NCBI RefSeq assembly: GCF_000003815.2
Contig: NC_049991.1
Span: 19,279,760-19,343,759 of the forward strand
DNA: 64,000 nt
Direction: 5' to 3'
Source of the DNA: Branchiostoma floridae
Lineage: Eukaryota; Chordata; Leptocardii; Amphioxiformes; Branchiostomatidae
The stretch's first letter is position 1, and every line of letters begins with the position of its first letter. This document shows, piece by piece, positions 1 through 64,000 of this stretch. The notes beneath the pieces were generated by a model. The model was not told where the DNA came from. It made no database searches and was given only the letters and a program-made list of their open reading frames with translations. The translations under genes were made by a program, and so were the position numbers.

Positions 1-1
1 T

Positions 2-307
2 CAGGGCTCAAAATACTTTTTCTGACAATTCTTACCTGCACCACTCTGGATTTAGGAAGAGTTGATCATACTGATTGTTCAGGAACCATGCATTGCTATT
101 TATTCTTAATACTTTTATTATTAGATGGTACATGTAACAGTCAATGCAGCTGATAACAATCCATATATACCTACATCATAGGACATTTATGAATAAAGTC
201 CAGTACATGGACCAGTCAGGTTAGGTGCAGGTAGACACCAAATATACCAGCACAGCTCCAATTTTACCTGCACTAACCTGCATATGCAGGTGGTATTTTG
301 AGCCCTG
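2..307. mobile_element. Non-autonomous DNA transposon with 15-bp inverted termini
   Basis: CAGGGCTCAAAATAC at the left edge is mirrored by GTATTTTGAGCCCTG ending at 307. The 306-bp interior has no coding capacity. The CAGGG terminus is hAT-like. The left target duplication cannot be checked because only one base lies outside. It sits in an intron of the carboxypeptidase gene. Confidence 0.5.
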
Positions 308-905
308 CTAATGTCCTAGCACATAAAAAATCTACTTTCCCGAACCAACTTTTCACTTGCCCAAAATTCAATTGTCATTTTTATATACGTTTTCACTTCC
401 AGCAGTGGAATTCTCATTATTGCCTCTATTTTTCTATGCTGACCATTGCTTGTTGTCATGACTGTAAAAAGTTACAAGTGCATCAAAATCTCACTCAATG
501 GAAAAATCTTACTTGCCCAATCAGGCAAGTTGGGTAGGACATGCACTTGACCAAGATCAGCACTTTCACTTGCCTGGACAATAGGGCTAGAGGGCTTGTC
601 CAAAAAACGGAAGAGCTTAGATGGTTGTGACAGAGAAGACAGATGCTATGTACACTTTTTATGGGTTCATTGTAGTATCAGTACCAGGAAAATTTGCTGA
701 GTTCCCTCCATTTACAAGCACAATGAACAATGGACCACGGTAAAGCGTCTTGTCCTAAGGACTGAGACCCTTTCCTGTATGTCGGGTCATGAGCAACACA
801 GCCAGAATCAAACGGTTTCTTGGTGTAGAAGCAGAACCACTAACCACTGGACGCTTATTATGTATCAGGAAGTATACAACATTGTATATAGATCATGTAC
901 TTTAC
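308..905. other. Carboxypeptidase intron sequence without recognised content
   Basis: AT-rich sequence left of exon 5. I looked on the minus strand for the next S10 exon (a GDSWI-type segment) and found none; no repeat family is recognised either. Confidence 0.5.
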
Positions 906-980
906 CTTATCAAGCATCTGAGCTAATGCTGCCGACATCTTTCCTCCATACGACTCACAGAATATATAAAAGGGAACTTT
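906..980 (-). CDS. SCPEP1: SCPEP1-like exon 5 with catalytic serine
   Basis: Twenty-five codons, phase 0, after a TTTCAG acceptor ending at 981 and before AAG|GTAAAG. It encodes KVPFYIFCESYGGKMSAALA and ends QMLDK. The nucleophile is the Ser of ESYGGKM. No further exon can be recognised between here and base 1, so the downstream exons must lie outside the window. Confidence 0.88.
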
Positions 981-3742
981 CTGAAAGATGAAAAAAGATG
1001 TGACTGTCAGTATTCAGTTTTCAAGTTTATAAAACAGTATCAGCACAGTTTAACATGGGGGGGGGGCAGGGGGGGGATCAGCTCTGAATAACATAAACTA
1101 GATTTCTAGCGAGGTCAACCCCCATGAAGTCGGTTCTTTGAGATGCAGAGTAACTTAACTTAACACTAAACTGGTGGCACGCGAGGGGCAGGGAGGAATA
1201 TTTCACACCTATTGTCCGTCGATTACTGGCTGTTACTAAGTTAGATAACGACAATACGTAACAAAGGTTCATAACAAATGAACAGTTTAATGGTATGTTT
1301 TTAAATGGGCAGGTAAATCCGAGAAGCCTAATGCTCACCTGTAAGTCTGTCTTGCAGGTAAAGAAGTCCTTCAGCAGAGTGACAAGGTCGGTAGCGACCA
1401 TGCTGACGTTGGTGGCGTAGGCATTCTTGTTTGTCACGTAGCTGAAACCTGTCCCCACTGGGTTGTCTATGAACAACAGGTTGGCCACTGAAAGCTGAGT
1501 GTGTTTGGGAGGAAAAATTAGTGCAAATCAAAATATAGATAATACAATCTGGTGCAAGTCAGTAGAGTGTTTGCCTGTAATTTGGTAGGTTGTGAGTTTG
1601 ATTCCCAGCTGAGTCATATCAAAGACTTAAGAAGTTTTATTACTGCTTTTTCTGCAATAGAAATGTTAGGCATAACATGGCTGGATTTGACATAACATGG
1701 CTGGATTTTTCACCCTCACACATTAGTTTTGGGATCTCCAGAGGATGTCATCCATAAAATTAAGTCAGTGTGGCCTTACTCAGAATACCAATACAATGTC
1801 ATGTAATACTACACATCCCCTCCACATCTACATACCCATGTGGTGTTCCTTGGCTGCTGACTGACATCCAGAGGACCGATCTCCTGGAAGTTTCCAAAGC
1901 CGGTGGACGAGCCTCCGGGGCCTCCCTGTAAGAAACAACATCATGTCTTCAGAATGATGGTGCCCTTTTAATTATAACCGTTATAATTAAGAGGGCACCA
2001 TCATTCTGTAGTACTAGTAGCACAATCTTCTTCATTACTAGTAAATTAGATTATTTTTTTATTCAATGCATGGTTACCACATAACTAGACCCAAAGGCCA
2101 CTCTAGGGTTATAGCTTATCTTGTTAAATAACCACTGTAACTGTGTTATAAGCATCTCTTCTCCCTACATCAGAAGTATCATGATTGAGACTAATAGGAG
2201 AAGCAGAGGTTACGAAGGCTACTCATGAAAATTCCCTACCTCAATACCACAGAAATGGCCCCAAGTGTGGCCATTGGACCACTCACACCAAGAAGGACCC
2301 CTACTCTTTTCTATAAGTGTGGTGGTGGTTTTACATCAAACCTAAATGTAAGTATCCTCCTCACCTGTAACCAGAGTATGAGTGGAGTGGGTTCCGAGCC
2401 GGCGGGTTTGTCTGTCCTGTAGTACAGCCACCAGAACATGTGGGCGGAGGGACGCACGTCCACGTAACCCCAGTCCTGGTTCTTGACTTTGGGGCCGGGC
2501 TTACAGTCCAATTCAGCTGGAATTTCATTGGTAAACGTTACATATTAAGGTCATGATTATATATAAATAATAGCAAAAAAATTAGCACTCATTCATAATT
2601 CTGTAACAGTGGTGTTCAAGGGTAGCCTGAGTACCATCCTCCATAGTAACCGCTGGCTCACGACTTTCGCTTGCTAACTACGGTTAGCAAGTGAAAGTCG
2701 TGAGCCAGCGGTTACCACGGAGGATGATACTCAGGCTAGTTCAAGGGCTGCTTAACTGACCATGCCAAATGGCTTTCAGCCTTTTGGAGTAACAGTTTAG
2801 CATCTGGGGTTGTGATCTGGTGGCCCGGATTCAGCGCGGGTTGGAATCCCGGAAGAGTCAGGATATTGTTTCTTACTGTTCGTACTCCTTTCTAATATTG
2901 GTTCCCACACCGGGAATCAAACCCCGAGCCTTGGAGGTGAGAGCGCCTAGTCTCCAAGCAGACCCTACGGTTCCTTGGAAACAATATCAAAGCTGGCAAA
3001 GGAGTATAGCCGGCCAAAGGGAGATAGCCGGCTAAGGGAGTCAAACCAAGCAGACCCTACGGTGCCTTGGAAACAATATCAAAGCTGGCAAAGGAGTATA
3101 GCCGGCCAAAGGGAGATAGCCGGCTAAGGGAGTCAAACAGGCAGCTTTGATACTATTTCTAAGGCACCGTAGGGTCCGCTTGGAGACTAAGAGCGCCAAA
3201 TCCTAACCACTTAATCATTACGGAAATTTCAAAAGGTAAGACTGCCACCTTGAGAAAGACCAGGTGTTATTGTAGCCTGCTATAGAATTGTTTTGAATAC
3301 CTGGATATCTGAAATCTGGTCACATGCTGCAAAATCTCCTGCAATATTTCTGATACAGATGAATCAGGACAATACCCCCAATAAGCCCAAAATGCAGACT
3401 TTCTTTAAAAAAAAAAATCAACGTATCAAGTCCCAAGTTAGTGAATAGAATAACTGATGTTTTATAAAATGATGATAACTTAATATAGAAGTCCTTGAAA
3501 TATAAGGATATTATTAAACGGTGACTGAGTAAGTGAAGATCTTTCCCCCTCCCCCAAAACACCAAACAACACATGATTGAGCCACTATTTCCTACCATCC
3601 ACATCGTTCAGTTGGTCCCACCTTGAACATGAACAACTTGCACACATCCTGACCACCTACCTGTACACCTACAGAGCAGCAAACACGTCCCTACAGCCAG
3701 GACCGGCCACAGCCAAACTTTCACACACCGTCCGGCCGCCAT
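906..3742 (-). CDS. SCPEP1: Retinoid-inducible serine carboxypeptidase (SCPEP1-like), 5' half of gene, five exons
   Basis: Peptidase family S10, a secreted/lysosomal serine carboxypeptidase that removes C-terminal residues. Five exons join with matching phases and GT-AG borders: 3661-3742, 2365-2516, 1836-1925, 1339-1494 and 906-980, giving 185 codons. In order the protein shows a signal peptide, the WGYVDVRPSAHMFWWLYY strand, the oxyanion segment LWLQ/GGPGGSSTGFGNF, NPVGTGFSYV, and the catalytic-serine block FCESYGGKMSA. The Asp and His of the triad belong to later exons left of base 1, so the gene is cut by the window; the family is about 450 residues long. The NPVGTGFSYV/MVATDLVTLLK pattern fits the SCPEP1 branch better than cathepsin A or CPVL, by recall only. 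Introns hold several MITEs and a tRNA-derived repeat. The residue before the catalytic Ser-Tyr motif is Cys-Glu, where I recall Ser-Glu in vertebrates. Confidence 0.9.
1339..1494 (-). CDS. SCPEP1: SCPEP1-like exon 4
   Basis: Fifty-two codons, phase 0 at both ends. The acceptor is CTCAG before 1494 and the donor is CAG|GTGAGC. It encodes LSVANLLFIDNPVGTGFSYV and continues with MVATDLVTLLKDFF and a Cys-containing end. The NPVGTGFSY motif is diagnostic of S10 carboxypeptidases. Confidence 0.92.
1553..1618 (+). repeat. tRNA-derived SINE remnant
   Basis: A box-A-like stretch (GTGCAAGTCAGTAGAG) and a box-B-like stretch (GAGTTTGATTCCC) are spaced as in a tRNA. It lies inside a carboxypeptidase intron. 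It is too diverged to fold into a working tRNA. Confidence 0.4.
1836..1925 (-). CDS. SCPEP1: SCPEP1-like exon 3, oxyanion-hole GGPGGSS segment
   Basis: Thirty codons in phase 0 between the acceptor AG at 1927-1926 and the donor TGG|GTATGT. It encodes GGPGGSSTGFGNFQEIGPLD and ends RNTTW, with a likely N-glycosylation site Asn-Thr-Thr. The Gly-Gly-Pro-Gly-Gly loop is the invariant substrate/oxyanion segment of S10 peptidases. A near-perfect 29-bp-arm hairpin begins only 23 bases upstream of its acceptor (1950-2008). Confidence 0.9.
1950..2008. repeat. Near-perfect hairpin (29-bp arms) upstream of carboxypeptidase exon 3
   Basis: Arms 1950-1978 and 1980-2008 are reverse complements with one mismatch, separated by a single base. 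Likely a short MITE or hairpin remnant. In the transcript it would occupy the usual branch-point zone of the exon 3 acceptor. Confidence 0.75.
2365..2516 (-). CDS. SCPEP1: SCPEP1-like exon 2
   Basis: The acceptor AG is at 2518-2517 and the donor CAG|GTGAGG has its GT at 2364-2363. The exon is 2 bases plus 50 codons and ends in phase 0. It encodes ELDCKPGPKVKNQDWGYVDV, then the Phe-Trp-Trp-Leu-Tyr-Tyr strand and LILWLQ, which runs into the GGPGGSS of exon 3. This is the N-terminal core of the S10 fold. Confidence 0.9.
2623..2738. mobile_element. Palindromic MITE with 9-bp target duplication
   Basis: Termini TAGCCTGAGTACCATCC and the mirrored end GGATGATACTCAGGCTA. The two halves are almost complete reverse complements around a 4-base centre near 2680. 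GTTCAAGGG is duplicated exactly at 2614-2622 and 2739-2747. Related termini occur at 51057-51167. Confidence 0.85.
2897..3240 (-). pseudogene. tRNA-Glu-like sequence split by a foldback element
   Basis: With 2948-3189 and one target copy removed, the minus strand reads a tRNA-like body: D-arm GTGGTTAGGATT, an anticodon region with CTC, and a T-arm/acceptor GGTTTGATTCCCGGTGTGGG that closely resembles metazoan tRNA-Glu. The 5' acceptor strand matches poorly. It could equally be the head of a tRNA-Glu-derived SINE. The insertion lies in the anticodon arm. Confidence 0.5.
2948..3189. mobile_element. Foldback element with 8-bp target duplication
   Basis: Termini TAGTCTCCAAGCAGACC and the mirrored GGTCCGCTTGGAGACTA. 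AGAGCGCC is duplicated exactly at 2940-2947 and 3190-3197. The interior contains a tandem direct duplication of about 100 bp (near 2958-3055 and 3050-3140) built of AGCCGGC-rich sequence. Relatives are at 25384-25492 and 57116-57293. Confidence 0.8.
3661..3742 (-). CDS. SCPEP1: SCPEP1-like exon 1: start codon and signal peptide
   Basis: ATG at 3742-3740 begins 27 codons plus one base. The product starts MAAGRCVKVWLWPVLAVGTC, followed by a Leu/Cys-rich end: a basic n-region, a hydrophobic core and small residues, as expected of an ER signal peptide. The donor is ACAG|GTAGGT with the GT at 3660-3659. The single left-over G pairs with the two bases opening exon 2 to give Ala. This is the first ATG that produces a signal peptide in phase with exon 2; the 5' UTR boundary is not visible. 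Confidence 0.85.
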
Positions 3743-3767
3743 GTTGGACATCCTGTAGTAACACTAC

Positions 3768-3785
3768 CACATGACCATCACATGA
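3768..3785 (-). promoter_or_regulatory. Two TCATGTG (M-box/TFE-type) motifs upstream of carboxypeptidase start
   Basis: CACATGA on the plus strand at 3768-3774 and 3779-3785 reads TCATGTG towards the gene, 26 and 37 bases upstream of the ATG, with start points 11 bp apart. TCATGTG is the core bound by MITF/TFE-family bHLH-zip factors, which drive lysosomal genes in vertebrates. Functional use here is inference. Confidence 0.35.
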
Positions 3786-3799
3786 TAACCCGAAGTCGG

Positions 3800-4045
3800 C
3801 TACAATGACGCTTTTTTCGCGTCTTTTCAAGAGAGATTGCGACTAGAATCAAACGCAAGGTCATCGTTAAGTGAGAGAGGAATGAGAGGCTCGTTAAGGC
3901 CCTATTTTCTGTCTCATTTTAGCTTCATACCTTGGCAGTTGTTCTTTTGACCCACCCGGCTTCAAGTGTCGTCTGCTAGAGGTTATCTAAGGTCAATTGC
4001 CTCCGCAGACAGACACGCGACTGGCCGATGACCTCAGATAAACCA
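3800..4045. other. Unassigned sequence upstream of the carboxypeptidase gene
   Basis: No gene or repeat family recognised; it may include promoter sequence of the minus-strand gene. Confidence 0.4.
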
Positions 4046-4046
<1 letters not shown>

Positions 4047-4086
<40 letters not shown>

Positions 4087-4098
4087 TGTGTCTGTGTA
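4047..4098. repeat. (TG)n microsatellite
   Basis: About 18 uninterrupted TG units followed by TCTGTG variants. Confidence 0.95.
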
Positions 4099-4256
4099 TG
4101 AGAGTTTGTGCGCGAAAACGATAACTCGAAAAGACCCGGGCTGAATGTTGTACGTGGGTATGTCTTGAAGAGAGATTGAACCGATTAGATTTTTCCCCCT
4201 CTAGCGGCTTATTATGGGACTGCAGGGCAATTTTGCATACATTTGTACTAGTATAG

Positions 4257-4482
4257 TATTGTAAATGCAGAAATTTTCACGGTGGTTTAATGTTCGCAGT
4301 TTTCGCCGTGGCCGATTCACCGCGAACTTTAAACCACCGCGAACATTTTTCCATGGCAGTCAGGGAGACTATGTATGGTGCTTCCGCGAACTTTTAAACT
4401 TAAAACTTTGGCCCCGCGAAAAGTCCCTTTTCCCGCTACCGCGAAATCAAATCGCCGCGATTTTAAATGCATTTACAGTATA
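4257..4482. mobile_element. CCGCGAA-rich palindromic MITE, copy 1
   Basis: Ends TATTGTAAATGC and GCATTTACAGTA, flanked by TA as in Tc1/mariner-type elements. The body is a series of TTCGCGG/CCGCGAA words plus TTTTCCCGC at 4428-4436. Other copies are at 7770, 10466, 49360 and 55861. Confidence 0.8.
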
Positions 4483-4489
4483 CGATTGG

Positions 4490-5290
4490 TTTTATACACA
4501 AGGAGTGAGATAGGCTTTATCTCTCTAGCATTTTGTCCTAAAATTGCAGGGGCTTTGGAAGTTTTTTATGTGATAACTGCGGTTATCGAAATAATGCAAA
4601 TTAGGAAAAATGATTTGAGTAATTAGTGAGGAAAATTCATGACTCCAATGTGTTCCGTGATGGGACTATTCAAACACGCGACACATGTCGCTGAGAGGGA
4701 GAGCAACATCGACAGATATTAATTATGCAAACGAAGGCCTGATAGCTACCTCAACTGACAATTTCCATGATGTAAAGACGTGGCTGCATCTCAGCGTTTC
4801 GTTTATTTTGTAACTAAAATTAAATCATGTCTGCACGACTCTGATCCTTCTTTAGTAGCTTCAAACTACCTTGCACAACTATTTTTGGTACTCAAAGGTA
4901 ATTGGTGCTTTGAGTTAGATTTCTTTCTAGTATCGGCTTGCAAAACCAGATGCCCTTTGTGTTATCCTAGTTGCCTTGAGCGAGGAGGTCTCTATGTAAC
5001 CTTCTTGCCTTGGCATTCCATGACACGCGTATGTCTGCGAACTCCGCATGCGTGCTGAAATTTATACTTCTTTCAGGGGCTCCTTTTTTTTATCTTCGTC
5101 TTCCTTTGACGTCGGTTCAAATATAATTGACTACTAATACACGAGCTTTTTGTGTACCATGAACATGCAAATAGAAATCTAAATATATTTCTGTTTTCGG
5201 CTTGTGAAACATGTTGCACTGTCATGTTATTAATTATATTGAACATACAGCTGTCTCTCATGCGATCCCGCTTTCCACACTGTAATAAAA
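4490..5290. other. Unassigned AT-rich interval
   Basis: Short ORFs on both strands have no recognisable domain and no splice-consistent context. No repeat is recognised. Confidence 0.4.
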
Positions 5291-5299
5291 TTTCAAAAT

Positions 5300-5530
5300 T
5301 ATTTCTCCACGCATGTCCTTACATCTTCAGAAAAATGGAGGTTCCGCTTCAGTACCTTGGCAAGCCGCTAGGGGGCCATTATCGAACTTGACCTTCGTTT
5401 TCCCGACCCCTACCCACCTACCAAATATCATCAGGATCCATCAAAGGCTTCTCGAGTTATACTGTTAACAGACGGAAGGACAAACAGACGCTCAAGCCTA
5501 AAACATAACCTTCTGGCAAAGGTAATAAAA
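5300..5530 (+). repeat. Dispersed repeat with CTACCCACCTACC core and AACATAACCTTCTGGC tail
   Basis: Shares the block 'proteic CCCCTACCCACCTACC - atccatc - aggcttctcgagttat - AGACGG - AACATAACCTTCTGGCAAAG' with 46788-46895 and 52137-52425. It resembles a short interspersed repeat widespread in marine invertebrates; the class is uncertain. Confidence 0.5.
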
Positions 5531-5539
5531 GGGTCCAAT

Positions 5540-6550
5540 AGTAGGTGACTCAGCTGGGGAAAAAACTGTGGTTTCGTCCACGTTCACGTACAGATTGGAT
5601 TAGCGTTTCCATAACTTTAAACTGATTATATCTTAATCATGTAATAAGTTCTCCGCTACAGTGCAGAAGGCCCCTGACATGTTAGGTATGGGGAATGACA
5701 TTGGGTGTAAGTGGGACTTTTCGGCACTGACGAAGTATTGGTCTTCCATGATGTACTACTGTGCAAGGAAGGGCGGGTGTGTGGTAGTGTGGGTTAAATC
5801 GCTAAACCATTCCCCTTCCCCTTCCCATCCCCCCAACCCCCACCCCTTTCCCCTTCTGGCTTCTTTGCTGCCACAAACAGATTTTTTAGTGCAAGGTGCC
5901 CTGATTGAAATTGGATGGTACCCAGGCTAAGTTTAAACAACGCTTGCAGCTAAATGTGCAAAGGAAAGAAAAAATAGGGCGTTCAGTAATTGGAGTGCGT
6001 ATATTCAAGTCCGCATGAGTTGCGGATTAACATTTTGTTTGCAGGAAGAAAATGTCTTTTTCTTTGATCCATCGTTGACGTGACAAGGATATCATATAGA
6101 ATGACATTGGTTATAACAAGGTCTTTATATGAGAAAGGAAGTTACATAAAGATGATGCCATTGGTTCTAAAGATCAAAATGATCCAACTTTTATCCAGCC
6201 AGCTGTGACCGAAAATGCATTGTCCTCTACATTCATGTGCAGACATGGCGAAATACGGTTATGAGGTATGACCAGAATTACATTTGGGTTCTTTGAAGGC
6301 TGGGATTCTATGTGATCACGCCACTGCAGTGGTAAAAGTCGTTTTGTGTCGCGCATAAAAGTGTTACCAACATAATAGTAGGACATAACGATTGATGTTA
6401 CGTAACCGAGGATCTGTAATTTCTGTAAATACTTTTTTCAGCGACTGTCATGGCTTATTATACAGGTAGAGGTTTTAATGTATATGTATGTATCTTTTGT
6501 GTACCTATGGGTTTTTAACCTGAAATGAAGAATAAAGTAAAGTAATTAAT
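5540..6550. other. Unassigned interval with a LINE-like 3' tail near 6500-6545
   Basis: No coding evidence. A 'GAATAAAGTAAAGTAA' tail near its end looks like the 3' end of a retroposon. A pyrimidine-rich stretch lies at 5805-5860. Confidence 0.3.
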
Positions 6551-6554
6551 TTGT

Positions 6555-6715
6555 CAACGAAGGTTAGACATCCAGGTAATTAAAATATGCCACAATCGTT
6601 GCTGAAAGACATGACTTTGGAAACGGTCAGACAGCATCCTCTATCTTTTATCAGTGACACTAAAGTGATCTGGGAGAAACTGGTCTTTTATACCCTAACT
6701 ATGAATGCAAAGAGC
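6555..6715 (+). mobile_element. Fragment of CTTTCGTCAGTGACACT-type MITE
   Basis: Contains a variant of GGTTAGACATCCAG, then GGAAACGGTCAGAC, then a variant of TATCAGTGACACTAAAGTGATCTGG, colinear with 15170-15365 and 63667-63937. Confidence 0.6.
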
Positions 6716-7242
6716 TGAAGACACTTGACATACAAATGACCACATAAAAACAGCACACTCGTGCTTAACATAGTGCAATAATTGATTAAAAATCATGTTG
6801 GACGAACCATTCGTGAGTTACCGATCATGGCTAAGCGTCGGTGGTATTGCTGGGTCATTGCCTTGTTATAGAGCCGGATTTCGCAATGGAGGAAGGAATT
6901 GTCCATTAGCAAACGAATTAATTCATTTGATTCCGTGAAACTCTTGACGGATTTTCCGTGCAGCCCGAATCCCAGACATCTGAATAGCCCCCCCCCCCCA
7001 AAAAAAAGAAAACACGTAACGTCGTGGGACAAGACATTGGAGATCTACTAGCTCTACGCTGAATACTAAGAAATATCTAGATCATTTTGAAATGTATTGC
7101 TTAATTAAATTTTTTATCTGATTATTCTTCATTATTAATGAAAATAACGTTGGAATCAATATCATCAATGCATAATTATGTTAACATTTAATTGACGATA
7201 TGTCAGAAATATGATGTGTCATTACTTACCACGTTCCATATA

Positions 7243-7243
7243 C

Positions 7244-7274
<31 letters not shown>

Positions 7275-7344
7275 TACATGCACACACACACATAAACACA
7301 CACATACATACATACATACAAACAAACACACAAACACACTCATA
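7243..7344. repeat. (CA)n microsatellite, interrupted
   Basis: CA units with TACA and AAACA variants; creates a spurious Thr-His ORF. Confidence 0.95.
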
Positions 7345-7769
7345 AACTTGCGTGTACTTTGCTATCGTAAATACTAGTACTGTACTCATCAATGTTTGAG
7401 TCGCTCCCTTCTTGTATTGAGACCGAACAACTTGACTTCTGTTATTTGCGAATATTTGACAAGGTCCCCATTCATACTTAGATCAAACACACTTCGCTCC
7501 TACCATACACAGGAAAACGCGTTTTAAAACGGCTTGCCCTCGCCCTGAAGCGTCGGGAGGTCCGTAAAATGATCCCTTAAGGTTTTCCCTTCCTTTGAAA
7601 TGTTTATCGCCAGAGCGGAAGCAACGCTAAGATACCTCGTTAATACTCTGCTGTTGGTCGACCCGTCATAACCGCGAGGGAAGATCAAAAAGATGTCGAC
7701 AGAAACGTGGCGAGCAAACAACATTTATGGCGCCCCAGCGTGCAAGGCCTTTAAACTTCGCGATAAGGA

Positions 7770-7990
7770 TATACTGTAAATGCTATTAAGTTCGCGGGGA
7801 TTTAATTTCGCGGTAGCGGGAAAAAGGACTTTTCGCGGTGGTTTTAATTTCGCGGCAGCACCATGCACTGTAGTCTCATACTGCTATGGAAAAATGTTCG
7901 CGGTGGTTTTAACTTCGCGGTGAAGCGGCCATCGCGAAAACCTCGAACATTTAATTAATCCACCGCGAAAGTTTCTGCATTTACAGTATA
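7770..7990. mobile_element. CCGCGAA-rich palindromic MITE, copy 2
   Basis: Termini TATACTGTAAATGC and GCATTTACAGTATA. GCGGGAAA (E2F-type TTTCCCGC on the minus strand) at 7816-7823. Alternating TTCGCGG words. Confidence 0.85.
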
Positions 7991-7999
7991 CAGCACCGG

Positions 8000-9310
8000 T
8001 TTGTGGCGGGAGGAAAATTCAGTTTCCGCTGCGTGCCGATATCATCGTTTGTATCACAGACCGGCGATTGTTACAAGCGACTCGTTGTCGCTGCTTCTGG
8101 CCCAGCGGCGTTGTGAACGTGCGCAGACTATTGTTCACTTGCAAAAACACCCATTTCCGCAGGATACTTTGGTCAATGGGCAAAGTAATCCAAGGCCATG
8201 TGGACTGTGGATGATATCAGCGCGCACATCAGTTTTTGTCCCTATCCAAAAAAAAAATCGTTTTCGACCACACCCTCAATCGTACAAAGCAGCTGCAAAA
8301 TGAGCATATGCATGCCGCAAGGTGCCAAAAATATCGAAAAACAGCTACTAATATCGCAGAATGCCAAGTGATTCCAAAGTTAAGATTGCCTTCGTCAGGT
8401 CAGAATGACCACTCACGTAAGTCACGTGATGTAGTAGTGATGGCTGATGTGCCCAGATGTAGGTGGTCTCTTTTATTCCTGTAAGGAAATATAGGCCGAT
8501 GCATATCCGTTGTCATTTCTTGCATTGTTTTTGTTTTTCACAATAAAGCTGTTATCAAGAACACGGGTGAAGCTCACTGGAGTAGGATCTGTCACTACCC
8601 TCCTTCGTACTACGTCACATTTCGTACCCGGGGCCCGGCCGGGCTGTTTGCAGAAACTTTTTACGCGATCGTCTAACTTTCGCTTTGACAGCCTTTGTGA
8701 CTTTTGTTATGGCCTTTCACTTTGATAGCGAGGTCAAACATTTCCTTGGGCCAAAAGGCGCATCCTCACAAAACATCACAAAAAGGGGGAAACTTCTCAT
8801 TCCTAACGGCGTACGTCCGTGTCCCAAACGGCCCGTCTGACGGCAATCTTTCCCCCAATAGCCCATAGATCGTAAGCCTCTGTGACGATCGAAACTGGGT
8901 AGCGATATCTTCTTGCCTTTTTGTCACATTTACAGAGTCCATAAGACACTTTGCATTCCACAAAAAGGCATACTGTAGACTATATCGTCCACTTCTATGG
9001 GTATTACATGGGTGTAACATATCATCAACGTTCGTCTATTTGTGACAACACGATGTAGCAAAACAAACCTAGTACTGCCCGAATCGTTACATATGCTATG
9101 GCGTCATACGATGTTTGCTACACTACAGGCTCCGAACCATTTATGGTAAAGATCGAACCATGGAAAACTCTAACGTATCTGCGGCGTTCTTTCATCTCTT
9201 GTGGCGGGAAGTAGCAAAACAGCTGCTATTGCTGACGCTGCATCCTGTTACGTCACACACACACAGATAAAAGTAAAGATTGTCTCTATCCCTTTTGAGC
9301 TGTGGGTTGT
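8000..9310. other. Unassigned interval
   Basis: Several short ORFs without recognisable domains. GTACCCGGGGCCCGGCCGGG near 8629-8650 resembles the GC-rich ends of the palindrome at 51290-51455. No gene supported. Confidence 0.4.
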
Positions 9311-9323
9311 TATCTGCTGTGCC

Positions 9324-9601
9324 TACCCTGGGAAAACGCAGACTCCTAACGAGGCACGCAAAGTTTACCGATCCCTACAACACGCACGCACGGGACACCC
9401 GCCGCCTAACACCCGCCGGCCCTCGAACCAGCTGGCCCCTACTAACACGAGCCTCCTTCTCGAGAAGCGAGCGATGTTGGGGACCGGCGTAAGTGGGGCC
9501 AGCTGGTAATGGGGCCGGTGCATAGAAGCGGGCGGGCGCGCGTTAGGCCAGGGATCGGTAACTCTTATTTGCGAAGCTTCTCGAGCAGGTTTCCCAGGGT
9601 A
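9324..9601. mobile_element. Palindromic MITE (278 bp) with 9-bp target duplication
   Basis: Termini TACCCTGGGAAA and TTTCCCAGGGTA; arms pair through CAGCTGGCCCC/GGGGCCAGCTGG in the centre. TGCTGTGCC is duplicated exactly at 9315-9323 and 9602-9610. Confidence 0.85.
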
Positions 9602-10039
9602 TGCTGTGCCTAAAAGGGCCTTCAAACTGAAACCGAATCAACAGGAAGCAATGAGAACCAGACGGAACGAACAATTTGCAAAATTCGCGCCACATTCGGG
9701 TACAAATTCCAAATGGACCTAATACCCCTTCACACACAAAAATTCATGGGCATACGTAGTGCATTCCTGTATATTCCTGAATATTCGTAGCACATTCTTC
9801 AAATTCACACTGCATTTGTGCCTATTCTTACAGACGGTCGGTTTATCATCGAATGAGATCAGAATGTTTCGAATAATGTTGAAATGCCGTAGAATGCGGT
9901 CAAACTGCAGTTAGAATACACTTTGAATGCCGTTTGATATTTCTCCACTTCAAATTCACCTCGAAAGTTGTGAACATGACCAAAACATTCGGGACGACCA
10001 TAAGAACATGCACAAATAACTGGAATGATGTGGGAAAGG

Positions 10040-10340
10040 CACTTTACACGACTTTCCTCACTTTACTCAAGTGAAAAATGAGTCGTCCCTCGGATAGGAC
10101 GTTAAATGGAGGTCCCGTGTATGGGGAGAGCCATACCCCATGCACGTTAAAGAACCCCCACACGTGCGATGGTGCGGTGTGCGTTGGTGCAAATCCTTCT
10201 GTCGGGAGTTGGTGATTCACTTCAAATCACCCGGATGGAGGCCTGGCGAACCTCTGTCTCGTATCAGCCACATGGTGAATTACATCATTCACCCGGACGG
10301 GAGACCTGGCGCATCCCCGTCTTGTAATTAGCCTACGAAA
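10040..10340 (+). repeat. SINE body without tRNA head
   Basis: Carries the block AGGCACTTTACACGACTTTC ... GATAGGACGTTAAATGGAGG ... GGTGCGGTGTG shared with the tRNA-headed SINEs at 45980 and 58313. The 5' part is lost. Confidence 0.7.
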
Positions 10341-10465
10341 GGGTATGTCACCCCGTCGTGTGTAGACATGTGCGAACATGTTTACATTTGATCACGTCGA
10401 CCGATGATGATGATGATGATGATGTGAGAATTTCTAAAATGCAATTCAAATACCCGGGAATTGTT

Positions 10466-10652
10466 GCTGTAAATGTATTTAAGTTCGCGGGGATTTAATT
10501 TCGCGGTAGCGGGAAAAAGGACTTTTTGCGGTGGATTTAAGTTCGCGATAACACCATAAACTGCAATCTAATATCATAATTGAAAAATGTTCGTGGTCAC
10601 CGCGAAAACCGCGAACATTAATCCACCGCGAACATTTCTGCATTTACAGTAT
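10466..10652. mobile_element. CCGCGAA-rich palindromic MITE, copy 3
   Basis: GCTGTAAATG to CATTTACAGT with the CGCGG/CCGCG word series; GCGGGAAAAA at 10509-10518. Confidence 0.8.
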
Positions 10653-10654
10653 TT

Positions 10655-10775
10655 CAAAGTGCAATATTTACATAATATTGAAATTTGAATCCACCGTCCG
10701 TCGATTTGATATCCCTGAATACCTTGTTGTCTTATACAACGGATATAGGTTACCCCCGTGGATAAAGCCAGCGTT
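10655..10775. mobile_element. Fragment of TTCACCTTTATCC/GGATAAAG-type MITE
   Basis: Shares CACCGTCCGTCGATTTGATAT and AACGGATATAGGTTACC with 41248-41437 and 55400-55615. Confidence 0.6.
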
Positions 10776-10779
10776 ATAT

Positions 10780-11730
10780 ACTTGCTTTACTGTTTATTTA
10801 TTTCGTTGATCTTTTTACCTTTTTCTTTCTGTTTTATTCTTTTAATTCTTCTAGAAGCTGTGACTGATAGAAACAATAGAAATGAAACTGAACCTTTTAG
10901 ATAGAATGTAAAAAGAAATTCATGTACAATAATAGTCTGACCTTCAGGACAATTCGCAAGGTCATGCAGAACCGTTGACGCCATGTTACCTTATCGAATG
11001 CACGTGCCGAAGAGATGTGGTTCCTTTCATGTTACGTCTCATCTTTTTTCTTGTAATTAGTAAGATAATTGTTAAATCGTCTTCAGCCTCAACCGACCTT
11101 CTCAACGACTTCCAGGAAGTGGTTGACGTCATGTCGCCTTATTAGGAAGTGCACATGGCTTTGAGCTTGTCATTTGCTCCGGCCTGTCATTCTGTGGACA
11201 TTAATGGCTTGAAATTGCTGACGCAGGAATTATAGGTTTTAGATGAGAAGATTTTATTGGTTTGATCACCACCAATGCTGGAGTAATTTATAGGTAGAAA
11301 ACTGGTACCATCATGTCCCATTTTCGTTATACAAGATATAAGGTCACCCTAACTTTCTTCAGGGTGTCATAGGACTCGTTTTGTTTTGTGAAGAAAATCA
11401 AGAAAAAGAAATGAAAACAGACTAATGAACATTTCATACATGCCATCCAATAAAAATGTATTCAGTTGTTGTTGTATTTTTGCAAATATTGTTCAAAGCA
11501 CGAGAATAAAAACATTTCATATATTGTTCCATCTGTTTGTTTGTTAGTTTGTTTCTTTGTTCAATTTTTGCCATCTCTTTATTTTCAAGCATATATCAAG
11601 ACTCATGCTTTCCAGCCATTGTAATGCTCTATAGAGTGTCATCCATGAAGTTGCGTTTTTCTTGCTTTATGTTAGCATAAAGATTTATGTACTCTATCTT
11701 AAAATATCAAAAGTATACGTAGTGGCAGGC
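10780..11730. other. Unassigned AT-rich interval
   Basis: No gene or repeat family recognised. AATAAA-containing stretches at 11448-11510 could be retroposon tails. Confidence 0.35.
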
Positions 11731-11734
11731 CTTA

Positions 11735-12000
11735 GCATGTTCGGGCATGACACACCCGCTATACACGAGTCAGGGGCGGGAGGAACTCCTTACATCCTTG
11801 GTTGGAAATCCTCCTAGAAGATGGATACTCCAAATAACAAAGCTGCATCTGCTGGGGCCGTCTTAGATGTGGTAGTTCCTGCACCTGTGGGACGTCCATC
11901 ACCTTAAAAAGTCATTGCCTTAAAAATTCATGTGCAGGTCAGGCAAACAGGTCGCCGAATCCACGGGCAAATGAGTGTTTGCCTACTTATCAGTCGAGAA
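11735..12000 (+). repeat. SINE second-module fragment
   Basis: Colinear with 14165-14460: CGCTATACACGAGTCAGGGG, AACAAAGCTGCATCTGCTGG, then GGCAAACAGGTCGCCGAA. Confidence 0.65.
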
Positions 12001-12009
12001 ATATACAGA

Positions 12010-13195
12010 ATGGGCCCCTTTTGTGATCTTTGATGGCTTAGAGTGCCAGTGAAAGCGCATCATTTTTGGCCTTGGAGCTCTTACAACAAACAAAACGTTA
12101 TTGCTTCCGTTCTGTAATTCACCGATCGAAGGTGTCCCAACATGACTCTCAAATACACGCTGTCCTTGATTCTCCGCAAGAGTACGACGGTCACTTACCG
12201 TGATCGTCTGTTGTCTATATTTACCAGGCTATCCTACACGTGTTTGTCAGTCCTGTGGTGCGGCTGACATGAGCAATTAGCTTGAGTGCGGCACCGCCGT
12301 GTGTTACATGCATCTTACTGACGTATCTTTACAATACAAAGATAGCTTGTATCCTTAACTCACCTCCAATGTCAAAGGAACGATTTTACAAAACAAGTTG
12401 TTCGGATTTATCTGAGAAAAACACAGTTTACCAAAAGACGTAGTTTCTAATTCACCTAAACACTGAAGCGAAAAACTTCCCAATAAAACTATTTTCAAAA
12501 GCAAGTCGCTTGAGTTCTCAAAAACACGCCACAGGGTATGGCATGTGTCTTCTTTCTGCATTTAACAATAAACATGAATGCAACTTTTATGTTGTAAAGT
12601 GATCTTAAGTTAATTACTTGAGAAGTTGTGTCCTTCATTGACCTCCGAAACGGACGATTTTACAAAACAAGTTATCCTGCATTCACTTTCAAAGAGAAAG
12701 ATAAAAAAGGTTTCCATGTTACGTCGATGAAGATTAGACACCCAGTTAATAAGATACGCCAAGAAGCAGTTACTCAAGCAACTAGATATGATTTTCGACA
12801 CTTTTCTGTAGTCTGTAGAGGATGTCATCCATAAAAGTTACTTGCTATATATATGACCTTAGAAAAAGAAAGCTGTCCTCTGTCAGCACCTCTGGGAGCG
12901 GATCGGCGGTTCGATTAACCTCCCGTCTGAAGCACGGAGAGTGCCTCAGGATCGCTTCCTGTGCGGCCTGGCCTTTCCTCACACTGCCGCCATTCTATCA
13001 AAAGTGCCACAAATTAGAGACTAACGTGCAGCTCTTGACGTCTAGATCGAAGTCTAGATCGCCTCTGGTCCTGCGGCGTCTCTTTGTGTGTGTACAACAA
13101 GGTTCGTCGGTGGTTGCATTTTTTTTTTGCACATGGAATTTTAAACCTTTGGGGTCGAACAAGGACAGTGCTCAGTCGTGAGACCTTTTAACTGG
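12010..13195. other. Unassigned interval with a short direct repeat and a MITE fragment
   Basis: CGATTTTACAAAACAAGTT recurs at about 12382 and 12655 in direct orientation. 12722-12800 carries a diverged GATTAGACACCCAGTTAATA/ACTCAAGCAACT fragment of the family at 15170. No gene supported. Confidence 0.4.
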
Positions 13196-13202
13196 CCTGT
13201 TA

Positions 13203-13488
13203 TACAGTATAGAAGCCAGGTAATTGCACAGCGGATAACTGCACTCTTCTGTAAATTGCGGTCCAGCTGGATAGTTTTGCCGGATCCGGATTATTGAATG
13301 AATGAATGAATGAATGAATGAATGAATGAATGAATGAATGAATGAATGAATGAATGAATGAATGAATGAATGAATGAATGAATGAATGAAAGAAAGAATG
13401 AATGAATGAATGAAGACCTTAATTGTACAGTTTGCCCAACTGAAATACGCTGGCAAATGGGGTGTGCAATTAAACGGCTTCTACTGTA
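13203..13488. mobile_element. AATTGCACA-type MITE interrupted by a microsatellite expansion
   Basis: Ends TACAGTATAGAAGCCAGG and AACGGCTTCTACTGTA match the intact copies at 32166-32358 and 37474-37653. The interior at 13293-13415 is replaced by GAAT repeats. Confidence 0.8.
13293..13415. repeat. (GAAT)n tetranucleotide microsatellite
   Basis: About 30 units with two AAGA variants; opens a false Phe-Ile-His-Ser ORF on the minus strand. Confidence 0.98.
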
Positions 13489-13499
13489 TCAGGAGAAGG

Positions 13500-13990
13500 T
13501 CGCTATCCAGAACAAGCATTAGAAAAGTTTCAACAACTGTTCTAAGCGTTGGAAGTCTGGAAGTTGGCAGTTAAAAGTCTATTCAGTCGAAAATTTGATT
13601 CAATTGTCTTTTGGAAATTGCAGTTTAACTTTACCCCAGAATATCTTCTACCAACACAGATTGCCTTTTAAGTTCAGATGCATCGTTGTCATTACCATCC
13701 GCTGACTACCTGTCAGGGTTGAAAGCAAACCATGCACGTCATCGTCATCATTTCCTGAAAGAACTTCCTCATCAAGTCGCCGACATAGGTCGGCGCTAAT
13801 GATGACATCGTTTGCTGCTTCCTTTTCAAACATAACGGCTGAGCGTGAAGAGGCGGATGAAGCAACGAGACCTGCCAATTATACGGACAGATAAATGTTA
13901 GACTGTCACCGAAAGCGCTCTTAGCTAACCGGCAGAAGGTCCCTACCGTGTAGCCTAATTGGCCTCTTGTGAGTAAACTCTGATCTATGG
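13500..13990. other. Unassigned interval
   Basis: Short ORFs only; no domain or repeat recognised. Confidence 0.35.
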
Positions 13991-13999
13991 CAAAGTATA

Positions 14000-14465
14000 G
14001 ATCGCGTGGCGTAATCGGCAGCGCGTTGGGATCAGACCCAAGAGTTACCGAGTTCGAATCCTGCCATTTCACTGATCTTGTGGCCTTGGGAAACCCACTT
14101 TACACGACTCTCCTCACTTGAATCATCACGTGAAAATGTGTACCTAGCTTCGGCTAGTGTCAGTGACAGGCATTTGGGGCATGTACTGGCATGACGCACC
14201 CGCTATACACTAGTCAGGGGTAGGAGGAACCCCTTACATCCTTGGTCGGAAGTCCTCCTTGGCTAGGAGACGTATACTCCAGATAACAAAGCTGTATCTG
14301 CTGGGGCCGTCATACATGTGGCAGTTCCTTCAGCTGTGGGACTATGAGCGTCAGTAGACGAGTAAGTGGAGGATTTGCAAACCCCTACCTCACCTTAAAA
14401 AGGTCAGGCAAACAGGTCGCCGAACCCACTGTGGCAAGTGACTGTTTGCCTGCTCATTTGTCGAA
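14000..14465 (+). mobile_element. tRNA-headed SINE with second tail module
   Basis: The head has box A TGGCGTAATCGGCAGCGCG and box B GAGTTCGAATCC, followed by the ACTTTACACGACTCTCCTC body. A second module runs from CGCTATACACTAGTCAGGGG to TCAGGCAAACAGGTCGCCG. Head-only and tail-only copies elsewhere suggest modular amplification. Confidence 0.8.
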
Positions 14466-15169
14466 AACGACAGGAGGAAAATCCGAAAATGCCTAAATGG
14501 CAAAGTAAGTATAAAACTGTGCGTTCGTGGAGAGGGTGTGGAGTACAGGGAGCAGGTCTTGGATCCTCGAAGACAAGAAACGCGAAAGTTTTACCTTAAA
14601 AAAGGCATGCACAAGTTGTTGAGTAACAAAGTTAACCATTACGTAATCACCTGCCTACGTTTCTGTAGCCGTCTGTGTAAACTAACTTAAAATTGTCAAC
14701 CTACAAATTGCAACATCAACTCATCATTTCACCGGCCGGGTGCCATAATACTGCCACATCAACTCGAAAAACATTATTTTACGGGACTTCGCAAGATTGT
14801 CCTTAATAGGTGTCAGGTCAATTCCCCGTCATTCACTTTCCCGCTACAAGCTGTCTAAAAATGCTTTCCAAGTAATGAAATATAAACCCAAGTAGTCCCT
14901 TAGGGTTCAGAACGAGAAATATGTAATGTTTCTTCAAAATTTGTGCAAGGAGCATGAAGGAAAAGTGGATAACGGGGAAATGTCCAGAAAACTCCTTAAT
15001 ATACCTCTGGGTTACTGATGCCGCATTGGTACATCTCTTTAGATCAGGAATTTTCCATCACTTTCCTTCAAGCAGTGGGCCTAATTGTTACCCTACAAGT
15101 AGTAACATCAACCCTCATAATTCCTCCGGGTGGCACATCAGAAAACTACAGACATTTAAAGTGGTCTAA

Positions 15170-15365
15170 AGACCATCGTAAGAGATACGCCAAAAATAGT
15201 TACTCAAGCAACTGGATATGGTTTTGAAACGGTCAGACGTTTCGGATAGAATCCACTATCCTTCGTCAGTGACACTGAAGTGATCTGGAAGAAACAGGTC
15301 TTTTATACTCTAACTTTGAATGAAGACAATTTCAGATGTCCAATAGGAAAGGTTGTAAGACAACT
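15170..15365 (+). mobile_element. Half copy of CTTTCGTCAGTGACACT-type MITE
   Basis: AGATACGCCAAAAATAGTTA, CTCAAGCAACTGGATATG and CCTTCGTCAGTGACACTGAA match 63667-63937 and 6555-6715. Confidence 0.65.
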
Positions 15366-15930
15366 CAGACTGAAGACAACTTGGATTCCAAAGAAAACAA
15401 AGCTAAGCCAAAGTCAAGAGATGTACCAATGCAGTACAGTAATCCTGAGATATACTTTAGATATTCAGGTGTTCAGTACAATCTTGTGAAGCTCCCTGTA
15501 ATAATATTTCCGTGTTGATGTGGCGGTATTATGGCACCCGGTGGAATGGGGGTTAGTGAGAGTTAGTGTTACATGTACAGCAATATGATCAACATAATAA
15601 GAAGGAGGTTCTAAGTGGTAAACGTCAATAATTTCCGCATACAGCTTGCTGTCACAAAGAACTGATCAACTTTCTTCTAATGCGTGTAGTGAATGGCGTT
15701 GGATTCCTACTAGAAAATGCTGATATCGGAAGGTTCCACCAGGCATGCCGTAGCAAGAGAAGCAAGCACCTGACCTTGGTACTAAAGCAACAGGCGTTAT
15801 GGAGTTCAAGGGCACATGAACTTGGAATTGGGCTTCGCTTGAGAAAGCCATTCACCTTCAAGGAGATCAAAGGAAGTACATTTTCCTTTCAAGCAGGCGG
15901 CCTAATTGTTACCCTACAAGTAGTAACATC

Positions 15931-16130
15931 CTAGGGAGGCGGACAGGGATTAGCGCCCCTGCCCTTGAGGAGCTAGGCTACTGGTCTCATACCACTCATA
16001 CTACACCCATACACCCGCACAAACACAAAGTAAATTAGTAAAAAAACGACCACCCAAAGCCAAACGATCCTCTACCACGTCCAGAGCCTTCAACCACTTT
16101 GAAGTTGGACGTTACATGAAGAAGAAGAAG
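15931..16130 (+). mobile_element. Retroposon with (GAA)n tail nested in a transposon copy
   Basis: A 200-bp insertion starting CTAGGGAGGCGGACAGG and ending GAAGAAGAAGAAG. AACATC is duplicated at 15925-15930 and 16131-16136. The uninterrupted target sequence exists at 15080-15125 (GTAGTAACATCAACCCTC), which fixes the borders. Confidence 0.8.
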
Positions 16131-16892
16131 AACATCAACTCTCATAGTTCCTCCGAGTGCCATAATACCGCCACATGAGAAAACTACAGAAATTTAAAGT
16201 GATTTAAAGAGATGTACCAATGCAACATCAGTAATCCTGAGATACTTAAGTTGTTCAGGACAATCTTCAGAAGCCCCCTGTAATAATGTTTTCCGTGTTG
16301 ATGTGGCGGTATTATGGCACCCGGTAGAATTATGAGAGTTAGTGTTACATGTACAGAACAAGTAACCAACATGAAAACAAGGAGGTTCTAAGTGGTAAAC
16401 ATCATAGATCTTGCTGTCACATTGAGCAAACAATCTTTCCTCCAATGCGTGCATTAAATGGCAAAGTATTCGTTTTTTTGCAACTTATGATCCACTGCTC
16501 ACGTTAGTCACGTGTATTACCTACATATAATGCGAATGGACAATCAAACAGAAGCAGCGAATTTTTCATTTCTTGCCAAAGACCTGAGTCGCTCAGTCAA
16601 ATATTGGGGTGAGTCCAAATTTTGGTCTTGGAAATTACAGCTAGATCCAGATAACGCCGTAACAAGAGGAGCAAGCACATAACCTTGGTACTAAAGTAAT
16701 AGGAATGATACGTCCGCGCGAACTTGACATTGGACTTCTTTTGTGAAAGCCCTTCACCTTCACGAAGATCAGAGGTCTCACATCTTCCTTTCAAGCAGCA
16801 CTTCTATCTGGATGTAGCGTTCAATGCTCCTTTAATCGGATACGCTAAAGTCGATACGATCCAAAAGCTCAAGCGGTGCCTTCCGTAGATGT

Positions 16893-17239
16893 TTAAAGCC
16901 CTGGTCACAAGAATCATACGACGTCCTTGCGATGGCATATTCCGCATATCGCACGATGATCGCAATGAATCGCAGCTAAATCGTAATCAAAATCAGCCAT
17001 CGCAGAGCATCGGATGATGTTCAAAATTTTTCCAGCGTCGTACGATTTTCACTCGTGTCTCTTCTGAATAGCCGCCTGGCCGCTTTTGTGTTTCTTTCAC
17101 CAACCAAATGTGGACCTAGCTGTTGAATACCTTCATATAATGCTTCCGATTCTTCCCCGACTTACGACGCACTGCGCTTATACCGCGAATTAATCCTCCA
17201 TCGCAGTCAATCGTACGATTCTTGTGACCGGGGCTTAAC
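16893..17239. mobile_element. Non-autonomous element with CTGGTCACAAGAATC inverted ends
   Basis: AAGCCCTGGTCACAAGAATC at the left is mirrored by GATTCTTGTGACCGGGGCTT at the right. The interior repeats ATCGCA/TGCGAT words and has no ORF of note. Confidence 0.65.
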
Positions 17240-17259
17240 CTAGAGGAAGACTCTTTCCC

Positions 17260-17685
17260 GATCGGTATCGGCGATTCAAACTTACGCCGGTGAAGATTCG
17301 AAATCCGGCCAGAACATTAACGTGATACAAAATCTGTCAGGGAACTGGCGTCGGGCGTTTCAGATAGCGTCCGCTATCTTTCATCAGTGACAGGGAATGA
17401 GCCCGAAGACAGGTGCTTGTATCTGGACGGCTAAAGGCGGTACGAGAATACTCATCTCTGATACTGGCAAGAGCAATAGCCACATTACGTTACGCTAGGC
17501 TGTTCGTGGAAACGAGAAATGAAAATATGTGGTATTACGTAAAACTAAAACAAAAATAGTGCCGACGACTATTCTCTTTACGTCTTGTGTAGCTTGGTGT
17601 CTTTTATATCGTCCTTTTCGTTCTCAAAAGTTGTACTCTATGTGTATACATGATTTGAAATACAATAAAACACAGGAAAAGGTGA
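17260..17685. other. Unassigned interval
   Basis: No gene seen; CAGATAGCGTCCGCTATCTTT near 17358 includes a short TATCTTTCATCAGTGACA fragment of the 63667 MITE family. Confidence 0.35.
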
Positions 17686-17692
17686 AAAATAG

Positions 17693-18092
17693 TCACGACC
17701 TAGACCTTTCTCTCCAGTTCTTACAAGTAGCTCGTCGGGGTCCCGGTCTAGAATTCTGAAAATGTCAACAACGGAAACTGTGTTACCTCTGATCTTCTTG
17801 AAGGTGAAGGGCTTTCTCTACAGAATCCCAATGTCAAATTCGCGTGGACGTATCTTTATTACCAAGGTCTTCCTCCTCTTGCTAGGCCTACGTCATATTT
17901 CCAAACATCATTCCGGCTGGACAGCTATCGGAAACGAAAAGTATGATATAAAAGACATCAAACTACACAAGAGGGGTCCACGGTGCTAGAAGTGCCCTGT
18001 TAACATTTTCATATATATATATATAATTCTAGACTGGGACCCCGATGAGCTGCTTGTAGGAATTGAAGAGAAAGATCTTGGTCGTAACTAGT
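17693..18092. mobile_element. Foldback element with ~65-bp arms
   Basis: The arm at 17693-17757 (CTTACAAGTAGCTCGTCGGG, GGTCTAGAATTC) is mirrored at 18024-18092. The interior includes an inverted copy (17800-17886) of the block at 16660-16770. Confidence 0.65.
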
Positions 18093-18177
18093 TTGCAGTG
18101 TTTTCTTGTCTTTCGAATCGTATATGAATATTTTCCACAACTGGAAAAGATACGGAGATTACTTTTGGACGTTTAGA

Positions 18178-18390
18178 ATGGAACGAAGGGAGGGAGGAAG
18201 GAACAGGGAAGAGAGGAAAGGATGAGAGAAAAGAGGAAGAAGAGAATGAAAGGAAAGAATGTATGGGGAAAGGAAAGAAGAATGGAGGGGAGAAAGAAAT
18301 GAAGGAAGGAACAAAGGTAGGAACGAAGGAAAAAACAAAAGAAAGGAGGGCAAGAAAGGAAAGAAGTTATAAGGAAGGAAGGAAGGAAGC
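18178..18390. repeat. GGAA-rich purine tract
   Basis: Imperfect GGAA/GAAAG array, plus strand purine-rich; false Ser/Phe/Leu ORFs arise on the minus strand. Confidence 0.9.
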
Positions 18391-18649
18391 TTTCTTGCCT
18401 GACAGCCGTCCATGGTACAATATATGGCAACAGTAGCGAAGCTATGAACACAATGATGGTGCTCATCTAATTAAAAAAGAAACCATGACCAGGAAATGTA
18501 TCCCAGGCCTATGCATGGCACAGGGGACAGTTACGGAGCTAAGATTACAAATCAGCGGGTAGGCCCCGCATCTATCACACAGGACAGGGGCACGGAGCGG
18601 AATCAGCAACGTCTGGAGGTGTCGTCAGGAGTCTCGCACTTCAGGCGCG

Positions 18650-19012
18650 GCGACGGGCAGGCTTTCCATAGTAACGTCTGGAGGACAGGCAGGGTTTCCA
18701 TAGTAACGTCTGGAGAACGGGCAGGGTTTCCATAGTAACGTCTGGAGGACGGGCAGGGTTTCCATAGTAACGTCTGGAGGACGGGCAGGGTTTCCATAGT
18801 AACGTCTGGAGGACGGGCAGGGTTTCCATAGTAACGTCTGGAGGACGGGCAGGCTTTCCATAGTAACGTCTGGTGGACGGGCAGGGTTTCCATAGTAACG
18901 TCTGGAGGACGGGCAGGGTTTCCATAGTAACGTCTGGAGGACGGGCAGGGTTTCCATAGTAACGTCTGGAGGACGGGCAGGGTTTCCATAGTAACGTCTG
19001 GAGGACCGGCAT
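18650..19012. repeat. 32-bp minisatellite, 11 units, one RFX X-box per unit
   Basis: The motif starts recur at 18662, 18694, 18726 and so on to 18982 without a single slip. Nine units carry GTTTCCATAGTAAC, which fits the RFX X-box consensus GTHNYYATRRNAAC; units at 18662 and 18854 have C for the first G. All three minus frames are open because the unit has no stop, so the ORFs there are not evidence of a gene. Related sequence (CTGGAGGTGTCGTCA ... CGCGACGGGCA) flanks the array on both sides. Confidence 0.95.
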
Positions 19013-19519
19013 AGTAATGACTGGAGGTGTCGTCACAAGCCTCGCACCATCAGACACCGCGACGGGCACGGTTTTGAAAGTACACCTTAACGAAAAAGAC
19101 TTTTTTCAATTGATCTACCAACCTGATGAAATTGTTTAAGGAGACGGCCGTCCTGGAGGCTGGTGTTGAGGCTATAACACTGCCGCTCATCATTCTCTGT
19201 AAATTTGGTGGTCATATATAAAGTCGTTTAGGAGTTACCGGAGTTTTAAATGCGTGCCTCAAACAACCACTCAGACAAAACCCTCCCCACCCCCACCCTC
19301 TTCCTAGATTGAACAAAAATGCCCCATCGGAATAAGGTTAAAGACAGACCAATCAAAAACGATACTTCGGAAGACGGAATAAGCAACAAACTAGCGTCCT
19401 GGGGCCTGGTGTTGAGACTATGACACCGCCGCTCAGAGAAGAATCCGTTACTTTGAATCATCAGATAACGTCCGCGCATAATCGGTCTCTGCCAGACCGG
19501 AATGAATTAATTAGAAGAG

Positions 19520-20620
19520 AAGCCAGTCTCCTGCGGGTCTTGCCGAGTAATCAAACTAGACGTCCCAAAGAACATTTTCTATTAATCATGTGAGAATGTC
19601 AACACTCATACTTAGTTATAAGTTGCTTCCAAGGTTACTAAAATGATATTACTTGTGCAAAAATGGTTATGTTTTAAAACTCCATGGCGACTGGAAAAAA
19701 GAAGATAATTCTGCATACGCCAGGCTATTTGTACGTTGCAATTTATCTTAAGACAGACTTAAATGATTTGTGATGAATCTTCACCAAACGCGTCATTCAA
19801 AATTTAGAAAAAAGCGAAGCCAGTCTCCTGCGGGTCTTGCCGAGTAATCAAATAAGACGTCCCAAAGAACATTTTCTATCAATCATGTGAGAATGTCAAC
19901 ACTCATACTTAGTTCGTATAAGGATATATGTTGTTCGTATAAGGATATAAGTTCGTAAATGGATGTAAGTTGTTTTGCTTTTGTTGTATTATGTAAATAT
20001 TGTATTGTATGTATGTATTATTTGTATATGTACCCAGGGCCTCCATGAAAAGCAGTGCCGGTCACTGATGGAGCTAACCCTGGTTAAAGAAGACAGAAAT
20101 AAATATCAGTTATAAGTTGCTTTCAAGGTTACTGAAATGATATTACTTGTGTGAAAATGGTTATGTTTTAAAACTCAATGAGCGACGGAAAGAAGAAGAT
20201 AATTCTGCATACGCCAGGCTATTTGTACGTGCAATTTTATCTGAAGACAGACTTAAATGACTGATGATTGTGATGATTTTCCAAGTGTCTTCAAATTTAG
20301 AAATAAGCGAAGCCAGTCTCCTTCGGGTTTTGCCAAGTAATCAAACTAGACGTCCCAAAGAACATTATCCATCAATCATTTGAGAATGTCAACACTCATA
20401 TTTATCATACATCATAGGTTGTTTTCAATTTGAACGCTACCGAAGTGAGACTACTTGTGCTGGAATTTATGGTTATGTTTTAAAACTCCAGGGCGGCTGA
20501 AAAGTAGTACAGACGTCTGTATGCGCCAGTTTATCTGTACGTTGCAATATGTGTTAAGACAGATCTAATTAATGTGTGATGAAACATCTACTTATCTTAC
20601 AACGCGTCATTCAAAATTTA
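19520..20620. repeat. Tandem triplication of a ~300-bp block
   Basis: Copies begin AGCCAGTCTCCTGCGGG at 19520 and 19818 and in diverged form at 20310. The copies share GACGTCCCAAAGAACATT, AATGTCAACACTCATA and TGGTTATGTTTTAAAACTC. Copy 2 is lengthened by the insertion at 19915-20107. Confidence 0.9.
19915..20107 (+). mobile_element. LINE 3'-end insertion inside copy 2 of the triplication
   Basis: 193 bases absent from copies 1 and 3, flanked by AGTT at 19911-19914 and 20108-20111. The end reads TGATGGAGCTAACCCTGG, then AGAAATAAATATC, in the style of CR1/L2-type LINE 3' ends with a small stem-loop (CAGGGCCTCCAT / ATGGAGCTAACCCTG). Confidence 0.65.
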
Positions 20621-20835
20621 AAAAAAACATTGTAAAAATGCGTCACAGTAAAACAACCTTGCAGACGCATTTTCGAGCAATAACAAGTTATTTCCAACTT
20701 AGGATGCGCCTATGATGAGCATTCAAAATTCAACAAAAGCTTGTAAAAATACGTCATTATATAGTAGAACATCCTTACACACGTATTTGCGTCCAATAAC
20801 AAATTATTTCCGACTTAAGATACGCCTGTAACGCC
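20620..20835. repeat. Diverged tandem pair of ~115 bp
   Basis: ATTCAAAATT, then TTGTAAAAATGCGTCA and GCAATAACAAGTTATTTCC, recur with substitutions at about 20720-20835. Confidence 0.7.
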
Positions 20836-21070
20836 GCCCTTTTAACCCCCGTGAAATTGGCCGGACATTTATCTTTATTTCCGACTCCTCTGGCACAGCA
20901 AGATAAGCCCCGGACGAAATGGAACATACTTGACTATTGCCGGACGATTTTCTTAGGATCACCCTGTATCAATGTGTTGTGAGGGTCAATCACCGAGTGC
21001 TTAAAAGATGGGAGATACGAAGGAACAGAACTGGTAGTGGGGGCTCTGGGGAAGGCGACTTGGAAGCAAA

Positions 21071-21140
21071 TACAGTGGAAGCCAGTTAATTGCACGTCAG
21101 ATAAACGCACACTTCGTTCAATTGCACGGAATCCCATAAT
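21071..21140. mobile_element. Fragment of AATTGCACA-type MITE
   Basis: TACAGTGGAAGCCAGTTAAT and GATAAACGCACACTTCGTT match the left end of 32166-32358; the right end is not recognisable. Confidence 0.55.
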
Positions 21141-21309
21141 CCCGTGGCGGTGGGGCCGAAAAGGAACGAAGTATGAAGCAAAGTAAAATAAAATCGATGG
21201 GAATATAAGGAAACGGTACTATGATCGGCAAATGCATATGAAACGAGCTTTTTTTTTTGCATTTTCCATCTTGTTCCACGAAATCCCAAGAGCCCCAAAT
21301 GGTTCAATT

Positions 21310-22330
21310 GAAGAATGAATATTAATGAGACCTATCTATGCATATTTATGTTCATGTACTTGTTAATGTGCACGTGGTTATATAACGTTTCTTAGAATAT
21401 CCATATTACATTTATATCACAAAATTTCACAAGAAGAAATGGATTATGTCGAGAACGATTGCGCATATTTTATTGTAAAATGTCATTATATGTTGATATA
21501 GTTGTTCAAAAAATGCAATGCTAGCAAAGTTGAAAGTATATGTATTGCTCAATTTGAAAGAGCTTGACCTAAGTGAAATATAGGTCGCAAGAGGCAGACA
21601 TTTATTTGTAGTTATTATGACGAAAAGTTGTTGACAGAAATTTTATTTCCCAATATTCTTTGCACAGATTCCTCACGTTGGCGCCTTTCTTCCCGCCAAA
21701 ATGATGAATACTCATGGTACAACTTGATAAAATCTCCTTGGTACAATGTATATATGTCTATCCTTTCACAGCTTTTCTTTCGTCGTGAACGAGAAATAAT
21801 ATATGTCTCTGGGCAGTCTCCAGAAAACCATGTTGTTGGCCCTGTTGAAGGGAGCTGTCATGCTCGTGGGGCAGCAGTTTATTAGCATATCATTCCTGAC
21901 CGGATTTCTATTAGACGTAAACAATCGCAGGTCATTTGCATGCGGCGCTCCCATCTTGGGAGAACAGAAACCACCCAAATACAACAACAATGCTACAATC
22001 TTGCCTCATTCTGAAAACGTATATTAATCGATATTTATCTATCACCCACCAGTAACTGAGTTTCAGTCCTTACTTTCTTATCTCAGTTCCGTTTCTTCGC
22101 ATTTATTTGATCTTCAGAGAATGATTTAGCCACACAAAACACAAAAGCATGAAACAGCGCCGTAAAAAATTGATATTGCCAAATTCTGAGTAAAATAAAA
22201 CACGTTTCATAGGCTTCTAACGCCCGCAGTAACGTTTCCTTATATTCTCATTGATTTTATTCTAGTTTGCTTCATACTTCGTTCTTTTTCGTTCCTTTTC
22301 GCACTTTCGGTAGACCCGCATAAACGAGCA
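21310..22330. other. Unassigned AT-rich interval
   Basis: No coding or repeat evidence. Short ORFs lack domains. Confidence 0.35.
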
Positions 22331-22404
22331 TCTTTTTATCTATCTATATCAAATCTATCTATATCTATCTATCTATTTATCTCTCTCTCTCTCTCTCTCT
22401 CTCC
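22330..22404. repeat. (CTAT)n/(CT)n microsatellite
   Basis: CTAT units pass into an uninterrupted CT run. Confidence 0.9.
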
Positions 22405-22645
22405 CGATTTCATTTTCTATTGCTTTTCTGTATAAGTTATTTATAAGTTACTTAGCTTCAGAATCTGTGTCAATTGGTAATTTGCGTCATTTTACTTCTT
22501 GGTCGTTGATTTCATCTGATGTTAATACCTTCTTATTGGGTTCTCCCTGGAAACATTGAAAAAGCCAGTAGGCAATAAGTTTCCCTGGCGAAATGAATTA
22601 AGAAGTAATTACAATAGCCGTGGAGTATCCTTCAAAGGAAGAAAG

Positions 22646-22659
22646 GTTGCCATGGCAAC
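22646..22659. promoter_or_regulatory. Perfect palindromic RFX X-box
   Basis: GTTGCCATGGCAAC, the canonical high-affinity RFX site. No gene is recognised close by; a target, if any, is unknown. Confidence 0.45.
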
Positions 22660-22792
22660 ACTGTTCGTCTATTAACTTCCACAGTGTACGTGTGATTCTT
22701 TCTCTGGAGCATGGACACAGGCGGCCTCACACGGGCATCTAGAAATCTCGTGGTGGGTACGTCATTCCAGGCGAACGCCATATAGAGCCCCC

Positions 22793-22860
22793 TGTTCTAT
22801 TTCGAATACTCGAGGTGTTTGAAATAGAACTTGATCGAACAGTGGGCATGGCAACAAAAT
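22793..22860. repeat. Single-copy relative of the 31-bp minisatellite
   Basis: TATTTCGAATACTCGAGGTG and TGAAATAGAACTTGATCGAA followed by CAGTGGGC match the left flank and first unit of the array at 28030-28100. It looks like an unexpanded copy of the founder element. Confidence 0.55.
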
Positions 22861-23179
22861 TGAACAAACATGCATATGCGGCGATATGCAAAATACAGAT
22901 AGCGCCCCTTCAAATTGAACGGCTTTTGCCGTGTTATGTATCAGACCATGGCGACAAAATTGTCTGAAGTTGTTTACAGCTAGGTTTTATCATTTTGAGG
23001 TTGCACAAAATATACGACAGGTGGCATAGTTCCGCCATGAGTGTTCTAGACTATTTTGCAAACCCTGTATTGTTACGAACAGGTTTGGGATTGCAAAACC
23101 TGTATTAGTTTCGTAAAAGGCAAATTATTGGGGTGGGGGGGGGGAAACATCCTGCATTGTCTCGAAAATGTTTTATTTC

Positions 23180-23365
23180 TAGCTCCAAGTTTTCGTGACC
23201 AAACTGTTGTTTATCAATTCTTCATATGTTCATGTATTTTATTGAACTTAAGTAATATCTATTGATCATATATTTTATACATTATAATCTGTTGGCGCAC
23301 CTCATATGATATCTAAATAAATGTCATATGCCATGGCAAGAATAAAGCTGAATCTGAATCATATT
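23180..23365 (+). mobile_element. Probable LINE 3' end
   Basis: AT-rich sequence ending AATAAAGCTGAATCTGAATC, a tail style of CR1/L2-like LINEs. The 5' limit is uncertain. Confidence 0.4.
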
Positions 23366-23384
23366 TTAGCTTTGCCTAGGGCCA

Positions 23385-23510
23385 GCCCTCGGATAGAACG
23401 TTAGATAGAGGTCCCGTGTCTGGGGAGAGCCATACCCCAGGTATGTTAAATAACCCACCTCGCGTGCGATGGTGCGGTGTGAGTGGTTCAAAACCCACAG
23501 CTGGGGCAAT
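23385..23510 (+). repeat. SINE body fragment
   Basis: GATAGAACGTTAGATAGAGG, TCTGGGGAGAGCCATACCCC and GCGATGGTGCGGTGTG match 10040-10340 and 46140-46240. Confidence 0.7.
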
Positions 23511-24410
23511 TACTGTCGTATTGAGATCACCTGAGTGGTGCCGAATGACAGCTTGCTCCAGACCCTTTTAGCCTCGCCTATTGTAAGCTCCTGGCAATTC
23601 AGCACCTGGCTGCCAAGAGAGAGTAGTCGCCCCACCCTATAACAATAACATAACAATAACAACATATATTGCAGTGCGGATAGATCAAGGGGCAGCTGGT
23701 CACCGACCTTCCTGTCATATAGATCTCCCACACGACCCCACAGTTGTTTTTGCTTTGGCTATCAACTTGTTTCATGCATACATGTATATTGCCAGGAAAA
23801 ACATGCTGTCATGACAAGACTGTACAGTCACAAAGCGTGCTTCTATCATTCCGTAGGCGGATAAAAGGGAGCCGGCTGTTAATCACCCTTCTAACCTTTG
23901 CGGGCGTTCAAAGATGTTCCTTAACGAGGTTCTCTCGTCTAAGTCGACTTTATAATTAGCCCATCAAATACTGTAACCTGTCAAGTTGTTTTCTTTACAA
24001 GAGCAATGTGGCACTGCACAGGGCACTGCACTGGGCAGGGTATGTCTACAGCCTCGCCCAGAAATAAGCTCAACTCAGACTTAGAAGCATAGATGTCAAG
24101 TAGAAAGTCACAGCGCACGCATGGAGACGTGTAAAAAAATTTAAATCACTGTGATCATTACTTTTTCAGGCGACACCCAATAACCGTAGGTATTTATTTC
24201 TGTTTTCTTTATACAGGGTTGACACACTCAGTACTTTGCGCACTGCTTTCCAGGCGTGCCCTGTACAGAATAACATACACAAAGTAGCATAACAAAGACA
24301 ATAAGATAAACTAAACAATGAAAAACCAAACCGTATGTAAGAGAGAAAGAAAAAATATGTTCAATTGAGCTGCGACCTGAAGTGTGTGGGTCAACTTTGT
24401 TCTGCTTATA
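23510..24410. other. Unassigned interval
   Basis: No gene recognised; CAATGTGGCACTGCAC at 24004 is a short piece of the SINE 3' region seen at 50587. Confidence 0.35.
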
Positions 24411-24412
24411 AG

Positions 24413-24413
24413 T

Positions 24414-24444
<31 letters not shown>

Positions 24445-24540
24445 GCACGCACACACACACACACACGCGCGCGCACGCACGCATACACTCAAGCACACAC
24501 ACACACGCGCGCGCGTGCGCGCGCGCATACACACATACAC
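24413..24540. repeat. (CA)n/(CG)n microsatellite
   Basis: CACACA with GCGCGC alternations; purine-pyrimidine alternation throughout, so potentially Z-DNA-forming. Confidence 0.95.
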
Positions 24541-24559
24541 AGTTCCTACTTGAAATGCG

Positions 24560-25375
24560 AAGGGAATCCGTATCAAACATTTTCACAATGTGTCCAAAGA
24601 ATTTACGGCATAACCCACAAATTTCTGATCACAGTTCACCCTAGGCTTTTTTTCGCTACTTACCTACAGATTTAAAACAAAAGACGTTGCCTACAAAATA
24701 ATGATTGCAATGATTTGAAATTTCATAAAAGGCTTCAAACTACGAAATTGTGCCTAGAAATTTGAGTTGTGCATATTACATCTGACTGAGACCGAGCGCT
24801 TATTGATCACCCTCGTATCATTCCGCATTCCGAGTCCAGGAGATAGCTCCAGCACACCCCTCCTACTTTGACTTTAAGATTACCGGGCGTTCGGATGTTA
24901 TCACAAGGCTTTCTCCTCTAAGTCTCCTTTAGTCCATTTGACACTCTATGCTGTCAAGTTTCATTTTACAGCGCAAGTCTTTTCGAGGCGCCCGAGTGCA
25001 AGAGACAGCTGCAGCATAAAGGTTGTCAACTGCTCTTCAGTTTGAACGGCGTTCAACCTACGCCGTTTCGTGATGAGAAGGCCATTAAACCCAGTCAAAC
25101 GAGCATTTCCTTTAATGGCTCTCATAGGTTTCACAGCGTGATATATATATATACATAGCATCGTGTAGGTGGGGTTGATTGGCGGATAATTAACAAGACC
25201 ATGAGGTGTGTAAAAATGCAAGCTACCACATGTGCCTTGCAGTGGGTGGATTCGGGCGGATATTTACGTGTTGAATAGTAAAAGATTCAAACTGGCTCCA
25301 CAGGAGAGAGTGTGCGGTGTGTTTGGTGATGACAGGTGTACCTGCTTTCAATTTATCTCCGGGTAGATTTACCAG
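24560..25375. other. Unassigned interval
   Basis: No gene or family recognised. Confidence 0.3.
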
Positions 25376-25383
25376 TGGCATAA

Positions 25384-25492
25384 GATAGTATCAAAGCTGG
25401 CTAAGGAGTACAGCTGGCCAAAGGGAGTAATCAGCCTCGCTCCTCTGACAGCTTTTGATTACATCTTAGCTACCGTAGGATCTGCTTGGAGA
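25384..25492. mobile_element. Foldback element, relative of 2948-3189
   Basis: ATAGTATCAAAGCTGGC is mirrored by a variant of GCCAGCTTTTGATAC, and the right end ACCGTAGGATCTGCTTGGAG is shared with the copies at 3160 and 57270. Confidence 0.7.
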
Positions 25493-25631
25493 TTAGCTTG
25501 TAGCTAATATCACATCTTGTTTGTGTATTGAATGCATCTACTATATTTACTGCCTCTCAGAAGTTTTATGGAATATAAAGCTAGGATAATGCGAGACAGT
25601 GGAGACTTTAGACCTTTTATTTTGTATTTGA

Positions 25632-26075
25632 TCATCATCATCAGTCGGCTGCTGTGCAGTCGGTCACAAGACAGAGCGCTGACCTCCTAGTGGTAGTCCC
25701 CGGGCAACGGCTGCTGCAATGACCCTGAGTTGCGATACCATCGGGGGCCGGGCGGAGCACTAGCAGGTCTACCTGTGGTGTTCCCCCCGCTCCTGGCAGG
25801 TTCAACCATGGTGGGACGGTTCCCAGGGGAGCTGCAGCTGGCTAATAGCACCTGCACTCCGCATATAGCTGTTCAGGGCCAATCACCCGTCCAGTTGCCA
25901 GAGCGGAGGAAACCAACATTCTGGCAATTACCCGATTACGAGAGTCAGAGTGTATTTGATACCAGTTGAATAACGTGATATTGATAGCCCTGAGCCTGAC
26001 ATGATTAGGAATCTGCCGTGCCCATCTTAAAAAAAGGTATATAGAAGTAATATACAAGAAGAAGAAGAGGAGGAG
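25632..26075 (+). mobile_element. Putative retroposon with (GAA)n tail
   Basis: Starts near GTCGGCTGCTGTGCAGTCGG and ends AAGAAGAAGAAGAGGAGG. It is GC-rich relative to its surroundings. The plus-strand ORF within has no recognised domain. Class uncertain. Confidence 0.35.
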
Positions 26076-27218
26076 ATATGATTCAGATTTTTAAGCTGGT
26101 AAAGGATCTGGAGAGAATCCCTCCAGAGTATCTCTTTTAAGAAGTGTTAAAACACTTCAAGTTGTAACGTGGTCACAGTCTCAAACTCAAGGTCCCGCTA
26201 GCTAAGAACAGAGTTAGAGCTCAGTCGTTTAGCGTTAAGGTGGATTCACACGTGCGTATATATTCAAATCTGTTTGGGGTCCGTATAGAAGTTTTAGTCT
26301 CTACCAGGTATCTCACGTCACCGGAGAAATAATAGAAATTGAACAAATATATCCAGATAGGAATTTTGTGTCAATATGTATATTATTAGTTGACCCCTCA
26401 CCTCCTCCATGTAAGCTCGACCTCCACGAAAAGCGGCCTAGTAGGCCGATGGAGTATCTATCGAGTCCAAATAAAGGCACAAACAAACAAACAAACAAAC
26501 AAACCAAATAAGGAACCGCGGTATGAGCTGAGACCCAGGAAGCCGTATATCTCATCGGTGAGAAGAAGACAAAAAAAAAATAATTCTGAATGGCGTCATT
26601 ATATAAAATCATATAGAATCGTCTGAACGTGTATTCAAAGCGAACTCTGTCGATAATGTTATTACTTTCATGGGACATTTTGCATCAGTCGTTTTGGGAA
26701 CAATTGATAAAGACAAGTAAAATCTTAGTACTTTCAGTAATTTTGAAAATCACTGACTGCAATGTAACTGTCTATACCTTAGTATATGATATTATGTATT
26801 TTGTTGTTAACGGTTGTAAATTTTCATAACTGTTTTAGATATCTTGAATTCAAACAGTGAAACAAACAGTGTCTGTTGCTGTTTTAAACTTGGTAAAAAC
26901 TGACGGAGAAGCAAATTTTCAACCCACAATTTTTGTTATTATTTGATTTGATTTGATATTTAATCCGACCGGTCCAGTGTTCGAGGTCACTCTCACTTAG
27001 TTCAATGAATAGTTCACATTGCCCACCCACAAGAATTATTTCATCCTGCCTTAGTTATGACTGATGATTTGGAGATAACTCGGCGCGTGCGTCATTCTGC
27101 GTTGCCGGGGGTTGTTTTTCCCGGGTGTAATTGGATAAAGTGAAATACGTTACTTTGATGAAAGACGCGATGGACGGGATTTTCTTCAGACACTTATCTG
27201 CGTGGGACTTTCCGCACA

Positions 27219-27836
27219 AGGGGTGGGTACCGGTACGGTTTTTTTCCGGACCTGAAAAAATTCGGTGGACCGGATGTTGGACCTTTTGGAAAATAAACGG
27301 ATTATATGATCAGTAATCCACATGTTTGGGGGCTTACCTGTCGAAGAAAATAACAAGAGCGAAGCATAGTAGAGCTTATATTTATTTCAACAAATTTTTA
27401 CAGTCAATCATACAGACGCAGTTAGGAATGCAGGATTTTAGAACGCCTGAGGGACTTAATGTCGACTATCAGGCTCAACATAGAAGACGCTCTACCGGAG
27501 CTCTTTGGCGGCAGACAAATGAACCAGGCATAAGCCCGGTATACAGGGTTAGTGACTCGCAACCAGAATTACCCAGTCAGATCATTCACTCTTTCATTCT
27601 ACCGCCTAGGCGTCTGAGGAGTGGTTGGGAGAGTTGTGAAATTATACAAGTAGGTGACTTTGCATTTGAACTTGGAAGAACACATAGGACTTGTTTAGAA
27701 CTCCTACCGATTTAATCTGTTTAATCATTTTCTAATCGGTCCAAGATATGGTCTACTGATTTTTTTCAGATCCGTTTTTTCTGGACTGATCCAAGAAGAA
27801 GAAGAAAACGGTTTTGTACCGGTACGCCGTACCCTA
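27219..27836. mobile_element. hAT-like non-autonomous element with TACCGGTAC ends
   Basis: AGGGGTGGGTACCGGTAC at the left and GTACCGGTACGCCGTACCCT at the right. The subterminal GGACCGGATGTTGGACC and AAAATAACAAGAGCGAAG recur in the copy at 54584-54930. An internal 129-codon ORF has no recognised transposase motif. Confidence 0.55.
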
Positions 27837-28019
27837 GTGACTACTACTCTCACTGGTTAGTCCCCCTCCTTATTCCTTTGTCCACATGCCTGGCGGTCAC
27901 ACACGTCCTACGATAATCTTACTATCGACCCTAATCAGTTTTCAGTACCGTAATCGAAAACCTAGCATTGATATTCGGAGCTCTAATCTACAGCGTGTTG
28001 AAATAGATCGATCCCATTG

Positions 28020-28695
28020 AATGCCATTTCGAATAAATAGAACCCCCAGTTCGATTTCAGAGGTGTTTGAAATAGAACTAATATCGACCAATGGGCGGAG
28101 CTTCAGAACCATGATTGACTAATGGGCGGGGCTTCAGAACCATGATCGACCAATGGGCGGAACTTCAGAACCATAATCGACCAATGGGCGGGGCTTCAGA
28201 ACCATGATCGAACAATGGGCCGGGCTTCAGAACCATGATCGACCAATGGGCGGGGCTTCAGAACCATGATCGAACAATGGGCGGGGCTTCAGAACCATGA
28301 TCGAACAATGGGCGGGGCTTCAGAACCATGATCGAACAATGGGCGGGGCTTCAGAACCATGATCGAACAATGGGCGGGGCTTCGGAACCATGATCGAACA
28401 ATGGGCGGGGCTTCGGAACCATGATCGAACAATGGGCGGGGCTTCGGAACCATGATCGAACAATGAGCGGGGCTTCAGAACCATGATCGAACAATGGGCG
28501 GGGCTTCAGAACCATGATCGAACAATGGGCGGGGCTTCAGAACCATGATTGAACAATGGGCGGGGCTTCAGAACCACGGTCGTACGATGGGCGGGGCTTC
28601 AGAACCAAGATCGAACAATGGGCGGGGCTTCAGAACCATGATCGAACAATGGGCGGGGCTTCAGAACCATGATCGAACAATGGGTGGGGCTTCAA
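28020..28695. repeat. 31-bp minisatellite, 20 units, GC box in almost every unit
   Basis: Units recur exactly every 31 bases from 28092 to 28681. Most contain ATGGGCGGGGCTTCAG, i.e. a GC box (GGGCGGGGC, Sp1/KLF type). Several of the first six units read CCAATGGGCGG with a CCAAT word; later units have ACAATGGGCGG. 28463 and 28680 carry damaged boxes. The unit comes from a dispersed element (compare 22793-22860). Confidence 0.95.
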
Positions 28696-28914
28696 AATCT
28701 AGTAGCCCTGTTAGTCATGAAATTGTTTAAGATGAACTATGAATGTGCAAAAATGATGCAGAGGTCGAAGGATTTCATTATAAATCTTCTTTTATTTCCG
28801 ATTATGTTATGTAGACAAAATACATAGGAACGTCTGAATAAAGTATACAATCTGATCTTCGTAATTATATGTACAAGTCGCAAGCAGAAGTTTCTCTGCT
28901 CACACGGTAGCATC

Positions 28915-29340
28915 AAATCTCTTAATTCCACTGGTGCCATAGTGCCACCACATCAAAGAGCATTGTAATATATGCTTTATCAAGACTATATTGAACGCCT
29001 TGATATCTGAAGTGTATATACTTCAGGATTACCGATGCTGCATTGGTACATCTCTTTAAATCACTTTAAATTCATGTTTGTTTTTGTTCAATGTTCAATG
29101 TTTTATTTATTAAGGTTCTCGCGGGCAAACACACATTCACCCAAATTTTGACCTTATTACACACGTCAGGCTTACCAAAGCCACACAAAACACATAATAA
29201 CAATAGCTGCAAACAAACAACGACTTGTAGATTCCAGTTAACATGTGTATAACATACATAATAGATTAAAATCAACGTTTTTTTGTCAGGTGGCTGCATT
29301 ATGGCATCCGTTGGAATTGTGAGAGTTGATGTTGATTAAT
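28915..29340. repeat. Transposon-end fragments of the 14690-16380 family
   Basis: GGTGCCATAGTGCCACCACATCA, truncated here to its core GTGCCACCACATCA, then GCATTGGTACATCTCTTTAA and GCATTATGGCATCCGTTGG. Confidence 0.5.
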
Positions 29341-29349
29341 TACTCCTGG

Positions 29350-30240
29350 TAGTTCTTAAACAAGTTTCTTTACCACGATGCACTTTACACTCAAAGTGGG
29401 CATGTGCAGCGCACATCACAAAAGTACGTCATTATGCGGCAGTGAATTGCGAAAAATACTGCTGCCAATTGGACAGCCCTGGCTGTATGTATACAGCTGA
29501 ACCAATAAATAAATAAATAAATTGTGCGACAGTCCTAACATTATAGTAAACACAATAAGATTGAATACAATCATGGTAGTATCCTCTAAAAGCTGGACGT
29601 ATGAAGTGTAATTTCAAAATTGAAAACGTCAAATGCTGGAATAGTCAGGACTGTTTGTAGCAGTCGTTAAAAGCATCCCTATTGTCAATCCTGGTGTCAT
29701 CGGCTAAAATGGCACAGATGGCATTTATTATTCACTATCATCGGAAACATCTTTCTTGCAATTTCACCAGATTCACCAATTCTTCAGGTAGAGATCCAGA
29801 TCGGACTCTCTGAGACATTTAGACACTGGCTTAGAACATGTCGTTATATGTCACTTTAGATCAATGAACTGACTTGAAACTCAGACTTTATGAATGGGAG
29901 ACCAACTTTTCCACATCCTAGCATCTTGACCGGGATCTCTGTCAACAGACTCCGATTGCCTACTAGTATTCACTTAGACAGCGATCCCTGATGACAAATG
30001 TGTTTTACATTCAATACTTTTTGTCACTAAACGTGTGTATATGATAAATAAAAGGCCTGACAAACTGATGTCAACAACGTATCAACATAAGTCAAATGGC
30101 TAAGGACATATAAGTATTGTTCTGGTGACGTTCTCGTGACTCCATGGTGCCAATATGTGTAGATCGCATTTGCTTATAATCTGTATTTAGAGTTTGCCCG
30201 TAACGTATATAACTGTCAAGTTAGTCTGATGTTTATATGC
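29350..30240. other. Unassigned AT-rich interval
   Basis: An (AATA)n run near 29503-29522 could be a retroposon tail. No gene seen. Confidence 0.35.
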
Positions 30241-30340
30241 ATTGTTCATGTTTGTGTAAAATCAAAACAATTCAGTGGACATGCTTTCGATTGTACACTG
30301 CCAGTTGATTATCAATAAACTGAATTAAATTGAGTTAACC
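30240..30340 (+). mobile_element. Probable LINE 3' tail
   Basis: Ends ATCAATAAACTGAATTAAAT followed by TGAGTT, a typical short-period LINE tail. No ORF upstream. Confidence 0.35.
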
Positions 30341-30344
30341 AGTA

Positions 30345-32160
30345 CCACATTTCCGTTTGTCAAAGCCATGCAGCAACTATTGCAATCAAGTGCCAATCTT
30401 ACTAACACTAGTTAAGTACTGATACTCATACAGTTTTTTGTACAAATTCATATTACGCGTCTCAGCATCAAGACTGAAACATTTTTGCGGTAGAGATAGA
30501 GACAGGATATTTGAAATTGCACATACTTCACTCTTATTACTACGTCTCAACTACTTGTCTTTTACCTGTTCAAGAAAAGCATGATGCAATAAATAACAAA
30601 TTCATTTCACAGAAAACTGCATAACTTGCCTAAATACTGAAATCCACAAAAAATCAATGAAACATGCCTACATATTTTCTCCTAAACAACATGGGTTTCA
30701 GCCATACTGTACAGTAAAGGCAAAGCTGAATGAGTGAACACCACTTCTGCATACGGACTTATTCTGTTTCTCCCTCGACTCAAACACTAAGACGCCTTGT
30801 CTGTAGTGACCGCCTGTCCATAGTCACTATTTCTCTTCGTTCCTTCCTTCGGTTGTCACTAGGAACAGATTTGAACTTCCGTGTACGTTGAATAACATAG
30901 CAAAAACCAGGTCTGAATAAAAAAACCAACACAAGACTTATGATGAAATATGTATATTACACCAGGCGTCAAGATTATAGTTACGCGAAACACTATTTCC
31001 CCGAAAAGATACATGATATAAAGATAATTAGCAATATATGCAAATCTATTGCAAAATCACATGATACATGAAATTGAAACTTCGTACACAATATACTTCC
31101 TGGTGCTAGCATTACTGATGAGATCCAACTAATAAACACACATACAAACAAGAAACAAACAACCAATTTTGGAAAACAATTAACTAACAAATCAGCAAAC
31201 CAAAAAAATACTGGCACGCGTACGAGAAGAAATTAATTCCATCGAAGGGAAAAAAAGGTTCTTACACGTTTGGCGAATATACCAGCCTTCCATCTATCAA
31301 CCAACAAATCTACGAACACTTAACTAAATCGAAGGGGAACAGAGAAAAACATTCCTTGCTTTATTCGTGTCCACGACCTCAGTTCCTACCAAACCACCTG
31401 CGTACGTAAGGCTCCTTCATCCTGTTTATCCTACATAACCAGTCATCTGGAGAGGGCGTTTGATCGCCGCCACGCCGTTTATTTTTGAAAATTACCGTGA
31501 GCATTATTAGAGCGCACTAACTGGGTCTGTCAGCAGCAATTGTGATGCACTCACGACCTGCGCCACTAGAAAGGTAAAACGCGTCAGCAATGGTGGCCTC
31601 CGATCCTTCCAACCGACTTCTTGCCTCCTGGAATAGGCATTCTTCCGCTGCTGCTTAATCAATTTGAAAGGTCCGCTGTGTAGTTTCATGTCAACAACAA
31701 GAAGAAAGTTACGATCATCACCCACTCTGGCTAATTTCTTCTTTTTTCGCATTTTGTTCCGAATCGATTGAAATACAGGTCAGTAGTCATTCACTTTGAT
31801 GATAGGTTCCAAGTTAAGAAAAGTTTCAAGCCCAAAAGCTCAGAAAAGGCATGTGTTTCACTTCTTCAAATTTTGTTCCAAGTTAATTGAAAGAATGGGA
31901 AGGGATGCCAAAAATCATCCGTATTTAGTGATATAATCACTCTTCCTGATTGGTGCTTGACTGCTCTAGGTTCTGTAGCCAGACTCTTGAAAAACATCGA
32001 GCATATGGTTGTGAAGTTGTTATTCTAGACAGCATTATTCACTACCTAGACAGCTTTACTGCGTTATTAGAACCACTTAAACCCCATTATGGCATCTTTA
32101 TGAACTGTGTACAAAACTGATGGATGGCAGATGCCGTGACTATGAAACGCTCGAAAATAT
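30345..32160. other. Unassigned interval
   Basis: No exon, RNA gene or repeat family recognised on either strand. Confidence 0.35.
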
Positions 32161-32165
32161 TCAAA

Positions 32166-32358
32166 TACAGTAGAAGCCAGTGAATTGTACAACGGATCAA
32201 CGCACACTTCTGATTTACGGAATACAGCTTTACGGAATCCCCAAATCCCAAACCGGTGCATGAGGTCCAGCTGAAAAACTTCGTATTATTGCACCAGCCG
32301 GAAAATTGCACGAAATACGATGGCAAATAGGCTGTGCAATTAAACGGCTTCTACTGTA
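32166..32358. mobile_element. AATTGCACA-type MITE, intact copy
   Basis: TACAGTAGAAGCCAGTGAAT mirrored by TTAAACGGCTTCTACTGTA. Tc1/mariner/pogo-style TA borders. Used to define the copies at 13203 and 37474. Confidence 0.85.
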
Positions 32359-32708
32359 TTCTGCACCACCAAAAACACCCACAGAAAAGATCTCTCCCTA
32401 TCCCGATCTTTTTGCACAAAAAAGTCCAGCCAGGATTTCCTGAATGGGATCAGACACGACGCATGTCCGCAAAACAGACGCATTCCCCAAAGCCCAAGCT
32501 TACGATGAGTCCTTGAACTTGTATTTTGTTCCCAGACTGTGACGAGAGGCCTTTCTCCTCCGACAATCTTGAACCAACCTCTGTCTGATTGATGCAGCGC
32601 ATCGTTCTCCGGTCTGGACACTCTCGTCTCGCTTCTGTTCTCCTGTTTCTATTCTCGCTAAGGCCTCTATTCTCATCGCTTCTACCAAGGGGATACAGTC
32701 ACCGCCTT

Positions 32709-33038
32709 AAAGCTCAGGGCAAAACCCGCCGTGCTGCTGTCTACGTGCCAAAACGTGGGCAATCTTTTGGGATCCGTAACTGGTAAGTACCGCCTCCGTA
32801 CGAACTCGTAGGGGATTCGACGGATTTTGAAGCACGCAGAGACGCCGTAGAACTTTACGTGCAGGCAAAACTGTGTGCCATCGGGCTGAGGATTCGCCCC
32901 CGTACGTGCCAGTACGGGCGACGCGCCTGCCCAGTACAGCCTGAACGTTTTCAGAAATACATGGCGGGCGTGCCACCCCCCCCCCCCCCCCCCACAAAAA
33001 CGTACGGACAAATTGCGGCGAGTTGTGCCCTTAGCTTT
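32709..33038. mobile_element. GTACGG-rich element, copy 1
   Basis: Ends AAAGCTCAGGGC and GTTGTGCCCTTAGCTTT. Shares AAGTTCTACGGCG, CGTACGTGCCAGTAC and CCCAAAAGATTGCCCACGTT with 43155-43479 and 61380-61626 in either orientation. Contains a C13-type homopolymer at 32979-32992. Confidence 0.75.
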
Positions 33039-33189
33039 ACTCGCGAACCACCCCCGGACGACGTGGGTTTACCGCGGGCGATAATGGCTGCTTGGTGCGG
33101 AGACTTTGTGTCGATAGCGCTAGCTTAGAGAAAAAACACGCTGTGCGTAGGTGCACGCCGCGAGAATACTATCAGATGCAACGTTACGG

Positions 33190-33960
33190 ACTCAAAGGTC
33201 TTTTTTTCCTTTTAAGGCCACTTTCTAGAGTCATGAACCGAAACCTTTACTCTAACGTATGGCTCTCTGACAAAAAGATTCAGACGGCGTGTTCAACCCC
33301 CGGGAATGATATCCGATGTACAGAGAGTGACGGCAAACAAGTCTTTTTCTTTAAATGCCTTCTATATAGTCACGAACCGAAACCCCCTACTGTGACACAT
33401 TACTTCTTGAAAAAAAAAGGATTCAAACTGCGCCAATCCTCGTGAGTATCACGCCTATCCAAACTCAGGGACCGTCAGGGATGCTGTTATGTTTTCACTA
33501 CTCCTTTTATCTACCCACGGCTGGACTTAAGTCACTATTCAAGACGTGTACTCGACATATGGCCATGCGAACGACAGAAATTGCCTTAACCTTTTCCCTC
33601 CTTTGTGTTTCACTGAAAACGTATCTCCGACTCCAACTGCTTAGAGTCGCCATTCAAGAACATAATGCTAACATATGGCTCGAACAAAGATGGGAACTGC
33701 TTCAATCCTTTTCTCTTTTGTGTTTCATTGCAAAGGAATATCTGACTTCGACGGAGCTACATGTAGGGTCACCAGTCAAGAACATAATTCGGACATATGG
33801 CTCTACGAAACATAGCAATTTGCCTTGATATCTTTCTCTTTTTGTTTGTTATTACAAAAGTATCTCTCCGTATGACTGAGTTAGGCTCGCCAGGCGAGAC
33901 ATTATTCTAACATTTAGCTCCACCAGACATAGCAATTGCTAAAATGCCTCCGTCCTTTGC
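33190..33960. repeat. Degenerate tandem repeat, ~120-bp period
   Basis: AGTCGCCATTCAAGAACAT and ACATATGGCTC recur with decay near 33525, 33645, 33765 and 33880, with an earlier relative at 33225. The 128-codon ORF across it is a by-product. Confidence 0.6.
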
Positions 33961-33964
33961 GTTT

Positions 33965-35530
33965 CGCTACTCTCTACCAACGTACCTATTACACACAACT
34001 TTTTAATTAACACAGATAAAAGCTTCACGGGCAGTGAGTAATGTATGGATAACAACTGTGTTTCAACTTTCAAATGACATGTAAGCAAAAGCAAAGTTCC
34101 AATGCCTATTTTTTGCATTCGCTGAGAAAGCATCTCGCAAAAAACAACTTGGTTTAGAAACACTATTTGAAAAAGCTACTCTGCTTCTGAAACTTTGCTT
34201 AACAAAATATAGCTATCCGTATCTCATCCATACAATGTTAGGGTATCGCCTTACTGTTAATGTTTAGGCCTTTTCTCGAATGGTGTTGGTAGTGCTTCGT
34301 ACTCAAAGATGACTGCTATGTGAATACAGAGCAGTGACTAAACTTCAACCGAAAACATTATTGCAGTTTCATTAAAGAAAAAAACCGCTAGAAAAACATA
34401 GTCCCCAAATGTTGCTTTGATGTTACAACATGGTTAAAATCTTTGTTCTGATAACATCGAATGGCTGAAGAAACCGCTCTAATTGGATGAATCAATTTTG
34501 TACTCCTCGTCCATCTAACTCCTCTGGTGTGTTTTCTGTCTTATTTGGCCAATTTTGGCTAATTTTGCAGCGACCTGTGAAGACGCAGAGGCTAGGTGAA
34601 TGCTTTTATCATGGAATGGTTGCATTTTACAACACACGGAGCCAGTTTAGATTCCCTGTGTGTGTTCATCGCTGTTAGTATCCCCTGCTTTTTGTAGAGT
34701 GAGTCATGCATACCTAATTCCAGTTGTTATCGAAGCTATGATATTTTATATCCAAGGTAAATCTGACAGATATGTCTATAAGAAATAAAGATAAGATAAA
34801 TAAAGTTTCAGATAAGTCCTAAAGCTTCAAAGGCGAAAGGTAAACATTACGAGATTTACCTGGCATTATCACCGATGGTAAGTCCCACTTTGCAGCGAAC
34901 TCGAGCCAGGCAGCTCAGGCGTTGTGCAGTATTAAACTGCTACGATAAATTCAGGAATAGCCTATTTGGGGCACAACAGGATTGATAGCACTTGTATTAT
35001 CGTATATCACTAATAAAAAGGCACCGTGGCCATCTTTATTCTATATATTAAACGATATTCTAGTATGTTAATTCCCTGCTATGACGGAAATGACATCTTT
35101 CATCTGTCATTTCAATTCCGGCAGGGTTTTTTTCAAATCATTACCATATCAAAAGATTGGATACTTTAAGCGTACTCTCTGTATGAAAATGCAGTTATAA
35201 ACCTCAGTTATGAATTCTACTTTTCAAGGATCTTGTACACTTAACATATTTCTCATATGAGAGCAATGGCATTTGTTTCATAAGGATAGATCTAATCTTA
35301 CCGCTAAATATAAAAGAACATCACTTTCTGACCCGTAGACTCGTTCGACCCATTCTTGACGTCACGCTTCAGTTCGGGTCACGTGACGTAGGCGTTGGGT
35401 CATTTCAACTTGAGTAGAACCAGAGGACTGGTCGCAAGATTATTAGTAATCGTTTTACTTTGTGTACAGAAATAGCGTATAAAATCTTTACAATTTTTGA
35501 TTACCGTCAAAGGAAAACCTTCATTCGGGT
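33965..35530. other. Unassigned interval downstream of the GPCR
   Basis: No gene seen. It may include the GPCR 3' UTR; TTTATT (AATAAA on the minus strand) occurs at about 35035. A LINE-like tail AAATAAAGATAAGATAAATA lies near 34784. Confidence 0.35.
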
Positions 35531-35537
35531 ATGGTCA

Positions 35538-35636
35538 ACAGTTTTGTGACGTCTCTGACGACTTCCGTCTACAGTTTTGTGACGTCTCTGACGTCTTCCG
35601 TCTACAGTTCTGTGACGTCTCTGACAACTTCCGTCT
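35538..35636. repeat. 33-bp tandem repeat, three units, ending at the GPCR stop codon
   Basis: Units start ACAGTTTTGTGACGTCTCTG at 35538 and 35571, with ACAGTTCTGTGACG at 35604. Each carries TGACGTC, a CRE-like word. The last unit overlaps the TAG stop (35637-35635), so the array forms the start of the 3' UTR. Confidence 0.9.
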
Positions 35637-36083
35637 ACACGACCTGTCCCTCCTTTTTCGGGCTTTTACTCACGGACATGGTGACAACGCGCCCGTTCCC
35701 GTCCAGAGACGCCCGGCACGACTTCTGCCCGCTGCGATAGGACGGGCGCAGCTTGTTGCCGCCCCCGTCTCGGTCGGGGTCCGTCTCCTGCGCGCACTCC
35801 CGGAACCCGCGGAGGAACTTGCGCACCGTCCTGTCGCTGATGCAGTAGCAGATGGGGTCGATGGCGGAGTTGGCGATGCCGAGGCACAGCAGGAACGGGA
35901 ACACCCCGGCAGCGTCCTGCGCGGACAACAGGTCAGAAGGGTCGTGGAAGTCGAACCACAGCACCAAGCAGAAGTAGGGGACCCAAGACAGCGCGAAGAA
36001 GGCGGTTAGCGCCATGAAGACGGTCACCACTCTCCTTCTCCCGTGCATGACGTCATTCTTGGAGTTCATCCGGCAATGGGCCC
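35635..36083 (-). CDS. GPCR exon 5: TM6, TM7 and C-terminus
   Basis: Two bases complete Gly237, then 148 codons to TAG at 35637-35635; the acceptor is CTTTCAG. Encodes AHCRMNSKNDVMHGRRRVVT, the TM6 helix FMALTAFFALSWVPYFCLVL, TM7 LCLGIANSAIDPICYCISD, and a tail with Cys333 (possible palmitoylation) and several Ser residues. GC-rich compared with its flanks. Confidence 0.93.
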
Positions 36084-36247
36084 CTGAAAGTGAGAAATCG
36101 TCGTTTTAGTTTTTTTTTAAATTCTCTTCCCTCTTGTCTTTGTCTGTCTCTCCTTTCTCTCCCACTCTCGTCTGTCACCCTCTCCCTTTCTTTCTCTCTC
36201 TCCTCCTCCCCCCTCCCTCTCTTTGGTCTTTGGGGATCGGACTTTTG

Positions 36248-36299
<52 letters not shown>

Positions 36300-39200
36300 A
36301 CACACACACATGTTAATAATCTATGACATCGATACACGATCGTACATTTGCAATTTTGATAAACCTGGCCCCTACATATTTCAAGAACCCCGGTTCCTCT
36401 TGAGCATTGAACTTCGTCTAAATGATAACGTTTCGTTTCAAGAATTAAGCTTTATCTCAAGAATTACGCTTCGCTTGAAGAATTACGATTCGTCTGGAGA
36501 GTTACGCTTCGTCCCAAGCATGACGCCTTGTCTCAAGCATTTCATTTACTTCGTCTCATAGATCAGGCGTGAAGTTCAAAGAAAGAATTAGATGTCATCC
36601 ACACTCAGTAGCAACTGGTTAACATTTACGAAGAACAATACCGATAGGTTACCAGGGACGTTGACATTCCTTTCTGAGAAGCTTGACTTAAGCGACCTGA
36701 CACGTGACATGTGATGCCCTAATCAAAGATGGACCGAAACAACCCATAGTGGCAGAGGTTGCGAGTATGGTAAGCTTTTGAAGCATCTATCGAATGCAGC
36801 CTTTTGAAGGGTGATTGCAGCTTCAAATTGATTCCTACGCAGAGAGGTGGCTCGAGTAGTTTTTTTTAAGTAACTCGAGTATTGGTTTGGCGATAACTCA
36901 AAAAGTGTTTTGATAATAATTCTGAAAATCTGGATTTTGTTTCATTTTATAGTCTATTTGAGGTGTACAATTAAGTATTACGGCTGTCAAAATTTCTTTA
37001 ATGGAAATAAACCTACCAATGGCAATAAGCCAGAATTTAAAGGTTTCGTCGTGGTGACTGCACCTACACAACGTGCGGTTGTCGAGGCAAGGTTCCGGAT
37101 TTACGCAAACCCATTTTGTAGTACAGCAGTACTCATCGAGGTATTTCAGTTTCTATATTTCGTAATGTTTGTCATCTACCTGACTGAGTGTATCGTTTCA
37201 CCAGATCTCATATTTTGTTACATATGCGGTTTTCTATAAAGGGCATAAAGACAACTTCATATCAACACGCACAGATATAAAGCTTTAGAGCATGGGTATC
37301 GACAGAAGTTTGGATGCACCCGGCTGAGCATGACCTGATAGAACCCCAGATGTCACGGACGGGCAATTATCAAAAGGCCGCTGACATTTTGAAACCCTTG
37401 GCTGCATTTGAAGCTTAATCAGGAGAATAATAAGTGGACTCTAATTATCCAGTAGGTCGGATAATTACGGTGATACAGGGGAAGTCATTTAATTGCACCT
37501 CCTTGATTGCACACACAATGTCCAGGGTATTTCGTGTAATTTTCCGGGTCCGAAGCTATCCAGCTGGACCGCACCGGTTTGGGATGTTAAGGTTCCGTGC
37601 AATTAACAGAAGTGTGCGGCAATCCATTGTGCAATTAACTGGCTTCTACTGTACTTCCATTTTCCAACGCAACGAGTTAGCGTCTGCGTCAAAATGTTTA
37701 GGTGTTCAAAACTCAAATAGGCGGTTCCTGATATTTGCGATGTGCCCACCTAACTTTCAGTTCGCTCAACCGTCCAATCCTGGCAGTCTCTGTTTTCAAT
37801 CCAGCTTGAGAATGGTCTGCCTAAACACTTCAAACGACCTCAAACGACTCTAATATGCAGTGTACATGGGGCAACAATCTTGTGTGGCGCTCTGGATACA
37901 TTGTTATAACCGGCTTGGGGTGAGCGGAACAGACCTGAATGCATACCATGACAAAAAGCAAACAGACACATGATCTATTTTCACGAGCGTAACGAACCTC
38001 GTTTGGCCTGGAAGACCGTGTCCCGTCGCCAAAGCGAATACTTCAGAAAAGTTTCGTTGTTCAAAACTCAAACAGGTGGTTCCTGACATCCAACTTCCAC
38101 TTCATGTTCGCTCGACCTTCCAATCCTGACGGTCTCTGTTTTCAACTCAGCTCGGGAACAGATCTGAACCGTCAAACGCATACCATGACAAACAAACATA
38201 CGGAAACGACGCACGTTACGAACCTCGTTTGGCCTTGAAGACCGTGTCCCGTCGCCAGAGCTTCCGGGCTCAAGCAAACAAACAAACAAACAAACAAACA
38301 AACAAACAAACAAACAGACAGACACGATCTATTTTCACGCACGTAACGAACTTCGTTTGGCCTGGAAGACCGTGTCCCGTCGCCAGAGCTTCCGGGCGAT
38401 CTTGTTGTACAATTAACTGGCTTCTACAAAATATGAACTAACATAATGAACGAACGTAACGAACGTAACGTTGGTTTCACGAACGTAACGTAACGTAACG
38501 TTGGTTTCACGAACGTAACGTAACATAACGTTGGTTTCACGAACGTAACGTAACGTTGGTTTCACGGACGTAACCTAACGTAACGTTGGTTTCACGAACG
38601 TAACGTAACGTAACGTTGGTTTCACGGACGTAACCTAACGTAACGTTGGTTTCACGAACGTAACGTAACGTAACGTTGCTTTCATGCACTTAACGAACCT
38701 CGTTTGGCCTGGAAGACCGTGTCCCGTCGCCAGAGCTTGAGGGCGATCTCTCGGTAGGTGACGCACATGGTCCCGAGGGGCAGCACCAGTAGCACGGCGA
38801 ACAGGGCCAGGTCGTACCCCTTCTTCAGCGCAGTGGACGGCCACTACACATGGGGAAGAAACAAATGGTCATTGACATTGACATTGAACGTGGACATCAG
38901 GGATGTCATCACGGGTCACAATGGATCCTTCTTCTCCACTCAGCCTTGTCCTCCATGAGGGAGCGAAGCTCTGCTGTGGTGATGTTACTGATTTGGGTGT
39001 ACCTTTAAAGGTTGTTGATGGAGGCAGTACGCTTTTTGCCCTTCTACTTTTCCCCCCTCTCTGCTCCCAGAGCGTAATGGTAGTGTTATACATTACCCAC
39101 CCTGCACAAATGACTTCAGCACCCTGCCGCACCACTTGTTGCAGAAATGGAAATGGCCCAGTACTAGTACTGCCAGTTTATTATATTACAAATGATCATA

Positions 39201-42200
39201 TTAAGTACAAAACATAGTTTACAAATCAAATAGATTTCGTATGTGGCTTCTCGAAATCGTCACCCGCAAAAACAGAAACAACTGATACTGATCTGACACG
39301 AATGCTAAATGCTGTAGATATAAAGTTAAATACTGTTGCTCACAGGGAACAACAGACTGAGGGTGCGCGAGGTTGAAGCAATGGCCCAGGACCGCCCGGA
39401 GTGGCGCAGAATGGTGCGAAAGAGACGTCAACGCCTTGGTGCAGGCCACTCACCAAGCTGAGGAGACCTAACCAAGTATCAAGTAAGTAAGTAGATATAA
39501 ATTTGGTTCTATAGTAGAAGCCATAAAAACAGGGTCTCACAACCATCCCTCAACAGAGACTTCCTGAAAAATATTGATACTTGAAACTGTTAAATAAATG
39601 GTGATATACACAGGGTGACATATGCGCTCATTCAAGATCTAGAGAAGAGCAAAATTCAGAAATATTTATTAGCCAATTCCAGAAAGATTTAGTAGTTAAT
39701 CACAGAACCTCTATTTCCGTTTTTTTTGTTATGAAGCACACGAGACAAATAATAGGAGATAACAAACCTATTGAGAACATTTATTAAACTGCTTTTTATA
39801 AACCGTAACGAATGGCCCTTTTACAGCGCTCTGGGCGAAGGAAGTTTATTAGAAAACCACATGACAAATTACAACATTCGCCATAGCCTGCTGAAAGTCA
39901 GCAGTTAAGTGGAAATGGCATTTCGGGACAAGATAGACACAGTCAGGAAAATGATTGAAGTTGAAAATCACTTTTAAGGCGTCTTCATGGTCTTAAACTG
40001 ACCAGCAGTTTGTCGGGGAAAAAACACATCTACAAGAAAAGATAAAAAATAGGTGCCCCACAAAACCAGTCTTGTGGATTACCGTTTGACGTCACTTCAT
40101 CTTGATGAAAAATACTTGGTAGCTCGGGATTGGGAGCCTGAAGGCTCCAATGTTTCAAAGCTTTTAGAGTAGACGGTGTTTGTTTAAAAATAGAAGTATG
40201 AAATGCCATATTGGATACGCCGTGCAGACGACGCCATTTCGCCCTTGGCCTCATACCTTTGGGTGCGCCTGGCGTTAGTAAATGTAGAATTCATCATTTT
40301 TCACATTCTCAACATGTTCATATTTCAAACCCATTTCCCCATTTGTAGTGAATGGGAAGGGCTCAATAAGGATGAGAAATACGTTCGTAAATTCTGCTAT
40401 CATTTCGTTCTTGGTGACGTGCCTTTGGGTGCGTCTGGTATTTGTAGGATGTATTTCTCCCATTTTACCCACATTTTACTATTTGGACGTTTGTTTTATT
40501 TTTTTCTTTGTGTTGTATACCCGGTAAGCCGCTTCTGGGCATAACACACCAGGTTTGTTCTGAGGAGTACAAGCTGCACATTCGGAGATCCACAGATCCA
40601 TGCACATCAGGATAGAAGCCCTACTCTTTTTGATAAATGAATGTGGTGGGTTATTTTACGCGTAGCTCTCCTCAAACGCGGGATCTCTATTTAACATCCT
40701 ATCCAGGGGACGTCCCTAACCAAAGGTTATTCATTTTCACTTGAGAGAAGTGAAGACATTTGTCTTAAGTACCTTTCAATGTTGGAGCATATCAGGGGAC
40801 TCAATCCCAGGACTTCTTGGCTTTGAACCAACCACCCTACCGTTGCGCCACGTGCGGTATATCGGACATGCACCCGAGTCAGGGGTAGGAAAGTGTAATG
40901 GTGACACAAAAGAAGAAGAGGGAGTAGGAGGAACCCCTTGCATCCTTAGGCTTGATCGAAAGTCCTCCTAGGAGACGGAAACTCCATATAACAAACCTGA
41001 ATCTGCTAGGGCCGTCTTACACGTAATATACAGTTATTTTCCCGTTTTGGCAGAAGACGAGAGGGTGGAGAAGGAAGCGCACACCCCTCCTTCACCTTAA
41101 AAAAAGTCACGTGCAGGCCATGGCCAGGCATGCCATGGCCTAACCCACCCTGTCTGCCTACCATTGTCTTACGAGACAGATGGATGCCAACATATCGGAT
41201 GTAAATGACTCAGTAAAAAAAATACGCTCGAAGATATGTAACGTTATTTCACCTTTATCTGCAGGGTGACCTATATCCGTTGCTTTCGAAAACGGGTGTT
41301 AAAGGATATTAAGTCTTAGTTCCAAACTACAATAGTTTGAACATATTACAACTTGAAACTACCGTCCGTCGACTTGATATTACCGTGTGGGTAAACACAA
41401 CGAATATAGGTTACCCTACGGATAAAGGCACACTAGCGTTAAGGAGACATCTATCTTGGCTTAAGAAGGTGCACTAGCGTTAAGGAGACGTCTATCTTGG
41501 CTTAAGAATGCAGTGCAGCCTTCCGACTGGAATAAAGGTTACCCTATGGACAAAGGTACACTAGCGTTAGGGAGACATTTATCTCGGCTTAAGAAGGTGC
41601 ACTAGCGTTACGGAGACGTCTATTTTGGCTTAAGAACGCAGTGTAGCCGCCCGAGTAGAAGTAACAATGGAGCTGATTACGTAAGCTAGTGGAGCAGCAT
41701 GGGTCACTGCTAAACGTGGTTTTGACGCACACGCCGCTTAATTCGTCTGCACAGCGTTTCCCGTCAGGGCTCTTACTGCGCCAACCTACCAAGCTCCTGG
41801 ATTTGTTATTTTTGGTTCAAGTACAGAAGGTTGAATGTCAAGTGCAACACCGTGCACCCGATGCAATTGGGTACTTCGTAGTACTTACCCCCCCCCCCCG
41901 CGACTACATTTTCTCTCCCATTTTCCTATTGAGATAAAATAGCATATGGTATGAAGTATATGGTTGTGCATTAGGTAAAGTGAATTGCATTTTTAACACT
42001 TTCAAGGCGGTAAGTCTGCCACATTTATACATTGTGCCTATTTTCGTATTTAGAATGATTGAAGATGGAATGAAAGTGGCGCTGTGTGAATTGAAAAGAC
42101 AACTTGCTAGCGGTGATGATTGTTGGGGGTACTTAACGTGCCAGCAAGATTGGAGTCGTGTTTTCACAATTGACGTTTGACGCATACGTCTGCTATATAC

Positions 42201-45200
42201 GTGCGACATTGCGGGGTTCGTTCGCTGGGGCGCTGTTGTGTCATGTTCGATGATTTTTATAGTTTAAATATTGCGTATTAACCAATACGTAAAAGTATGA
42301 CTTAGAAGACAACAAAATACACAAAACGTAAGAAAATTTGTTCCTTATTTCTGAAAATAATTAAGTAATCTTTGGAACCCCGCAGTGCCACACCGGTGCT
42401 TCCCGTGTGGTACAATGAATGCTGTTTTGGATCCATGTCGATGGTTGGTTCTATCACGTCCTGCTTGAAAATCCTATGGCATCAAAATCGTGCGGTGATC
42501 GCACGGCCTATGTTGCCGCCCCCTTACTTGAAACGTTTACATCTCCTGGTACTTAAGGCTTCAATTTTCAGACCGTTTAAGACTGTTAGCCTTTGTTCAA
42601 GAAGAGAAGTTTGAAACGTTATATTCGGTAATACACGTGGGACGGAAGAATATGCTTGCTAAGGGCTGTATTTTTACCCTGAGGCGTGTTCTTTCGTCCG
42701 CCGAGTATCGATGTTCTTGGTGCTGACATTTCAAACCCCTATTCCGAACAAAGACCAACCGTGAATCTCAAAGGGTTTGAGAACACTACAGAAGCATGCC
42801 AGAGGAGACGCGTACGAAAGAGCGCCTTGATGTGCACCAATATAGCTTTCAATCCGGGGTTTTAAAGGCTTTGGGTTGCAAAGCTGCGACATTCGTTATT
42901 CTTTGCTGTAGACGACTGCGAAATGTCATTTTTCTCCCCACCCACACTCCGCGCACGGCTCAGCTGAAGCACGGCTAAGCTGGTCTATCCGTCATGCGTT
43001 AGCACAGATTAACCTCTATGCAAATAAGGGACTAGCGTTGCTAGCTGTAAAAGCTGCAACACATCAGCTGGTTGTTTCTATCGTTACATAGCGTCACTTC
43101 TCCAGCCTTATACCCATCATATCATTGCTCCAGTTCTCTTCTCTTATAACTTGGTAAAGTTCAGGGCCCAACCTGCCGTACGTGCAATTTGTCGGTACGT
43201 TTTTGTGAGGAGGCCACGTCCGCCACGTATTTCTGAAAACGTTCAGGCTGTACAGGGCAGTACAGTACTGGCACGTACGGGGGGGGGGGGGTGAATCCGC
43301 AGCCCGATGGCACACAAAAGTTTTGCCTGCACGTAAAGTTCTACGGCGTGCAAGCGTGCTCCAGAAATCCGTTCGTACAGAGGCGGTACTTATCACTTAC
43401 GAATCCCAAAAGATTGCCCACGTTTTGGAACACAGACAGCACGTATTTGCACGTACGGCGGGTTGTACCCTAAGCTTAAGGCAGGCGATGGAAGGAGCCA
43501 GCCAGAGCTAGGCTAGGACGACTGCCAGGTTCCCTAGCTACCTAATGCCAGGGTCACATTGGCACCGGTGCCCGTGGGGGTGCAACCCCGGCCTGCTCTG
43601 ACGTCACAAAATTGCCCGTGTGGGCTGCCGGGTATGGGGTTAGGGTTTACTCTCGGTATCTTCACGATCAGGTTACGACTTCTACTTGTCGCCGCGAGTA
43701 TTAGGTGTCAGATTTAGATCCAGCTTTATTGCTTTTGGCTTGACACAAGACTCTTTTTAGCTTGAAAAATTCATCTGTGTTGGTAGAATTCCTGCAATCT
43801 ATGATCCACTGCTTACTGAGTCACGTGTTCTATCTGCATAACGTGACGTTACGACAGCAGTGGATTGTTCATTCCTCGACAAAGACTGGTTCTGTGTAGT
43901 CAAAACTTTTGGTGAGTCCAATTGTTGTTTTGGATATTACATCTAAACTAGTTCAATAATGAAATTTTTTACTTGAGGCGCAAGTTTTAAAAAAAAATGA
44001 GGGGCCCGGACCTGCCCTAAAGTAGTCCGGTAGCCAAAGAGCGTCCCACGGGGATGCTAACTGAGCTCAAGGGACGACCGGAAGTACAGTACAGCGCGCT
44101 GACGGGGTGTTTCCTATAGGCGCAGCGGAAAAAGTGGTTTAAAACCCAGATATTTCCAAAATATTGCATTCTTTTACGCTATCGTCTGTTGAAGTCTCTA
44201 AATACCCTGTTTTCATTTACAATGGATATATGATACCACACGTTTTTCAAAATCCTCAATTAATTGGGTTTTGGGTGGTATATAGTATGAGGTCCTTAAT
44301 CAATGTCCAAAAATTTGAAATCATGTGTTCATTACGTTTATGAAGGTTAGACATCCAGTTAAACAATATTCAAATACAATTTAATCTCTACAACTGGATA
44401 AAAATCTGAGATTTACTTTTTGGCATTTCGAGTGACATCCATTCTTCTTCTGTAGTGTCACTAGAATGAACTAGCAGAACAATTCAATAAAAGTCACATG
44501 ACTTACATTTGAGTGAATTTTACATAAGATCCCTATAAAGTAGTGGTTCAACCAGTTTTTCTAGTTAGCTGTACTTGTATTGAATTGTTCTGCAAGATCA
44601 TTCTAGTGACTTTGAAGAAGAGTGATGGATGTCACTCGAAACGTCCGTAAGTAAATCTCCAATTGTAGAGACTGAATTGTATTTGAACATTTGGTCATAA
44701 ATCTCTAGTTAACACTCTTTTAAAAAATCCTGCTAGCTGTTATTTTGGTTCCTACGCAATAAGCGCAGACGTTGTCTGCTTTACAAAACGATACATCGCT
44801 TATTTGGAACATTCGTGCGGAAAGAAGAAAGTCGGGACAGCTGCAAGTACCGTTCCTAGTTATCCAATTAAGCTATTGAGGCGGGTAAGCCTGAGAACAT
44901 AAGTAACAGGTGCACAGTGCTAACAGTTTTGTAAGTGGGGTCATTACTACTAATTGATTTTCATTTGCGCCTTTGTGCGGGTTTGAAGAAAGAGAGGACT
45001 CTACTGAAGTGTTAGCCATGGCCACGGCTTTTTGTGCACGGCACCAAGGAGCGTTCATCAACTCCTTGACGGTACCAAATCGTTTGGGTCGGGGAATAAA
45101 AACACCGTTGCCGTTGAAATAGCGTTGTAACACATTGTCTGGACTGTGAACGCTGATGAATACTCCTTGCATTCAACTCCACTGCAAAGGTAATCCAGGC

Positions 45201-46650
45201 ATTTATCGGGTGGGCGGTGAAATTTCAAGCTGGAGCCACCGGCAATGGTGGAACACGTCGTGAGAAACAAAGAATGATTTACCAATGACAACATTTTAAA
45301 CACACATACACACAGCTACAGTTCGTAGCTTGGGAAGCTTTAGAGACGCACTCTATTTATCAACCCAGTAGATATCGACCTTGTTGCGCATACGTGACGG
45401 CTGATACACGTTGTCATGTGATAAGACACGGTCATAAACAGGTCTGAGATAGTTGTTTGTTCTAGTTCTAGTTCTAGTCCTAGTCCTAGTCTATGGTCTC
45501 CAAACTTCCTTGTAGGAATATCACGCAGACGGAGAAGGCTCAGCGTCTGGACTACGTGTGCGATAACAGCAACCTGCTTTTGAATCTGTCCAGTGAGGGG
45601 CTGTCGACAATGTGGGCGGAGAGGCTGTTCCACTCGGCATGAAATGCATATTTGGCAGTGTCATACTTAGGTCACAGAGTCCTGTACTTGTGTGAGTGGT
45701 AGGCACGTGTACTCGCGTATGCTCGCATGAGGCGAATAGGCTGTTTGTTACACCCGCCCGGTGAGTTAACATGCATGACACAAACAAACAAAAGTTCAGC
45801 GCTTACTAGTATGGCTGTTGTACATAAATTTTAGTTGCGCAGCTCAGTTCACTTTTTCTTATCTTCGTTTTTGTTTCGCGCACCACCACCTGCCACACTA
45901 GCTGCACCTTTTTCCCCAGGACGTGAAGTACTTTGTCCTGTACCACGAAGAAGAAACAAACAACCAGACCTACCAACGAGATCGCTTGGCGCAGCGGCAG
46001 CGTGTTTGGCTTGGGGCCGAGAGGTCTCGAGATCGAATCCTGCCTTGTCACCGATCTTGTGCCCTTGGGAAAGGCACTTTACACGGCTTTCTTCACTTTA
46101 CTCAGATGCAAATGAGTACCTTGCTTCGGCTAGAGCCGCCCCCCGATAGGACGTTAAATGGGGGTCCCGTGTCTGGGGAGAGCCACACGCACGTTTAAAA
46201 AGAACCCTGCACAATTGCAATGGTGCGGTGTCCGATGGTGCGGTGTGCGATCGTACAAATCCTTCCGTCTAGAATTGGTGATTCTCTACAAATCACTCGG
46301 ACTCCAAGAGGAATAGTGACATATCACCCACTAATGGAGATCTGTATAACGAAACCAAACCAGACCCACCTTCTCCGTGCACAGCACCAGGTCCAGCTGG
46401 ACGGGGTAGACCAGGTGTTTGACCTCTATCTCGCTGAAGATGGCGATGGGGAGCATGATGGAGGCAGAGACCGCCCAGGTGGCCAGGACACACCGCTTCA
46501 CACGGCTCTTCGTCGACAGCACCTGAAGAAATGGCAGTGAGTGGCGTTACATAATGAATGGCATCGAATGATCGAGTGGCTATGATGATGATGATGATGA
46601 TGATGATGATGGTGATGATGGTGATAATGATGATGGTGATGATGGTGATA

Positions 46651-46684
<34 letters not shown>

Positions 46685-48364
46685 GTTGAAAAGTCCAGAA
46701 ATCGAGATATTAAACCCCGCTGCAGTACCGTAACAGCCCGCCAGGGGACCCAAAATCTAATCGTTTCCAGGTGTTGACAAGACCTATTTACATAGTAAAT
46801 ATCAATACAATTGCAATCCATTCAGGCGTTCTAGAGTTATGCTGGTCTTCTACACACAAACGCTAAGCAAAATATAACCTTCTTGGCGAAGGTAATCTGT
46901 TTGTTATTTGTTAAGCCTTCCAGACCACTTAGATTTCATAATGAATGTAACTCATTTTGGCCAAACTTTTTTTTTTAATCAGCTGTAGGATTCTCATAGA
47001 ATGTCATCCATATAATCAAACATGGCCTTATGGTGTTCAATATCACTGGGATGGTCCTTACCTTGGCCCGTAGCGGGTAGCAGATGGCCATATAGCGGTC
47101 TAGGCTGACCACTGTGAGCGTGAGGACGCTAGTGGACACCACCACCGCCTGGACGTAAGGCAGCGTCTTACACAGCACCTGGCCGTACACGTAGCTCCTG
47201 TACACCTCCATACCCAGGTTGATGGGAACGCACAGGCAGATCACCAGCAGATCGCACACGGCGAGGTTCAGCATAAACGCGTTTGCCACCTGGAAGGAAG
47301 AACGTCAGTAAACAAGAAATCTCAAACGAAGTAATTAAAGTTACTCCGCATTTTCTCCAAGCAATGACTGTTTTTAAAGATAAGGTGCATACCTCCAAAT
47401 TTTCGACGGCTAACAGTCCATCTTGCTCACGAGAGAGCACGAGACTAGGTCGCTCTCCGTGAGCAAGATGGACTGTCGAAAATTTGGAGGTATGTACCTT
47501 ACCTTTAAAGACTGTCATTGCTTGAAGAAAATTTGGGGTAACTGTATTCATACGTGACTGATGAACCTCATAAATGAAGTAATTTTTGTGAAGTTCTTAC
47601 TGCCATAGCCCTGTCCATCACAGACGTTAGTGATTCTATCCTTCCCTTCTTCCTTTAATCAATCCAAGCTATTTCTCAGGAAGGAAGGAAGGTAAGAACA
47701 AACAAAGGAGGGAAGTGCCTCACAAATGAGGAAGAAAGATAGAAAGGGATGAAGTTAGGAAGGGCGGAGGAGAGGCAGGAAAGAAGGAAGGGAGGGTGGC
47801 TGGATGGAAGGAAGGAGGATGGAAAAGAAGGAGGAAGGAAAAAGAAGATAATGGATAGATGGATGGAAAGAAGAGAGTAATGAAATAAATGAAGAAGGAG
47901 GGCAGGAAAAGAGAAAGGAACAAGAAAGGAAAGAATGGAAGGAAGGAAAGAAAGGCAGTCGAGACCAGTAGCCGTTTGCTGTACCTAATCCATGCGTTGC
48001 GACTTCTACAGGAAAAGGAAGGAATGAAAAAGAGGAGGGGAGGAAGGATGGGAGAAGAGGAGGATTGAAAAAAGGAAGGGAGGCAGGAAGGAAGGGAGGA
48101 AATAAAGAAGGAAAGAAAAAAAGAAAGAAAGGAGGAAGAGATGGTAGGAAAGCAGTTAAGGCCAATAGATATTTGTCGTACCTTATCCATGCGTCGCTTC
48201 TTCTGCAGTAGCGCCAGCACCACCAGGTTGCCCGTGAAGCCGACCAGGAAGATGGCGGAGTACAGCACGATGAGCGCGATGCTGGTTGGTCGGGTGTAGG
48301 TGAAGAGGATGTCGGCCGCGGTGAGCTGGAGCCCCGCGGGCAGGTCGGGCCAGCTCCCGTTCAT
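35635..48364 (-). CDS. Rhodopsin-family (class A) peptide-type GPCR, five exons, 385 residues
   Basis: A seven-helix plasma-membrane receptor. Exons 48182-48364, 47062-47289, 46370-46522, 38699-38843 and 35635-36083 join in phase with GT-AG borders. Landmarks: N-glycosylation site Asn2-Gly-Ser; TM1 Asn46 in TGNLVV; TM2 Asp74 in NLAVCDLLV; disulphide pair Cys101/Cys185; DRY at 125-127 (SLDRYMAICYPL); TM4 Trp153; TM5 Pro210 and Tyr218; TM6 ALSWVPYF with Trp270/Pro272; TM7 NSAIDPICY (Asp312, Pro313, Tyr316). The YGQVLCK-LPYVQ-SVLTL pattern of TM3 and EIALKLW of loop 3 resemble orexin/NPFF/QRFP-group peptide receptors, by recall only. Oddities: Ser for Cys in the TM6 CWxP motif and DP for NP in TM7. 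Ligand unknown. Its introns total about 12 kb and are repeat-filled. Confidence 0.92.
36247..36310. repeat. (CA)n microsatellite in GPCR intron 4
   Basis: About 30 CA units; a CT-rich tract precedes it at 36120-36230. Confidence 0.95.
36370..36560. repeat. Degenerate 21-bp tandem repeat
   Basis: Variants of TCAAGAATTACGCTTCGTCT recur about every 21 bases for some eight units inside GPCR intron 4. Confidence 0.65.
36570..37465. other. GPCR intron 4 sequence without recognised content
   Basis: AT-rich; a plus-strand 109-codon ORF has no recognisable domain and is antisense to the gene. Confidence 0.4.
37474..37653. mobile_element. AATTGCACA-type MITE in GPCR intron 4
   Basis: TACAGGGGAAGTCATTTAAT mirrored by TTAACTGGCTTCTACTGTA; homologous to 32166-32358. 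Confidence 0.75.
37690..38430 (-). repeat. Tandem modules carrying copies of the GPCR exon 4 3' end and splice donor
   Basis: Exon-like segments at 37998-38035, 38224-38263 and 38352-38400 match 38699-38747. On the minus strand each reads TGGCGACGGGACACGGTCTT, then a C/A-AGGCCAAACGA stretch, then a donor-like GTTCGT. The first copy differs from exon 4 by one base over 38, the third by three over 49. Between them recur GTTCAAAACTCAAA, TCTCTGTTTTCAA and GCATACCATGACAAA blocks. Confidence 0.85.
38272..38317. repeat. (CAAA)n microsatellite
   Basis: About 11 uninterrupted AAAC units within the duplicated module region. Confidence 0.95.
38437..38690. repeat. GTAACGTAACG minisatellite at the exon 4 splice donor
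   Basis: About eight units of 25-30 bp, TTGGTTTCACGAACGTAACG followed by one to three TAACG words, ending about nine bases from the donor of exon 4. CGTTACG words on the transcript strand. Confidence 0.9.
38699..38843 (-). CDS. GPCR exon 4: TM5 and start of intracellular loop 3
   Basis: Forty-eight codons plus one base; acceptor TGTGTAG before 38843, donor CGAG|GTTCGT. Encodes WPSTALKKGY, the DLALFAVLLVLPLGTMCVTY helix, then REIALKLWRRDTVFQAKR. Its last 38-49 bases and donor are repeated three more times in the following intron. Confidence 0.9.
38850..40730. other. GPCR intron 3, part without recognised repeats
   Basis: No exon in phase with its neighbours and no known family recognised. 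TAGTAGAAGCCATA at 39511 is an isolated end of the AATTGCACA MITE. Confidence 0.35.
40846..41180 (+). repeat. SINE second-module fragment in GPCR intron 3
   Basis: ACCCGAGTCAGGGGTAGG, AGGAACCCCTTGCATCC, AATCTGCTAGGGCCGTCTTA; colinear with 14165-14460 and 11735-12000. Confidence 0.65.
41248..41437. mobile_element. TTCACCTTTATC/GGATAAAG-type MITE
   Basis: TTTCACCTTTATCTGCAGGG mirrored by TTACCCTACGGATAAAGG with internal ACCGTCCGTCGACTTGATAT. Relatives at 10655 and 55400. Confidence 0.7.
41438..41660. repeat. Composite tandem repeat, CACTAGCGTTAAGGAGAC units
   Basis: Four ~43-bp units (CACTAGCGTTA, GGAGAC, ATCT, GGCTTAAGAA) arranged as two pairs, each pair followed by a GCAGTG-AGCC block. Confidence 0.85.
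41670..43150. other. GPCR intron 3, unassigned stretch
   Basis: Short ORFs only; a C10 homopolymer at 41890-41899. Nothing recognised. Confidence 0.35.
43155..43479. mobile_element. GTACGG-rich element, copy 2
   Basis: TAAAGTTCAGGGC at the left and GGGTTGTACCCTAAGCTT at the right; TACGTGCAATTTGTCGGTAC; a G12 run at 43279-43291. Confidence 0.7.
43490..44335. other. GPCR intron 3, unassigned stretch
   Basis: No gene or family recognised. Confidence 0.3.
44343..44712. mobile_element. Foldback MITE with ~135-bp arms
   Basis: TTCAAATACAATTTAATCTC, GAGTGACATCCATTCTTCTTC (core GAGTGACATCCATTC) and GAACAATTCAATA on the left are mirrored at 44575-44700. The left end GAAGGTTAGACATCCAGTTAA, seen here as GGTTAGACATCCAGTTAA, links it to the 6555 family. 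Confidence 0.8.
44715..45975. other. GPCR intron 3, unassigned stretch
   Basis: (CTAGTT)n/(CTAGTC) words at 45460-45492. No gene recognised on either strand. Confidence 0.35.
45980..46290 (+). mobile_element. tRNA-headed SINE
   Basis: Box A TGGCGCAGCGGCAGCGTG, box B GAGATCGAATCC, then GCCCTTGGGAAAGGCACTTT, GGACGTTAAATGGGGGTC and GGTGCGGTGTG. It lies about 80 bases downstream (transcript sense) of the exon 3 donor, antisense to the gene. Confidence 0.85.
46370..46522 (-). CDS. GPCR exon 3: TM4 and extracellular loop 2
   Basis: Fifty-one codons, phase 0; acceptor TTCTTCAG before 46522, donor AAG|GTGGGT. Encodes the CVLATWAVSASIMLPIAIFS helix and ends DLVLCTEK, with the loop-2 Cys. Confidence 0.9.
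46578..46682. repeat. (GAT)n microsatellite
   Basis: Interrupted GATGAT/GGTGAT array in GPCR intron 2; its shadow is a false poly-His ORF. Confidence 0.95.
46788..46895 (+). repeat. Dispersed repeat fragment with AAAATATAACCTTCTTGGCG tail
   Basis: ATTGCAATCCATTCAGGCGT and TTCTAGAGTTATGCTG match 5300-5530 and 52137-52425. Confidence 0.5.
47062..47289 (-). CDS. GPCR exon 2: TM2-TM3 with DRY
   Basis: Seventy-six codons, phase 0 at both ends; acceptor CTTCCAG before 47289, donor AAG|GTAAGG. Encodes VANAFMLNLAVCDLLVICLC, extracellular loop 1, the TM3 Cys, and VSLDRYMAICYPLRAK. Confidence 0.93.
47339..47543. mobile_element. Long hairpin MITE in GPCR intron 1
   Basis: CAAGCAATGACTGT, ATACCTCCAAATTTTCGAC and AGTCCATCTTGCTCACG on the left are mirrored on the right, ending GTCATTGCTTG. 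The loop is about 25 bases near 47433-47458; arms exceed 80 bp. Confidence 0.85.
47678..48160. repeat. GGAA-rich purine tract filling GPCR intron 1
   Basis: GGAAGGAAAG-type repeats; on the transcript strand a long pyrimidine tract. Interrupted at 47954-48011 by a copy of the exon 1 end. Confidence 0.9.
47954..48011 (-). pseudogene. Degenerate copy of GPCR exon 1 3' end and splice donor
   Basis: On the minus strand CTGTAGAAGTCGCAACGCAT, then GGATTAGGTACAGC, aligns with the true exon end CTGCAGAAGAAGCGACGCAT, then GGATAAGGTACGAC (48152-48208). The match runs on into the intron (TATTGGCC/TACTGGTC, AACTGC/GACTGC). Two in-frame TAG codons show it is not coding. It lies 198 bases downstream of the original. 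Confidence 0.8.
48182..48364 (-). CDS. GPCR exon 1: N-terminus and TM1
   Basis: Sixty-one codons from ATG at 48364 to AAG|GTACGA. It encodes MNGSWPDLPAGLQ and then TM1 (LYSAIFLVGFTGNLVVLALL). Eight in-frame codons precede the ATG back to a good acceptor (CCCCCGACTCCAG ending at 48389). An upstream exon in the same phase is therefore possible, and the true N-terminus may be longer. Confidence 0.88.
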
Positions 48365-48475
48365 CCTGACAGCTCGCTTCGGCACCCACTGGAGTCGGGG
48401 GTAGGAAAGGTAAAGATGAGTCCTTTTTTAGGCTAGCTGCAGACGCAATTTTGTTTTCTGTTTGCTTTTGGACAG

Positions 48476-48620
48476 CCTAGGACAATGTGGCACTGGAAGG
48501 TAAAGGTAGTCTTTTACCTCTCCGACCAAAGTCAGGTACCCATTTTTGCACCTGGGTAAAGTGATGAAGGTCGCTTACAGTCTTCTGAGTGGGGGTGTTT
48601 TTCTGACTGTGTTCATTGCC
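48476..48620 (-). repeat. SINE 3'-region fragment
   Basis: ACAATGTGGCACTG, CAGGTACCCATTTTTGCACC and TGGGTAAAGTGA resemble the minus-strand SINE at 50587-50816. Confidence 0.5.
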
Positions 48621-48624
48621 ACTT

Positions 48625-49355
48625 GACAGCCGCGTAAAGGAGCAAAGCGCCGCAAAAAGGCGAGGCAGGGTCACGAATTCGGTTGATGATAAGAGTTCCA
48701 AATCACGCTACTTTGTGTTCAACGACTGGGGCTTTATTTTTCATCTGATTCGCATTTGCATGTTTATTGAGGAACAGGAAGAAAGCAACGTGCGCTCATA
48801 TCGTCGTCTAAATTTATTACGCACTAATCACATTACACAAAAATAGAATCAACATAAAGATACGATATAAAGGGAACTACAATGAATCAACACGAACCAG
48901 GTGCAGAATACATATCTTTAAATGTCTACATGTAAGATCGGTGTGTGAATTTAACGACATCGACAACGACATTGCAATTGGATCTGTGCGAACTTTGCAT
49001 AATTTGTAAAATAAACGGTATTCAGAGGTTCTACTGTTTGATGCTGGCCCTGTAATGTTGGTTTAACGAATAGACTCTGAGATTGAAAGATTAATTGATC
49101 GAAAGCGTAGTGAAGCTACCGAAGACCCGAAGACAGACGATGTTGATGGATACAACTGAGACAAAACTGGGACAGGGAAAGTACATCGCACTGGTATCAG
49201 CATCATCACTGCTCATGATGAGGCTGTGGCTTGGACACATCATGAGAAGGTCGAGGCTGCACCTAGATATCTACCCAGGCCGGCACTTAACTAGATTTCG
49301 TGGGAAGTAATAGGGTGGGCAATATATAACGGCTGATTGCCACAACGGCATGCGG
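48625..49355. other. Unassigned interval upstream of GPCR exon 1
   Basis: A plus-strand stretch at 49180-49270 ends Leu-Gly-His-Ile-Met-Arg-Arg, reminiscent of a LINE ORF2 C-terminus, but it is too short to rely on. An upstream GPCR exon or promoter could lie here; none can be identified. Confidence 0.3.
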
Positions 49356-49359
49356 CTGG

Positions 49360-49552
49360 TACTGTAAATGCAGAAATGTTCGCGGTGGTTTTCGCCGCTT
49401 CAACGCAAACTCAAACCACCGCGAACATTTTTCCACTACAGTATGTGACTAGTCTTTGTTGTACCGCGAACATTAAACCATTCACCGTACTCCATTTTCC
49501 CGCTACGACGAAAATAAATTTACGGGAACTTTACAGAATGTATTTACAGTAT
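49360..49552. mobile_element. CCGCGAA-rich palindromic MITE, copy 4
   Basis: TACTGTAAATGCAG to GTATTTACAGTA with TTCGCGG/CCGCGAA words; TTTTCCCGC at 49495-49503. Confidence 0.8.
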
Positions 49553-49554
49553 AT

Positions 49555-50580
49555 ATACATATATGGTAGGTTGTCCCATCGCCCTTTTGGTACCGTGGGG
49601 CAGTGGGTAGGGAAGGGTATTGGAAGGCGGAGCCCATTACTCTCCTTCCTCCTACCGCCTTTTAAATCCCCAGCCAAAGTGAGACAGTCATACTTATATC
49701 TGAGCGGTGTGGGGGAAAGTCGTGTTAAGTGCCTTCCACAATGACAAACCGACTACCAGGGAATCAAAATCAAGACCTCCAATCTCATGCCCGCTAGCCG
49801 CTTGCCCAGTCGACGATACCAATGAATATAAAAGACACAACTCGGCCACGCAAACCAAATTGCACCACTTCCCAGATCCATAATGGAATAAAATCAATAT
49901 TTTGCCACATCTTCTCGCCTGCCCTTTTCGAGAGATGTGTGGAGAATGTCGGTTCATTATCTAACATCAAAGTGGGGCATCGGTATTACAGATCGACTGG
50001 AGGGCTTACTTCGCAACTTTGGTCCAGAAATGCGAAAATCATTTAACCTTGCAGCCTTCCTAGTCGGTTTATATTCGCTCCAAAGATTGCTCCCTAAGTG
50101 CTATATACATATACATGTAGTATAGCTTTCGGCCGGAGGGCGATCCGACCCGCGGGAGGGCTGATACCTCGGTTGATACATCGCGTGTTATATTTAATTC
50201 ATGTCATACCCAGGCTAGAAAACACGGAATCAATTGCAAAACTAGTCATAAAAGGGATAAAATTTCACACATTGTTTCAACCTGCGCCAACGACTTTATG
50301 CTTTAAGAACATCTATTTTAGAAAAAATCGAACAAAAGAACTCCGTGCGTGAAGTGCGTTCTATTTAATCGATGGAAGCCTGTGTGATACGGAAAGTTAT
50401 CACTGGGTAGGTATCGAACGTTATCGCGAACTAGGTATGACATAATTCTTCACGTTTCACTTGGTGCTATGTCCATCCATTGTCTGATAGTGCCCTTCCT
50501 CCTTTTCCGTTGCCATGACCCATCTTTCGTCTTTCCGGGGCCATTCGACGCTTTGTTTTTTTCTATTTTGTTATGGACAG
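49555..50580. other. Unassigned interval with a repeat shared with 55940-56000
   Basis: GTATTGGAAGGCGGAGCCC at 49619 is inverted at about 55970-55992 (GGGCTCCGCCTCCCAATAC). No gene recognised. Confidence 0.35.
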
Positions 50581-50586
50581 ACGAGG

Positions 50587-50816
50587 ACAATGTGGCACTG
50601 CACTCAAGTTAGTAACTTATATCAACAGTGCCACATACACAGAACTGACAGTAGGGAAGTTGTGTGTCAGGTACTCATGTTTACACCTGGGTGAAGTTAG
50701 GAAGCTCGTGTAAAACGCCTTTCCCAAGGGTACAGTGTCGGTGGCACGGCGAGTATCGAACTCGGGACCTCTAGATCCCGAGCCAAACGCTCCACCAGTT
50801 ACGCCACAACCAACGC
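50587..50816 (-). mobile_element. tRNA-headed SINE, minus strand
   Basis: Read on the minus strand: tRNA-like head with box B GAGTTCGATACTC, then CCTTGGGAAAGGCG, CGAGCTTCCTAACTTCACCC, and a 3' part ending GCAGTGCCACATTG. Confidence 0.75.
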
Positions 50817-51056
50817 CATTGAAGAAGGACCAGGGATTTCCAAGGACGCCCTGACTACGTTATGCCAGATCCCCTCGGCACGCCAAGGACAAGTTTTACA
50901 TTTCTTTCCACGTTCCTTTAAACTGCAACGCTAGCCAACAATTAGGGAAAAGAGTACGCAGCACCCGACTTGCCTTGACCTGTACTTTGCCTTTCATCTT
51001 TCTGCCCACGTCCCTGTAAAACCTTGGCAAGGTCACATTTCCAATGCCGGGCTCAG

Positions 51057-51167
51057 TAGCCTGGTATCCTGCCGTAATATAGCTCCCGAGGTCACTTCTC
51101 TCCTCTTCGTAATTGCGAAGAGGAGAGAAGAGACTCGGGAGCTATATTACGGCTGGATACCAGGCTA
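51057..51167. mobile_element. Palindromic MITE with 8-bp target duplication
   Basis: TAGCCTGGTATCC and GGATACCAGGCTA ends; arms meet at TCTTCGTAATTGCGAAGA. GGGCTCAG at 51049-51056 and GGGCTCGG at 51168-51175 form a duplication with one mismatch. Ends related to 2623-2738. Confidence 0.8.
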
Positions 51168-51289
51168 GGGCTCGGCCGGGATGTTTAAAGAAATGAAACA
51201 TTAAAATGTATGCCTAGAAATATACACAAGACATGCCCATGAATTGTACGTTGACATGTCTTTTATAACATTTTATGTTTGGTACGTTT

Positions 51290-51455
51290 TGTGTTTTTGT
51301 TGTCTTCTATATCGTACTTTTCTCTCCCGAAAGCTGCACGGCCGGGCCCCGGTTTGGAAGTGTGACCTAAGTCTAAGGCCAACATCATATTGCTACAAAG
51401 GGGCCCGGCCGGGCAGTTTCGGGGTACGAAAAGTGCGATATAGAAAACAACTTTC
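51290..51455. mobile_element. Palindrome with GGCCGGGCCCC ends
   Basis: TCTTCTATATCGTACTTTTC and GCACGGCCGGGCCCCGG are mirrored by GGGGCCCGGCCGGGCAG and GAAAAGTGCGATATAGAAAA. Confidence 0.75.
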
Positions 51456-51479
51456 ACTTCTGCAACTATAGTCATGGGC

Positions 51480-52010
51480 TCAAGGCTACCTCCCTAGTGT
51501 CCCTTCTACAAGTATAATTATTCGGCTACAACACAACATATTAATGATATTTGCCTTTTTTGGTCTATCTGACCATCCCCTAAGAGAAGAAAAAAATCTC
51601 TCTTTTTCTTGAAATCAGGCGAGAGTTAATGAGCGCGCTGATGTCATCCATATTTTACTTGCTGTGGCCTTACCCACCAAAACAAATCAGACATATCGGA
51701 CCTACAATCTGAGCCATAGTTCCCAGCTAGTTAAAGCACTTCTTGTGCAGCCGAAGAATAACTGCTGCGACAGTTTGGCCCCCCTCTCTAATCCCACGTT
51801 ATGGTAGATGAGTCTTCAGTGCCCGGCCATTTGGCACGGTCGGCCTTTGAACGTCGGCTCCGTGACGAATGCATCCTGCCCCACGGCCTGCTTGTCGGCT
51901 GGATGCAAGGCAATAGCTCCAAATCCTCCCGGGCCGAGAAGCAATAATCACCGGATGAGTAATTTGCGCTCGCGAAGACGTGACGGTATGATTACCCCTA
52001 GGCACTTCCC
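51480..52010. other. Unassigned interval
   Basis: No gene or repeat family recognised. Confidence 0.3.
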
Positions 52011-52014
52011 ATAG

Positions 52015-53110
52015 CCGTGTTTGGAGGTTCAAGCTGTGTACACTTGTTTGGGTACACTTGTTTTAATCGGGATGTTTACGAGATCGAAAAATGGTAAGTG
52101 TATACACGTGCACAGCAAAATACATGCAAAAGCAAGGGGGCCCAAACATACATCACAAGCTATCTGCCACCATAAAATCAAGACTATAGCATGTCCAGGT
52201 CAAAGTATACAAAAAATCGAGGTTTTGCTGCAGTACCAACATCACACACCAGGGGGCAGGGGGCAAAATCAACCCTTACCTTTGTCTTCCCAACACATAC
52301 CCACCTACCGAATGTAATTACAATCCATCCAGAGGTTCTAAAGTTTTGCTGACCACAAATATGCGGACACACAGACAGACAGACACACCAAAAAACTATA
52401 CCTCCATTTTTCATGGAGGTAATGACGCTGTCCCATAGAGTCAAATAGACATACCAGTCGTGTTTGGAGAGACTATCATACGCATCAAAATACATGCCAA
52501 AAATTACGCTGTCCAATGGAGTTCAACCAGTCGTGTTTGGCGGTTCACACTGCGTGCACTTGTTTGGGTACATTTGTTTTAATCCGGATGTTTGCGAGAC
52601 CGACAAATAATAAGTGTACTCTCTACGCATCAACATGCATGCAAAAATTACGCCGTCTCATAGAGTACAACGAGTAGTGTTTGGAGATTCAAGCTGCGTG
52701 CACTTGTTTGGGTACATTTAATCCGGATGTTTGCGAGATCGAAAAGTGTATACAGATCAACATGCATGCAAAAATTACGCCGTCTCATAGAGTACAACGA
52801 GTAGTGTTGAGAGGTTTAAGCTGCGAGAAGAGTCATGCAGTGAGTACATTGTTTTCAACAGGGATGTTTGCGAGATCGAAAAGTGTATACACATCAACAT
52901 GCATGCAAAAATTACGCCTTCCCATAGAGTACAACCAGTATAGTGTTGAGAGGTTTAAGCTGCGAGAAGAGCCATGCAGTGAGTACATTGTTTTCAACCG
53001 GGATCTTTGCGAGATCGAAAAATAAAAATGTATGCATCAAAATACTTGCAAAAATTACGCCGTCCCATAGCGTAAAACCAGTCGTGTTGACAGGTTCAAG
53101 CTGCGTGAAC
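52015..53110. repeat. Tandem array of ~132-bp units
   Basis: About six units share GGTTCAAGCTGCG, GATGTTTGCGAGATCGAAAA, ATGCATGCAAAAATTACGCC and CCATAGAGTACAACCAGT. The first unit is split by the dispersed repeat at 52137-52425. The ORFs at 52681-53236 follow from the period being near a multiple of three. Confidence 0.85.
52137..52425 (+). mobile_element. Dispersed repeat inserted in the 132-bp array
   Basis: AGCTATCTGCCACCAT, TCAACCCTTACCTTTGTCTT, CATACCCACCTACC, AATCCATCCAGAGGTTCT and ACAGACAGACAGACAC; same family as 5300-5530. Confidence 0.6.
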
Positions 53111-53389
53111 CCCGGTTATGCACTGGTTACATATTTCAGACTTAGCGGCACAACTGAATCAAGATCCCTTCTCTTTCTGAGAAGTACAATGAGCTCCTTT
53201 GAAAGTCCGCAGCATTGGTCTCCAATGGCTCGTTAGCGTTTGAGGACTGCAGGTCTAGCAGGTTTTGCCAGAAGCACTGAAGAATTGATTATATCATTAC
53301 CCAAGCATTATTCCAGGGCCAATCTTGCAAGAAAATAGTTCAAAGCGCGTGAGGTACAGTCCAGTCAGAATTAGTCATACATAAGGACC

Positions 53390-54205
53390 AACTGGCCATT
53401 GACATACAGTAAAACCTATAGTAGTGACCACATCTACATAAGGACCACCTGACCATTGTCATACAGTCAAACCTGTACTAGTGACCACCTCTACATAAGG
53501 ACCACCTGGTCATTGACATACAGTCAAACCTGTACTAGTGACCACTTCTACATAAGGACCACCTGGCCATTGATATACAGTCAAACCTGTACTAGTGACC
53601 ACCTGTACATAAGGACCACCTGGCCATTGATATACAGTCAAACCTGTACTAGTGACCACTTTTACATAAGGACCACCTGGCCATTGATATACAGTCAAAC
53701 ATGTTCTAGTGACCACCTCTACATAAGGACCACCTGGCCATTGATATACAGTCAAACCTGTACTAGTGACCACCCCTACATAAGGACCACCTGGCCATTG
53801 ATATACAGTCAAACCTGTACCAGTGACCACCTGTACATAAGGACCACCTGGTCATTGACATACAGTCAAATCTGTACAAGTATCCACCTGTACATAAGGA
53901 CCACCTGGTCATTGTCATACAGTCAAACCTGTACAAGTGTCCACCTGTACATAAGGACCACCTGACCATTTTCATACAGTCAAACCTGTTCTAGTGACCA
54001 CCTCTACATAAGGACCACCTGGTCATTGACATACAGTCAAACCTGTTCTAGTGACCACCTCTACATAAGGACCACCTGGTCATTGTCATACAGTCAAACC
54101 TGTTCTAGTGACCACCTCTACATAAGGACCACCCGGCCACTGATATATAGTCAAAACTATACAAGTGACCACCTCTGCACAAGGACCACCTGGTCACTGT
54201 TGCCA
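53390..54205. repeat. 57-bp minisatellite, 14 units
   Basis: The AGTCAAACC start recurs at 53465, 53522, 53579 and so on to 54149, with a variant at 53408, exactly every 57 bases. The unit has no stop in one plus frame and in minus frames, so 19-residue repeat ORFs (YSQTCTSDHLYIRTTWPLI) appear on both strands. No start context, signal or splice evidence supports a protein. TACAGTCAAACCTG also begins the sequence at 60925, resembling pogo/Tigger-type ends. Confidence 0.95.
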
Positions 54206-54583
54206 TTTTCTGTAAATCCTTAGGTAATTTTCCCTATTCAAGAATTCTACTTAATAAAACTGTCCACTGCAACAATTTCCTCCATGTCCCCTGGGTAGTC
54301 ATTATAGACAGGTTTCCATATTTACATGTAAACTCTTTTCCCTAGGTCTTCCTTTTCAGGTCAAACATTGTCATGAATAAAGAAAAAATTCAACCTTTCT
54401 GTGATATTTAAACCAGCATCTCACTAATGAATTCCCAGAACACACAACATGTAGCAGAGCAGGGCGCATGCAATTGCTCCGTACGAGCATTGTACCACCG
54501 TGGCGGTTATATCAAATTACATGACTGTATTTTTATTCTGTTCATAAGGCTCTACCGCTGAAACAACGGGTGGTATTACAAGT

Positions 54584-54930
54584 AGGGGTGGGTACGGTGT
54601 ACCGGTACAAAACCGGTTTTTCTTATTGGACCGGTCCAGAAAAAAACGGACTTGAAAAAAAATAGGTGAACCAGATGTTGGACCTATTTGAAAATGAACA
54701 GATTATTTTATCAGGCATTCGCACGTTTTTACACGGGCTTACTAGTCGAGGAAAATAACAAGAGTGAAGTAGAGTAGAATCTATAGTCATTTCTACTACG
54801 TTTTACAGCCAATAGTACAGTGGCAGTTAACCTTGTAGGATTTAAAAACGCCAGTGGGAGTTGAATACTCCACAAAACAGTTTTTGTTGCGAAATTGACC
54901 ATTTTTTTAGTACCGTCCATTCACAAGTAC
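54584..54930. mobile_element. hAT-like element, second copy, cut by assembly gap
   Basis: AGGGGTGGGTACGGTGTACC at the left; CAGATGTTGGACC, AATAACAAGAGTGAAG and TTTTACAGCCAATAGTACAG match 27219-27470. The right end is lost in the N run. Confidence 0.6.
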
Positions 54931-55030
54931 NNNNNNNNNNNNNNNNNNNNNNNNNNNNNNNNNNNNNNNNNNNNNNNNNNNNNNNNNNNNNNNNNNNNNN
55001 NNNNNNNNNNNNNNNNNNNNNNNNNNNNNN
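54931..55030. other. Assembly gap (100 N)
   Basis: Exactly 100 N, the usual placeholder for a gap of unknown size. Confidence 1.
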
Positions 55031-55267
55031 TTATGCATGCACTGTCGATATATCCAAATGCAACATAGTGGCGAAAATGTGCAAAAAATATGCAATTGTT
55101 TCAGAGAACCTTATTAAGTTTTTTTTTTTTTCATAACTTGTATTTTCCGTTAAACTAATCCAGACTTAGGTCCAGACCAGCCATGGCCAATATTTGTACC
55201 ATTAATTTTGCAGGCAGTTTTGCAGGCAGTATTTAAACGACAAGAAGTAATAATGCCAGAAACTTGT

Positions 55268-55765
55268 CAAAGTCCCATCAAAGCCTGGTAAGGACCTTCT
55301 CTCCTCTCGCTGACATCTACTCATATAGCAAAGGCTTCCGGATATTACATGAAGGTAGGATTATTGCTGGGGTGGCTTTGCGGTATGACATGTGTAACGC
55401 TAGTTCACCTTTATCCGTGGGGTAACATATATCCGTTGTTTTTTTAAACAGGGTACATGTATTCATGAATATCGGATCGTGCAATGTTTTGAATATAACT
55501 GCAACATTTCAGAAATAATGCAATTTGAAACCACCGTCCGTAGACTCGATATCTCTAAGAGATATCCTATCTTTAAAACAACGTATATAACTTACCCCAC
55601 GAATAAAAGTGAACTTACGTTACGCCGGCGGACTCGTCAAAGCCCCATCAAAGCCTTGTAAGGACCTTCTACTCCTCTCGCTGGCATCTACTCATATAGC
55701 AAAGGTTTCCGGATATTACATGAAGGTAGGATTGTTGCTGGGGCGGCTTTGCGGAATGACATGTG
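55268..55765. repeat. 130-bp direct repeat flanking a MITE
   Basis: CCCATCAAAGCC, TGTAAGGACCTTCT-type and GGATATTACATGAAGGTAGG blocks at 55268-55398 recur at 55634-55765 with about 10% differences. The MITE 55400-55615 lies between. Confidence 0.85.
55400..55615. mobile_element. CTAGTTCACCTTTATCC-type MITE
   Basis: CTAGTTCACCTTTATCCGTG mirrored by CTTACCCCACGAATAAAAGT. Same family as 41248-41437. Confidence 0.75.
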
Positions 55766-55860
55766 TACGCGGGAGGACTGCGTTGACAAGACGATGGGAA
55801 AGTCACGTAGAGCAGAAACGCCACCTGTAAGCCGCCGTCACGTTCAGGTTGGTGAGATGG

Positions 55861-55940
55861 TTACTGAAAATGCAGAAATGTTCGCGGTTTTCGCGAGGAA
55901 GTCTTACCGCGAACTTAAAACCACCGCGAACATTTTTTGG
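55861..55940. mobile_element. CCGCGAA-rich MITE, truncated copy 5
   Basis: TTACTGAAAATGCAGAAATG, then TTCGCGGTTTTCGCGAGG and CCACCGCGAACATTTTT; the second half is missing. Confidence 0.65.
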
Positions 55941-56263
55941 GGAGGTAAAAGGCGGTGGAAAGAGAGGGACGGGCTCCGCCTCCCAATACCATGCCCTGGA
56001 CACAGTGCATAACAAGCAATCTACCGTCTTTACGGTAGCATACCTTACCTTTTACCACATTCATGGTTTTAAATCATAAGCTGGACATCTTTATTATATT
56101 AATTGCATGTTCTACGGGCCAGGCGTTTTTTTTTCTGATCGTATATCAGTTTTACTGCCCTGTTTATTGTTTCCAATCGGTCTTGTTGTGACCGGGCCTC
56201 GAATCTGTATCTGTAACCTAGGTATCAATATACTTAATATATATAATATATAGCAGGTATAAC

Positions 56264-56860
56264 CGCGTAACACACCAGCTTCGCAGGCAGCTGATTATAT
56301 ATTACACTGAACGATCCGTCACACCTAACTCCTGCACATCTATCTGCAAGCGTTCTTTCAAACTATCCAGAGAAGATGCCCCATACCGTGCTTGGTCACC
56401 TTGGTGAGAACAAATTCCACTCTACGACAGTTCTGGGAAAATATGAATTTTTGAACACATCAATCCTAGGTTGGTAACGCGCGGCAGCAGCTGGTTATAT
56501 TACACTGAACGATCCGTCACACCTAACTTCTGCACATCTATCTGCAAGCGTTCTTTGAAACTATCCATAGAAGATGCCACTACTGTGCTTGGTGATAAAA
56601 AATTCTACCCTACGATAGTTATGGGAAAATATGAATTTTTGAACACATCAATCCTAGGTTGGTAACGCGCGGCAGCAGCTGGTTATATTACACTGAACGA
56701 TCGGTCACACCTAACTTCTGCACATCTATCTGCAAGCGTTCTTTGAAACTATCCAGAGAAGATGTCCCATACTGTGCTTGGTGATAACGAATTCTACTCT
56801 ACGATAGTTGTGGGAAAATATGATTTTTTAAACACATCAATTCTAGTGAAAAGGGCAACA
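56264..56860. repeat. Tandem triplication, ~190-bp unit
   Basis: TATTACACTGAACGATC, CACACCTAACTTCTGCACAT, CTGCAAGCGTTCTTT and TTTGAACACATCAATCCTAG recur at about 56286, 56482 and 56672. Confidence 0.9.
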
Positions 56861-56892
56861 AGGCTGCTGTTTGAAGTGCCATCAGAACACAG

Positions 56893-57010
56893 ATGTAGCC
56901 GAGCAGGGCGCATGTACTTGCTCCGTACGAGCACTGGACCATCGAGGTGGCTATATCAAAGTACATGACTGTATGTTTGGGAAAATATGATTTTTTGAAC
57001 ACATCAATCC
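56893..57010. repeat. Dispersed repeat shared with 54457-54530
   Basis: GAGCAGGGCGCATG, TTGCTCCGTACGAGCA, TATATCAAA and TACATGACTGTAT are common to both loci; the copy here is followed by another TTGAACACATCAATCC piece of the preceding array. Confidence 0.65.
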
Positions 57011-57115
57011 TAGTGGAAAGAGCAACAGGAGATCCAAATAAAACAAACAAACAAACAAACAGGACTGCTGACTGATGTGCAATCAGAAACAAAGCTGGGT
57101 TGTGCTTCCTGCTTC

Positions 57116-57293
57116 ATCTCCAAGCAGATCCTACGATGGAATAAGATAGTACTAAACTGGCCAAGGAGTGTAGTCAGCTAAGAGGTGTGCATTTGCCATG
57201 CAGATAGCGGTAACGAAGCACACTCCTAAGCCGGTTTCACTCCTCTGCCAGCTTTTGATACTATCTTATGCTACCGTAGGATTTGCTTGGAGA
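57116..57293. mobile_element. Foldback element, relative of 2948-3189
   Basis: CTCCAAGCAGATCCTACG mirrored by CGTAGGATTTGCTTGGAG; AAGATAGTACTAAACTGGCC against GCCAGCTTTTGATACTATC. Confidence 0.75.
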
Positions 57294-57529
57294 TATATTA
57301 CTTCCTGCTGTGGAGGCTAACCCTGGAGGAGGTATTTTTCTCGATTGTCGCACGTTGGCGGCTTTACTGAGCTTTAGATTGGCTCGAGATCTGTGCTACC
57401 CTTGACTTTAGAATGGAAGCATCATGCAAAATGCCTTTCACCTCACCAAAGTCTCAAAGTCTCAAACGTATAAGTATGATTAGAGTGACAACAAAACACA
57501 CAAAGCGTAAAAAATAGTCGTTTTTTTAT

Positions 57530-58200
57530 CGATGAATGTTGCTGGGCGCTCTTTTAAACGGCTCGGCCGCAGCTAGGTCTCCAATGTGCCACAGCTTTGG
57601 CGAGATACCCGCTTCAGCACGCGGCCTTTCTCGCCACAAGAGGGCACAATGTTGTGAACAAGGCACATCTACGACTTTCCCTTCGATATCCTCAATTTTT
57701 TCTCGCAAACACGTCGCACGACTTATGTGACCGGGTCCTGACAAGGCTGCCAACATCAATGACGAACATTCAAAGGATGAAGACAACAAGACAACGACGA
57801 AAAATACAAATGGCTAGGATGAACACTACAATCAAGTACGAAATAAAAATAATAATATATAGTTGGCATACCTTATGTCAGAATCATGATGATGAAGAAA
57901 GGAGGAAAACTCTCAGCAAAAGGACGGTGCGCCGCGCTCCACGTACATGCCGGCTCCACGTCCTCTTTAGTTATGCCGCGCAGAGACGGATGAGGGGAGA
58001 TAGATGATCTCAGCCCGCAGCCTCCCGTCGCCATGACAACTGACGTCACACCGCAGGCCGGGGAACTGAAAGCGAGTCTGCCTGTGGACGCACGTGAAGC
58101 GCGGGTCTCGTGGCAGGCACGTCGTGTGTAGTGTCGCGTCTCGAGCTCAAAATGACAGTCGTAGAACGTCAGAGGCAGCACAATAAAAATTAGCTAGTTA
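57530..58200. promoter_or_regulatory. GC-rich stretch with X-box/CRE pair; possible promoter or first exon
   Basis: CpG-richer than its flanks. GTCGCCATGACAAC (58027-58040) fits the RFX X-box consensus and abuts a full CRE, TGACGTCA (58041-58048). Open frames exist on both strands (a minus frame to 58181) but have no recognisable domain. Whether a gene starts here cannot be told. Confidence 0.3.
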
Positions 58201-58312
58201 GTAAAGGCACTCGTCGGTCTCGCAAGACCATGAGTAGTACTACATGTAAATTCTACACAATATACTTATTGTTTGCTAGCTAGGAGGCCCATAAAAAAAC
58301 AAATCTTAGTGG

Positions 58313-58575
58313 GATCGCGTGGCGCAGCGGCAGCGTGTTTGAGAGGTCTCGAGTTCCAATCGTGCCGTGCCGCCGATCTTTTGCCCTCGGGAAAGGCACT
58401 TTACAAGGCTTTTCTCACTTCACGCAGGTGGAAATGAGCACCTAGCTTCGAATTCGGTTAGGACATTAAATGGAGGTCCCGTGTTTGGGGAGAGCCACAC
58501 CCCTAGCACGTTTTAAGAACCCACCACACCTTTAGAAAAAGAGTGGGGGCATGCCCCGGTGTGCGATAGTGCAAA
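58313..58575 (+). mobile_element. tRNA-headed SINE
   Basis: GATCGCGTGGCGCAGCGGCA head, box B GAGTTCCAATCG, GGGAAAGGCACTTTACAAGG body, GGACATTAAATGGAGGTCCC tail. Closely matches 45980-46290. Confidence 0.8.
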
Positions 58576-58579
58576 CCTT

Positions 58580-59595
58580 CAGCATGTTGAAGCCTCAAAA
58601 GAAATAAGAAAAAGAGACAGCTGGCAACAAAAACAAAGTAATTCTGCACACAATTAAACAGAATACGAAGAAATTCAGCAAGAAATGACAAGAAGAACAT
58701 GACAGATGTACATGACCGAAGTGTGTATCTTTTAAGTAAAAGGATCACATCTACCATTGATGATATGACTCATCCCTACACGAACCCAAGCCTATATTCC
58801 TATTCACGTTCCCAGACGCCTGTCCATGATTTTATGTTTATTTGCATTCACATTTCGCCCGCCTACTCAAATCCCGTCAAAACCCCGACAATCAGTAAAC
58901 TGTCATGTAAGAAGTGACAACCAAGCTGCTGGGCTGAGGACACGGGCTTATGCAAAGGAAGAAAATATTGAACAACATGGCCTCGACGCGCGTTGCCGTT
59001 TTTTGATAAGCCCCCCAGCTTCATCTTAAGAAAGAAAATATTGAACAACATGGCCTTGACGTGTGTTGTCGTTTCTCGATAAGCCGACTAGCTTCATCTT
59101 AAGTCCTCTGCCCACAGCAGCATCTTTGCGACTTCTGTTTTCTCTGTCTCTAGAAAGTAAAACTGTAAGCTGAGGCTTAAGCTGTCGTCTGAACAAAACC
59201 TAAGAGAAAATAATCGGCCACTGCCCTCGCGCACAGGAAGGCAGGGGCTGTCAAAACGTCGTCAGGGCAGGAGGAGGTGTTTATCTCCATCGTGCATCTG
59301 TTGAGGAGAAGTACAGCGGGCGGGTTCTTCATGTTATAGCATCCATCAGGCTCTGTTTTGCATCCTACGACCTTCGGTCCTTTGGTACTGGGCAGAGACC
59401 TTTGAGGGAACGAAATTGACCCCATGAGAATTTTGGTACCTTTATTTTCCATCTAGAGATGCAGCCTCAGTGGAAAGAGACTATGATGCATCTATATGGT
59501 GGTAGGCGGGTTTTGTCATGATGAGGTATTCATCACTACTGTCCACTGTGCTGAACCCCATGCTAGCATGCTGTTATTACAGATTCACATACATC
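58580..59595. other. Unassigned interval
   Basis: A ~60-bp direct duplication (AAAATATTGAACAACATGGCC at 58960 and 59035; core ATATTGAACAACATGGCC) is the only structure noticed. Confidence 0.4.
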
Positions 59596-60900
59596 TTCTT
59601 TGGATTCCTCCTTAAACCCCCTCTCCACCAGAGGCTGCGACCACACTGCGACCACTCCGCGACTGCACTGCGACTGCACGGCAACAGCACTGCGACCGCA
59701 TGGCAACCGCTGAGGGACCATAGATTTTACAGATCGCACAATGAATTTTTACTGTTATCACACTCTGACCGTACTTCGACCGTACTGCGACTGCTCTACG
59801 ACCGCACAGCGACCGCACGGCAAATGCTGAGAGACAATAGGTTTTTACAGATTGCTCAATGTTTTTTTTTTTCACATTCAATGCGCTCTGTCGTCTTTTC
59901 CATCATGACAACATGTTTAAGTATTTATCACAGCTGTCCATAGTGCTGAACTCCATGGTGTTATTACAGCATGTTACAGAAAGATTCACCGAAACACATT
60001 TTATGTCAAACTGCCCTCTCTATAACCAAGAAAGAAAAGAGCTGTTCAAAGAGGCCATCAAATTCCATCCAAACTTTCTCACATTCAATGATAAAAAGAA
60101 AACAGTCCTCCTTTTAACATCACAAAACCCACACATAATTGAAAAGGTGGGATCTTTCGTCTTCCACTGTCTTCAAATAAGGAGTCGAACCCAATAACCC
60201 AGGATTTAGAGTTAGCTGTCACTAGTTTCAGACTAGAGTAGACACTTGTGATATTGTATTTTACACTGTTTGAATCTTGTATGTTACCTGCAATTAGCCC
60301 ACGGGCATGAATTTGCAATAAAACTTATTCATCAACCTCTTCTTTGCATCCTAAGGCCTCCTTAAACCTCCTGTCCACTAGAGGCTGCGACCACACTGAG
60401 ACCGCTCTGCGACTGCACTGCGACCACACTGAGACCACACTGCGACAGCACTGTGACCGCATGGTAACGGCTGAGGGACCATAGATGTTACAGATCGCGC
60501 ACTCACTGAATTTTACTGTGATCACACTCTGACCGAACTGGGACCGTACTGCGACCGATCTACGACCGCACAATAACCACGCGGCAACTGCTGAGGGACA
60601 ATAATTTTTTACAGATCGCTCAATGATTTTTTTTTTACATTCAATGTGCTTTGTCGTCTTTTCCATCATGACAACTTATCTAAGTATCTATCACACCTGT
60701 CCATGATGCTTAACCACATAGTGTTATTACAGAAAGATTCACCTACATCTTCTTTGAATCCTAAGGCTTCCTTGGACCCCCTTTCCACTAGAGGCTGCGA
60801 CCACACTGCGACCACACCGCGACTGCTGAGAGACCATAGATCGCTCAATGGATTTCATTTTTTTACGTCTAATGTGTTTTGTCGTCTTTTAAATCATACT
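59518..60900. repeat. Three tandem blocks with GCGAC-rich 11-bp periodic segments
   Basis: AGAGGCTGCGACCACACTG openings at about 59630, 60385 and 60793 are each preceded by TTCTTTG-type CCTCCTTAAACC sequence and followed by CTGCGACCGCA-like 11-base units and ACAGATCGC-CAATG ends. CATCATGACAAC...TATCACA...GTCCAT links repeat between blocks. Confidence 0.8.
59975..60197 (+). pseudogene. LINE ORF2 C-terminal relic
   Basis: Encodes ...THFMSNCPLYNQERKELF..., then TVLLLTSQNPHIIEKVGSF and a Phe/Cys-rich end IRSRTQ. The H-x4-C-PLY-x-x-ER pattern and the NPHIIEKVG...IRSRT ending are typical of the C-terminus of non-LTR retrotransposon ORF2 proteins. Everything upstream (reverse transcriptase) is absent. 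ATAAAACTTATTCATC near 60318 may be the end of its 3' UTR. Confidence 0.5.
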
Positions 60901-60916
60901 TTAACAAATTGCCACG

Positions 60917-61130
60917 ATGAAGTACAGTCAAACCTGCCCAAGCGACAACCTCTTCTTAGCGACCATCTGGCCATCACGACCCCTTTTCTCGGTCCCGAAA
61001 ATTTTCCCCATTGACGTCAGCATTAAGCAACCTCTTTACAACGTCCACCTGGCCAACGCGACTGCCAAAAATTGGGACCGAATCCCTACCCATAACGACC
61101 GCGTCTTTTTCAAATCATCGCAAGTAGCAC
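60917..61130 (+). repeat. Sequence related to the 57-bp satellite unit
   Basis: TACAGTCAAACCTGCCCAAG, then GCGAC-CTTAGCGACCATCTGGCC, resembles one unit of 53390-54205 followed by more GCGACC words. It looks like the terminal region of a pogo/Tigger-type DNA transposon (inference). Confidence 0.4.
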
Positions 61131-61379
61131 GATTTTGTGCCGAATTCGGCCAGTTTGCATCGGATTTTGACTACCATTACGATGTTATGTTCAAAATAAA
61201 GATAATGGCGCGCGTGTGCTTGCGATTTGCAAGGTGTAAGTATTATGCCTGCACGCCACGCCTGGCCGTGAGCCAGTTGCGTGCATCGTTCGTTGCGCAA
61301 GTGGTAAGTGCTTACAACCTACAACCTCCGTGCGATTGCCACATTACCGTATGGACGCCCTATTTACACGTGCTGCGTA

Positions 61380-61626
61380 AGTACGGTTTCCTTACTGGCT
61401 GTAAGGGGCACGCGCGGCGCCCGTACTGGCTCGTAGGGGCGGGGGGGGGGGGTGGCACACAAAGTTCTGCCTGCACGTAAAGTTCTACGGCGTGCCTGCG
61501 TGCTCCGTCGGATTCCGTACGGGGACAGTACTTACCACTTACGGATCCCAAAAGATTACCCACGTTTTTATTCGGCACGTATACAGAACGTAATTTGCAT
61601 GTACGGTGGGTTGTGCCCTTAGGTTA
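61380..61626. mobile_element. GTACGG-rich element, copy 3 (left end unclear)
   Basis: CACGTAAAGTTCTACGGCGT, CGGATCCCAAAAGATTACCC and GGGTTGTGCCCTTAGG match 32709-33038 and 43155-43479; G11 run at 61441-61452. Confidence 0.65.
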
Positions 61627-61629
61627 ACC

Positions 61630-62319
61630 CTCTGAAAGCAGGAGTCCATTGATTATCGAACGATGCAGCGGCGACAATGCAAGCACACACGGGGAGTCCA
61701 TAAGAGGAAGTCATAGGTAACATTTCAAAGAACCGCCCACGTTCTGCATTCATTTTTTATGTTTCCGGCTAGCGCTGAAGACCTTTGCGTCTGATTTCTC
61801 CTGATGCAGACGAAGAATAAGCCACAAACTCGTAGACGTAATTTTTTTGGATCTATCTATTGGTGGTAGTCATATGGGCACGCCACTTATCTTCCTGGTC
61901 TTACTGCCGCAACAATTATTACAACATAGATTACCTACAGTCATCGAATTACATCAAAAGTAAATCGATTCCTTTTTTGGCGAATTCTTTATCACCTCAG
62001 TTGAGACGACATTGGAGTCCAGCTTTGATAGATGTTAAAGATATGCCAAATTTCAGTGCCACTAGCGACTGATTCTACACTGAGGCAGTTTTGAAGTTAA
62101 AGGACTTTTTCAAAGATTTCTTTGGTGCGTCTAGTTTGAAATTTGATTAAGAACCGAACCGTGTTCTATCAAATGCCACCTGTTACAGATACCCGGTACG
62201 TAAAATCAAATCAAAGAACAAGAAGAAACCGTCATAATTGCAAATTCCAGTCTTAACGTTATCAATCCAAGACTTTAAAGCATTTAGAATCCTACCTACT
62301 AAGATCCTTGTCGGTGGTT

Positions 62320-62320
<1 letters not shown>
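61630..62320. other. Unassigned interval
   Basis: No gene or repeat family recognised. Confidence 0.3.
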
Positions 62321-62379
<59 letters not shown>

Positions 62380-62395
62380 AGAGAGAGAGAGAGAT
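62321..62395. repeat. (GA)n microsatellite
   Basis: Over 30 GA units with two GATG interruptions. Confidence 0.95.
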
Positions 62396-62399
62396 GGAT

Positions 62400-63660
62400 T
62401 ATTGACGTTAAACAACTTTGCAGCATGCAAAAAATGGCTGAATTGTCGTTTTCTTACGTTCAGAATGTCAATCACTAGATTTTAATCACTGATATTGTCA
62501 AAAGCGTTCTAGTGACAAATCGAATTCTTTATAGTTCTTTATAAAATATTTGATTCATGACTGAAAACGTTATGACAGGAACAAACATTTACTGCACAAC
62601 TTAGAAATTCCACGTCCTCGTTCAGGAGCTGTACACAGTACGGTAAGGCGCTGTTTGCGAAACGAGCAGTTCCACATCTGAACTGAGAGAATTTGTCGTG
62701 GCTCCTTAGTGTCCTATTATGGGTTTCCCCTCGTCTAGATGGAAGGCAATTACAGAGTTGACGTGAGTTTTTGCAAACCGTGGGCATAGATTGCCCCTTC
62801 TAGAAGCACCGAACGCAATAAGGCAGACATTATTACCCCCGGATTGACGTATTTTTCGCAGAACTGTCCAAAAGTTGGACCAACTCACCAATTATTGTAT
62901 GCCATACCCACTATTAATAGATTTTAACAACGAATCTTTCCAGGAAAACACCGACTCAACAATACCTAAGTCCAGTAAAGTCGACTTGATGCACAAAACT
63001 TCAAACTACACGCATGCCTCGATGGCAAGTGCAGCAAACATAGTTGTAGACATACTGTATCTGATGGGTGAATGCCCCTACACATACACCCGCACAGAAC
63101 ACTTCAGTGTGCCCATAAAAAGTAGAAAGTCTAAGCCATTGTCGCTGCGATGGCAAATTTGACAGGAGGATATGTCAACAAGATGTCTAAAAGGAACAAG
63201 AGCACAGCATCTTATTATCACATATTCATATAAGCAAGAATTTTGCAGGTTAGTTATGATTTCAAATGAGTGTATTTTGTATATAATGAATTCATGATTT
63301 TTGGAAGAATAGTATGCAAATTTTGCATTATCAATGTATATGTATAATCTAATTGAATAAATATCTAATCTAATTGAATAAATATAATGAATGACCATAT
63401 TGTTACGACCTCTGCTTTTTATGTTTTGCAGTTTTATGTTTTTAAATAAAAAAAACGTTTTGGGAGTAATGCAGAAAACATGAACGTGGAGTTGCCATTT
63501 TATTGTCTATTTTGTATTAGTATATTAGTATGATTATATGGCCCCCTTCGGCCAGTTATGATCATGGTCAAATCCTGGTTTATATCAGCCCTACAGCTTC
63601 ATCTATGGTAGTCTCTGCCACATATAGGGCACATCTGTGTGTGTTTGTGTGGTGGTGGGG
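62400..63660. other. Unassigned AT-rich interval
   Basis: CTAATTGAATAAATAT is duplicated at 63346-63387 as in a retroposon tail. No gene seen. Confidence 0.35.
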
Positions 63661-63666
63661 GGGGGG

Positions 63667-63937
63667 TATCCACTATCTTTCGTCAGTGACACTGAAGTGA
63701 TCTGGAAAAAAATGGTCTTTTATTTACTAACTATGAATGAGAACAATTTTGGATGTCCAATAGGAAACAAGGTAAGACAAAGTTAGGTTGAAGACAATTT
63801 GGATTCCAATAGAAAACAAGGTAAGGCAAAACTTGTTTCCTATTGGACATCCAAAATTGTCCTCATCCATAGCTAGGGTATAAAAGACCGGTTTATTCCA
63901 GATCACTACAGTGTCACTGACGAAAGATAGTGGATGC
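63667..63937. mobile_element. Complete CTTTCGTCAGTGACACT foldback MITE
   Basis: ATCCACTATCTTTCGTCAGT and its mirror ACTGACGAAAGATAGTGGAT bound the element. Arms continue through GTGATCTGGA, GGTCTTTTAT and TTTTGGATGTCCAATAGGAA. Partial relatives at 6555, 12722 and 15170. Confidence 0.85.
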
Positions 63938-64000
63938 TGTTTTAACCGTATCCAAAATCACAGGCTGTTCCTTGATTAACTGCTTTTTGGTATATCTTAT

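Follow-up and report, generated by a model that had tools for sequence, protein, structure and literature searches.

The window analyzed here, a 64,000-nucleotide (nt) stretch of the Branchiostoma floridae genome, contains a class A peptide-receptor gene in which the last 38 to 49 nt of coding exon 4, together with its GTTCGT donor, are present three extra times in the following 2.6-kb intron. We consider it very probable that the copies represent a mirage repeat, i.e., a duplication of the exon 4 donor region by local events, neutral to splicing. This reading is based on the finding of a four-member family (the authentic junction and its three copies) which crosses the exon/intron junction, is local, and has kept the splice signal in some of its members, as in the amphioxus cases considered below. 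Within a functional intron, the copies most probably have no job.

Host gene and copies of its exon 4 junction

The receptor gene lies on the minus strand, where five exons, when joined at AG/GT borders, give a continuous frame of 385 amino acids. The predicted protein matches Pfam 7tm_1 (E value, 4.9e-52), and its closest solved relatives by sequence, among the 60 of 831 matches listed, are the cholecystokinin, neuropeptide FF, and orexin receptors. The intron positions presumably resemble those of vertebrate CCK/NPFF-type receptors. L006 and L008, two paralogues encoded in this genome, have an open frame without introns across the receptor, with 165 of 360 and 147 of 368 positions identical, respectively, and are possibly retrocopies of the five-exon receptor. 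In the paralogue alignment, L009, which contains Ns, was represented by its readable part only, and L010 to L014 were left out of the final comparison. The gene is organized as follows (slashes in splice sites mark the exon/intron border):

48182..48364, minus strand: exon 1, donor AAG/GTACGA
47062..47289, minus strand: exon 2, part of the joined frame
46370..46522, minus strand: exon 3, part of the joined frame
38699..38843, minus strand: authentic coding exon 4, 145 nt, TM5 to ICL3; donor GAG/GTTCGT, phase 1
36084..38698, minus strand: intron 4, 2,615 nt, from exon joining; host of the candidate mirage copies
35635..36083, minus strand: exon 5, TM6-TM7 plus C terminus and stop codon; acceptor tctcactttcag/GGGCCC, clean joined frame, 7tm_1 match

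The repeated sequences within intron 4 are the following:

37979..38048, minus strand: copy 1; exon-like part 37998-38035, donor 9-mer identical to the authentic one, 52/57 against the authentic junction
38205..38274, minus strand: copy 2; donor 9-mer identical to the authentic one, 54/59 against the authentic junction
38333..38402, minus strand: copy 3; exon-like part 38352-38400 plus intron start, donor mutated to GAA/GTTCGT, 65/70 against the authentic junction
37692..37812, minus strand: distal, intronic portion of the copy-1 unit, with two blocks that match the copy-2 unit
38450..38695, minus strand: 30-bp minisatellite, 8.4 copies, adjoining the authentic donor; unit aligned to the donor flanks

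Each of the three exon-like sequences (37998-38035, 38224-38261, and 38352-38389) differs by a single mismatch in 38 nt from the authentic exon end (38699-38736), and copy 3, read from the alignment over 49 nt, by three, confirming the recurrence of the exon end and donor at three intronic sites reported in the first-pass annotation. Their start-to-start spacing is 226, 128, and 347 nt. A 31-nt probe across the exon 4 junction hit 4 sites in the window and none in 100 dinucleotide shuffles; a search of both strands of the whole window found no further copy of the exon end, the next-best gapless 38-nt match being 22/38.

The same annotation had the copies ending at the exon/intron border, which does not hold. 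The homology to the authentic junction crosses the donor, extending 19 nt into the intron in copies 1 and 3 and 13 nt in copy 2, and it goes further among the copies themselves. Copies 3 and 1 have 79 of 85 aligned positions in common, about 50 nt of them intronic, while copies 1 and 2 extend as partly matching units with 190 of 210 aligned positions shared and 146 gap columns, the gapped middle being uncertain. In the distal part of the copy-1 unit, the two blocks match the copy-2 unit gaplessly at 38047-38089 (86%) and 38099-38158 (82%). Copies 2 and 3 carry CGG where the authentic exon 4 has CTC; the three aligned paralogues have K, F, and K at that codon, so that the change could not be polarized.

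A further match, between 38405-38427 and 37627-37649, overlaps the GTGCAATTAACTGGCTTCTACTGTA motif and, because this motif is dispersed, is not a firm guide to how long the full tandem unit is. The motif, of 25 nt, is found at five sites in the window with up to three mismatches (37629-37653, 32334-32358, 32166-32190, 21071-21095, and 13464-13488) and forms with 37474-37498 an inverted pair resembling the ends of a short inverted-repeat element. Two other repeats were observed in the window, an array at 28100-28700 repeating about every 31 bp, for which the open reading frame list shows several open frames on the two strands, and a long open tandem repeat of YSQTCTSDHLYIRTTWPL-like units at 53453-53962.

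When the 403-nt block 37998-38400 was searched against one genome (513,431,437 bases; best candidates only scored, common words skipped), it matched four places, all at the receptor locus. With no copies away from the locus in this search, the local tandem amplification of exon end and donor proposed in the first-pass annotation is backed, and a dispersed repeat or transposable element as the source of the block, a possibility the annotation had wanted checked, is unsupported. A second haplotype of the block was not found among the best candidates from this single assembly.

The minisatellite that adjoins the authentic donor resembles the sequence flanking the donors of the copies. Its unit matches the intron start of copies 1 and 3 at 15 of 16 nt each (score of 27 each), a score reached by 0 of 1,000 mononucleotide shuffles (mean, 8.8 for copy 3 and 9.0 for copy 1). 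The similarity to the copy 2 flank is weak (38 of 1,000 shuffles reach the score), and the score of 34 against the authentic flank is not independent, since that flank overlaps the array. These matches suggest that the minisatellite probably grew from donor-flanking intron sequence.

Pooled over the three copies, the exon-like parts show 3 mismatches to the authentic junction over 114 sites, and the first 19 intron nt show 13 over 57; the sites are not independent, and about 5 of the 13 intron mismatches stem from an indel in copy 2, gap-aware alignment ends giving 8/51. Between copies 1 and 2, 2 of 38 exon-like and 17 of 103 intron-like sites differ (P = 0.10). Gene conversion by the exon could explain why the exon-like parts are better kept, although so small a sample does not carry such a claim; a less likely explanation is that the copies are used.

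A plausible course of events is that a segment reaching from the interior of the exon 4 3′ end through the 5′ splice site into the intron was duplicated, by unequal exchange or by replication slippage, which would have left the three extra junctions in intron 4. The 30-bp minisatellite probably arose by expansion of part of the donor flank. The copies may then have diverged by substitutions, indels, and TTTG expansion, presumably in this order of events.

A second, decayed junction copy in the same gene

An additional junction copy is found in intron 1 of the receptor gene:

47942..48011, minus strand: exon 1/intron 1 junction copied within intron 1, older and decayed; 52 of 70 columns identical

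This copy also crosses the junction, including TAG/GTACAG, and scores 47 versus a shuffle maximum of 28; the corresponding values for the donor 4 junction copy are 103 and 34. They come from a survey of 15 boundaries in two genes of the window, eight from the receptor gene and seven from a serine-carboxypeptidase-like gene, in which each junction probe was compared with its own intron (or, for the last boundary, with 5 kb instead). Only donors 4 and 1, both of the receptor gene, exceeded every shuffle (2/15); no junction copies were found at the other 13 boundaries of the two genes in their own introns. One receptor gene thus shows two duplication events of different decay, and an event similar to that at donor 4 may have struck donor 1 earlier.

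The intron 1 sequence around the decayed donor copy is polypyrimidine-rich. The second gene surveyed has its minus-strand exons at 905-2520 (about 0.9 to 2.5 kb) of the window, and we take it to be serine-carboxypeptidase-like from motifs such as ESYGG.

Donor strength and alternative readings

The donor 9-mer of the authentic site, GAG/GTTCGT, is kept in two of the three copies, while that of copy 3, GAA/GTTCGT, scores worse. Of the decoy 5′ splice sites that each copy was said to offer, those of copies 1 and 2 have an intact 9-mer and that of copy 3 is damaged. If any of the copies were used as an alternative exon 4 donor, the reading frame would continue into GSLSA and a stop, an outcome against which selection would presumably act.

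A different form of use is that copy 2, copy 1, or both are spliced in as cassette exons, amounting to a functional or latent exon duplication that would add 15 or 23 residues to the third intracellular loop, ending in the basic ICL3 motif WRRDTVFxAKR. On paper, the copy 1 cassette (38066-37998, 69 nt) and the copy 2 cassette (38268-38224, 45 nt) both have lengths divisible by three, keep the receptor frame without a stop, and end with the authentic donor 9-mer; the latter has a T-rich TTTG tract and an AG upstream of it, and the exon-like parts are, as noted, somewhat better kept than the flanking intron. Both candidate acceptors, however, are GAG, a poor context by the acceptor consensus, and neither is copied from the authentic exon 4. 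Only two of the nine upstream AGs listed give a workable cassette, against an in-frame expectation of about 1 in 3 by chance, and the remaining seven, all five of copy 3 among them, lose the frame or contain stops. We therefore regard inclusion of the copies as cassettes as very unlikely. About as unlikely is the idea that in copies 1 and 2 cassette exons are just emerging, which duplicate the basic part of ICL3 and are kept coding-competent by gene conversion from exon 4; if true, junction minisatellites would become a source of receptor isoforms.

Similarly hard to credit is that the decoy donors regulate intron 4 splicing by competing for U1 or recruiting it. The authentic exon 4 donor indeed has the lowest matrix score among the gene's four donors (4.2 versus 7.5, 11.2, and 9.8), and two copies share its 9-mer. 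However, of the 225 GTs counted in intron 4 (a total that includes the authentic donor and its copies), 16 equal or exceed the authentic donor's score and 13 exceed it, some of the latter within the intron's repeat units, so that the copies do not stand out. For all these scores, the matrix frequencies and the U1 sequence were generic ones, not derived from the genome under study. In addition, published mirages reportedly leave splicing undisturbed (PMC3087553 and PMC3902484). Nothing in our data points to the competition for U1 or supply of new exon ends envisaged at first; published mirages reportedly splice normally, and 13 intronic GTs outscore the authentic site.

With that many stronger GTs, motif strength alone cannot pick the authentic site, which points to exon definition. 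Under the preferred reading of a splicing-neutral mirage repeat, the spliceosome would pair the authentic donor with exon 4, as only that donor adjoins an acceptor-bounded exon, and the copies would be removed together with intron 4. In that case the gene would lend itself, as a natural experiment, to studying how the spliceosome passes over decoys that carry the authentic donor's 9-mer and nearly the same upstream exon sequence.

An assembly artefact, through stacked haplotypes or misjoined repeats, has a precedent in a globin-gene mirage reported to be aberrantly assembled in an older genome draft (PMC3087553), and the window does contain one N run, at 54931-55030. No N run lies near the copies, however, and their differences in indels, TTTG tract, and 17 of the 103 sites of two intron blocks mean that they are not simply repeated haplotype stretches, making this explanation exceedingly improbable.

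It is just as doubtful that the repeats reflect an intron gain in progress, since the copies sit in an existing intron, no copy of the exon 4 end was found at the exon 5 acceptor in the window search (next best, 22/38), and intron 4 would be old, and the paralogues retrocopies, if the intron positions resemble the vertebrate CCK/NPFF-type receptor pattern as we presume. In favor of such a gain, for which a Rogers-type model was proposed for amphioxus globins, are the open, intronless L006 and L008 and the suggestion by the globin authors (PMC3087553) that mirages can create introns.

Comparison with amphioxus mirages and other known systems

Tandem exon duplication can give rise to mutually exclusive exons. 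The receptor gene resembles such cases in that exon sequence has been copied into the adjacent intron. Copies 1 and 2, unlike copy 3, can be read on paper as in-frame cassettes, with GAG acceptors that do not stem from the authentic exon. The gene differs in that only the last 38 to 49 of the 145 nt of exon 4 were copied, without the authentic acceptor. A likeness also exists with the creation of introns by internal gene duplication involving AG/GT proto-splice sites (Rogers 1989; Gao and Lynch 2009, as cited in PMC3087553), since here too the duplicated segment carries splice signals; in the receptor gene, however, the copies lie inside an existing intron and no new intron was found.

The closest parallel is offered by the amphioxus mirages, described in PMC3087553 and PMC3902484 as minisatellite-like tandem duplications over exon/intron boundaries in the Adh3, globin, TnC, and PGBD5 genes, with unit lengths of 10 to 160 bp. 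For lancelets, therefore, tandem amplification anchored on a donor is not as unusual as the first-pass annotation had assumed. Among the globin genes, BflGb6 and BflGb9 carry mirages, that of BflGb9 including a duplicate of an exon's 3′ boundary; mirage length differs between haplotypes, splicing does not seem to be affected according to Adh3 data and globin RT-PCR, and the repeats have been proposed as a route to new introns (PMC3087553). In lancelet PGBD5, imperfect repeats of 60 and 108 bp lie over splice sites, with Adh and TnC cited alongside (PMC3902484).

As in these mirages, the receptor-gene units span an exon/intron boundary (38 to 49 nt of exon and at least 13 to 19 nt of intron), are tandem and local (spacing of 226, 128, and 347 nt; four genome matches at the locus among the best candidates), retain the splice signal GAG/GTTCGT in two of three copies, and sit in an intron between coding exons; as in BflGb9, it is an exon's 3′ boundary that was duplicated. 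Relative to these published mirages, the receptor copies are more widely spaced and interrupted (128 to 347 nt, against units of 10 to 160 bp, the minisatellite unit being 30 bp), they lie in a gene for a class A peptide receptor, and the same gene has a separate 30-bp array at the donor plus a second, decayed case. The receptor case is known from sequence, the globin mirages from RT-PCR as well (PMC3087553). With it, the receptor gene would be added to the lancelet genes for which PMC3087553 and PMC3902484 describe junction duplications.
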